A stretch of DNA of 40,108 nt, from positions 1 through 40,108 of the forward strand of contig CAJOPH010000065.1 of assembly GCA_905236805.1 (NCBI GenBank), written 5' to 3'. The DNA comes from an uncultured Eubacterium sp. (GTDB taxonomy: Bacteria > Bacillota > Clostridia > Lachnospirales > Lachnospiraceae). The notes under the pieces were generated by a model that was not told the DNA's origin, did not search any database, and saw only the letters and a list, made by a program, of their open reading frames with translations. Shown here piece after piece: positions 1 through 40,108 of this stretch; position 1 is the first letter of the stretch; every line of letters begins with the position of its first letter. Made by a program: the position numbers and the translations under genes.

Positions 1-492
1 GATATCCCGTTTCTGGGGATATGCCTGGGGATGCAGCTGGCGATAGTGGAATTCATGAAGAACGTGGTGGGATACGCGGATGCGGACTCCACGGAGTTTA
101 ATCCCGACACGACCCATCCCGTGATAGACCTTATGCCGGATCAGCTGGACGTGGAAAATATCGGGGGAACCTTAAGGCTGGGAGCCTGCCCGTGCACCCT
201 GGATGAGGATTCAAAGTCATATGTACTGTACGGGACAAAAGACATATCCGAAAGGCACAGGCACCGCTACGAGGTAAACAATGACTACAGGAATCAGCTT
301 ACCGAAAACGGCATGAAGCTGGCGGGGCTTTCCCCTGACGGCAGGATAATAGAAATGGTGGAGCTTGAGGGGCATCCCTGGTTTGTCGCCACCCAGGCCC
401 ACCCCGAGCTAAAGTCGAGGCCCAACAGGCCGCATCCTTTGTTCAAGGGATTTGTAAAGGCTGCCTTGGACTATCAGGCAAAGACTACCTAA
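1..492 (+). CDS. pyrG: CTP synthase, C-terminal glutaminase part (5' truncated by window)
   Basis: Frame is open from base 1: [24 protein letters not shown] with the class I GATase nucleophile Cys motif, and ...[30 protein letters not shown] typical of the PyrG C-terminus. Confidence 0.95.
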
Positions 493-498
493 AAAGTT

Positions 499-1098
499 AT
501 GACGAAGCTTATTATAGCATTAAATATCATAGTGTTTGTGGCATATACCGTGATGGGAGATCCGTCTGATGCAGAGTTCATGTACCGGCATGGGGCCGTT
601 TTTTCGCCTGCCGTGACAGAGGGGCATGAGTACTACAGGCTCCTTACCGCGGTATTTCTTCATTTTGATTTTGGGCATATATTTAACAATATGATCCTTT
701 TGTATTTCCTGGGGGATGCGCTGGAGAAGGGGCTGGGAAAATTCCGCTATATGCTCGTGTACCTGGCATCCGGGATACTGGGGAATGTGGCCACGGTATG
801 GATAGAGAGCCTTAACGGTGACTATTCGGTATCCGCGGGAGCCTCGGGGGCCGTCTTTGGTATCCTGGGGGCCTTTGTCTTTGAGGTCTTGTCACACAGG
901 GGAAGGTATGCCGGCATATCGGGAAAGAGGCTTTTGTTTTTCATCCTTCTTAGCCTGTATTCGGGCTTTGCCACGGCAGGCGTAAACAATATTGCCCACG
1001 TCGCGGGGATGATTTCCGGTTTTTTCATAACATTTATAGTTGATTTTCCGCGAAAAAAGTCATATAATAGACAGGTTAATGACATTAGGAACTGTTAA
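499..1098 (+). CDS. rhomboid-family intramembrane serine protease
   Basis: Multi-TM protein with GASGAVFGILGA (GxSG) and a conserved His in NNIAHVAGMISGF. Confidence 0.9.
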   Translation: MTKLIIALNIIVFVAYTVMGDPSDAEFMYRHGAVFSPAVTEGHEYYRLLTAVFLHFDFGHIFNNMILLYFLGDALEKGLGKFRYMLVYLASGILGNVATVWIESLNGDYSVSAGASGAVFGILGAFVFEVLSHRGRYAGISGKRLLFFILLSLYSGFATAGVNNIAHVAGMISGFFITFIVDFPRKKSYNRQVNDIRNC

Positions 1099-1150
1099 GA
1101 AATAACTTTTTAATTCTTTCACAGTTCCTTAGGTAAGGAGCTGGCATGAA

Positions 1151-2146
1151 ATGAAGATAAACATATACTACGGAGGCAGGGGCGTCCTCGACGACCCCAC
1201 GCTCTATGTCATCAGGAAGATGGAGGAGGTTCTCTCGGAGCTCAATGTCACTACATCCCGTTATAATCTCTACGAGCAGAAAAACGCCATCCCGACCCTG
1301 CCCCAGACCTTCAAGGATGCCGACGGCATAGTGCTTGCCACCACCGTCGAGTGGATAGGCATAGGTGGGTACATGCAGAGGTTTTTGGACGCCTGCTGGC
1401 TCTATGGTGACAAGTCCGTCATATCGGATCTTTACATGCAGCCCGTGGTGATGTCTACCACCTACGGGGAAAAGGACGGCCTGCTTACAATCCAGAATGC
1501 CTGGGATATCCTGGGGGGACTTCAGTGCGATGGGATGTGCGGCTACGTGGAGGATCTTCTGGCCTTCGAGATGAAGGACGAATACACCAGGATTATAGAA
1601 AAAAAGACCGAAAGCCTCTACAGGACCATCTCCCAGAAGCTGGTCACCCTTCCGTCGTCAAACCAGGCCGTGAAGCGTTCGGTGCTGCGCACGAACAAGA
1701 TAGAGCTTACGCCCCAGGAGACCGAGCAGCTCTCCAAATACGTGGCAGACGATGCCTACGTGCAGCAGCAAAAGGAAGACATAAACGAACTGGCAGGGCT
1801 GTTTTCATTGAAGCTCTTTTCGGATGATGAGGACCAGGGACCTTATTCAAAGGAGTTCAGGGAGGCGTTTACGCCGCAGGGGGACTTTACCGCCAGTTAC
1901 CAGTTTGTTTTGGATGGAAACCCGAGACCGCTTTTGATAAAGGTAAGGGGGACCGTCCTTGACATTTCCCATGAGGCGGTGGACGACGCGGACGTGGTGG
2001 CAAAGATATCCGAGGACAGGTTCGCGTCTATAGTAAGGGGGGAGGCCACCTTCCAGAAGGTATTTTTCGTGGGTGACCTTACCGCGAAAGGAAACCTGAA
2101 TACCTTCAAGATGCTCGATTCGCTGTTTCCCTTCCAGGGATATTGA
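1151..2146 (+). CDS. flavodoxin-like NAD(P)H reductase fused to a C-terminal SCP2 sterol-carrier-like domain
   Basis: N-terminus MKINIYYGGRGVLDDPTLYVIRKMEE with flavodoxin-like fold pattern; C-terminal ~100 aa (GDFTASYQFVLDGNPRPLLIKVRGTVLDISHEAVDDADVVAKISEDRFASIVRGEATFQKVFFVGDLTAKGNL) resembles SCP2. Confidence 0.75.
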   Translation: MKINIYYGGRGVLDDPTLYVIRKMEEVLSELNVTTSRYNLYEQKNAIPTLPQTFKDADGIVLATTVEWIGIGGYMQRFLDACWLYGDKSVISDLYMQPVVMSTTYGEKDGLLTIQNAWDILGGLQCDGMCGYVEDLLAFEMKDEYTRIIEKKTESLYRTISQKLVTLPSSNQAVKRSVLRTNKIELTPQETEQLSKYVADDAYVQQQKEDINELAGLFSLKLFSDDEDQGPYSKEFREAFTPQGDFTASYQFVLDGNPRPLLIKVRGTVLDISHEAVDDADVVAKISEDRFASIVRGEATFQKVFFVGDLTAKGNLNTFKMLDSLFPFQGY

Positions 2147-2232
2147 AGGTATAACGAAGGGTTTTCGCAAATCTGGCGCCAAGTCCGCCGGGAGCGGACT
2201 TGAATTAACATTTGCAATGGAGATTAAATAAA

Positions 2233-2646
2233 ATGAGCGACTGTATTTTCTGCAAACTGGCGGCCGGGGAAATCCCGTCCAATACCATATACGAGGATGA
2301 TGACGTAAGGGCCATACTGGACGCCTCGCCTGCGGCCAAGGGTCACGCCCTGATCATCCCGAAGGAGCACTTTGAGGATGTGTTCGACATGGACGAAAAG
2401 ATCCTTTGCGCCTCGCACAGGGCGGCTCAAAAGGTTGCGTCCAAAATGAAAGACGCCCTGTCCTGCGACGGGGTGAACATCCTCCAGAACAACGGTGAGG
2501 CAGCAGGCCAGACGGTATTTCATTACCACGTCCACATCATCCCCCGTTACAAGGGAGATGACATGGGAGTACACATGAAATGGGAACACGTGGCATATGA
2601 GGACGACGGGGAGACCGAAGATTTCAGGAAGAAGCTTTCTCTATGA
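2233..2646 (+). CDS. HIT family protein (histidine triad hydrolase)
   Basis: MSDCIFCKLAAGEIPSNTIYEDDDVRAILD...HYHVHIIPRYKGD; in-frame ATG at 2233 preferred over the 2212 start. Confidence 0.95.
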   Translation: MSDCIFCKLAAGEIPSNTIYEDDDVRAILDASPAAKGHALIIPKEHFEDVFDMDEKILCASHRAAQKVASKMKDALSCDGVNILQNNGEAAGQTVFHYHVHIIPRYKGDDMGVHMKWEHVAYEDDGETEDFRKKLSL

Positions 2647-3715
2647 TCCTGAAGATGGTGTTTATCGCATCGGGAGCCTTGCTGTTTTTCATTTGATTTT
2701 GGTAGTAGTTTCTTTGGTCGTAGACCTCATTTATTTCGTGGAGGAGGGTATCGGGCGTAAGGATGTCGGATTCTGATATATCTTCGCATTCTTCCTCATA
2801 CAGCACCCTGGAGAACCCTTGAGTCTTGAACGAATTCGCGTTCAGGATCTGGTCGCCCCTGCTGGCGGAAAGGGGGAGGGGAATCAGGATGTTTGGCTTT
2901 TTAAGGGCCAGGATTTCCAGTATGGCATTGGCGCCGGCCCTGGAGACTACGATGTCCGCGGCGGCGAAAAGGTGCTTCAACCCGTTTTTGGAATATTCAA
3001 ACTGGGTATACCCTTTCTTTACGACCAGGCTCTCGTCCAGCATCCCGGCCCCACACAGGTGAACCACCCGGAATCGGGGGAGGAGGGATGGAAGGATCTT
3101 ACGTATGGTATCGTTGATGTGCCTTGCACCGGAGCTTCCGCCTATCACCAGCAGCACGGGCTTGTCCTCATCAAAGCCGCACAGGGCAAGACCCTTTTGC
3201 CGGTTCCCGTCCAAGAGCTCCTTCCTGATGGGGGAGCCCGTGAAAATGGCTTTTTCGGGAGGAAGGTGGGACAAGGTCTCGGGGAAATTGCAGCAGACCC
3301 TGGCGGCCTTCGGGATGGCCAGCCTGTTGGCCAGCCCGGGCGTCATGTCCGATTCGTGGATTATCACGGGGACCTTTCGTTTGGCGGCGGCAAAGACCAC
3401 GGGCACGGATACGAAGCCCCCCTTGGAGAACACCACATCCGGGGAGAGCTTTTTCATCAGGGAAAGGGCCTGACGGTATCCCCTTACGATGCGGAAGGGA
3501 TCCGTGAAATTTTTCACATCCATGTAACGGCGCAGCTTCCCCGAGGATATGGGATGGTAGTCAATGCCCTGCTCCTCTATGAGCTCTTTTTCGATGCCGT
3601 TGTAGGAGCCTATGTAGGAAATGTCGTACCCGTGCTCCTTAAGGATCGGGAATAACGCGATGTTTGGGTTTACGTGACCGGCGGTGCCCCCGCCCGTCAT
3701 TATTATTTTTTTCAT
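2624..3715 (-). CDS. murG: UDP-N-acetylglucosamine--N-acetylmuramyl-(pentapeptide) pyrophosphoryl-undecaprenol N-acetylglucosamine transferase
   Basis: MKKIIMTGGGTAGHVNPNIAL; GGSSGARHIND; SRAGANAILEILALKKPNILIPLP. Confidence 0.96.
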   Translation of the reverse strand: MKKIIMTGGGTAGHVNPNIALFPILKEHGYDISYIGSYNGIEKELIEEQGIDYHPISSGKLRRYMDVKNFTDPFRIVRGYRQALSLMKKLSPDVVFSKGGFVSVPVVFAAAKRKVPVIIHESDMTPGLANRLAIPKAARVCCNFPETLSHLPPEKAIFTGSPIRKELLDGNRQKGLALCGFDEDKPVLLVIGGSSGARHINDTIRKILPSLLPRFRVVHLCGAGMLDESLVVKKGYTQFEYSKNGLKHLFAAADIVVSRAGANAILEILALKKPNILIPLPLSASRGDQILNANSFKTQGFSRVLYEEECEDISESDILTPDTLLHEINEVYDQRNYYQNQMKNSKAPDAINTIFRIIEKASS

Positions 3716-3826
3716 ATCGTATATACACTCCTTGGGGATTAGATTATAGAAAACAAATTTGTTTATTTACTATAACATAATAGTCAGTTTTAAAATATTT
3801 GTCAAGTAATCATAAGGAGATTCGCC

Positions 3827-5170
3827 ATGGGTTTGATTTCTTTGAATTTAGCCAAAGCGCAGGGGTTCGTTCCGGAAGGGATGCCGGAAAAAATGAAAGA
3901 AAAGGGCAAAGCCGCCCAGGAGGAGCTTTTGTCCCGGGGCGGCAGGGGGAATGAATTTACCGGATGGATAGATCTTCCCGAAGCCTACGACAGGCAGGAG
4001 TTTGAGAGGATACAAAAAGCCGTGGGGAAGATACGCTCGGATTCCGATGTGCTCCTGGTGATAGGTATAGGAGGCTCCTACCTTGGGGCGAGGGCCGCCA
4101 TAGAGTTTCTGGGGCATAGCTTCTACAATGAGCTTCCCAAGGAAAAGCGGGGAGGCCCCGAAATCTATTTTCTGGGGAACCAGATGTCCGGCACCTATGC
4201 GAAGGAGATAATGGATGTGATTGACGGAAAGGATTTTTCCATCAATATCATATCCAAGTCGGGAACCACGACAGAGCCCGCCATAGCCTTCCGTATCTTC
4301 AAGGAAATAATGGAAAACAGATACGGAAAGACCGAGAGCGCAAAGAGGATATACGCAACCACCGACAAGTCCAAAGGAGCCCTAAAAACCCTGGCGGATG
4401 CCGAAGGGTATGAGACCTTCGTGGTACCGGACGACATAGGCGGGAGGTTCTCCGTGCTTACGGCGGTGGGACTTCTTCCGATAGCGGTATCGGGGGCGGA
4501 CATCGAAAAGCTCATGCAGGGAGCCTTGGACCAGAGGAACGAGTTACTTTCGAACAAGGAAAGTAACGCGGCCCTTGATTACGCGGTATACAGGAACATA
4601 TTCCGCGAAGACGGCAAGGAAGTAGAGATTTTGGCAAACTATGAGCCGGGCTTTCATTTCGTGGCGGAATGGTGGAAGCAGCTCTACGGGGAGAGCGAGG
4701 GAAAGGAACATAAAGGTCTTTTTCCCGCGGCGGTGGATCTTACGACAGACCTTCATTCCATGGGCCAGTACATCCAGGATGGAAACAGGATATTGATGGA
4801 GACGGTGCTGGATCTTAATGAACAAAGGGCCCACATGGACATAAAGGCACAAGAGGATGACCTTGACGGGCTCAATTACCTTGCGGGAAAGAGCATGGAC
4901 TTTGTGAACAAAAACGCCATGAACGGCACCATCCTGGCACATAATGACGGCGGGGTTCCCGTATTGGTGGTGAATGTGCCATCCCAGGATGAGCACAGCC
5001 TTGGGGCGCTGTTTTATTTCTTTGAGTATGCCTGCGGCATCAGCGGCTATATCCTGGGAGTCAATCCCTTTGACCAGCCGGGCGTGGAAAGCTACAAGAA
5101 AAACATGTTTGCCCTTCTCGGGAAGCCCGGGTACGAGCAATTAAGGGATGATTTAACAAAGAGACTATAG
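3827..5170 (+). CDS. pgi: glucose-6-phosphate isomerase
   Basis: [84 protein letters not shown]. Confidence 0.97.
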
Positions 5171-5175
5171 TCATA

Positions 5176-5200
5176 ATCATAATTATGATCTGACTTTTTT
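5176..5200 (+). terminator. possible weak terminator after pgi
   Basis: Perfect palindrome ATCATAATTATGAT (5176-5189) followed by CTGACTTTTTT; AT-only stem. Confidence 0.35.
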
Positions 5201-5243
5201 ACAGGAACAGTAACATTGGGTGTTTGATAGGGAAGAAAGTATT

Positions 5244-6908
5244 ATGAACGAAAGGGAAGAAAAAGAAGAATTGGCAACAGGTGAAGGAAGGGGGGCAAAG
5301 ATAGCCCTGGCCGTGGGAGGCAGTATTTTTCTCATCCTCTTTATCGCATATCTGGTGGGGGTATTTTACTATCAGAATCATTATCTGCCGGGGACGCTGA
5401 TAAACGGCATAGACACTTCCAACCGCACGGATGAGAGCGTGGGGGAGGATTTTGAGGAGCAGGCAAAGACCTATTCGCTGACCGTGAAGGAAAGGAACGG
5501 CTCTGCCGAGACCATACAGGGTATCGACGTGGCGTTCAGGATGAGTTACGGTGAGTCCTTTGACAGGGTTTTGGCGGAGCAAAGCCCGTTCACATGGATA
5601 TTTACCCTGTTTTCCACTACGGAAGAGACGGTAAATCCCACCTCCATCAGTTTTGACGAAGAGGCCCTTGACGGGATAATAGATGAGCTCGACTGCATGG
5701 ATTCATCTACCTGGACGAAATGCGAAAACGCGAAGCTTTCCGAATATGACGAAGAGGAGGGCTACACCATAAAGGAAGCCGTCTATGGCACGACCCTTGA
5801 CAAGGACATAGCCGCCGAAGCCATCAGGGAGGCCATGAAAAAAGGTGACAGCGAGGTAGACCTTACCGCCACGGACTGCTATGAGCAGCCCGAATACACA
5901 TCGGATTCCCCCGAGGTGGAACAGATGCTTGATACCGCAAATAAATATGCCGATGCCGACATAAAGTATACCTTTGGCGATGACACGGAGGAGGTTGACG
6001 GCTCCGTCATCAGCGGGTGGATCTCCCAGAAAAAAAAGCCCGGGATAAACCTTGACGAAGACGCCATAGCGGACTACGTGGCAGGTCTTGCCGAAAAATA
6101 CGACACGGTGAACAAGGAAAGGAAATTCAAGTCCACCACGGGGGTGAAGGTCACGGTTCCGGCCGGTACCTATGGGTGGAAGATAGATCAGGAAGCCACG
6201 GTAAAGAGCCTTACCAAGCTCATAAAGGACGGAAAGTCCTATGAGGGAGACGTGGAGTATTCCCAGACGGCGGCCTCCCATGCCAAAAAGGATTTCGGGG
6301 ACACCTATGTGGAGGTAGACCTTTCCACACAGCACCTGTACTACTACAAGGACGGGAAGCAGGTAGTCTCTACGGACTTTGTGTCGGGATGCGTGTCGAA
6401 AAGCAGGGAGACACCTACGGGAGCCTACTATGTGGTCTACAAGCAGAAAGACGCCACCCTCAAGGGACAGGGGTATTCCACACCCGTGGATTTCTGGATG
6501 CCGTTTTTTGATGGCTGCGGGCTGCATGACGCTACCTGGAGGTCGTCCTTCGGGGGGACCATATACCTCTACCACGGATCCCATGGCTGCATAAACCTTC
6601 CCCTTTCGGTGGCGGAGACCATATTCGGGCAGCTGGAAGAGGGAACGCCCGTATTGGTATTTGAATCCGTGGACAATACCCAGAAGTACGCCTCCATAAA
6701 GGCTGCAGCAGCAGCGGCTGCGAAGAGGGCGGCGGAGGCTGCGAAGAAAAAGGCGAAAAAAGAATCCGAAGATGATGAAAAGTCATCCAAGAGCGACAAG
6801 AAAAAGTCAGGTGACTCATCTTCTTCCAAGAAAAAAAGTTCCGACAATTCATCATCAAAGAAAAAGTCGGACAGCAGTTCCAACAAGAAAAAAAAGAGCA
6901 GTGATTGA
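5244..6908 (+). CDS. membrane-anchored L,D-transpeptidase (PG-binding + YkuD) with Ala/Lys then Ser/Lys tail
   Basis: N-terminal TM (IALAVGGSIFLILFIAYLVGVFYY), YkuD catalytic motif LYHGSHGCINLP, low-complexity tail KAAAAAAAKRAAEAAKKKAKKESEDDEKSSKSDKKK...; ATG 5244 has SD-like GGGAAGAAAG. Confidence 0.9.
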   Translation: MNEREEKEELATGEGRGAKIALAVGGSIFLILFIAYLVGVFYYQNHYLPGTLINGIDTSNRTDESVGEDFEEQAKTYSLTVKERNGSAETIQGIDVAFRMSYGESFDRVLAEQSPFTWIFTLFSTTEETVNPTSISFDEEALDGIIDELDCMDSSTWTKCENAKLSEYDEEEGYTIKEAVYGTTLDKDIAAEAIREAMKKGDSEVDLTATDCYEQPEYTSDSPEVEQMLDTANKYADADIKYTFGDDTEEVDGSVISGWISQKKKPGINLDEDAIADYVAGLAEKYDTVNKERKFKSTTGVKVTVPAGTYGWKIDQEATVKSLTKLIKDGKSYEGDVEYSQTAASHAKKDFGDTYVEVDLSTQHLYYYKDGKQVVSTDFVSGCVSKSRETPTGAYYVVYKQKDATLKGQGYSTPVDFWMPFFDGCGLHDATWRSSFGGTIYLYHGSHGCINLPLSVAETIFGQLEEGTPVLVFESVDNTQKYASIKAAAAAAAKRAAEAAKKKAKKESEDDEKSSKSDKKKSGDSSSSKKKSSDNSSSKKKSDSSSNKKKKSSD

Positions 6909-6926
6909 CATTACCGGGGAGGGACC

Positions 6927-7916
6927 ATGAACTTAAAAGGAAGGGATTTTCTGACCCTTAAGGACTATACTCCTGAGGAGATATTGTACCTGATAGACCT
7001 CGCGCAGGAATATAAACAGAAAAAACATGCCGGGATACCGCATGATACCTTAAAAGGTAAGAATGTAGCGCTTATCTTTGAAAAGACAAGCACCCGCACG
7101 AGGTGTTCGTTCGAGGTGGCAGCGCACGATCTGGGGATGGGCACCACGTACTTAGATCCTTCGGGCTCCCAGATAGGAAAAAAGGAAAGCATAAAGGACA
7201 CGGCCAGGGTGCTCGATCGCATGTACGATGGCATAGAATACAGGGGATTCGGGCAGCACATAGTGGACGAGCTGGCAAAGTACGCCCAGGTGCCGGTGTG
7301 GAACGGACTGACCGATGAGTACCATCCCACCCAGATATTGGCAGATATGCTGACCATCAGGGAGGAGTTTGGGGAGCTTGAGGGGCTAAAGTTTGTATAC
7401 ATGGGGGATGCGCGCTTCAACATGGGCAATTCCCTCATGATAGGATGCTCCAAGCTGGGCATTGATTTTACCGCCTGCGCGCCGTCCTTGTATTTTCCTG
7501 ACCATGACCTCATAGAGGTCTGCGGCGAGTACGCCGAAAAGTCAGGTGCCAGGCTTACCTTCGAAGAGGACGTAAAAAAGGCTGTAAAGGATGCGAATAT
7601 CATATATACGGACGTATGGGTATCCATGGGCGAGGATGAAAAGGTATGGGAGGAGAGGATAAGGGACCTTACCCCCTACAGGGTGACACAGGAAGTGATG
7701 GATTGTGCAGCGGATAACGCCATCTTCCTCCACTGTCTGCCTTCTTTCCACGACACCAAGACCAGGGTGGGAAAGGACATATTCGACAAATTCGGCATCA
7801 GGGAGATGGAGGTCACGGACGAGGTCTTCGAGGGACCAAGGTCGCGCGTGTTTGATGAGGCGGAAAACAGGATGCACACCATAAAGGCAGTAATGGCCGC
7901 CACATTGGGAGCCTAG
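6927..7916 (+). CDS. argF: ornithine carbamoyltransferase
   Basis: [45 protein letters not shown]. Confidence 0.96.
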
Positions 7917-8252
7917 ATGTACCAGGATGAGGTCATACTCTGCGCGGCCAGCGCGTACGAGGAAAAATATTACCTGAATGAAGATTTTGCGAACCTCCCC
8001 TCCGGAGTAAAAGATGAGCTGAAGGTCATGTGCACGCTTTACACCATGGACATAGGGGGTATCCTCGAGGTCTATTATGACGAAGAAGGGAATCTGCACT
8101 TTAGGACCACGGCCCGGGAGGGGGATTTTTCCTATGATGAGATAGGCAGCGTCCTTAAGATAAAGCAGCTAAGGACAGAAAAAAGAGACCTCTTGGAATC
8201 CCTCGAGATGTATTTCAGGGTGTTTTTCCTTGGGGAGGAATACGGGGAATAA
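7917..8252 (+). CDS. small conserved protein of unknown function (possibly DUF6145 family)
   Basis: ORF starts directly after the argF stop and sits in the argF-coaX gene run; 111 aa acidic protein without recognised motif. Confidence 0.6.
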   Translation: MYQDEVILCAASAYEEKYYLNEDFANLPSGVKDELKVMCTLYTMDIGGILEVYYDEEGNLHFRTTAREGDFSYDEIGSVLKIKQLRTEKRDLLESLEMYFRVFFLGEEYGE

Positions 8253-8254
8253 AA

Positions 8255-9025
8255 ATGCTTCTGGCAATAGATGTAGGAAACACGAACATTACCTGTGGGA
8301 TATTCGACGGCTCAAAGATGGTGGCCACCTTCCGCATGACGACCAGGCAGGTGCAGACGTCGGATGAGTACGGGATGATACTTTCAAACCTTTTAAGGTC
8401 GAACAAGATTTCGGCGGAATCCATAGACGATATCTGTGTGGCGTCGGTCGTACCGAAGATCATGTACTCACTGGGGAGCGCGCTGATAAAATATTTCAAT
8501 ATCGTGCCGGTCACGGTAGATCACACATTGGAGACGGGAATCAGGCTGGATTTTCCCAATCCCGGACAGGTGGGCGCAGACAGGATAGTGGATGCCGTGG
8601 CGGCCTATGAGCTCTACGGCGGGCCTGTCATAGTCATAGACTTCGGGACGGCTACCACGTACGACATGGTCACGGAGGACGGTGCCTTCATAGGAGGCGT
8701 GACGGCTCCCGGTGTGCAGGGGTCTGCCGCGGCATTGTGGAACCTTGCGGCAAAGCTCCCCGAGGTCGAGATCAAAAAGCCATCGAAGATCCTTGGGAAG
8801 GATACCATATCCTCCATGCAGTCGGGCATAGTATACGGACAGATCGGACAGACCGAGGCCATAATACGAGGAATAAAGGAAGAGATGGGACTGAAGGAAA
8901 TAAAGACGGTGGCGACCGGGGGCATGGGAAACCTCATAGCCAATGAGACAGATTCCATAGACGTCTACAACCAGTCCCTCACCATGTATGGCTTGCAGAT
9001 CATCCACAGCAAGCAAAAAAAATAG
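8255..9025 (+). CDS. coaX: type III pantothenate kinase
   Basis: MLLAIDVGNTNITCGIFDG, DFGTATTYDMV, GGVTAPGVQGSAAALWNLAAKLP, ATGGMGNL. Confidence 0.95.
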   Translation: MLLAIDVGNTNITCGIFDGSKMVATFRMTTRQVQTSDEYGMILSNLLRSNKISAESIDDICVASVVPKIMYSLGSALIKYFNIVPVTVDHTLETGIRLDFPNPGQVGADRIVDAVAAYELYGGPVIVIDFGTATTYDMVTEDGAFIGGVTAPGVQGSAAALWNLAAKLPEVEIKKPSKILGKDTISSMQSGIVYGQIGQTEAIIRGIKEEMGLKEIKTVATGGMGNLIANETDSIDVYNQSLTMYGLQIIHSKQKK

Positions 9026-9035
9026 CTTACGAACG

Positions 9036-10004
9036 ATGAAGACACTGAAAATAGGATCCGTGCAGCTGAAAAACAGATACATACTGGCACCCATGGCGGG
9101 CACCACGGACATGGTGTTTAGGAGCATATGTTCATCCTTTGGCGCGGGGATGGTATGTACGGAGATGGTCAGCGCGAAGGCCGTAAGCTACGGGGACAAA
9201 AAATCCCAAGCCCTCATGGAGATATCCCCTGACGAGGCACCTGTTTCCCTTCAGATATTCGGCTCGGATCCTGTCCTTATGGGGGAGGTTGCGGCCGCGA
9301 TAGAAGGTCTGCCTTTTTCGATTTTGGATATCAACATGGGATGCCCCGTAAAAAAAGTCTTTGGCAACGGCGAGGGGTCAGCCCTCATGAAAGATCCTCA
9401 TCTTGCGGCAGATATAGTCAGACAGATCACAAGGCGCATAAAAAAACCCGTCACTGCAAAGATCCGCAGCGGTGTGGACGCCATGCACATAAACGCCGTG
9501 GAAGTCGCAAGGCGCCTGGAGGATGCGGGGGCATCCGCCGTGGCCGTGCACGGAAGGACCAGGGAGCAGCTCTACCGGGGGCAGGCAGATTGGGATGTGA
9601 TAAGGCAGGTGAAGGAGGCCGTGGACATTCCCGTGATAGGATCGGGGGATGTGACAGATCCTCCCTCAGCGGAAAGGATGCTTAGGGAGACGGGCTGCGA
9701 CGGGGTGATGATAGGAAGGGCAGCCCGGGGCAATCCATGGATATTCAAGGACCTTGAAGACTACGAGGAGAAGGGCACATACGGGGGAAGACCCGGCCCT
9801 TCAGGGATAAGGGATATGATACTTTACCATACCCAAAGGCTCATCGAACAAAAGGGCGAGCGCATGGCCATCCTCCAGATGAGGACCCATGCACCGTACT
9901 ATAGCAGGGGGCTTAGCGGGGCGGCCTCCCTTAGGGAAAAGATAAATAACGTAAATACATACGGGGAACTGGAAAAAGTCCTTGCATTTTTCCCCGAAAT
10001 GTGA
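9036..10004 (+). CDS. dusB: tRNA-dihydrouridine synthase
   Basis: KNRYILAPMAGTTD, DINMGCPVKKVFGNGEGSALM, VHGRTREQLYRGQADWDVI, VMIGRAARGNPWIF; ATG at 9036 in frame. Confidence 0.93.
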   Translation: MKTLKIGSVQLKNRYILAPMAGTTDMVFRSICSSFGAGMVCTEMVSAKAVSYGDKKSQALMEISPDEAPVSLQIFGSDPVLMGEVAAAIEGLPFSILDINMGCPVKKVFGNGEGSALMKDPHLAADIVRQITRRIKKPVTAKIRSGVDAMHINAVEVARRLEDAGASAVAVHGRTREQLYRGQADWDVIRQVKEAVDIPVIGSGDVTDPPSAERMLRETGCDGVMIGRAARGNPWIFKDLEDYEEKGTYGGRPGPSGIRDMILYHTQRLIEQKGERMAILQMRTHAPYYSRGLSGAASLREKINNVNTYGELEKVLAFFPEM

Positions 10005-10010
10005 TAGAAT
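9982..10010 (+). promoter_or_regulatory. candidate promoter for tRNA-Arg
   Basis: TTGCAT (9982-9987) - 17 nt - TAGAAT (10005-10010), preceded by TGA (extended -10 like). Confidence 0.55.
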
Positions 10011-10062
10011 ACTTATCTGTGTGGCTTTGACGGCAAAAGGACGCCACACCGGATGAAGACAT

Positions 10063-10133
10063 GTTCCCCTAGTTAAACGGATATAATAAGCGCCTCCTAA
10101 GCGCTAGTTGTGGGTTCGATTCCCGCGGGGAAC
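10063..10133 (+). tRNA. tRNA-Arg (anticodon CCT)
   Basis: Acceptor GTTCCCC/GGGGAAC, D-arm GTTA-AACGGATA-TAAT, anticodon arm AGCGC-CTCCTAA-GCGCT, T-arm GTGGG-TTCGATT-CCCGC. Confidence 0.95.
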
Positions 10134-10153
10134 GTTTATGGTAATGAGCAAAG

Positions 10154-10193
10154 AGTCACGGGCGCGCCGCCGAGGGTGCGTCTGTGGCTTTTT
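10154..10193 (+). terminator. terminator-like hairpin downstream of tRNA-Arg
   Basis: AGTCACGGGCGC ... GCGTCTGTGGCT can form ~12 bp including G-U pairs, followed by TTTTT. Confidence 0.55.
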
Positions 10194-10245
10194 CGCATAT
10201 AAGGAAAACAGCCGCTTTGCGGCACGCGCATAGGGCACTTGCGGG

Positions 10246-13200
10246 GTGACAGACATGGTTCAAAGGACATTTCTCATAGAAAACGATGAAGAATTTAACG
10301 CGATGCTGGAGAGCATATCACGGGATGACGCATGCAAAAGCGCGTCGTCAAGTCTCCTTGTGGCGTGTATCAATGACTGGGACCAAAGAGCGATAAAGGA
10401 GCATATCGCAAGGATATGCGCTAATGTTCCTGACCTCAAGGTGGCAGGCACTACCCACTATCAGGGACAGTGGGACTGGGGAAAGTCGAAAGAAAGATCC
10501 GCGTCCTTTAGTTTCGTTTTTTTTGATGAGGCAGATGCCCATGTGCATAGGATAGATGTGTCGGGCATGTCGGGCAAGGAAGCCGGAAGCAGATACCGTA
10601 AGGTCATCATGGGAATGGAGGATGTAAAGGGCGTTATGGTGTTTGTCTCCGGCACCTTTTTGCTGTTGGAGGATTTTTTCGGGGAGCTGGAAGATTTATC
10701 CATACCCTTTGTGGGAGCAAGGTCTGCCGCAAGGATAGAAGAGAAGATTCCGGATGACGGCGGATTTGAAGCCTATGTGATAGATGAAGAAGGTCCCCAT
10801 AAGAATTCGATCCTCCTTGCCGCCTTCTGCGGGAAGAATCTCCATGTGCATGCGGGCTACAGCTTCGGATGGTCTCCCATAGGGCGCAAGATGGAGGTGA
10901 CCCGTGCCTCAAACCCCGTTTTTATCGAGGAAATAGACAATCAGCCCGCAATAAAAATATTTGAAAAATACCTGAGGCTAAGGCCTTCGCAGATACATAT
11001 AGAAAACACATGTGAATTTCCCTTCCAGACCGAGCGAAAGGGGATGGTGGTGGGCAGGGTGTGCATGGCATCTTTGGAAAACGGGGTCGTATTTCTCTCG
11101 GGACCTTTGTACGAAGGGGAAAAGATCCGCTTCACATACGGAAACCACAGCGCCATATTTATGGATGCGGAGGAAAAAAGAAATGAAGTGGCTATGTTTG
11201 AGCCACAGGCCATCTTTCTTTCATGCTGCATGAACAGGATAGTGTACCTGGGGGATGAAGAGCAGCTGGAAATAGACCTTTTTAAGGATGTGTCGGATAC
11301 TTTGATGACCTTCCACGGGGCATCGGAAATCCTGATGATGGACGGCTCTGGGTCAGAATTAAATAGTGCGCTCTTGTCATTTTCGCTCCGGGAAGGTGAA
11401 AAGACCGGGAAGCAATACCACCTAAACAGCTTTAGGGACACAATAAAAAGCCTGTCCGACACGGAGGGCGATAATATCCCCATCCTGAACAGGCTGTTGG
11501 TGTTCCTTAGCGCAATGACGGGGGAGCTCGAGGAAGCCGCGGAGGCGGCAAATGTCGCAAACAGGGCAAAGACAGCCTTTTTGTCCAATATGTCCCATGA
11601 AATAAGGACTCCCATCAATGCGGTCCTTGGCCTGGACGAGATGATACTAAAGACCACGAAGGAAGAGGATACCAGGCGTTATGCGGCAGACATCCAAAGC
11701 AGCGGCAAGACGTTGCTTTCCCTGATAAATGATATCCTGGACACATCCAGGATGGAGTCGGGGCGCATGGAACTCATTGAGGAAGAGTATGACCTCTCAT
11801 CCATGATCAACGACCTGGCAAACATGATCATGGTAAAATCAAAAGAAAAGGGACTAAGGTTTACCGTGGCGGCAGACCCCAATCTTCCCACCATCCTCTG
11901 CGGGGATGAGAACAGGGTGAAGCAGTGCGTGCTAAATATCCTGACCAATGCCGTTAAATACACGAAGGAAGGGAGCGTCACCATGAAGGTCTCCTTCGAA
12001 CGCAAGAGCGAAGACACAATACTTCTTACCTTCCATGTGAAAGATACGGGCATAGGCATAAAGGAAGAAGACATCCCGAGGCTTACGAAGCCATTCGAAA
12101 GGATAGAGGAGGAAAGAAACAGAAACATCGAAGGTACGGGGCTGGGGATGAGCATAGTCACGCAGCTCCTTGACCTTATGGGATCAAGACTGGAGCTGGA
12201 GAGCGTATATGGCGTGGGGTCGGATTTTCATTTCACCATAGAGCAGAAGGTGGTAAGGGACGATCCCATAGGGAATTTTTCGAAAAGTTACCAGAACTAC
12301 ATCAGGGAAAGCACGAAATACAAAGAAAGCTTCCGGGCACCCTCCGCAAAGATCCTCGCGGTGGACGACACGAAGGTAAACCTCGTCGTCCTGAAAGGTC
12401 TTTTGAAGGAAACCCAAATGGAGATAACGACCGCCTCTTCCGGTGCCGAGGCTCTTGAGGCCGTAAAGAAGGAAGGCTTTGACATCATCTTCTTGGACCA
12501 GAGGATGCCCGGGATGGATGGGATACAGACGCTGGAAAAAATGAGGCAGCTGGAAAACAACCTATCATCGGGGGCTCCCGTCATCATGCTGACGGCCACG
12601 GCGCAGCTGGGGGCCAGGGAAGAGTTTCTAAGGAAGGGCTTTACGGACTACCTTTCAAAGCCCATAGACAGCACGAAGTTAAAGAGGATGGTAAGGCACT
12701 ACCTTCCCCCGGAGAAGGTGATTTTGGAAGGGGAAGAAGGCCGATCCGGGGGAGGTGCCGCAAATGAAAGTGTCCCATCCAAATATGAATCAGACTTCTT
12801 AAACCATATGGCCTCGGTAGAAGGCGTGGATGTGGATATGGGCATAGAAAACTGCGTGGATGAAGACATCTATATGGATGCGGTAAAGAGCTTTGTGAGT
12901 GCCCACGAAAAAAACATAAAAGACCTTGAGACATTCAAGGAACAAAAAGACCTTAAAAATTATACCATTTTGGTTCACGGGATAAAGAGCTCATCGAGGC
13001 TCATAGGGGCAGCAGGGCTCTCGGATCTCTCAAGGAACCTCGAAGACTGGGGAAACCTCAAAGAAACAAAGGAATTAGAAGCATATACCCCAGGCTTCAT
13101 AGAAAAATACAATAAGATAACTAAAGACCTCAAGGCCGCGCTTGAGGAAGCGGAAAACGAAAAAGATAAAGAAGGAAAGCCCCATCCCCCGATAGGAAAA

Positions 13201-13386
13201 GGGCGCCTGGAGGAGGGATACGCGGCCATAAAAGAGTTTGTGGACGGGTTTGACTTTGACTCTGCCAAGGACGTATATGACATGCTGTCGGAATACACGA
13301 TACCAAAGGACGAAGAGGAAAGATTCAAAAAAACGGGAGACCTTTTGTACAGGGTGGACGGGGAAGGGATACGGAATCTTCTGTGA
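10246..13386 (+). CDS. FIST-domain hybrid sensor histidine kinase (FIST, HisKA, HATPase, REC, Hpt-like)
   Basis: N-terminal ~400 aa FIST-like; SNMSHEIRTPINAVLG H-box; N/G boxes (NAVKYTKEG, DTGIGIKEED, GTGLGMSIV); REC (ILAVDDTKVNLVVLKGLL, FLDQRMPGMDG, MLTATA, LSKPID); C-terminal VHGIKSSSRLIGAAGLSDL Hpt-like. GTG start at 10246 or ATG at 10255. Confidence 0.9.
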   Translation: MTDMVQRTFLIENDEEFNAMLESISRDDACKSASSSLLVACINDWDQRAIKEHIARICANVPDLKVAGTTHYQGQWDWGKSKERSASFSFVFFDEADAHVHRIDVSGMSGKEAGSRYRKVIMGMEDVKGVMVFVSGTFLLLEDFFGELEDLSIPFVGARSAARIEEKIPDDGGFEAYVIDEEGPHKNSILLAAFCGKNLHVHAGYSFGWSPIGRKMEVTRASNPVFIEEIDNQPAIKIFEKYLRLRPSQIHIENTCEFPFQTERKGMVVGRVCMASLENGVVFLSGPLYEGEKIRFTYGNHSAIFMDAEEKRNEVAMFEPQAIFLSCCMNRIVYLGDEEQLEIDLFKDVSDTLMTFHGASEILMMDGSGSELNSALLSFSLREGEKTGKQYHLNSFRDTIKSLSDTEGDNIPILNRLLVFLSAMTGELEEAAEAANVANRAKTAFLSNMSHEIRTPINAVLGLDEMILKTTKEEDTRRYAADIQSSGKTLLSLINDILDTSRMESGRMELIEEEYDLSSMINDLANMIMVKSKEKGLRFTVAADPNLPTILCGDENRVKQCVLNILTNAVKYTKEGSVTMKVSFERKSEDTILLTFHVKDTGIGIKEEDIPRLTKPFERIEEERNRNIEGTGLGMSIVTQLLDLMGSRLELESVYGVGSDFHFTIEQKVVRDDPIGNFSKSYQNYIRESTKYKESFRAPSAKILAVDDTKVNLVVLKGLLKETQMEITTASSGAEALEAVKKEGFDIIFLDQRMPGMDGIQTLEKMRQLENNLSSGAPVIMLTATAQLGAREEFLRKGFTDYLSKPIDSTKLKRMVRHYLPPEKVILEGEEGRSGGGAANESVPSKYESDFLNHMASVEGVDVDMGIENCVDEDIYMDAVKSFVSAHEKNIKDLETFKEQKDLKNYTILVHGIKSSSRLIGAAGLSDLSRNLEDWGNLKETKELEAYTPGFIEKYNKITKDLKAALEEAENEKDKEGKPHPPIGKGRLEEGYAAIKEFVDGFDFDSAKDVYDMLSEYTIPKDEEERFKKTGDLLYRVDGEGIRNLL

Positions 13387-13406
13387 TCTGCCATTTGCGG
13401 CCGGTC

Positions 13407-13973
13407 CTATATCTCGCAGAAGGCCCGCACCATCGTCATCCCTGAGGGAGTCATGATGGATTCCGGGTGAAACTGCACCCCGAACACGGGGTAGGCGGTA
13501 TGCTGAACGGCCATGATGTCTCCCTCCGCGGTCTTCGCCGTGACCTTAAGGCACTCAGGGACAGAACCTTCGTCCACGGCCAGGGAATGGTACCTGGCGA
13601 CGGGGGCGTGCCTGGGGCAGTCCTTAAACAGGGGGCAGTCCGTATCGAACGTACATTCGGACTGCTTCCCGTGCATCAGCTTCCCCGCATGAACTATCCT
13701 TCCGCCGTACGCCTCGCAGATGGCCTGGTGACCCAGGCATACGCCCAGTATGGGGATTTTTGGACCAAGTTCTTTTACGATGTCTATGATGATCCCGGCA
13801 TCGGAGGGCCTTCCGGGGCCGGGAGAAAGGATGATCCTTTCGGGATCAAGGGAAAAAATCTCATCTACGGACAGCTCATCGTTCCTTATCACTTTGATGT
13901 CCGTATCTATCTCACCTACGTATTGGAAAAGGTTGTATGAAAAGCTGTCGTAATTGTCCACCAATAGTATCAT
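13407..13973 (-). CDS. trpG: anthranilate synthase component II (glutamine amidotransferase)
   Basis: MILLVDNYDSFSYNLFQYVGE, LSPGPGRPSDAG, ILGVCLGHQAICEAYGG, GVQFHPESIMTPSG. Confidence 0.95.
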   Translation of the reverse strand: MILLVDNYDSFSYNLFQYVGEIDTDIKVIRNDELSVDEIFSLDPERIILSPGPGRPSDAGIIIDIVKELGPKIPILGVCLGHQAICEAYGGRIVHAGKLMHGKQSECTFDTDCPLFKDCPRHAPVARYHSLAVDEGSVPECLKVTAKTAEGDIMAVQHTAYPVFGVQFHPESIMTPSGMTMVRAFCEI

Positions 13974-15433
13974 TCCATGTCCTCCGCTATGTTTAATGCG
14001 GTAAGGGAGGCCTTTGCCTTGTTAAGGCTCTCCTCAAACTCCTTTTCGGGATCGGAATCCGCCACTATCCCCGCGCCCGACCTTACGAATACCTTTCCGT
14101 TTTTCTTGTAGGCTATCCTTATCGCTATACAGGTATCCATGTTTCCGGTAAAGTCGATGTATCCTATGGCGCCCCCGTATATGCCCCTTTTGTTGTCCTC
14201 GAGCTGCGCTATCAGCTGGCAGGCCCTTATCTTGGGGGCTCCCGACAAAGTCCCCGCGGGAAGGACCGCCTCTATGGCATCCAGGGCATCCTTGTCATCG
14301 CGTATCTGTCCCCTCACGGTGGAGCCTATGTGCATCACGTGGGAGTAATAAAGGATCTCGTGAAATTTTTCCACCTGAACGCTCCCGAAGGCAGATACCT
14401 TCCCCAGGTCGTTTCTTCCCAGGTCCACGAGCATATTGTGCTCCGCAATCTCCTTCTCATCAGCCAGAAGCTCCTCTGAAAGCCTTTTGTCCTCTGACTC
14501 ATCTGCCCCCCGGGGACGGGTGCCCGCCAGGGGAAAGGTATGAAGCACACCGTCCTCCAGCTTTACCAGGGTCTCCGGGGATGCCCCCGCCACCTCCACG
14601 TCGGTCCCCGAAAAATAAAACATATAGGGCGAAGGGTTAATGGTGCGAAGCACCCTGTAGGTATTTAGAAGGCTTCCCTCGAAGGGGGCGCAAAGCCTGT
14701 TGGAAAGGACTATCTGGAAGATGTCGCCCTCCCGTATGTATTCCTTGGCCTTTTCGACCATGCCGCAGTACTCATCCCTGTCAAACAGGGGCGTAACCTC
14801 CCCCAGAAGGCGGCTTTTTGGCTCCTGCTTTTTTTTGCCGGATTTAAGCAGGTCGTACATTTGTTCTATCTGGAGCCTTGCCTTGTTGTAGCCCACCTCC
14901 GGATCCGAAAGGGACATGTTTGCCACCAGGATGATCTTTTGCCTCATGTTGTCAAAGACGATGACCTTGTCAAAAAGCATGAGGTCCAGGTCCTTAAAAC
15001 CCTCCGAGTCCTTTACGTCGCGGTGGGCCGCGGGCTCATAGTAGCCCAGGTAGTCATAAGAAAAATACCCGACCAGGCCCCCCGTAAAGGAAGGCAGGTT
15101 CTTCATCCGGGGGCTTTTGTACTTGGAAAGAATGCCCCGCAGCTGCCCGGAAGGGTCATCGGTTTCCACCTCGACGGATCCTATCTTCATCTTTCCCTTT
15201 TCGATGGTGATGTCCATTACGGGGTCGTACCCCAGGAAGGTGTACCTGCCCCATTTGTCATCCGCCATTGCCGACTCCAGCATGAAACAGTGCACGGATA
15301 CGTTCTTCAATATCCGCATCGCCTCTATGGGCGTTATGAAATCCGAGAGGATCTCGCAGGAAAGGGGAAGGACATCATATTCGCCGGATGACGCTATTTC
15401 CCTTACCCGGTCCATTTCAGGAAAAATCTTCAT
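13970..15433 (-). CDS. trpE: anthranilate synthase component I
   Basis: GGLVGYFSYDYLGYYEP, GDIFQIVLSNRL, SPETLVKLEDG..TFPLAGTRPRG, PAGTLSGAPKIRACQLI, IYGGAIGYIDFTGNMDTCIAIR; ATGA overlap with trpG. Confidence 0.96.
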   Translation of the reverse strand: MKIFPEMDRVREIASSGEYDVLPLSCEILSDFITPIEAMRILKNVSVHCFMLESAMADDKWGRYTFLGYDPVMDITIEKGKMKIGSVEVETDDPSGQLRGILSKYKSPRMKNLPSFTGGLVGYFSYDYLGYYEPAAHRDVKDSEGFKDLDLMLFDKVIVFDNMRQKIILVANMSLSDPEVGYNKARLQIEQMYDLLKSGKKKQEPKSRLLGEVTPLFDRDEYCGMVEKAKEYIREGDIFQIVLSNRLCAPFEGSLLNTYRVLRTINPSPYMFYFSGTDVEVAGASPETLVKLEDGVLHTFPLAGTRPRGADESEDKRLSEELLADEKEIAEHNMLVDLGRNDLGKVSAFGSVQVEKFHEILYYSHVMHIGSTVRGQIRDDKDALDAIEAVLPAGTLSGAPKIRACQLIAQLEDNKRGIYGGAIGYIDFTGNMDTCIAIRIAYKKNGKVFVRSGAGIVADSDPEKEFEESLNKAKASLTALNIAEDME

Positions 15434-15469
15434 ATCGTCTCCTCGTGTAAAAGTGATAACAGTGGCATA

Positions 15470-15498
15470 ATTATATCATAAAACTAACATGAATTCAA
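15470..15498 (-). promoter_or_regulatory. candidate trpE promoter
   Basis: On minus strand: TTGAAT - 17 nt - TATAAT with TGA before the -10. Confidence 0.6.
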
Positions 15499-15508
15499 CA
15501 GGGAACTA

Positions 15509-15538
15509 TTGACAATCACCGCATTATTGATGTATCAT
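15509..15538 (+). promoter_or_regulatory. candidate trpD promoter
   Basis: TTGACA (15509-15514) - 18 nt - TATCAT (15533-15538). Confidence 0.55.
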
Positions 15539-15587
15539 AAGAAGATATATTGTAAAGAAATAAGGATGATACAAAAGGAGCAAAACG

Positions 15588-16616
15588 ATGATAAAAGAAG
15601 CGATCGTAAAAATCGTAAACAAGGAAGACCTTACCTACGATGAGGCCTACGCCGTGGTGAGCGAGATCATGGGAGGGGAGACCTCCCCCACGCAAAACGC
15701 CGCGTTTCTGGCGGCACTTTCCACCAAGAGCGCCAGGGCAGAGACCACGGATGAGATAGCCGGATGCGCCGCGGCCATGAGGGAGAAGGCCACGATAGTA
15801 GATACCGGGATGGATGTATTCGACATAGTGGGCACGGGAGGGGACAATGCGAGCTCCTTTAATATCTCTACCACCTCGGGGCTCGTGGCCGCGGCCGGTG
15901 GAATGAAGGTGGCCAAGCACGGAAACCGCGCCGCCTCTTCCAAGTGCGGTACGGCCGACTGCCTGGAGGCTCTGGGGGTAAATATCCGTCAGAGCCCCGC
16001 AAGGTGCGTGGAGCTTTTGAATGAAGTGGGGATGTGCTTCTTTTTCGCGCAGGAATATCATACATCCATGAAGTACGTGGGGGCGATAAGGAAGGAGCTG
16101 GGATTTAGGACCGTGTTCAATATACTGGGACCCCTCACCAATCCCTCAAAGCCAAAGATGCAGCTTCTTGGGGTATACGATGAGTACCTGGTGGGGCCTT
16201 TGGCGCAGGTTTTGATAAACCTCGGCGTGGAAAGGGGCATGGTGGTCTATGGGAAAGATAAGCTGGATGAAATATCCTTAAGCTCCGATACCGCTGTCAG
16301 CGAGATAAGGAACGGATGGTACAAGCAATATACCATAAGACCCGAGGACTTCGGGATGAAGAGGTGCTCGAAGGATGACCTTAAGGGCGGCACCCCGGAT
16401 GAAAACGCAAAGATCACCCGAAACATCCTGGATGGGGAAAAAGGCCCAAAGAGGGACGCCGTGCTCCTTAACGCGGGAGCCGGTCTTTACATCGGAGGAA
16501 AGGCACCGTCCATGAAGGAAGGAGTCGATATGGCAGCAGGGCTTATAGATTCTGGAGAGGCGAAAAAGACGCTCGATAAGCTGATAGAGGTCTCAAACAG
16601 GCCCGACGGTGAATAG
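15588..16616 (+). CDS. trpD: anthranilate phosphoribosyltransferase
   Basis: [68 protein letters not shown]. Confidence 0.96.
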
Positions 16617-16619
16617 GTC

Positions 16620-17408
16620 ATGGCAAATATTTTGGATGAGCTGGCAGGGTATGCGAAAGTCCGCGTGGAAGAGTCCAAAAAAAAGCATCCCCTCCCGGAA
16701 ATAAGGCGAAGTGCCGAAGAACAAGGTCCCGGGGAATTCGAGTTCGAAAAAGCACTTAAAAAAGAGGGGCTGGGCTTCATCTGCGAGGCAAAAAAAGCAT
16801 CCCCCTCCAAGGGACTTATCGCGCAGGATTTTCCCTATGTGGATATCGCAAGGCAGTACGAACAGGCGGGGGCAGAGTGCATCTCCGTACTTACCGAGCC
16901 GAGGTGGTTTCTGGGGAGCGATAAATACCTAAAGGAGATAGCGCAGGAGGTTTCCATCCCCATCCTAAGGAAAGACTTTACCGTAGATGAATACATGATA
17001 TTCGAGGCAAAGGCCATGGGAGCCAAGGCAGTCCTTCTTATCTGCGCCATCTTGGAAAAAGGACAGATAGCAGAATACCTTTCCATATGCGATTCGTTGG
17101 GAATATCCGCCCTGGTAGAGGCCCATGATGAAAGGGAGATAGATAAGGCATTATCTGTGGGCGCAAGGATCATCGGGGTTAATAACAGAAACCTCAAGGA
17201 TTTTTCGGTAGATACGGAAAACGCGGAAAGATTAAGGAGCATGGTTCCCGAAGAAATAGTCTTTGTCTCAGAAAGCGGAATATCTTCCAAGGAGGACGTA
17301 AAAAAAGCCAAAGACCATGGTGCGGACGCGGTCCTTGTGGGAGAAGTCCTGATGAGAGCCATGGACAAAAAGCAAAAGCTAAAAGAGCTGAAGGAGCTTA
17401 TTCCTTAA
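16620..17408 (+). CDS. trpC: indole-3-glycerol phosphate synthase
   Basis: ICEAKKASPSKGLIAQDFPYVDIARQYEQAGA, SVLTEPRWFLGSDKYL, IGVNNRNLKDFSVD, VSESGISSKEDVKKAKDHGADAVLVGEVLM. Confidence 0.95.
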   Translation: MANILDELAGYAKVRVEESKKKHPLPEIRRSAEEQGPGEFEFEKALKKEGLGFICEAKKASPSKGLIAQDFPYVDIARQYEQAGAECISVLTEPRWFLGSDKYLKEIAQEVSIPILRKDFTVDEYMIFEAKAMGAKAVLLICAILEKGQIAEYLSICDSLGISALVEAHDEREIDKALSVGARIIGVNNRNLKDFSVDTENAERLRSMVPEEIVFVSESGISSKEDVKKAKDHGADAVLVGEVLMRAMDKKQKLKELKELIP

Positions 17409-17433
17409 GCCGGATAAACAAAGGAGAAGACCA

Positions 17434-18633
17434 ATGCCAAAATTAAATGAGTGCTACCTGGATATCAAGGAGAGCTACCTGTTTGCCGAGATTTCCAGGA
17501 GGGTTTCGGAGTACGAAAAGAACAATCCCGGAAAAGACATCATCCGCCTGGGGATAGGGGACGTGACGCTCCCCCTGTCAAAGAGGGTGCTGGACGCCCT
17601 GCATAAGGGAGTGGATGACCAGGGGGATCCTTCCACCTTCAAGGGCTATGGCCCCGAGCAGGGCTACGGGTTCTTAAGGGAGGCGGTATCGGGGTATTAC
17701 GGATCCAACGGCGTAGATATAGACCCCGATGAGATATTCATATCCGACGGGGCAAAGTCCGATACCGGAAACATCACGGAGCTGTTTGACAGGGACAATA
17801 CCATACTGGTGCCCGATCCCGTATACCCCGTGTACGTGGACACGAACATCATGGGAGGAAAGAGCGTAAAGTACATGGCGGGAAATGAAGAAAACGGCTT
17901 TTTGCCGATGCCCGACCCTAAGGTACATGCCGACGTCATCTACATCTGCTCCCCCAATAATCCCACGGGGGCGGTCTACGACAAAGAAAGGCTCACAAAG
18001 TGGGTGGACTACGCGCTTGACAATCATGCGGTCATACTGTTTGACTCGGCGTACGAGGCGTTTATAGACGACCCCTCCCTTCCGAGGAGCATTTTTGCCA
18101 TAGAGGGGGCCAAAAAGTGCGCGATAGAGTTTTGCTCACTTTCCAAGACGGCGGGATTTACGGGGACCAGGCTGGGATACACCGTCATCCCCAAAGACCT
18201 TGTATTTCCCACTTCAAGGGGAGGGCAGATGTCCCTTCATGCCATGTGGTTCCGCAGGCAGTCCACGAAGTTCAACGGGGCTTCCTATATCGTGCAAAGG
18301 GGAGCCGCCGAGGTCTTTACCAAAGAGGGTATGGAAGAGTGCCGCGCGAATATCGCCTATTACAAGGAAAATGCAAAGATTATTTCAGAGGCCTTAGATG
18401 CCAATGGCATATGGTACACGGGCGGGAAAAATTCCCCCTACATCTGGTTCAGGTGCCCGCACGGCATGGGGTCATGGGAGTTTTTTGACAGGCTTCTTAA
18501 CGAGGTGCAGGTGGTAGGCACGCCCGGTGAAGGATTTGGCGACAATGGCAAGGGGTTCTTCAGGCTTACGGCATTCGGCGAAAGGGAAAGAACCAAAGAA
18601 GCCATGAAGCGCATGGAAAAAATATTGCAATAA
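17434..18633 (+). CDS. dapL: LL-diaminopimelate aminotransferase
   Basis: LFAEISRRVSEYEKNNPGKDIIRLGIGDVTLPL; FKGYGPEQGYGFLREAVSGYYG; CSPNNPTGAV; CSLSKTAGFTGTRLGYTV. Confidence 0.93.
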   Translation: MPKLNECYLDIKESYLFAEISRRVSEYEKNNPGKDIIRLGIGDVTLPLSKRVLDALHKGVDDQGDPSTFKGYGPEQGYGFLREAVSGYYGSNGVDIDPDEIFISDGAKSDTGNITELFDRDNTILVPDPVYPVYVDTNIMGGKSVKYMAGNEENGFLPMPDPKVHADVIYICSPNNPTGAVYDKERLTKWVDYALDNHAVILFDSAYEAFIDDPSLPRSIFAIEGAKKCAIEFCSLSKTAGFTGTRLGYTVIPKDLVFPTSRGGQMSLHAMWFRRQSTKFNGASYIVQRGAAEVFTKEGMEECRANIAYYKENAKIISEALDANGIWYTGGKNSPYIWFRCPHGMGSWEFFDRLLNEVQVVGTPGEGFGDNGKGFFRLTAFGERERTKEAMKRMEKILQ

Positions 18634-18648
18634 AAAAGGAGAAAAACC

Positions 18649-19077
18649 ATGGATGTATTAAACGGCGCAGTAAAAATGGCGCAGGACATAGGCACAAAGG
18701 CCGCAAAGAAGGCGGGCGAGCTGAAGGAAACGACGAAGCTAAAGCTTGAGATCCGTTCCAAGGAGGATTTCATAGAGAGGCAGTACAGGGAGATCGGGAA
18801 AAGACTCTATGAGGATACCAAGGACGATGATTCCAACAGCTACGAGGAAGTATTTTTGATAAACCGCACCTTTGAGGAAATAGCCGAGCTGCAGAAGCTG
18901 ATGGCGGATATCACGGGCACGGTAAAGTGCAAAAGCTGCGATGCCGATGTGGATCCGTCGTCCGCATTCTGCCCCAAATGTGGGGCAAAAATGGAAAATG
19001 AAGCCGAAGACGAGGATGACGAAGAGACGATAGTGACAGTAGACGTGGAAGAACCGGGAGATGACGATGGCGAATAA
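18649..19077 (+). CDS. zinc-ribbon domain protein with coiled-coil-like N-terminus
   Basis: CKSCDADVDPSSAFCPKCGAKM; acidic C-terminal tail; overlaps metG start. Confidence 0.8.
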   Translation: MDVLNGAVKMAQDIGTKAAKKAGELKETTKLKLEIRSKEDFIERQYREIGKRLYEDTKDDDSNSYEEVFLINRTFEEIAELQKLMADITGTVKCKSCDADVDPSSAFCPKCGAKMENEAEDEDDEETIVTVDVEEPGDDDGE

Positions 19078-20644
19078 AGGCAAATACTATCTTACTACAG
19101 CGATAACATATACCAGCGGAAAGCCACATATCGGCAATACCTACGAGATCATACTGGCGGACGCGATAGTCAGGTTCAAAAGGCTCGAAGGCTATGACAC
19201 CTATTTCCAGACGGGGACCGACGAGCATGGTCAGAAGGTCGAGATAAAGGCGGGCGAAAAGGGGGTTTCCCCAAAGGAGTTCGTGGATGAGGTAGCCTCG
19301 GAGGTAAAGAGGATCTGGGACCTCATGGATACATCCTATGACAATTTCATAAGGACCACGGACGAAGATCACGAGACCCAGGTAAAAAAGATCTTCAAAA
19401 AGCTCTATGACCGGGGGGATATCTACAAGGGAGCCTACGAGGGTCTCTACTGCACGCCCTGCGAGTCCTTCTGGACGCCGTCGCAGCTGGTGGACGGGAA
19501 GTGCCCCGACTGCGGCAGGGAAGTAAAGGAAGCCCATGAGGAGGCATATTTTTTCAAGATGGAAAAATACGCCGACAGGCTCATCAAATATTACGAAGAC
19601 CACCCCGGATTCATCCAGCCCATATCCAGGAAGAACGAAATGGTGAACAATTTCCTAAAGCCCGGTCTTAAGGACCTTTGCGTGTCAAGGACATCCTTCA
19701 AGTGGGGGATTCCCGTGGACTTTGACCCCGGGCATATAGTATATGTGTGGCTCGACGCCCTTACGAACTATATCACGAAGATAGGGTACGATGCGGACGG
19801 AAACCACTCGGAGCTCTACAAAAAATACTGGCCCTGCGACCTTCACCTCATAGGTAAGGACATCGTGAGGTTTCATACGATATATTGGCCGATCTTTCTC
19901 ATGGCCTTAGATATACCCCTCCCAAAGAAGGTCTTCGGGCATCCGTGGCTCCTTCAGGGAGAAGGCAAAATGTCAAAGTCCTCGGGGAACGTCATGTACG
20001 CGGATGATCTCGCAGAGATCTTCGGGGTGGATGCCGTGCGTTATTTCGTGCTTCACGAGATGCCCTATGAAAATGACGGCGTGATCTCCTGGGAGCTCAT
20101 GGTGGAGAGGTTTAATTCCGACTTGGCAAACACCCTCGGAAACCTGGTAAACCGCACCATCTCCATGTCGAACAAATACTTCGGCGGCACAGTCACAAAT
20201 AAAAATGTCACAGAGGCCGTAGACGAAGACCTTATCAGCGTGGCGACATCCGCCGTGGAAAAAGTCACGGAAAAAATGGATGATTACCACGTGGCAGACG
20301 GGATATCGGAGGCGATGAACCTCTTCCACAGGTTAAATAAATACGTGGACGAGACTACGCCTTGGGCATTGGCCAAGGACGAAGCAAAAAAAGACAGGCT
20401 CTCTACCGTGCTCTATAACCTCACCGAGGGCATATGCATAGGGGCGACGCTGATCTCCCCCGCCATGCCAAGGACGGCAGATAAGATCTTCTCGCAGCTT
20501 AACACAAAGATGCGCGATTATGACGACCTTGGCAGATTCGGGCTCTATCCTTCGGGAAACAAGGTAACGGATGACCCCGAGATCCTATTTGCGAGGATGA
20601 AGCTTGAGGACGTTTTGGAAAAAATAAAAGGACTTGATTCATGA
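19061..20644 (+). CDS. metG: methionine--tRNA ligase
   Basis: YYLTTAITYTSGKPHIGNTYE (HIGH-like), YCTPCESFWTPSQLVDGKCPDCGR zinc knuckle, GKMSKSSGNV (KMSKS). Confidence 0.96.
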   Translation: MTMANKGKYYLTTAITYTSGKPHIGNTYEIILADAIVRFKRLEGYDTYFQTGTDEHGQKVEIKAGEKGVSPKEFVDEVASEVKRIWDLMDTSYDNFIRTTDEDHETQVKKIFKKLYDRGDIYKGAYEGLYCTPCESFWTPSQLVDGKCPDCGREVKEAHEEAYFFKMEKYADRLIKYYEDHPGFIQPISRKNEMVNNFLKPGLKDLCVSRTSFKWGIPVDFDPGHIVYVWLDALTNYITKIGYDADGNHSELYKKYWPCDLHLIGKDIVRFHTIYWPIFLMALDIPLPKKVFGHPWLLQGEGKMSKSSGNVMYADDLAEIFGVDAVRYFVLHEMPYENDGVISWELMVERFNSDLANTLGNLVNRTISMSNKYFGGTVTNKNVTEAVDEDLISVATSAVEKVTEKMDDYHVADGISEAMNLFHRLNKYVDETTPWALAKDEAKKDRLSTVLYNLTEGICIGATLISPAMPRTADKIFSQLNTKMRDYDDLGRFGLYPSGNKVTDDPEILFARMKLEDVLEKIKGLDS

Positions 20645-21429
20645 TATTTGATACCCATGCGCACTATGACGACAAATCATTTAATGAGGACAGGCACAGC
20701 CTTTTGTCCTCCATGAGGGAAGAAAACGTCGGCCGCATAGTAAACGTTGGATGCGACCTTAGATCTTCCAAAAGGAGTGTCGAGCTGGCGCAAAAATACA
20801 TTGATGTCTATGCGGCCGTGGGCTACCACCCGTCGGACGTGCAGGGCGTAGACATGGAAGAGGCCTTCGCGGAGATGAGAAAGCTCCTCAAAAACCCAAA
20901 ATCCGTTGCCGTGGGTGAGATAGGCTTGGATTACCACTGGATGAAAGACCCTAAGGGCCAAAAGATCCAAAAGACCTGGTTCAAGAAGCAGCTGTCCCTG
21001 GCAAAAGAACTTAGAAAGCCCATCATCATACATTCCAGGGAGGCATCCGCAGATACCATGGACGTGCTTAGAAAGTATTATGATCCCGGAGCCTCCCCTT
21101 TGGTCATGCACTGCTATTCTTACGGATGGGAAGAGGCCAAAGTACTTTTGGAAGAGGGGTGTTATCTCGGGATAGGGGGTACCATTACCTACAAGGGGTC
21201 TGACAGCGTCGTAGAGACCGTAAAAAAAGCCCCCATGGAAAATATCCTCCTTGAGACCGACTGCCCCTATCTTTCGCCCGTTCCCAACAGGGGAAAGAGG
21301 AACGACTCATCCAATATCAGGTACGTGGTGGAGGAAATATCAAAGATAAAGGGGATATCTCCCTCCGAGGTGGAAGATATTACATGGAAAAACGCCCAAA
21401 GGTTTTACCGTGTGGGGGGAAGCAGATGA
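20641..21429 (+). CDS. tatD: TatD family metal-dependent hydrolase
   Basis: MIFDTHAHYDDKSFNEDR, AVGEIGLDYHW, IIHSREA, LLETDCPYLSPVPNRGKRNDSSN; ATGA overlap with metG. Confidence 0.94.
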   Translation: MIFDTHAHYDDKSFNEDRHSLLSSMREENVGRIVNVGCDLRSSKRSVELAQKYIDVYAAVGYHPSDVQGVDMEEAFAEMRKLLKNPKSVAVGEIGLDYHWMKDPKGQKIQKTWFKKQLSLAKELRKPIIIHSREASADTMDVLRKYYDPGASPLVMHCYSYGWEEAKVLLEEGCYLGIGGTITYKGSDSVVETVKKAPMENILLETDCPYLSPVPNRGKRNDSSNIRYVVEEISKIKGISPSEVEDITWKNAQRFYRVGGSR

Positions 21430-22244
21430 AAAAAAACGCCCCCAAAAAACGCTTCGGCCAGAATTTCCTAAAGGACTATGCCGTGCTGGAGGGGATAGTC
21501 GACGCGGCGGATGTACAGGAAGGCGACCATATCCTGGAGATAGGTCCGGGTCAAGGTGCCCTCACGCGCCTTATGTGCCAAAGGGGAGCCTATGTATACG
21601 CCGTGGAGATAGACAAAGACCTCGCCCATATGCTGCAAAGGGATTTTGCGGTATACGAGAGGCTTACCGTGATACAGGGAGATATATTAAAGCAGGATTT
21701 GACAAAGTTCTCCGAACAGATAGGGGAACCCTTCAAGGTCGTGGCAAACCTTCCCTACTACATCACCACGCCCATCCTTATGAAGCTCCTCGAGCTGAGC
21801 CTTCCCATCACGCAGATCACCGTGATGGTGCAAAAGGAGGTGGCGGGGCGCATGGTTGCGGCTCCCGGCACCAAGGAATACGGGGCGCTGTCCGTGGCGG
21901 TAAGATACCACACCCAAAGCACTGTCGAAATGGAAGTGCCGCCGGAGGCATTTTACCCAAGGCCAAAGGTCAAGTCCTGTGTGGTGCACATGAAGGTCCT
22001 AAAGGAGCCGCCCGTCAAGGTAAAAGACCCTGCGGCCATGTTCTTACTTGTAAAGGCTGCCTTCGGGCAGAGAAGAAAGACCCTGGTAAATGCCGTATCC
22101 CATGGCATGGGGATAGACAAAGAAAAGATAGCCATGGCGGCAGAAGAGCTCTTTGGGGATCCTTCCATACGGGGGGAGAAGCTATCTTTGGAGGATTTCG
22201 CGAGGCTGTCAGACTACATAGGGAAAGTCTCAGGGAAGACCTGA
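21426..22244 (+). CDS. rsmA: 16S rRNA (adenine1518/1519-N6)-dimethyltransferase
   Basis: KKRFGQNFLKDYAVLEGIV, ILEIGPGQGALTRLM, VVANLPYYITTPILMKLLE; ATG at 21426 overlaps tatD stop. Confidence 0.95.
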   Translation: MKKNAPKKRFGQNFLKDYAVLEGIVDAADVQEGDHILEIGPGQGALTRLMCQRGAYVYAVEIDKDLAHMLQRDFAVYERLTVIQGDILKQDLTKFSEQIGEPFKVVANLPYYITTPILMKLLELSLPITQITVMVQKEVAGRMVAAPGTKEYGALSVAVRYHTQSTVEMEVPPEAFYPRPKVKSCVVHMKVLKEPPVKVKDPAAMFLLVKAAFGQRRKTLVNAVSHGMGIDKEKIAMAAEELFGDPSIRGEKLSLEDFARLSDYIGKVSGKT

Positions 22245-22278
22245 TATTAGGAAAAGTCTCAGGGACATCCTGACATAA
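22221..22278 (+). repeat. two-copy ~29 bp imperfect tandem repeat, each copy with a small hairpin
   Basis: GGAAAGTCTCAGGGAAGACCTGATATTA / GGAAAAGTCTCAGGGACATCCTGACATAA; stems TCAGG/CCTGA at 22230-22244 and 22259-22273. Confidence 0.8.
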
Positions 22279-22289
22279 CGAAAAAAAGA

Positions 22290-22312
22290 CCCGGCATATG
22301 CCGGGCTTTTTC
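22290..22312 (+). terminator. Rho-independent terminator after rsmA
   Basis: Perfect palindrome CCCGGCATATGCCGGG followed by CTTTTTC. Confidence 0.85.
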
Positions 22313-22355
22313 ATGCTCTATGCTTCATGCCCGTGCTCCGCGCACGGGGGATAAA

Positions 22356-22435
22356 TGCGGCTGACAGGACTTGAACCTGCACGGTCTCCCACCAGAACCT
22401 AAATCTGGCGCGTCTGCCAATTCCGCCACAGCCGC
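22356..22435 (-). tRNA. tRNA-Leu (anticodon TAG)
   Basis: Reverse complement GCGGCTGTGGCGGAATTGGCAGACGCGCCAGATTTAGGTTCTGGTGGGAGACCGTGCAGGTTCAAGTCCTGTCAGCCGCA; anticodon arm CCAGA-TTTAGGT-TCTGG. Confidence 0.95.
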
Positions 22436-22445
22436 ATGAACGTAT

Positions 22446-22474
22446 ATTATATCATTTATTCGGGGTTTTGTCAA
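22446..22474 (-). promoter_or_regulatory. promoter of tRNA-Leu
   Basis: On minus strand: TTGACA - 17 nt - TATAAT with TGA extended -10; exact consensus. Confidence 0.8.
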
Positions 22475-22521
22475 ACCGTCAAATTTCCAAAAAAAAAGTA
22501 TTAAAAAGCAAAAAAACTACA

Positions 22522-22550
22522 TTTACACCATGAGGGATTTTAGATAAAAT
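22522..22550 (+). promoter_or_regulatory. candidate promoter of opp/dpp operon
   Basis: TTTACA (22522-22527) - 17 nt - TAAAAT (22545-22550). Confidence 0.5.
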
Positions 22551-22624
22551 CTATATCAAGTGATAGCTTGGGGAGCGTACTTGGATTCTGTTGGGTTCCC
22601 TTAAATGATAAAAAGGAGGCTATA

Positions 22625-23638
22625 ATGGCCGAGAAGATCTTGGAGGTTAAGCACCTTTGCACCAGCTTCATACAGGAAGATGGCTCAGAGCTTCGGGCGG
22701 TAGATGACCTCTCCTACGAGGTTCATGAAGGCGAGTGCGTGGCGATAATAGGAGAAAGTGGCTCCGGGAAGTCGGTGTCGGCCCTCTCCATCCTGAGGCT
22801 CATCCCCTATCCGCCGGGAATCATAAAGAGCGGACAGATCCTCTACAGGGGGGAAGACCTCATGGAGAAGTCCGACGCCCAGATGGAAAAGATCCGGGGG
22901 AAGAATATCTCCATGATCTTTCAGGAGCCCTCCACATCATTAAATCCCGTCATGACGATAGGGAACCAGATCATGGAAAACATACTCATCCATTCCGATG
23001 CCACCAGGGAGCAGGCAAGGGAAAGGGCCAAAGAGCTTTTGGAGATGGTGGATATCCCCAATCCCGACGTAAGGCTTAAGGATTATCCATACCAGTTTTC
23101 CGGCGGGATGCAGCAAAGGGCGATGATAGCGATGGGAATGAGCTGCTCTCCTGACATATTGATCTGCGATGAGCCCACCACGGCCCTGGACGTGACGGTC
23201 CAGGCACAGGTCCTAGAGCAATTAAACGGCCTGCGCAGCAAATACGGCACGGCCATCATCATCATCACGCATAATCTCGGTATAGTGGCAAGGTACGCCG
23301 ACACGGTAAAGATCATGTACGGGGGGCGCGTCATAGAGTCGGGCACCGCGGACGACGTGTTCGAAAGACCCTGCCATCCCTATACGATAGGATTGATAAG
23401 GGCGGTGCCAAGGCTAGACCTTCCCAGGAGCAGGGGGCTTCATACTATAGAGGGCGAGCCGCCCAATATGGCAAAGATAAGCCCGGGGTGCTGTCCGTTC
23501 CATCTGCGCTGTAAATACGCGGATGACAGATGCAGGAATGAAAGACCCGAAGCTGGCCCGGTGGGGGGTGGGCATATGTGCGCCTGTCACCACATGGAGC
23601 TTGCCGAAGAAGAGAGGAAGGAGGTCGTGGTGCATTGA
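22625..23638 (+). CDS. oligopeptide/dipeptide ABC transporter ATP-binding protein (OppD/DppD-like)
   Basis: GESGSGKSVSALSILRLIP Walker A, FSGGMQQRAMIAMGM signature, LICDEPTTALDVTVQ; C-terminal Cys cluster; preceded by AAAAGGAGG. Confidence 0.93.
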   Translation: MAEKILEVKHLCTSFIQEDGSELRAVDDLSYEVHEGECVAIIGESGSGKSVSALSILRLIPYPPGIIKSGQILYRGEDLMEKSDAQMEKIRGKNISMIFQEPSTSLNPVMTIGNQIMENILIHSDATREQARERAKELLEMVDIPNPDVRLKDYPYQFSGGMQQRAMIAMGMSCSPDILICDEPTTALDVTVQAQVLEQLNGLRSKYGTAIIIITHNLGIVARYADTVKIMYGGRVIESGTADDVFERPCHPYTIGLIRAVPRLDLPRSRGLHTIEGEPPNMAKISPGCCPFHLRCKYADDRCRNERPEAGPVGGGHMCACHHMELAEEERKEVVVH

Positions 23639-24666
23639 CACGGAATGTATCAGCGGTGGAAAAAGAGCCCGTCATCCATGAAAAATACGACATGTCAGAC
23701 ATATGCGTCGTAAGGGACCTTAAAATGCACTTCCCCGTGACAAAGGGCCTGCTGAAGCATCAGGTGGCATCGGTAAAGGCAGTGGACGGCGTGTCATTTT
23801 CCATAAAGAGGGGACGGACCCTGGGGATAGTGGGAGAGTCAGGCTCCGGGAAAAGTACCATAGGAAACTGCCTGCTCATGAGGATCCGTCCCACGGGTGG
23901 GGACATAGTCTTCGAGGGACATGACTTAAAGAACGTCACCAAAAAGGGCATGCGAGACATGAGCAAGGACCTTCAGATGATCACCCAGGATCCCTTCGCT
24001 TCGTTAGACCCCAGGATGGACATACAGGACATCATCAGCGAGGGCCTAAAGATCCACAGGATGGGCAAAAAAAAGGAGCAGGAAGAGATAGTGGTAAGGA
24101 TGATGGATATGGTGGGACTTAATCCTGATTTCAGACACCGCTTCCCACACGAATTTTCGGGGGGTCAGAGACAGAGGATATCCATCGCCAGGGCCCTTGC
24201 GATACAGCCCAAGTTCGTGGTCTGTGACGAGGTGGTCTCGGCTTTGGACGTGTCGATACAGGCCCAGGTCGTATCCATCCTCATGAAGCTCCAGGAAGAG
24301 CTGGGGCTTACCTATGTATTCATAGGCCATGACCTCTCTGTGGTGAGGTACATCTCGGATCAGGTGGCGGTCATGTACCTTGGCAAGATAATGGAGCTTA
24401 CGGACAGCGACACGCTCTATGACCATCCGCTTCACCCATATACGCAGGCTTTGATATCGGCGGCCCCCATCCCGAATCCCACGGTGGACAGGGCCAGGGA
24501 GAGGATCCTCCTTAAAGGGGAGATACCGTCGCCCATAGATCCGCCCATGGGGTGCAATTTCTGCACGAGATGTCCCCGGGCGGTGGACAGGTGCTTCAAG
24601 GAAGAGCCGGAATTCAGGGACATGGGAGGCGGACACATGGCAGCCTGCCATCTGGCAGAGCCGTAA
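23635..24666 (+). CDS. oligopeptide/dipeptide ABC transporter ATP-binding protein (OppF/DppF-like)
   Basis: VGESGSGKSTIGNCLL, FSGGQRQRISIARALAIQPKFVVCDEVVSALDVSIQAQ; probable TTG start at 23635 after AGGAAGGAGG and overlapping the upstream TGA. Confidence 0.92.
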   Translation: MTRNVSAVEKEPVIHEKYDMSDICVVRDLKMHFPVTKGLLKHQVASVKAVDGVSFSIKRGRTLGIVGESGSGKSTIGNCLLMRIRPTGGDIVFEGHDLKNVTKKGMRDMSKDLQMITQDPFASLDPRMDIQDIISEGLKIHRMGKKKEQEEIVVRMMDMVGLNPDFRHRFPHEFSGGQRQRISIARALAIQPKFVVCDEVVSALDVSIQAQVVSILMKLQEELGLTYVFIGHDLSVVRYISDQVAVMYLGKIMELTDSDTLYDHPLHPYTQALISAAPIPNPTVDRARERILLKGEIPSPIDPPMGCNFCTRCPRAVDRCFKEEPEFRDMGGGHMAACHLAEP

Positions 24667-24677
24667 AGGAGGGTCCA

Positions 24678-25631
24678 ATGGGTAAATACGTGATAAAGAG
24701 GGTGCTGCTGCTCATACCCACGATATTCATCGTGTGTGCGATAGTGTTCATCCTCATGAGGATGATGCCGGGCGACGCGGTGGATATCATCATGGTGCGC
24801 CTTAGGAATTCGGGAAAGAGCGCCGATGAGGATGTGGTCCGCGCGATGATGGGGTTGGACGTACCCCCCGTAGAGCAGTTTTTCAACTGGTTTTTAGGAG
24901 TGCTGCACCTGGATCTGGGCGACTCCTTCTTCCAAAACGGCGGGGTTGCCTCCATCATAGGAAGGCAGCTTCCCATCAGCCTGGAGCTGGGACTGATCAG
25001 CCTGATACTGGCAAACCTTATATCCATACCGCTGGGCCTTTTTTGCGCGGCAAAGCAGGACTCTTTGGCAGATTATCTGCTCAGGGTTTTTGCGGTGTTT
25101 TTCATGTCGGTTCCCATGTTCTGGCTGGCCACGCTGGTGCTCTTTTATCCGGCGAAGTGGTGGGAGTATTCGCCTGAGGTTACCTACTATTCCCTCATCG
25201 AAAACCCCGTGAAAAATATGTCAATGTTTCTGGTGCCCGGGATACTGGGGGCGCTGGGACAGGCAGGGACCCAGCTTAGGATCACGCGTACCATGGTGCT
25301 CGACACATTAAGGCAGGACTACATAAGGACAGCCTACGCCAAGGGCGTAAGCCAGAGAGACGTCCTTTTCAGGCATGCCTTCAGGAACGCCATGATACCC
25401 GTTATCACGGTGGTGGGAGGATCGATCAGCGCCCTGGTGGGAGGAAATGTGATCCTGGAAAATATATTTAACATCCCCGGGATAGGGCAGCAGCTGGTCA
25501 CATCCCTGGGCTACAGGGATTTTCCCATGGTCGAGGGGTGCGTGCTCATCATGTCGCTTTTCGTCATGGTGGTAAACCTCATCATAGACCTTGCGTACAA
25601 GTGGATAGACCCAAGGGTTACGTTTGATTAA
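24678..25631 (+). CDS. peptide ABC transporter permease (OppB/DppB-like)
   Basis: MGKYVIKRVLLLIPTIFIVCAIVFILMRMMPGD; YIRTAYAKGVSQRDVLFRHAFRNAMIPVITVVGG. Confidence 0.92.
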   Translation: MGKYVIKRVLLLIPTIFIVCAIVFILMRMMPGDAVDIIMVRLRNSGKSADEDVVRAMMGLDVPPVEQFFNWFLGVLHLDLGDSFFQNGGVASIIGRQLPISLELGLISLILANLISIPLGLFCAAKQDSLADYLLRVFAVFFMSVPMFWLATLVLFYPAKWWEYSPEVTYYSLIENPVKNMSMFLVPGILGALGQAGTQLRITRTMVLDTLRQDYIRTAYAKGVSQRDVLFRHAFRNAMIPVITVVGGSISALVGGNVILENIFNIPGIGQQLVTSLGYRDFPMVEGCVLIMSLFVMVVNLIIDLAYKWIDPRVTFD

Positions 25632-25645
25632 GGGAGGGGGATACA

Positions 25646-26569
25646 ATGAAATTCTGGAAAGAACTGTTCAAGAAAAAGACCCTCTCAGGAGTGTGCTTCA
25701 TATTCCTCATCGTGATCCTTTTGGTAGGGGTGTTTGCCGACCAGCTTGCGCCATACAAGATGTCATACGGCATACTCCCGTCTGACCTTATGAACAGGTT
25801 AAAGCCCCCCGGCACCCCGGGGCACATCCTGGGGACCGATGTATCGGGAGTAGACCTTTTGTCATACATGATATACGGGGCGAGGACCTCTGTCATACTC
25901 TGCGTGTGCTGTACGGTGCTTTCGACCCTGATATCCGTGGTGCTGGGGATCTTATCGGCGGTATTGGGCGGGGTGTTCGACCTGATTTTCCAGAGGGTGG
26001 TGGACGCCTTCGGGTGCATCCCCCAGATGCTGCTGCTGCTGCTTTTGATGGCGATGCTGGGCAACGGCATCCCCCAGATGATAGCGGCCCTTGCGATACC
26101 GGCAGGCATAGGGGGATCTAGGATGGTAAGGTCAGCGGCCTTTGCCGTCAAGGATTCGGGATACTGCAAGAATTCAGACCTTCTCGGCGGAGGGTTTATA
26201 TGGAAGAGTGTAAAGCACGTCCTTCCAAACATCATGCCCCTTATCATCATATCGGCGGCAGGCCAGCTGGGGGGCGTGGTCATGATGGAGGCTTCCATGA
26301 ATTTCCTTGGCTATGGTGTGGCACCCGGCACGCCCTCGTGGGGGGTATTGATCACGAACCAGGGAAGGGACCATATGCTGGATGCGGCGTGGATCTGCCT
26401 GGTGCCGGGCATAGCTATCACCCTTCTTACCTTCTGCTCATGCATGTTCGGTGACGGGGTGAGGGATATATTAGATCCCAGGCTCAAAGGCGGTGTAGGC
26501 TCCTACAGCACCAAAAAGCTTGGCAAGGTTTTAGAAAAGCTAAAAAAGAAAGAAGCAATAAATACATAG
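25646..26569 (+). CDS. peptide ABC transporter permease (OppC/DppC-like)
   Basis: HILGTDVSGVDLLSYMIYGARTSVILC; KHVLPNIMPLIIISAAGQLGGVVMMEASMNFLGYGVAPGTPSWG. Confidence 0.92.
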   Translation: MKFWKELFKKKTLSGVCFIFLIVILLVGVFADQLAPYKMSYGILPSDLMNRLKPPGTPGHILGTDVSGVDLLSYMIYGARTSVILCVCCTVLSTLISVVLGILSAVLGGVFDLIFQRVVDAFGCIPQMLLLLLLMAMLGNGIPQMIAALAIPAGIGGSRMVRSAAFAVKDSGYCKNSDLLGGGFIWKSVKHVLPNIMPLIIISAAGQLGGVVMMEASMNFLGYGVAPGTPSWGVLITNQGRDHMLDAAWICLVPGIAITLLTFCSCMFGDGVRDILDPRLKGGVGSYSTKKLGKVLEKLKKKEAINT

Positions 26570-26602
26570 CATCAAACCTATTATTAAAGGAGGATTTAAC
26601 AA

Positions 26603-28465
26603 ATGAAAGCGATGAAAAAATTCATGTCATTGTTCCTGGCGGCGGCCATGACAGTGTCCCTGGCAGCCTGCGGCGGGGGATCGGACAACGCCTCTTCGGG
26701 CTCGGGTGACGCGGGAGGATCCCAGGGAGGATCCGGTGACGCGCAGACGTCCGTTACCGCCCAGTCAGCGTCCGAGGTAGAGGGCAACACCTCAGAGCCC
26801 CAGTACGGCGGCGAGGTCACCATCTACTATCCCAAATTCTACGACGTGTTCGACCCGGCCATGAGCAATGAATACCAGTACAGCTTCTGGTATGAGACCC
26901 TGTTTACCATTGACTGGGCAAAGGCTGGAGAGTATGATTTCGGACCGGCAGAGACGCCCATCGCCTACATGAAGGGCCAGATTGCCCAGGACACCGGTGA
27001 ATTCGACCAGGAGGCGGGGACCCTTACGGTGAAGATCCGCGACGATGTATATTTCCAGGACGGGTCGCTCTATGACGGCCGTCAGCTTACGGCAGACGAC
27101 GTGGTATGGAGCTACTCCAGGATGCTGGGGTTGAACGGCATGGAGAAGGTAGAGGCAGAGGATGCCATGGCCTTTATCGATGCTGACAAAAACCTCTACA
27201 TGATAGAAAACGTAGAGGCCACAGACGATAACACGGTGGTATTTACATTCAAGAAGGACTTTGCCAATGAGGTGGCCTACCAGAAGTTCCTCAATGTAAA
27301 GATCAATATCGCGGGTGAGGAATGGGATTCCCTCTCCCAGGAAGAGAAAAATGACTGGCACAACGCACAGGGCACAGGTCCCTACATCCTTGCCGACTAC
27401 AAGGCCGACAACAGCATGAAGCTGGTCCGCAATGACAATTATTATGGGACGGATGAAAAATACCCCGAGAACAAGCTCCCCTACATCGACACGATAAACC
27501 TCGTATATATAGCAGATGCTTCCAACATACTGGCGCAGGCAATGTCAGGGGATCTTCAGTGGTTCGGTGAAAACGGAAAGAACGTCCTTTCTGTGGAGCA
27601 GCTTGCCACACTTTCCGATGCGAACGCGGGATATGAATATGTCTACAACAGCTCCACTCCCGTAGCCATAGGCTTCAAAACCAACCAGTCACCCTTCGAT
27701 GACATAAATGTCCGCATAGCCCTCCAGCATGCCATAAACATCGCGGGGATCAGCGAGGCCTTTCTGGGCGTACCCCAGGATCAGGTAGTGATACCGGGTC
27801 TTTGGAGTCCCGACCTTTCCGAGTGGACCACGATAGGCACATGGGATGATGAGACCACATCCGAATATACGTACGATGTGGCTCTGGCCAAGCAGATGCT
27901 CGAGGATGCGGGATATCCCGACGGCTTCGAATTTACCATACAGCTTGACCCCACGGCCAATCAGGACATCTTCACTGAGGCAAAGACCGAGCTTGCGCAG
28001 GTAGGAGTGACCATGAACATCGAGGTAGCTTCCGAGATGATGGAGGCAGTATCAGTCTCCCAGGATCCGGAGGATGAGAGGATGTTCAACGCCATGTATG
28101 GATCCTACGGTGCCTTCGACCTTGCGAACATGATGATAGGTGACAATTCCGCCATGCTCGATGAGACGAACTCCTACGTGACTGATGACCAGGAGGTATT
28201 TGACCTTCTTGCCACCATGCAGCAGGCTGAAACGATAGCCGACCAGACAGATGCCGCAAACCAGCTTGACCAGCTTTTTGCCAAGGCACACTGGGGAATA
28301 TATCTCACGGGCGTACAGCCCTGCACGGACTGGATGAGCAACACCATAGGTGGATACTCAGGACAGAAGGTCTACTATGACCAGAACATGAGGACCATCT
28401 GGGCCAGGCTCTGGGTAGACGGGGCAGGTGGAACGGCTCCCGCCGCGTCAGGGGATGCTCAGTAA
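26603..28465 (+). CDS. peptide ABC transporter substrate-binding lipoprotein (SBP_bac_5-like)
   Basis: Lipobox SLAACGGGSDN; Gly/Ser-rich linker; GTGPYILADYKADNSMKLVRNDNYYG; INVRIALQHAINIAGI; SD AAAGGAGG. Confidence 0.92.
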   Translation: MKAMKKFMSLFLAAAMTVSLAACGGGSDNASSGSGDAGGSQGGSGDAQTSVTAQSASEVEGNTSEPQYGGEVTIYYPKFYDVFDPAMSNEYQYSFWYETLFTIDWAKAGEYDFGPAETPIAYMKGQIAQDTGEFDQEAGTLTVKIRDDVYFQDGSLYDGRQLTADDVVWSYSRMLGLNGMEKVEAEDAMAFIDADKNLYMIENVEATDDNTVVFTFKKDFANEVAYQKFLNVKINIAGEEWDSLSQEEKNDWHNAQGTGPYILADYKADNSMKLVRNDNYYGTDEKYPENKLPYIDTINLVYIADASNILAQAMSGDLQWFGENGKNVLSVEQLATLSDANAGYEYVYNSSTPVAIGFKTNQSPFDDINVRIALQHAINIAGISEAFLGVPQDQVVIPGLWSPDLSEWTTIGTWDDETTSEYTYDVALAKQMLEDAGYPDGFEFTIQLDPTANQDIFTEAKTELAQVGVTMNIEVASEMMEAVSVSQDPEDERMFNAMYGSYGAFDLANMMIGDNSAMLDETNSYVTDDQEVFDLLATMQQAETIADQTDAANQLDQLFAKAHWGIYLTGVQPCTDWMSNTIGGYSGQKVYYDQNMRTIWARLWVDGAGGTAPAASGDAQ

Positions 28466-28488
28466 TAAATTAAACCAAAAATGAACAG

Positions 28489-28520
28489 GCGGCTTCGTCG
28501 GGAAGGATGAAGCCGCTTTT
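28489..28520 (+). terminator. Rho-independent terminator of opp/dpp operon
   Basis: GCGGCTTC (28489-28496) / GAAGCCGC (28509-28516) then TTTT. Confidence 0.75.
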
Positions 28521-28576
28521 ATGCACATTTATACTTAGTCCACTGTAATACAATCCAGGGAGGTACAAGAGAAAAA

Positions 28577-30625
28577 ATGAACAGGAGATATGAAGCCCTT
28601 CTGTCACCCCTCAAAGTCAGGGACGTGATATACAGAAACAGGATGCTTTCCACGGCGTCCACACCACATTTCCTTCAGGGAAAGGAGCCCTACCCCACGG
28701 AGAAGATCATCACGCATTTCGCGAACAGGGCCAAAAGCGGGGCGGCCGCCGTGTCGATAAACCATTTCCACACGGACGACATGCCGCTGCACGGAAGATC
28801 CATAGACAATCCCCCCTCGCATTTTAATCTCTACGACATAGAGAACGGCACCTGTCAGAACTACCTCTGTCAGCTGATAGACGCCATACACTTTTACGGG
28901 GCAAAGGCCAACGGCTACATCATGGCAGACCCCGCATGGCTTTCTCCCGACGGGGAAAAACCAGAGCCCCCCATGGGGCCGCCCCCCGGAATGGGACCAA
29001 AAGAGCCCGAAAGCACACAGACAGACTGGGCCCGTTCCGCGGAGGACGACAGTTTCTTTCAGATAGATATATCCTCCATCACCCGCGAACAGATGGATGC
29101 CTACATAAGCAACGTAGCCAGGGAGGCGTCAGACTTAAAGCGCCTGGGATTTGACATCATTTCCATGCACTGCTGCTACCGTCACAGCCCCCACGCAATG
29201 TTCGCGTCACCCCTTACGAATCACAGGACGGATGAGTACGGGGGATCCGTAGAAAACAGGAACAGGTTCCTTATAGAGATATTTACGGCCATAAGGAAGG
29301 AAGTGGGACCTTCCACCCCGCTGGAGATAATATACTCCGTATCAGAGCCCAAGGGCGGCTACACGGTGGAAGATACCATAGAGTTCGCAAAGATGGCGGA
29401 CGGTCTCATAGATATTTTGCATCTTCGTTCGGGGGACATGGATCCCCAGCACCCCCTGGGGTACACCTCCACGGAGGAGAATCCCGCTCCCTACTTGGAG
29501 GAGATGGGAAGGGTCACCAAGGCGGTGCATGACCTTGGGCTTAATATGGTGGTCGCCGCGTCGGCGGGCTTCCAGGATCCGGAGCTGGCGAACAGGGCGG
29601 TAGCCGAAGGAAAGGCAGACCTCATAGGCATGGCCAGGGCATGGATCAACAATACCGACTATGGAAAGAAGGTCTACGAAGGAAGGGGTGAGGACATCAC
29701 GCCTTGCATACGCTGCAACAAATGTCACGTGCCCTGCGGAAAGGATATGTGGAGAAGCTTTTGCTCGGTAAATCCTTTGGTAGGCCTAGAAGACAAGATT
29801 GAACGTATGGTCGACCCACCGAAAGATGTAAAGAAGGTGGCGGTAATAGGAGGAGGCGTAGCCGGCATGGAATACGCAAGGATCGCGGCGCAGCGAGGCC
29901 ACAAGGTTACACTCTTTGAAGCCACAGACGCCTTAGGAGGCCAGCTAAAGCATGCGGATCACGCATCCTTCAAATGGCCGTTAAAGCAGTTCAAGAACTG
30001 GATGATAGCACAGATGGAAAAGGAAGGGGTCGATGTAAGGCTAAATACAAAGGTCTCCCCCGAAGAAATAAGGGACGGGGGATATGACGCCGTGGGCATA
30101 GCCGTAGGGTCTGCCCCGGCAGCGCCTTATCTTCCCGGAATAGATGGAAAAAACGTGCATTATGCCTCACAGATATACGGCGAGCCCGCCAAGAGCCTCT
30201 CTGATGACATCGTTATGATAGGAGGCTCGGACGTCGGCGTGGAGACGGCGCTTTACCTGTGCGAGATGGGCAAGAAGGTAAAGGTGCTTGAAATGGCATA
30301 CGAACTCATAGAGGACGCGCCCCATGCACACTACAAGAACATGGTGCACAATTATTGGATGGCGCAGCCTAATTTCTCATTTCAGTGCGGCGTAAGGGTC
30401 ACCTCCATAGACGAAGGGGGCGTAAATTACACAGACCATAAGGGAAAAGAAGGCAGAGTCAAATGTACGGACGTTCTTTTGGCCATGGGCTCAAAGCCCA
30501 ATACCGATCTTGCGTTCTCCTTTGCGGACACTGCCCCCATCGCCCATGTCCTTGGGGATTGCGAGAGGGCATCCGCGGTGCAGAGGGCCATGAGGACGGC
30601 ATTTTCACTGGCATCTACCCTGTAA
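28577..30625 (+). CDS. old-yellow-enzyme / 2,4-dienoyl-CoA reductase-like FMN + Fe-S + FAD oxidoreductase, divergent active site
   Basis: OYE-like N-terminal barrel (TNHRTDEYGGSVENRNRFLIEI), Fe-S ligands CIRCNKCHVPCGKDMWRSFCSVNP, Rossmann VAVIGGGVAGMEYARIAAQRGHKVTLFEA and IVMIGGSDVGVETALYL. Confidence 0.88.
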   Translation: MNRRYEALLSPLKVRDVIYRNRMLSTASTPHFLQGKEPYPTEKIITHFANRAKSGAAAVSINHFHTDDMPLHGRSIDNPPSHFNLYDIENGTCQNYLCQLIDAIHFYGAKANGYIMADPAWLSPDGEKPEPPMGPPPGMGPKEPESTQTDWARSAEDDSFFQIDISSITREQMDAYISNVAREASDLKRLGFDIISMHCCYRHSPHAMFASPLTNHRTDEYGGSVENRNRFLIEIFTAIRKEVGPSTPLEIIYSVSEPKGGYTVEDTIEFAKMADGLIDILHLRSGDMDPQHPLGYTSTEENPAPYLEEMGRVTKAVHDLGLNMVVAASAGFQDPELANRAVAEGKADLIGMARAWINNTDYGKKVYEGRGEDITPCIRCNKCHVPCGKDMWRSFCSVNPLVGLEDKIERMVDPPKDVKKVAVIGGGVAGMEYARIAAQRGHKVTLFEATDALGGQLKHADHASFKWPLKQFKNWMIAQMEKEGVDVRLNTKVSPEEIRDGGYDAVGIAVGSAPAAPYLPGIDGKNVHYASQIYGEPAKSLSDDIVMIGGSDVGVETALYLCEMGKKVKVLEMAYELIEDAPHAHYKNMVHNYWMAQPNFSFQCGVRVTSIDEGGVNYTDHKGKEGRVKCTDVLLAMGSKPNTDLAFSFADTAPIAHVLGDCERASAVQRAMRTAFSLASTL

Positions 30626-30667
30626 AGGTATGACGGGCAGATTATTTATGGGAAAGGAAGAAAGATC

Positions 30668-31264
30668 ATGGCATTTAAAGGTGTGGACAGGTACTTCAAG
30701 GGATATGAAAAAGAAAAGGTCTTATCGCCGAACGGAAGGATGAAGACCAGGTACATCTACAGGGGGGAATACTACAAACTGATCCTCTCGGAAGGAAAAA
30801 GCCCCCAAAAAATAAAGGCCCTGTCCATACTTTACCTCATACTTTACATAGCGGCGACCATTGCCGCGGGCTTTCTTCCCGTGGTGGGAAACATACAGGG
30901 CGTGGGGGCGGTGGGGCTTTTGGCCCTTACCGGCTTTATCCCCGCCCTCTTTTGGGCAGGATCTGTATTAGAGTTTGCCACCTCCCGTAATTACATGGTT
31001 TACCGCAAATATTCCTATGGCATATTAAGGATGCCGAAAGCCATTTCCATCGTGCGCTTCTTTGCCGCAGCGGAGCTGTTTCTAAATGTATTCATTGTGG
31101 CATATTATCACTCAAGGATAGACTCTGTCGCCAATGAGATAATCTTTGCCGCACTCATAGCGGCAAAGCTCGTGTTATCTAACCTCGCACTAAGAGATGT
31201 AAGGCAGATAGATGTGGAGGAAGTCCCTTATGAACTGGTGCCGGAGGAAGAGAGGGAAAGTTAG
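30668..31264 (+). CDS. uncharacterised multi-TM membrane protein
   Basis: 198 aa with about four hydrophobic segments; no family motif recognised; same strand and close behind the OYE gene. Confidence 0.6.
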   Translation: MAFKGVDRYFKGYEKEKVLSPNGRMKTRYIYRGEYYKLILSEGKSPQKIKALSILYLILYIAATIAAGFLPVVGNIQGVGAVGLLALTGFIPALFWAGSVLEFATSRNYMVYRKYSYGILRMPKAISIVRFFAAAELFLNVFIVAYYHSRIDSVANEIIFAALIAAKLVLSNLALRDVRQIDVEEVPYELVPEEERES

Positions 31265-31300
31265 GTATGATCATTGATAAATAATCATCAAAAAAAATGG

Positions 31301-31329
31301 TTGATTTTTTGTAAAAAATGGTATAAAAT
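31301..31329 (+). promoter_or_regulatory. candidate promoter of the FMN-binding cluster
   Basis: TTGATT (31301-31306) - 17 nt - TAAAAT (31324-31329) in an AT-rich intergenic region. Confidence 0.45.
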
Positions 31330-31343
31330 AAAGCGAAATTTTT

Positions 31344-31375
31344 AACGGTGTCTAAATGGGTACCGTTTGTTTTTT
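31344..31375 (+). terminator. terminator/attenuator-like hairpin in the leader
   Basis: AACGGT (31344-31349) / ACCGTT (31362-31367) followed by TGTTTTTT, upstream of the 31440 ATG. Confidence 0.4.
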
Positions 31376-31439
31376 AGGATAAGGTTAGATTTAACTAACT
31401 TTATTGACGAAATATCAATCAATAAAGGAATCGGGTTTT

Positions 31440-32813
31440 ATGAAAAATATCCTTAAGTATTTGAAGATCTTCATTCCGGGAACGGTATCGGTGTGCCTTG
31501 TGGCAGCAGGCGCCCATGCTTTTTGTGCGCCCGACCTTCCTGAAAGGGAAGTCTATGCGTACTCCCTGCTGGACGGGAGCCTTTCCGCGGATGGCGCATC
31601 GTCAGGGGACGCGGTGAACTCGGCCATCAAAGCATCCAAGAAAAAGGTAAAAAGAAAAGAAAAACCCGCACAGAAAAATTCCGGTGAGATTCCTGCTATA
31701 TCTAAGGTGGCAGAGGATTCAAACGCCACATATAAGGACGGGACGTTCAGGGGGTCTGCGCAGGGCTACGGGGGGACGACCACCGTGGATGTGACCATAA
31801 AGAATTCTAAGATAAAGAATATTTCGGTGGTTTCCCATCACGATGACGCCTCGTTTTTTTCAAAAGCCAAACCCCTGCTTTCCCTGATGGTAAAGGAGCA
31901 GACCACGAATGTGGATGCGGTCTCGGGAGCCACGTTCAGTTCGGCCGGGTTGATAGGAGCCACAAGGGCGGCATTAAACAAAGCGAGGGTGGACGGTAAG
32001 GCGGATGAGAGTGACTCATCAGACAAAACGAGCAAAGATTCAGATGACAAAAAATCCAATTCCACGAAAAACAATACTTCCACTTCCATAGAGCTCCCCT
32101 CGAACGCCTCCCCCGGGAATTTCCCGTATGAAGATGGAACCTATGAAGGAGTCGGTGAAGGCTTTGGGGGCGACGTGGTGGTGGATGTGACCATCAAGAA
32201 TCAGACCATCATCGAGATTTCGGTGAAGGAAGCCGCGGATGAGACGCCTGAATATTTTTCAAAAGCCGTTAAAATCCTGGATGCGATATTGGAAAATCAG
32301 GACACGGACGTGGATGCCGTATCGGGAGCCACGTTCAGCTCGAACGGGATACTGGATGCGATAGCGGATGCGCTTTCCAAGGCGCCTAAGATACAGGATA
32401 CCGGTGAATCCGAAGACAAGACAGATACATCCGAAGACGAAACAGGGACGGACGTAGCCGGAGACGCGTCCGGGACTGCACAGACACCTTCCTGTCTTTA
32501 CAATGATGGAGAATATACCGTTACCGTAAGGTGCCGTCCCGATGAGGATGAAGATTTTGATGAATATGAGATAACATTGACCATCACCCTGGAGAATGAC
32601 CATATCACGGATATCTCCGTAGATGATATTTCAGACATGTCAAACAAAGCCTTTGTAAACATGGCTCTGAGGGGAATGAAGGATGGCTTTTTAGGGATAT
32701 CTGATTTAACGGCATATGACGATTCGGCGGTGGATGCGGTTTCCGGCGCCACCTGTTCTTCGGAGAGCCTCAAGGAGGCCGTAAAAGAAGCGTTGGATGA
32801 GGCCGCAAAATAA
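31440..32813 (+). CDS. secreted/anchored protein with three FMN-binding (flavinylation-site) domains
   Basis: N-terminal hydrophobic segment; VDAVSGATFSS twice plus VDAVSGATCSS; domain starts such as YKDGTFRGSAQGYGGTTTVDVTIKN and YEDGTYEGVGEGFGGDVVVDVTIKN. Confidence 0.9.
   Translation: MKNILKYLKIFIPGTVSVCLVAAGAHAFCAPDLPEREVYAYSLLDGSLSADGASSGDAVNSAIKASKKKVKRKEKPAQKNSGEIPAISKVAEDSNATYKDGTFRGSAQGYGGTTTVDVTIKNSKIKNISVVSHHDDASFFSKAKPLLSLMVKEQTTNVDAVSGATFSSAGLIGATRAALNKARVDGKADESDSSDKTSKDSDDKKSNSTKNNTSTSIELPSNASPGNFPYEDGTYEGVGEGFGGDVVVDVTIKNQTIIEISVKEAADETPEYFSKAVKILDAILENQDTDVDAVSGATFSSNGILDAIADALSKAPKIQDTGESEDKTDTSEDETGTDVAGDASGTAQTPSCLYNDGEYTVTVRCRPDEDEDFDEYEITLTITLENDHITDISVDDISDMSNKAFVNMALRGMKDGFLGISDLTAYDDSAVDAVSGATCSSESLKEAVKEALDEAAK
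31723..32371 (+). repeat. tandem duplicated FMN-binding domain coding units 1 and 2
   Basis: Similar nucleotide blocks, e.g. GTCTCGGGAGCCACGTTCAGTTCG (about 31921) and GTATCGGGAGCCACGTTCAGCTCG (about 32320). Confidence 0.75.
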
Positions 32814-32852
32814 AAACGGCGATTTCTTAACAGTTCTTAAGGGGTTAAAGCG

Positions 32853-33350
32853 GTGAAGCAGTTTCTGACAAGATTCATAAATGTGTTTGCGGTGGTTTTC
32901 GCAATCGTTATTTTTAATAAATACGTAGTGGAAGAAACTGAAGGCTACGAGGATAAGAAGGAAAGCATAGAGGCATACAATTCCATCGTGGAGGAGCGCC
33001 TCAAAGCTGATATCGAGAGGCAAAAAGAACTGGAGGGTTCCTCATCGGGGGACGCGTCCGGTAATATGGGCGCGGATTCATCGTCCTTTGACGGCGTTTA
33101 CGAAGGCACCGGGGAGGGCTATGGCGGTTCCGTCACGGTTTCTGTCACCATATCGGGAGGCAAAATATCAAATATAGACATAATATCCGCAAAGGATGAG
33201 GATCCTGAATATTTTTCCATGGCGGTGGGACTTACGGACAAGATCATCTCCGGCCAGACCACGGATGTTGACACTGTTTCGGGTGCCACGTTCTCTTCTT
33301 ATGGGATCATAGACGCCGTAAATGACGCGTTGGGGAATGCCGGGCTATGA
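32853..33350 (+). CDS. membrane-anchored single FMN-binding domain protein
   Basis: N-terminal TM FINVFAVVFAIVIFNKYVV; GVYEGTGEGYGGSVTVSVTISGGKISNIDII; VDTVSGATFSSYGIIDAVNDAL. Confidence 0.9.
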   Translation: MKQFLTRFINVFAVVFAIVIFNKYVVEETEGYEDKKESIEAYNSIVEERLKADIERQKELEGSSSGDASGNMGADSSSFDGVYEGTGEGYGGSVTVSVTISGGKISNIDIISAKDEDPEYFSMAVGLTDKIISGQTTDVDTVSGATFSSYGIIDAVNDALGNAGL

Positions 33351-34216
33351 ATAAAAAGAGGGCGCTTAGGGCCGAGGTTACCAGGCATGTGATCCAGGTC
33401 GTGTTTTTCATACTTGCTCCCGGGCTTTATGCCGGCGCGTTTTCAGGTGTCAAATATATCTTTACGCAGGTAGGGGCGGGAGCCATGATAGAAAAGAATT
33501 CCTTCATGGTGACGCTGGTTCTTCTATGCGTATTTACCATGATCTTTGGAAGATATTTCTGCGGCTATGCCTGCGCTTTCGGGACTTTGGGAGACTATGT
33601 CTTTTTGTTAAGAAAGGGCTTTGAAAAGCTTATTAAGAAAAAGCTTCCCAAGATTCCCCAAAAAGCGGGGAAGGCTTTGGATTACTTAAAATACATTATA
33701 CTTTTAGCTATTATTGCGGCATGTTTTGCGGGTGTGTACGACAAGGCTCGGGGGTATTCGCCCTGGGATGTTTTTTCCATGTTAAGGGCTTTGAAGCCAA
33801 GGCTTGAGGGATATGGCCTGGGAGTGGGACTTATGATCGCGATCCTCGTTGGAATGGTTTTCCGGGAGCGTTTTTTTTGCAGGTTTTTGTGCCCAATGGG
33901 CGCGGTATTTTCCCTCCTTCCCATGAACCCGTTTTTTACCATCAGAAGTGACAGGAAAAAGTGCCTGCCGAAGTGCAGGTCATGTATAAATAATTGCCCC
34001 GCGAATCTTCAGGTCGGGGATGACAGGACACAGCAGGATTGCTTTCAGTGCGGACAATGCGTGAACAAATGCCCGAAGAAGCATATCACGTCGGGATTTG
34101 GGGGAAAAGCACCGGATGAATCTGGCTTTAGTGGTGCAAAAGGAGATGAACCTTGGTGGATGATAGGAAGGGGTGTGCTCCTGGCAGGCTTGTGGGCATA
34201 TTTTTTGGGGATTTAA
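33347..34216 (+). CDS. NapH/NosR-like 4Fe-4S membrane polyferredoxin
   Basis: Multi-TM with FCGYACAFGTLGD, FFCRFLCPMGAVFSLLP, CLPKCRSCINNCP, CFQCGQCVNKCPKKHI; ATGA overlap with upstream gene. Confidence 0.88.
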   Translation: MNKKRALRAEVTRHVIQVVFFILAPGLYAGAFSGVKYIFTQVGAGAMIEKNSFMVTLVLLCVFTMIFGRYFCGYACAFGTLGDYVFLLRKGFEKLIKKKLPKIPQKAGKALDYLKYIILLAIIAACFAGVYDKARGYSPWDVFSMLRALKPRLEGYGLGVGLMIAILVGMVFRERFFCRFLCPMGAVFSLLPMNPFFTIRSDRKKCLPKCRSCINNCPANLQVGDDRTQQDCFQCGQCVNKCPKKHITSGFGGKAPDESGFSGAKGDEPWWMIGRGVLLAGLWAYFLGI

Positions 34217-34272
34217 ATCAGCTCGGTATACCCGATCATATTTTTTTTGGATATGGGTTAGTCTGATAGGAC

Positions 34273-34301
34273 TTAGGAACTTATTGTTCTATAGTTCCTA
34301 A
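34273..34301. repeat. 9 bp inverted repeat
   Basis: TTAGGAACT - 11 nt - AGTTCCTAA, perfect. Confidence 0.75.
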
Positions 34302-34365
34302 GGTTCTAAATGACTAATTTTTATCATATATAGCTATATTTTTTATTGTAGGAGGAAAACATTTC

Positions 34366-36270
34366 ATGAAAAACATTTTCACGAAAAGGCTGTTAGCATT
34401 CGGGCTATCAGCTGCGATGGCGCTTCCATTTGCGCCGGTTTCAGGACTTACCGCAAATGCGGCAGACGGGGATTTCTACGTCCTCATGAACATCCCGTAT
34501 GAGCAGTTCTATGCTGCGGAGATCAATGACGGTGATAATACAGTGGATGTGGTGACCTCTGCGACATCAGACTTTAAGACAAACAACTACAGTCTGTTTG
34601 CGGGTTCCTATCATGTGAACATTGACTCGGACGGAGACGGGACAAACGACAAGAGTACCATAAACGGGGTTACCTATCCCGTCAAGGTTCCGGCGGGGAC
34701 AGACCTTTCTAAGTATACCAAGGTGGATGATAGCACCACGGCCACGGCAGAGTGGAGCGTACATGGGACTACCAGCTCGCAGAATCTTGAGGGAAAGGAT
34801 TGCCTTTTCACGGAAGGCGATTACGCTTACTATGAATATGCCGCAAATGAGACTCCATCTGTTTATAAAGAGCTGACGGTGGAATCGGACGGATCTTTGT
34901 CTTTTTCCAAGTCGAATGCGGAGGTTACCGAAGGGAAGGATTTTGAATGCAAGCTTGATACGGAATCCAAATACGGGGACTACCAGCTTTCCCTTTCAGG
35001 GGACGGTTTCTCCTTTGCTACCGTTTTAGGCGTGGTGGTTTCAACGGCGGAGCGGGATTACGCGATGCGTCACCTCGAAAACATCTGGAGGGGTGGGTCA
35101 TCCATAGCATGGACCACGGGCTTTACGCTTCAGGAATCACATGGCAACGACATTTCCTGCATGGCGGATTACTACAAAGACATAATGGGGCAGACCATCA
35201 AAGCCATCACCGTGATAGGAACAGATTCTGATGGAAATTATGTCACGGTTAAGTATACCGCGGACAATTATGTGGCAATAAAAAATGGCGCGTCTGTTTC
35301 TGTTACATCTGAAAAGGTTACGGATGCGGATGCATCGGTAGACGTAGCCGTTGCAGGTGACAATGACGGCGTATATACGGTTTACAAAATAGATGGCGAA
35401 GATGTTACCGTAACGGACGGAAAAGCCGATATTTCCACTTTGGGACTGTCAGTGGGATCACATACGCTTTCAGTGGTTGACAGCGATGCGAAATATGCTG
35501 TCATCTCTACGAAATTCGTGATAAATACTGACAAAGTGGTAGCCGCGTATGACGCGTCATCAAAGACCGTGACAGCGGCAGAGGGAGTATCCGATGAGGA
35601 ATTCAAGGCATTTGTTTCCGGGATTTCTTCCGTAGCCATATCTTCGGCATCTGTTGAGGAAAAGACTTATAACGCAGATGGTAAGGGAGCGGTTACCGTA
35701 ATAAATGAAGATGGGTCTATTGACCTTTCCAAGACGGATTTTGCGGAAACGACGGACAATGAGCTGACATTCAAGGTTTCTTCCACGGGATATCCGGACC
35801 TGACCTTTACTTATACCGTGAAGGAAGATGAAGCTTCGCCTACGGGTGAGACTCCCGCACAGGGGGGAGACAGTACGGGAAGCGGGACGGGAACACAGAC
35901 GCCTGCTGACGGGACACAGACATCTACTACAGGGACTACCGAGCCTGCCGCAGGGTCTTCAGGAGGTGATACGAGTCAGGGAGAGGCCGAGACTTCCTCA
36001 GAGCTTTCAAAGGCTACGATCTCTGTTAGCAAGACGACCGTTAAGAAGGGCAAAAAGACTGTCATCAAGGTTACATCGGATTCGGGCGCAAAGGTGACAG
36101 TCAAGGCTGCAAATAAGAAGGCAAAGAAAGTAAAGATCAAAAATGGAAAGACCGCAAAGATCACGTTTACAAAGAAGGCAGCTAAGGGAACCTATAAATT
36201 CAAGGCAACATCGCCTGCTACGTCAAATTACAAGAAAGCGGCAAAGACCTTCAAGATAAAAGTAAAGTAA
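34366..36270 (+). CDS. secreted Tp47-like (penicillin-binding Tp47 domain family-like) surface protein with Lys-rich C-terminal domain
   Basis: Signal peptide MKNIFTKRLLAFGLSAAMALPFAPVSGLTANAA; YVLMNIPYEQFYAAE...VDVVTSATSD...GVTYPVKVP pattern recalled from Tp47-like proteins; Thr/Gly linker; C-terminal KATISVSKTTVKKGKKTVIKVTSDS. Confidence 0.65.
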   Translation: MKNIFTKRLLAFGLSAAMALPFAPVSGLTANAADGDFYVLMNIPYEQFYAAEINDGDNTVDVVTSATSDFKTNNYSLFAGSYHVNIDSDGDGTNDKSTINGVTYPVKVPAGTDLSKYTKVDDSTTATAEWSVHGTTSSQNLEGKDCLFTEGDYAYYEYAANETPSVYKELTVESDGSLSFSKSNAEVTEGKDFECKLDTESKYGDYQLSLSGDGFSFATVLGVVVSTAERDYAMRHLENIWRGGSSIAWTTGFTLQESHGNDISCMADYYKDIMGQTIKAITVIGTDSDGNYVTVKYTADNYVAIKNGASVSVTSEKVTDADASVDVAVAGDNDGVYTVYKIDGEDVTVTDGKADISTLGLSVGSHTLSVVDSDAKYAVISTKFVINTDKVVAAYDASSKTVTAAEGVSDEEFKAFVSGISSVAISSASVEEKTYNADGKGAVTVINEDGSIDLSKTDFAETTDNELTFKVSSTGYPDLTFTYTVKEDEASPTGETPAQGGDSTGSGTGTQTPADGTQTSTTGTTEPAAGSSGGDTSQGEAETSSELSKATISVSKTTVKKGKKTVIKVTSDSGAKVTVKAANKKAKKVKIKNGKTAKITFTKKAAKGTYKFKATSPATSNYKKAAKTFKIKVK

Positions 36271-36310
36271 AAGAGGTCGGATTCGCTGAATAAAGTTGAT
36301 TTAGCTGACA

Positions 36311-36348
36311 AAGGAGGAAGGCGCAGCCTTCCTCCTTTTATCTTTTCT
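36311..36348 (+). terminator. Rho-independent terminator after the Tp47-like gene
   Basis: AAGGAGGAAGGC-GCA-GCCTTCCTCCTT followed by TTATCTTTT. Confidence 0.85.
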
Positions 36349-36368
36349 CTCCTTTTTCAAGAAGTCTA

Positions 36369-36398
36369 TTGACTTTTTTTTTTTTGCTGTGATATAAT
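36369..36398 (+). promoter_or_regulatory. promoter of the MCP gene
   Basis: TTGACT (36369-36374) - 18 nt - TATAAT (36393-36398), TGTGATATAAT extended -10. Confidence 0.65.
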
Positions 36399-36464
36399 TG
36401 TGATGCTAGGACGGGATTGAAAGATTGACATTCCCAAAATAATACTCGAATGGAGGAAATAGTA

Positions 36465-38582
36465 ATGAAAAATGAAAAAGAAATGTCCGATGCCGGAAAG
36501 ACAGATGCCGTAGAAAAGGCTTCAAAGGGTGAGAGGACTAAGAAAGCCGCAAAGTCAAAGGGAAAAGGTCTTGGTATCAGCTGGAAGATCCTGATCATGT
36601 CCATTGGATGCATGATCATCTCCCTCGTGGTGTCTATGCTGGTTTCCACGAATACGTCTTCCGAAAAGCTGGTACAAAACGGCAAGGACAATCTGACTTC
36701 GCTTGCGGTGTCGAAGGGCAATTCCCTCGAGGATTTCATAGTGGCACAAAAGACGCTGGTTGGCTCCGTGGCCAGGTCTGAGGATGTCAAAAATATCTGC
36801 AGGAAGTACGCTAAGGACGGTGCCGCCGATTCCGGTCTGCAGGAGGCACTCAATGAGCATTTGGCACAGATAAACACCGATTCGGGGAATCTCTATGAGA
36901 ACTTTTTCGTCACCGGTGGATCTGAGATAATCGCGGCTTCCCTAGGAGCCGATTCCTTGGGACATGACATTGGCGAAGAAGAACTCTACTCTGATTGTGT
37001 GACCAACGGATTCCGCTATGGTCATGCCGTATCTCCGGGTACGGGGTCACCCACATATGAGATAGCATATGCCATATATGACGATGATGGCACCTTCTTG
37101 GGTGTTGCGGATGCGTCGATTGACCTTGGCGCCATGTCGGAACAGATCATTAACGACGATAAGTATGATGTCAAGCTGTTTACTCCCGATGGTGTGGTGA
37201 TAGCGTCTCCCGATGCGGAGGCCATCCTGACCTTTGACATGAAGGAGGTTGATGCCGAAGGATGGGAGGACACCATAAGTACAGGCACGGGAAATGCCGA
37301 CTTCATAGATCCTTACACGGGTGAGCTTGGCTACACGGGATTTTTCGTATCAGAAAACTTCGTTACGGAAGTAACCGTTATGGACAGCACATTTGACGGA
37401 GCGAGGAATGAGCTGCGGTTTAAGGCTATTATGGTGATGGTTATCGCGGCGATCGTAGCGTCCGTCATTATCATATTATTGTCCCGGAGTATCGTGCGTC
37501 CCCTTAAGAAAGCAAGCAATACCATCACGAAGCTTATCTCCGATATAGAGGCGGGAAACGGGGATCTTCGTACCCGTATCGAGGTCAGGAGCCGTGACGA
37601 GATAGGCATGATATCTGCCAACGTCAATAAGTTTATCGACACCCTTCAGGGCATCATGGACATAATGGGCAGCAATTCCGGGAGGCTTAGCTCCATATCT
37701 TCGAATGTGCGCGATTCGGTCATAGCTACAGAAGATGAGATAAACAATGTCTCATCCACGATGGAACAGATGTCAGCATCCAGTGAGGAGACCAGCGCAT
37801 CCCTCATCAAGGTGGCAGAGGATATAAATGTCGCGGTCGGGCTGGTAGAGCAGGTGCATGACGAGGCAAAGAACCAGAGTGAGGCATCAGAAAAGATGAC
37901 GGCAAAGGTTGAGAAGATAAGTGCCGATGCCATTGCCGAGAGGAATCGCAGTGATGAAGAGGCCGGAATCTTTGTCGATCAGCTCGAGGAGAGCATAAAG
38001 AAGGCCGGCGCGGCCGACAGGATCATGGATCTTACCGGTGACATCCTTAATATTGCGGCCCAGACCAACCTCCTTGCCCTTAACGCTTCCATCGAGGCGG
38101 CCAGGGCCGGAGAGGCAGGCAAGGGCTTTGCCGTAGTCGCTGAGGAGATAAGACAGCTCGCTGACAATTCCAAAGAGACCGCCAACAATATTCAGGAGAT
38201 CTCCGGAGGCGTGGTTGATTCCGTGAGGGATCTGTCGGACAAGGCGAATATCATCGCCGACAAGCTCAAGGAGTCCAACCAGAGCGGCCGAGAGAGCATC
38301 GAGAACCTGGCACAGGCATATCGCGAGGATATCAGCGTGATGGCCGAGTCCATGGACAAATTCGAGGACAGCACCAATCGGATGGCGGATGCCATGGAAG
38401 ATATCCGCGAGGCTGTCGATGCCGTGTCCATAGCTGCCGAGGAGACGGCAAAGGGCATCACGAATATTACCCAGTCGACCTCCGATATCGCGGGCAGCAT
38501 GTCCACCATCAATGCCGAAGCCAATGACAACCTCAGCATATCAGGCGAGCTTCAGGAGGAGGTTTCTAAATTTAAGTATTGA
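36465..38582 (+). CDS. methyl-accepting chemotaxis protein (Cache-like sensor, HAMP, MA domain)
   Basis: TM pair; [60 protein letters not shown] hairpin tip; ATG 36465 has SD GGAGG. Confidence 0.94.
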
Positions 38583-38607
38583 AGATGCGAAAAGATTGTG
38601 ATATAAT
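38579..38607 (+). promoter_or_regulatory. candidate promoter overlapping the MCP stop
   Basis: TTGAAG (38579-38584) - 17 nt - TATAAT (38602-38607), TGTGATATAAT extended -10. Confidence 0.5.
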
Positions 38608-38695
38608 TAACGATGTCACGAAGCCACAAGCGAAGTATGTACTTGATCGCAAAGAGGCTTGAAAATCAAATACATTGCACAAGGAGGTAAAATGT

Positions 38696-40108
38696 ATGAA
38701 AACCATGAAAACAATACTGAACCTGACGAGGGTCTTCGTGCTGTCCCTGGTGATGCTGTTTGCGCTTTCCCTGATGGGCGAGGCGCAGGTATCAAATCCC
38801 GTGGATACCTATGCGGCCACCCGGAAGATCACCCTGAACAAGAAAAATGTGACCATCAAGAAGGGCAAGAGCATAAAGCTAAAGGCCACCATCAAGGGAG
38901 GAAAAGGAAAGGTCACTTGGAAGTCTAAGAACAAAAAGATTGCCACGGTAAATAAAAAGGGCAAGGTGACGGGAAAGAAAAAGGGAAAGACCAAGATCAT
39001 AGCAACCATCAAGGGCACGAAGAAAAAGGCTGTATGTACCGTAAAGGTCACGGCCAAGACCACGACGGGGACGACCACGAATCCCGCCCAGGTCACTTCA
39101 AAGAACGTCTCTTCCGTGTCAGAATTAAATACTACGCTGGCAACGATATCCTCTTACCCCAGCTTAAAGACCATAAACCTTACCACGACCGAGTCCGGGC
39201 AGCAGGTGATAAATTCGGGGTCTTATCCCGGAATAACCCTGAACGTGTCCGCTCCTAACGCCACGATAAAAAACAACGCGACTTTTGCGGGGGTAAAGAT
39301 CAACAAAATATCCAAAAATACATGGATAGAGAACGCATCCGGAAACGTTTTGGACGTGGCGGCTCCCAATGCGCACATAGAAGCAGGCGTTAGCGCATCG
39401 GCGGTAGGTCTTGTCATATCGCAGGGTGCTTCCGATGTTCTCATAGAAAACAACGGCACGGGAAGGGCCATTTCCTATGTGAGCATCCGGGTTTCCGTGA
39501 CGGCTACCCTGGTGGGTGAGAACAATACACCTTATCCTGTATCTGTCAATGCGGCAAACGTGACCGTGAATACCGCTGTACAGGTGCAGATTACCAGTGA
39601 GAATGATTTCAACCTCAACGTATACGCAGGGGGTGAGGCTACATCTGTCACCCTGAACGGCACCGCCCAAGTGAACTATGCCGGGGTGGGCACCATAGAT
39701 GTGACCTATACGACCACCGGAGTGGTGGAGAGCGTGGCGGGTGAATACCTTGACTATGCGGCTCAGGCGGATACGGCATATGGGTCTTATCTGGGATCCT
39801 ACAACGCAGCAGTCCAGGGTGCCGTCAAAGACCAAGAGGGAAATCCCATAGAGGGCGCTTCGGTGAAGTTTTACCGGTACGATGGCTCACTTGCGGACGC
39901 AGCCTCAGGAGCTTCGGTTTACGAGGCATCGACGGGGGCTGACGGCTCCTATACCATAGAGGACGTAACTTATGGCAACTACTTTGTGAAATATACATAT
40001 GGAGATCTGGTAAGCGTAGACAGGATGGTTACGGCTTCCAGGGAACAGGTAGCGTTGGGCGATACCACATTGGTGGAAGATTCTGCGGAGAAGGGATCTC
40101 TCAAGGGA
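38696..40108 (+). CDS. secreted Lys-rich Ig-like (BIG2-type) surface protein with C-terminal carboxypeptidase-regulatory/SpaA-like domain, 3' truncated by window
   Basis: Open for 471 codons to the window end after AAGGAGG; signal peptide MKTMKTILNLTRVFVLSLVMLFALSLMGEAQ; ITLNKKNVTIKKGKSIKLKATIKGGKGKVTWKSKNKKIATVNKKGKVTGKKKGKTKIIATI; AVQGAVKDQEGNPIEGASVKFYRYDG..STGADGSYTIEDV. Confidence 0.88.
   Translation, partial: MKTMKTILNLTRVFVLSLVMLFALSLMGEAQVSNPVDTYAATRKITLNKKNVTIKKGKSIKLKATIKGGKGKVTWKSKNKKIATVNKKGKVTGKKKGKTKIIATIKGTKKKAVCTVKVTAKTTTGTTTNPAQVTSKNVSSVSELNTTLATISSYPSLKTINLTTTESGQQVINSGSYPGITLNVSAPNATIKNNATFAGVKINKISKNTWIENASGNVLDVAAPNAHIEAGVSASAVGLVISQGASDVLIENNGTGRAISYVSIRVSVTATLVGENNTPYPVSVNAANVTVNTAVQVQITSENDFNLNVYAGGEATSVTLNGTAQVNYAGVGTIDVTYTTTGVVESVAGEYLDYAAQADTAYGSYLGSYNAAVQGAVKDQEGNPIEGASVKFYRYDGSLADAASGASVYEASTGADGSYTIEDVTYGNYFVKYTYGDLVSVDRMVTASREQVALGDTTLVEDSAEKGSLKG

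Follow-up and report, generated by a model that had tools for sequence, protein, structure and literature searches.

Our analysis indicates that four consecutive genes of an uncultured Eubacterium sp., carried on the 40,108-nucleotide stretch of DNA analyzed here (the window), likely form a flavin-based extracytosolic electron conduit. Genes 1–3 constitute a NapH-like, flavinylation-based extracytosolic electron-transfer cluster. Gene 4 encodes a secreted relative of the 47-kDa antigen of Treponema pallidum, Tp47, and on the basis of synteny, co-occurrence and FMN_bind fusions this Tp47-family gene is part of the flavin system. The features of the block are as follows:

31301–31329, + strand: promoter-like TTGATT-17-TAAAAT (consensus scan, weak)
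31344–31367, + strand: terminator-like hairpin (fold z −1.3)
31440–32813, + strand: gene 1, 457 aa; ATG start chosen over TTG at 31404
31764–31979, 32160–32378 and 32568–32798, + strand: the FMN_bind domains of gene 1 (PF04205)
31914–31934, + strand: ApbE motif DAVSGAT, gene 1 domain 1 (motif scan)
32313–32333, + strand: ApbE motif DAVSGAT, gene 1 domain 2 (motif scan)
32733–32753, + strand: ApbE motif DAVSGAT, gene 1 domain 3 (motif scan)
32853–33350, + strand: gene 2, 165 aa, N-terminally anchored, single FMN_bind domain
33270–33290, + strand: ApbE motif DTVSGAT, gene 2 (motif scan)
33347–34216, + strand: gene 3, 289 aa, NapH-like membrane polyferredoxin
about 34250–34325, + strand: long U-tract hairpin in the gap between gene 3 and gene 4 (folding energy −30 kcal/mol, z −5.2)
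34366–36270, + strand: gene 4, 634 aa, secreted Tp47-family protein
34546–34566, + strand: ApbE-like motif DVVTSAT in the gene 4 N-domain (Thr67 codon at 34564–34566)
residues about 30–490 of gene 4, + strand: Tp47-like domains (profile and AlphaFold model)
residues 499–634 of gene 4, + strand: Lys-rich C-terminal module with C-terminal paralogues in the same genome
36310–36338, + strand: intrinsic terminator at the end of the block (13 pairs, fold z −4.3)

The layout agrees with an earlier note on this DNA, which had described a same-strand run of four genes, an ATGA overlap between genes 2 and 3 and a terminator after gene 4; all are present. The flavin-binding part of the system is encoded by genes 1 and 2. 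Pfam FMN_bind (PF04205) matched gene 1 three times (E 2.6e-40) and gene 2 once (E 6e-17), and the four D-x-V-S-G-A-T-x-S-S sites reported earlier were recovered as D-[AT]-V-S-G-A-T-x-S-S, three in gene 1 and one in gene 2. Across the proteins of the fetched loci, the pattern D-x-x-[ST]-[GS]-A-[TS] occurs 142 times vs 1.8 expected from shuffles. The closest solved structure to gene 1 is domain 1 of CbFMN4 (8p2b, E 2.6e-11). Gene 1 also begins with a signal or anchor, as read from its sequence, and with more than one FMN_bind domain on a chain that its predicted N-terminus places outside the cytosol it falls within the multi-flavinylated class of proteins. These sequence features lead us to infer covalent FMN on the products of both genes.

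Gene 3 encodes the predicted membrane component. It matches PF12801 (Fer4_5) at 52 bits vs a cut-off of 22, and this PF12801 protein adjoins the FMN_bind genes 1 and 2, the arrangement that defines NapH-like flavinylation systems. Its scores lie below the curated cut-offs of the NapH models NF007013 and TIGR02163 (81 bits vs 213 and 79 vs 234, respectively), with E 1e-22 against TIGR02163. Hydropathy indicates four clear hydrophobic helices and a weaker fifth. The CGYAC and CRFLCP sites and two cysteine clusters noticed earlier are all there, the clusters having the form CxxxCxxC/CxxCxxC, and each of the 12 cysteines (C72, C76, C178, C182, C206, C210, C213, C217, C232, C235, C238 and C242) is kept in 55–56 of 56 aligned orthologues. 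Together, the domains, the conserved cysteines, the gene order and the genomic ApbE described below lend good support to the earlier proposal that a NapH-like polyferredoxin passes electrons to a chain of covalent FMNs.

The source genome (1.70 Mb, 102 contigs, 99.3% complete) contains the machinery that flavinylation would need. The earlier note saw no apbE in the window and proposed searching the rest of the genome; the gene is indeed absent from the window, and a single ApbE, a lipoprotein, is encoded on another contig, unlinked to genes 1–4. FMN_bind domains number six genome-wide, with four in genes 1 and 2, one in RnfG and one in a lipoprotein. In addition, the genome has a PF07456 EetB homologue whose overlapping neighbor reads like NusG_II/EetA, an assignment made by resemblance and position and not by a profile match. 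In Listeria, flavinylation requires an FAD exporter whose substrate-binding part is EetB, which is usually found next to EetA (PMC9973259). With both ApbE and an EetB/EetA pair encoded in the genome, flavinylation of genes 1 and 2 is possible. No UbiA-family prenyltransferase scored over the cut-off in this genome, whereas 14 of 14 control genomes had a match. Of the two electron donors suggested earlier, quinol or a cytosolic reductant, quinol is therefore weakened and reduced ferredoxin appears likelier; scavenged quinones may still be usable despite the absence of UbiA.

The identity of gene 4 rests on two comparisons with the T. pallidum antigen (PDB 1O75), both of which uphold its earlier description as Tp47-like. 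A profile of diverse family members (A2) matched 1O75 with E=3.5e-5, and the AlphaFold model of gene 4 (pLDDT 88, pTM 0.83) superimposed on the same structure with Z=16.1 over 277 residues, the second-best match reaching 8.4. These profile and model comparisons indicate that gene 4 is a genuine relative of Tp47. The Pfam models PBP-Tp47_a and PBP-Tp47_c do not match gene 4 itself, and it is thus a divergent member of the family. The same models match other domains of the orthologous surface proteins L059 and L067 with E 1e-65 to 1e-75, and orthologous surface proteins with Tp47 domains also carry FMN_bind, FIVAR and Shr-like HID domains. That the protein is secreted, as noted previously, accords with a signal peptide read by eye from the sequence. 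Gene 4 also weakly matched cupredoxin, ExtJ and BiPBP_C, hits that were taken as chance.

The association of gene 4 with the flavin genes extends well beyond this genome. Co-conservation of the four genes, which the earlier note had set as a check, is borne out in same-family relatives, where 21 loci retain the order multi-FMN protein, single-FMN protein, polyferredoxin. Of these clusters, 18 have a Tp47-family gene close to them and 19 have apbE just upstream; several also include NusG_II and EetB genes. At one further locus (L083) the Tp47-family gene lies elsewhere in the genome, on a different contig. Polyferredoxin and Tp47 also co-occur among 299 genomes of the family (20/6/9/264, Fisher p 2.7e-19), a value that shared ancestry inflates somewhat; ApbE, found in 264 of the 299, is too common for a linkage test alone. 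A query for the Tp47 family on its own, with patterns that did not draw on the motif, gave 77 named loci. FMN_bind, polyferredoxin or ApbE lay within 10 kb in 63 of them (in 30 of the 35 that have long flanks), a count that includes FMN_bind domains carried by the Tp47-family protein. Twenty Tp47 loci without separate system neighbors were checked genome-wide, and every one comes from a genome that encodes ApbE and FMN_bind. Tp47 and FMN_bind domains are joined on one chain in 48 proteins, although some loci were fetched twice and distinct cases are fewer; one of these fusions has 2134 residues and four canonical sites. In a second arrangement, a Tp47-like lipoprotein is paired directly with a membrane FMN_bind protein, which in one case is MsrQ/ferric-reductase-like. 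Two kinds of membrane partner, polyferredoxin and membrane FMN_bind protein, therefore share the same outer protein. The tie between Tp47 and flavin proteins spans gut Lachnospiraceae (Coprococcus, Blautia, Fusicatenibacter and Eubacterium ramulus) and Coriobacteriia-type genomes. A phylum-wide PF14889 search gave no match, and the controls were likewise unmatched.

Taken together, these observations argue for a conduit, and we infer its flavinylation, electron direction, donor, localization and acceptor as follows. Reduced cytosolic ferredoxin would pass electrons to two [4Fe-4S] clusters of gene 3, and the electrons would cross the membrane through the intramembrane CxxxC centers of that protein to the anchored FMN protein of gene 2. 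From there they would hop along the secreted gene 1 product, from one of its three covalent FMNs to the next, and on to gene 4, which may tether the wire to the cell wall and either dock or pass electrons to an extracellular acceptor. EetB/EetA would export FAD, and the unlinked lipoprotein ApbE would attach the flavin. Tp47-family proteins are probably the surface end of such flavin wires. Several observations count against the conduit. Consistent with the earlier reading of the window, no terminal reductase is linked to the genes, and a strong hairpin stands between gene 3 and gene 4. The apbE gene is unlinked here, unlike in most relatives, a linkage that this genome either lost or never had, and the one other genome of this genus in the analysis lacks a Tp47-family match and has just a fused FMN-polyferredoxin.

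Several alternatives to this conduit must be considered. The hairpin and the 149-base gap before gene 4 would fit a secreted protein that merely lies 3′ of the flavin genes and is unrelated to them; given synteny, co-occurrence and fusions over dozens of genera, with two types of membrane partner, we regard this as highly improbable, and the same evidence backs the earlier suggestion that the Tp47-like protein takes part. A more serious contender, though somewhat short of probable, is that gene 4 acts as a cell-wall anchor or ligand scaffold, its conserved N-domain motif being structural or a Tp47-type ligand or penicillin site. FIVAR, Shr-like HID and Ig-like domains occur in large orthologues, Tp47 reportedly acts both as a penicillin-binding protein and as a penicillinase (PMC11057208), and in most copies a Lys soon follows the motif Thr, giving a TxxK-like arrangement. 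However, Tp47 itself and the closest copies (DAVSRATHGHG) have no such Lys, which means that the shared motif cannot be accounted for by a TxxK site, and the FMN_bind fusions suggest a more intimate role than anchoring. It is also conceivable, but unlikely, that electrons flow inward along the conduit, or that its function is repair or iron uptake instead of respiration-like electron disposal. NapH-like systems also pair with oxidases (PMC8238504), and the HID domains of the orthologues hint at heme-protein binding, but we noticed no linked oxidase, and no transporter for iron or heme, next to gene 4.

Within the outward conduit that we favor, Tp47-family proteins might themselves carry flavin, a suggestion prompted by the sequence of their N-domain. 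If this domain were an ApbE substrate with FMN on its invariant Thr, gene 4 would be redox-active and would represent a new flavin-acceptor fold; we consider this rather unlikely. The domain carries the motif D-x-x-[ST]-[STR]-A-T, with [VFY] at its third position. Of the 134 covered copies, 132 have the D, 130 the [ST], 133 the A and 133 the T (one has Ser in its place). Thr67 of gene 4 is invariant across a 69-row alignment (A3), and T. pallidum Tp47 reads DAVSRAT at the aligned place. The ApbE recognition motif is D-x-x-[ST]-G-A-[ST], and a Gly-to-Ala change left about 50% flavinylation in one known substrate (PMC12052999). Gene 4 departs from it by Ser for Gly while retaining D, [ST], A and T. 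Gly-less FMN_bind domains of the same loci (SRAT, SNAT, SSAT, SEAT and others) almost always keep the Thr as well, and the Thr therefore seems to be constrained separately from the Gly; moreover, ApbE is present in all genomes checked. Against this, Gly occurs at the motif position in 0 of 134 Tp47 N-domain copies, and among copies located beside membrane FMN_bind proteins some have SSVT or SSPT, and one has SSSN. The FMN_bind fold is not detectable in the domain: modeled alone, the gene 4 N-domain matched only 1O75 (Z 6.1), with no FMN_bind entry reported. Because the Gly is never found and the domain is not detectably FMN_bind-like, we rate flavinylation of gene 4 as low. The notion that the domain is a permuted FMN_bind was dropped, as the isolated model (pLDDT 88) matches only Tp47 at Z≥2 in the PDB. 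The literature searched names no flavin for Tp47 and describes no link between Tp47 and flavin electron transfer, and Tp47 is not among the ApbE-substrate domains named in the consulted portions of the 2021 and 2024 surveys. The Tp47-domain literature that was found concerns pbp phylogeny.

Flavin wires resembling genes 1–3 are known. The NapH-like flavinylation systems of Meheust et al. 2021 (PMC8238504) place the same PF12801 membrane Fe-S protein beside separate FMN_bind genes and follow the same proposed electron path; the system here differs in its unlinked apbE and in a conserved Tp47-family partner that the text of the paper does not mention. Gene 1, a secreted protein with three FMN_bind domains, likewise resembles multi-flavinylated proteins such as CbFMN4 and SaFMN3 (Meheust 2021; PMC10339131), but is linked to polyferredoxin, anchored FMN and Tp47-family genes. 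It is the addition of a Tp47-family partner that sets the gene 1–3 system as a whole apart from those described. With Listeria extracellular electron transfer (EetA/EetB/FmnA/FmnB/PplA), which follows an Ndh2-quinone route, the genome shares EetB and ApbE homologues and predicted covalent FMN proteins outside the membrane. It differs in having no UbiA-family quinone enzyme, and a NapH-like polyferredoxin takes the place of that route. Gene 4 shares with T. pallidum Tp47 its fold and the N-domain motif DxV[ST]xAT, and differs in having a signal peptide instead of a lipobox, an extra C-terminal module and a location in a flavin cluster, as well as in being too divergent for the Pfam Tp47 models.

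What appears to be new is the tie to a Tp47 partner and an N-domain motif shared with T. pallidum Tp47. Of NapH-like flavin systems and multi-flavin proteins only the outline is known, and the Tp47 family provides a concrete candidate for their surface end. It is tempting to speculate, though we find it distinctly doubtful, that Tp47 domains are non-FMN_bind ApbE acceptors capping surface flavin wires, and that T. pallidum Tp47 descends from a redox family and may be flavinylated at DAVSRAT by TP0796 (Ftp/ApbE). The physiological role of Tp47, a major syphilis antigen, is unsettled and becomes testable through this link to flavin wires.

The transcription of the block also merits comment. The promoter-like and hairpin sequences at 31301–31367 either mark where the preceding unit ends or form a leader of the gene 1–4 cluster, and an Rfam scan of the whole window returned tRNAs only. 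The strong U-tract hairpin that separates gene 4 from gene 3, which the earlier note omitted, has a stability unmatched by any shuffle and is a possible internal terminator or attenuator. Since this hairpin splits genes 3 and 4, gene 4 may have its own level of transcription.

A terminator-like hairpin (window 31344-31367) stands upstream of the triple-FMN_bind gene, just 3′ of a promoter-like site, and represents either a leader attenuator or the end of the upstream unit. Between the polyferredoxin gene and the Tp47-family gene, a long and stable hairpin with a U tract (window 34250-34325) is a possible attenuator. Upstream of the cluster, window 28577-30625 encodes an OYE flavoenzyme that is BaiCD/bilirubin-reductase-like, although its scores against the named families fall short of their cut-offs. 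The gene immediately 3′ of the cluster (window 36450-38582) encodes a methyl-accepting chemotaxis protein whose sensor domain is Cache-like.

The Tp47-family gene ends in a Lys-rich C-terminal module (window 35860-36270), which is perhaps a surface-retention module and has three further copies in the same genome (C20, C23 and C9; 46-62% identity). Elsewhere in this genome (L089, on contig C72, 4338-9393), an FMN_bind lipoprotein is flanked by ABC-exporter genes and a fumarate-reductase-like trio.

Among the loci fetched for comparison, Tp47-like and FMN_bind domains occur both as neighbors and as fusions. A membrane FMN_bind protein directly adjoins a Tp47-like lipoprotein in L084, L171, L173, L174, L175 and L092, the partner in L084 being Ferric_reduct/MsrQ-like, and some copies among these six loci carry SSVT or SSPT in place of SSAT. 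In L172 (8506-14910), a single protein of 2134 residues combines a Tp47-like domain with four canonical FMN sites. Tp47-family proteins with an FMN_bind domain at the N-terminus are also found (e.g., L064, L121 and L131), and in these domains the Thr is retained while the Gly is substituted (SRAT, SEAT, SNAT). Tp47/FMN/polyferredoxin clusters of the same kind are present in L111, L130 and L161, whose records are labeled Collinsella, Coriobacteriia and Eggerthella, reflecting either inter-phylum transfer or mixed assemblies.

Follow-up and report, generated by a model that had tools for sequence, protein, structure and literature searches.

The locus described here raises the question of whether a surface protein encoded beside a set of flavin-carrying proteins is itself a flavin carrier. 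The window, by which we mean the whole 40,108-nucleotide stretch of DNA that was analysed, contains an open reading frame (the 34366 ORF) whose 634-residue product comprises a signal peptide (about residues 1-33), a Tp47-like domain (about 35-310), repeats, a Ser/Thr/Gly-rich linker and a basic C-terminal domain. A sequence-only reading had placed the string DVVTSATS at residues 61-68 of this product, and translation shows the placement to be exact. The motif with which the string had been compared, DAVSGATFSS, is indeed read in the adjacent FMN_bind proteins, together with DTVSGATFSS; both proteins are matched by Pfam (E-values in Table 1). Targets of ApbE have the heptad D-x-[IALVF]-[ST]-G-A-[ST] (PMC10722498, PMC12052999), and the acceptor in known ApbE substrates is the last residue of the heptad (PMC12052999). 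DVVTSAT fits this consensus at six of seven positions, with Ser at position 5 where the consensus has Gly. From the resemblance to the adjacent proteins and to a stretch of Tp47, it had been proposed that the N-terminal domain of Tp47 is a divergent relative of FMN_bind, either still a flavin acceptor or a degenerate, repurposed docking domain, and that a poorly understood surface-protein family would thereby be linked to flavin redox chemistry.

The setting of the ORF is given in Table 1. The three flavin and polyferredoxin genes all lie upstream of it and run in the same direction, and a scan of the + strand listed neither terminator-like nor promoter-like sites between the polyferredoxin gene and the ORF. 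The genome encodes one ApbE, whose gene lies on contig 41, the window being on contig 65. With respect to compartment, this sole ApbE is exported and bears a lipobox near its N-terminus, and the 34366 ORF product bears a signal peptide. Upstream of the flavin cluster, and behind an oligopeptide ABC transporter, the window also encodes an Old-yellow-enzyme/dienoyl-CoA-reductase-type flavoprotein (Oxidored_FMN and Pyr_redox_2; 28577-30625).

Table 1. Features of the flavin gene cluster and of the 34366 ORF in the window
Feature	Position	Strand	Evidence
Protein with three FMN_bind domains (multi-flavinylated type)	31404-32813	+	Pfam FMN_bind, 3 stretches, E 3e-40
Single FMN_bind protein, N-terminal membrane anchor	32853-33350	+	Pfam FMN_bind, E 6e-17
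Membrane polyferredoxin (NosR-like, Fer4_5 and 4Fe-4S)	33347-34216	+	Pfam Fer4_5, E 6e-14
Exported Tp47-related surface protein, 634 aa	34366-36270	+	ORF; hhalign against Tp47 A+C alignment
Tp47-like (A+C type) domain, query for searches	34465-35310	+	Homologues in 39/396 same-family genomes
ApbE-type heptad D61-V-V-T-S-A-T67 plus S68 (DVVTSATS)	34546-34569	+	Translation; conservation in 51 homologous copies
Thr67 codon, predicted FMN acceptor	34564-34566	+	Last heptad residue; T 50/51, S 1/51
Intrinsic-terminator-like hairpin closing the cluster	36310-36338	+	13-bp stem, then T-rich tail

Tp47 is a well-studied syphilis antigen and a major lipoprotein of T. pallidum whose physiological role has long been debated. 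The label "Tp47-like" that had been given to the window protein holds at the level of the superfamily, though not as a Pfam match. Searches of NCBIfam, Pfam and PDB sequences with the window protein alone returned nothing meaningful, the Pfam scan containing no PBP-Tp47 match; weak retinol-binding and ExtJ matches were put down to chance. A single-sequence AlphaFold2 model (mean pLDDT 34, pTM 0.20) was unusable for fold comparison. The kinship is reached only through intermediates. When 47 window-type domains were aligned by hhalign with eight Tp47 A+C regions plus 1o75, the match extended over 176 columns (E 4.1e-12, probability 97.6%) and included the heptad region, an "I-x-G-V-x-V-P-V" strand, and the pairing of "YGxxHxxNxW" with "YGTKxxADxW"; the N-terminal 34 columns alone gave E 2e-10. 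Relatives of the window protein show weak Pfam matches to PBP-Tp47_a, one over the cut-off (L006, E 3.5e-6) and one below it (L008, E 0.0034). Further, a 1774-residue polypeptide in G032 holds both kinds of domain in one chain, in the order FMN_bind, FIVAR, window-type domain, Shr-like_HID, PBP-Tp47_a, PBP-Tp47_c (E about 1e-71 and 1e-75), second window-type domain and wall anchor. Because of the profile alignment and this intermediate, the superfamily-level label is right: judged by these comparisons, the 34366 ORF product is a divergent relative of Tp47. The stretch of T. pallidum Tp47 that had been named as similar is also real, since the 1o75 chain reads ...GMFDAVSRATHGHG..., with the heptad DAVSRAT.

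Across 51 homologous copies of the domain, the heptad is strongly conserved. Position 1 is Asp in 50 copies and Glu in one; position 4 is Ser or Thr in 50; position 5 is Ser (40), Thr (7), Arg (3) or Lys (1), and Gly in none; position 6 is Ala (44), Val (4) or Pro (3); and position 7 is Thr in all copies except one with Ser. The two ends of the heptad, D61 and T67, are within the top five conserved of about 270 domain positions, and the inner positions vary. The whole D..[ST].A[ST] pattern is intact in 42 of the 51 copies despite an identity of about 30%. True Tp47_a domains carry D-x-V-[ST]-R-A-T. A conserved D-x-x-[ST]-x-A-T pattern, the absence of which, together with an unrelated fold, had beforehand been taken as refuting, is found in most copies and in Tp47; the heptad is a hallmark of the family, and the original observation was correct but understated. 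A degenerate seven-residue pattern can of course arise by chance. Among 111,779 residues of 315 other genes at the same loci, D.[VFIM][ST][STRK]A[TS] occurs once (0.0025 per 282 residues), and a looser version, D..[ST].A[ST], has a background of 0.015 per 282 residues. The family-wide conservation, the presence of the heptad in Treponema Tp47, and the genomic context all contradict a chance resemblance, which we consider extremely improbable.

In a sample of 396 genomes of the window's own bacterial family, 39 carry the Tp47-like domain. FMN_bind or ApbE genes adjoin the Tp47-like gene, or are fused to it, at 40 of 43 loci inspected. The three exceptions are two short contigs (L077, L092) and a 19-kb stretch (L073/L097) without a flavin gene; the Tp47-like gene of the latter (8252-10585) is the single copy with Glu at heptad position 1. 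In a first type of operon, represented by 24 loci, the Tp47-like gene, usually the last one, is accompanied by genes for multi-FMN, FMN and polyferredoxin proteins and mostly also by apbE. In a second type, represented by 11 loci (L055, L059, L060, L065, L068, L069, L072, L078, L079, L086 and L087), the Tp47-like gene, often with a lipobox, adjoins a gene for a multi-TM protein with a C-terminal FMN_bind domain; this protein is Ferric_reduct-like at several loci, and its gene is sometimes followed by apbE. The seven copies with Val or Pro in place of Ala at position 6 all belong to this second type. Several copies, some of them outside the bacterial family, are fused to FMN_bind in the same polypeptide. 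The existence of two operon designs and of these fusions argues against mere hitch-hiking. ApbE is encoded in all 39 carrier genomes and in 319 of the 357 others (Fisher p 0.016, the genomes being related and taken as independent). No more members of the window-like form came up when the whole phylum was searched; the form is thus concentrated in one bacterial family, with rare members at the levels of order and class. A search of viral contigs found no relative. At some loci (L006, L008, L010, L062, L077), Shr-like_HID (PF07550, called heme/haemoglobin-interacting) lies C-terminal to the Tp47-like domain, and a heme link of these proteins is possible.

Homologues of Tp47 itself, with PBP-Tp47_a/_c or weak matches to these models, occur in the same kind of cluster within the window's own class. 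At one locus (L089), the gene order is apbE, four-FMN protein, FMN protein, polyferredoxin, and a genuine Tp47 homologue (6859-8628; E 2e-24 with PDB 1o75). A second genuine homologue (L082:4652-7003) takes the corresponding place in its flavin electron-transfer cluster. A third locus (L095; homologue at 5872-10614), from another family of that class, has a Tp47-type domain with DAVSRAT, two window-type domains, a multi-FMN gene and apbE. Such operons, in which ApbE, a multi-FMN protein and a polyferredoxin are encoded together, are the first functional context that we found for the Tp47 family.

The link that had been suggested between this surface-protein family and flavin redox chemistry is therefore borne out by the flavin electron-transfer genes at 40 of 43 loci. 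Taken together, the conserved ApbE-type heptad and these gene neighbours indicate that the family probably has an extracellular electron-transfer function, and we regard its participation in flavin-based electron transfer as very likely. A different explanation begins from the name of the Pfam family, which derives from the penicillin-binding activity of Tp47: the conserved D...T...K/H could have a catalytic or structural role in a hydrolase of the Tp47 type, the flavin neighbours reflecting a cell-surface role only. Most copies do have a Lys (His in Tp47_a) 3 or 4 residues past the Thr, which is faintly [ST]xxK-like. This explanation leaves the 40 flavin loci, the two operon designs, and the FMN_bind fusions unaccounted for, and we find it very unlikely.

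The common heptad and the frequent fusions to FMN_bind domains could also reflect descent, as the sequence-only reading supposed in taking the Tp47 N-terminal domain for a divergent FMN_bind. The profile comparisons do not bear this out. The window protein has no FMN_bind match in Pfam; hhalign of the window family against FMN_bind (a 77-position domain) covered nothing beyond the motif (14 columns, probability 10%); and true Tp47_a against FMN_bind gave 10 columns only. In the Tp47 domain the motif is found close to the beginning, in FMN_bind close to the end. Folds unrelated to FMN_bind are established for other ApbE substrates (PMC10979944), among which are NqrB, DUF2271, DUF3570, Flavodoxin_4 and FMN_red (PMC8238504, PMC10979944). 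Since only the motif aligns and substrates of unrelated fold are known, the simplest reading is that the Tp47-like domain is another such class. By analogy with DUF2271, DUF3570 and Flavodoxin_4, a putative ApbE site in a domain unrelated to FMN_bind is the better reading, and common descent with FMN_bind appears quite improbable.

Whether the heptad is in fact modified is the more delicate matter. The Tp47-like domain could be a partner of the chain that is not flavinylated, serving as an electron acceptor or in substrate binding or docking, with the heptad as a structural or binding element or the remnant of a former site; it might, for example, receive the FMN borne by its FMN_bind neighbour. 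Such a partner would be expected in the same genomic context, and the FMN_bind proteins alone would explain the adjacent apbE, which counts against the reading of the Tp47-like heptad as an ApbE site. The main doubt regarding that reading is that position 5, which is Gly in known substrates, is never Gly here, and a second is the Val or Pro at position 6 in seven copies, in which Asp and Thr persist. In one tested substrate, a Gly-to-Ala change at position 5 roughly halved flavinylation (PMC12052999). Two observations speak against a non-flavinylated partner. The pattern is kept whole in most copies at low overall identity, and genuine FMN_bind domains of the same operons, although they have Gly at position 5 in 113 of 128 neighbouring domains, also carry Arg, His, Lys, Ser or Thr there (DTVSRAT, DMVSRAT, DAVSHAT, DAVSKAT, DVVSSAT), typically in the last domain of a multi-FMN protein. 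Either the local ApbE enzymes are tolerant or these domains are likewise unmodified. The variant with Arg or His for Gly in the last domain (DTVSRAT, DTVSHAT) recurs at loci L056, L057, L061-L064, L067, L070, L071 and L084, and bears on ApbE specificity. We judge the non-flavinylated partner unlikely, if still a serious competitor.

We favor instead, with modest confidence, a model in which the 34366 ORF product, an exported cell-surface protein of the wider Tp47 superfamily, forms the outer end of an extracytosolic electron-transfer chain based on flavin. The membrane polyferredoxin would hand electrons to the single FMN_bind protein, from which they would reach first the three-FMN protein and finally the 34366 ORF product. 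D61-V-V-T-S-A-T67 would be an ApbE recognition site, and ApbE, encoded elsewhere in the genome, would attach FMN to Thr67, so that the Tp47-like domain would act as a redox-active flavoprotein, either terminal or relay. Flavinylation at Thr67, the predicted acceptor, is likely; of the two fates originally proposed for the domain, that it is still a flavin acceptor is the best reading. The prediction is specific to a single residue, namely FMN on the Thr of D-x-x-[ST]-x-A-T. If it is true, the occurrence of Ser, Thr, Arg and Lys in place of Gly would widen the ApbE target motif.

A larger question is whether this prediction extends to the whole Tp47 superfamily, such that T. pallidum Tp47 would also be an ApbE-flavinylated extracytosolic redox protein, with FMN on the Thr of DAVSRAT. 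We put this forward tentatively, as a possibility that we rather doubt; if it is true, the role of Tp47 would be electron transfer and not cell-wall synthesis. To our knowledge, there is no report of flavin in Tp47, though the recombinant protein would not meet a periplasmic ApbE. In T. pallidum, the ApbE homologue Ftp (TP0796) and TP0171 are listed among the periplasmic lipoproteins by a survey of the organism's proteins, in which Tp47 (TP0574) is reported too; the modifications covered by the 2016 proteomics searches were Met oxidation and Cys carbamidomethylation only (PMC5015957). A review describes TP0171 as bearing an ApbE motif. Among the papers searched, none joins Tp47 with flavin and FMN, and none names PF14889, PBP-Tp47 or "Tp47 domain"; the two main flavinylation surveys mention neither Tp47 nor penicillin-binding proteins.

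With regard to known systems, the window protein shares with Tp47 (TP0574, PDB 1o75; PF14889 PBP-Tp47_a, PF14888 PBP-Tp47_c) its export, the heptad, and kinship over both the A and C domains. It differs in lying below Pfam detection, in having Ser for Arg at position 5, in its C-terminal domains, and in belonging to a flavin operon from another phylum. FMN_bind (PF04205; RnfG, NqrC, PplA) has the same ApbE-type heptad and is a neighbour or fusion partner at nearly all loci; its motif, however, is near the C-terminus of the domain, whereas the Tp47-type motif is near the N-terminus, lacks Gly at position 5, and is flanked by no profile similarity. Meheust et al. 2021 (PMC8238504) described multi-flavinylated gene clusters that also encode large, unannotated proteins of the cell wall, in which FIVAR and other wall-binding domains were noted; the cluster in the window and those related to it belong to this type. 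The main text of that study contains no mention of Tp47, penicillin-binding or PBP, and does not propose the wall proteins as ApbE substrates. A parallel to our prediction is found in DUF2271, DUF3570, Flavodoxin_4 and FMN_red, in which, as in the Tp47 type, an ApbE-type motif occurs in an unrelated domain beside apbE; there, the apbE neighbourhood and the motif correctly predicted the substrates (PMC8238504, PMC10979944). Those four are proven by co-expression; the Tp47 superfamily does not belong to that list and is a predicted class, with a motif that lacks Gly.
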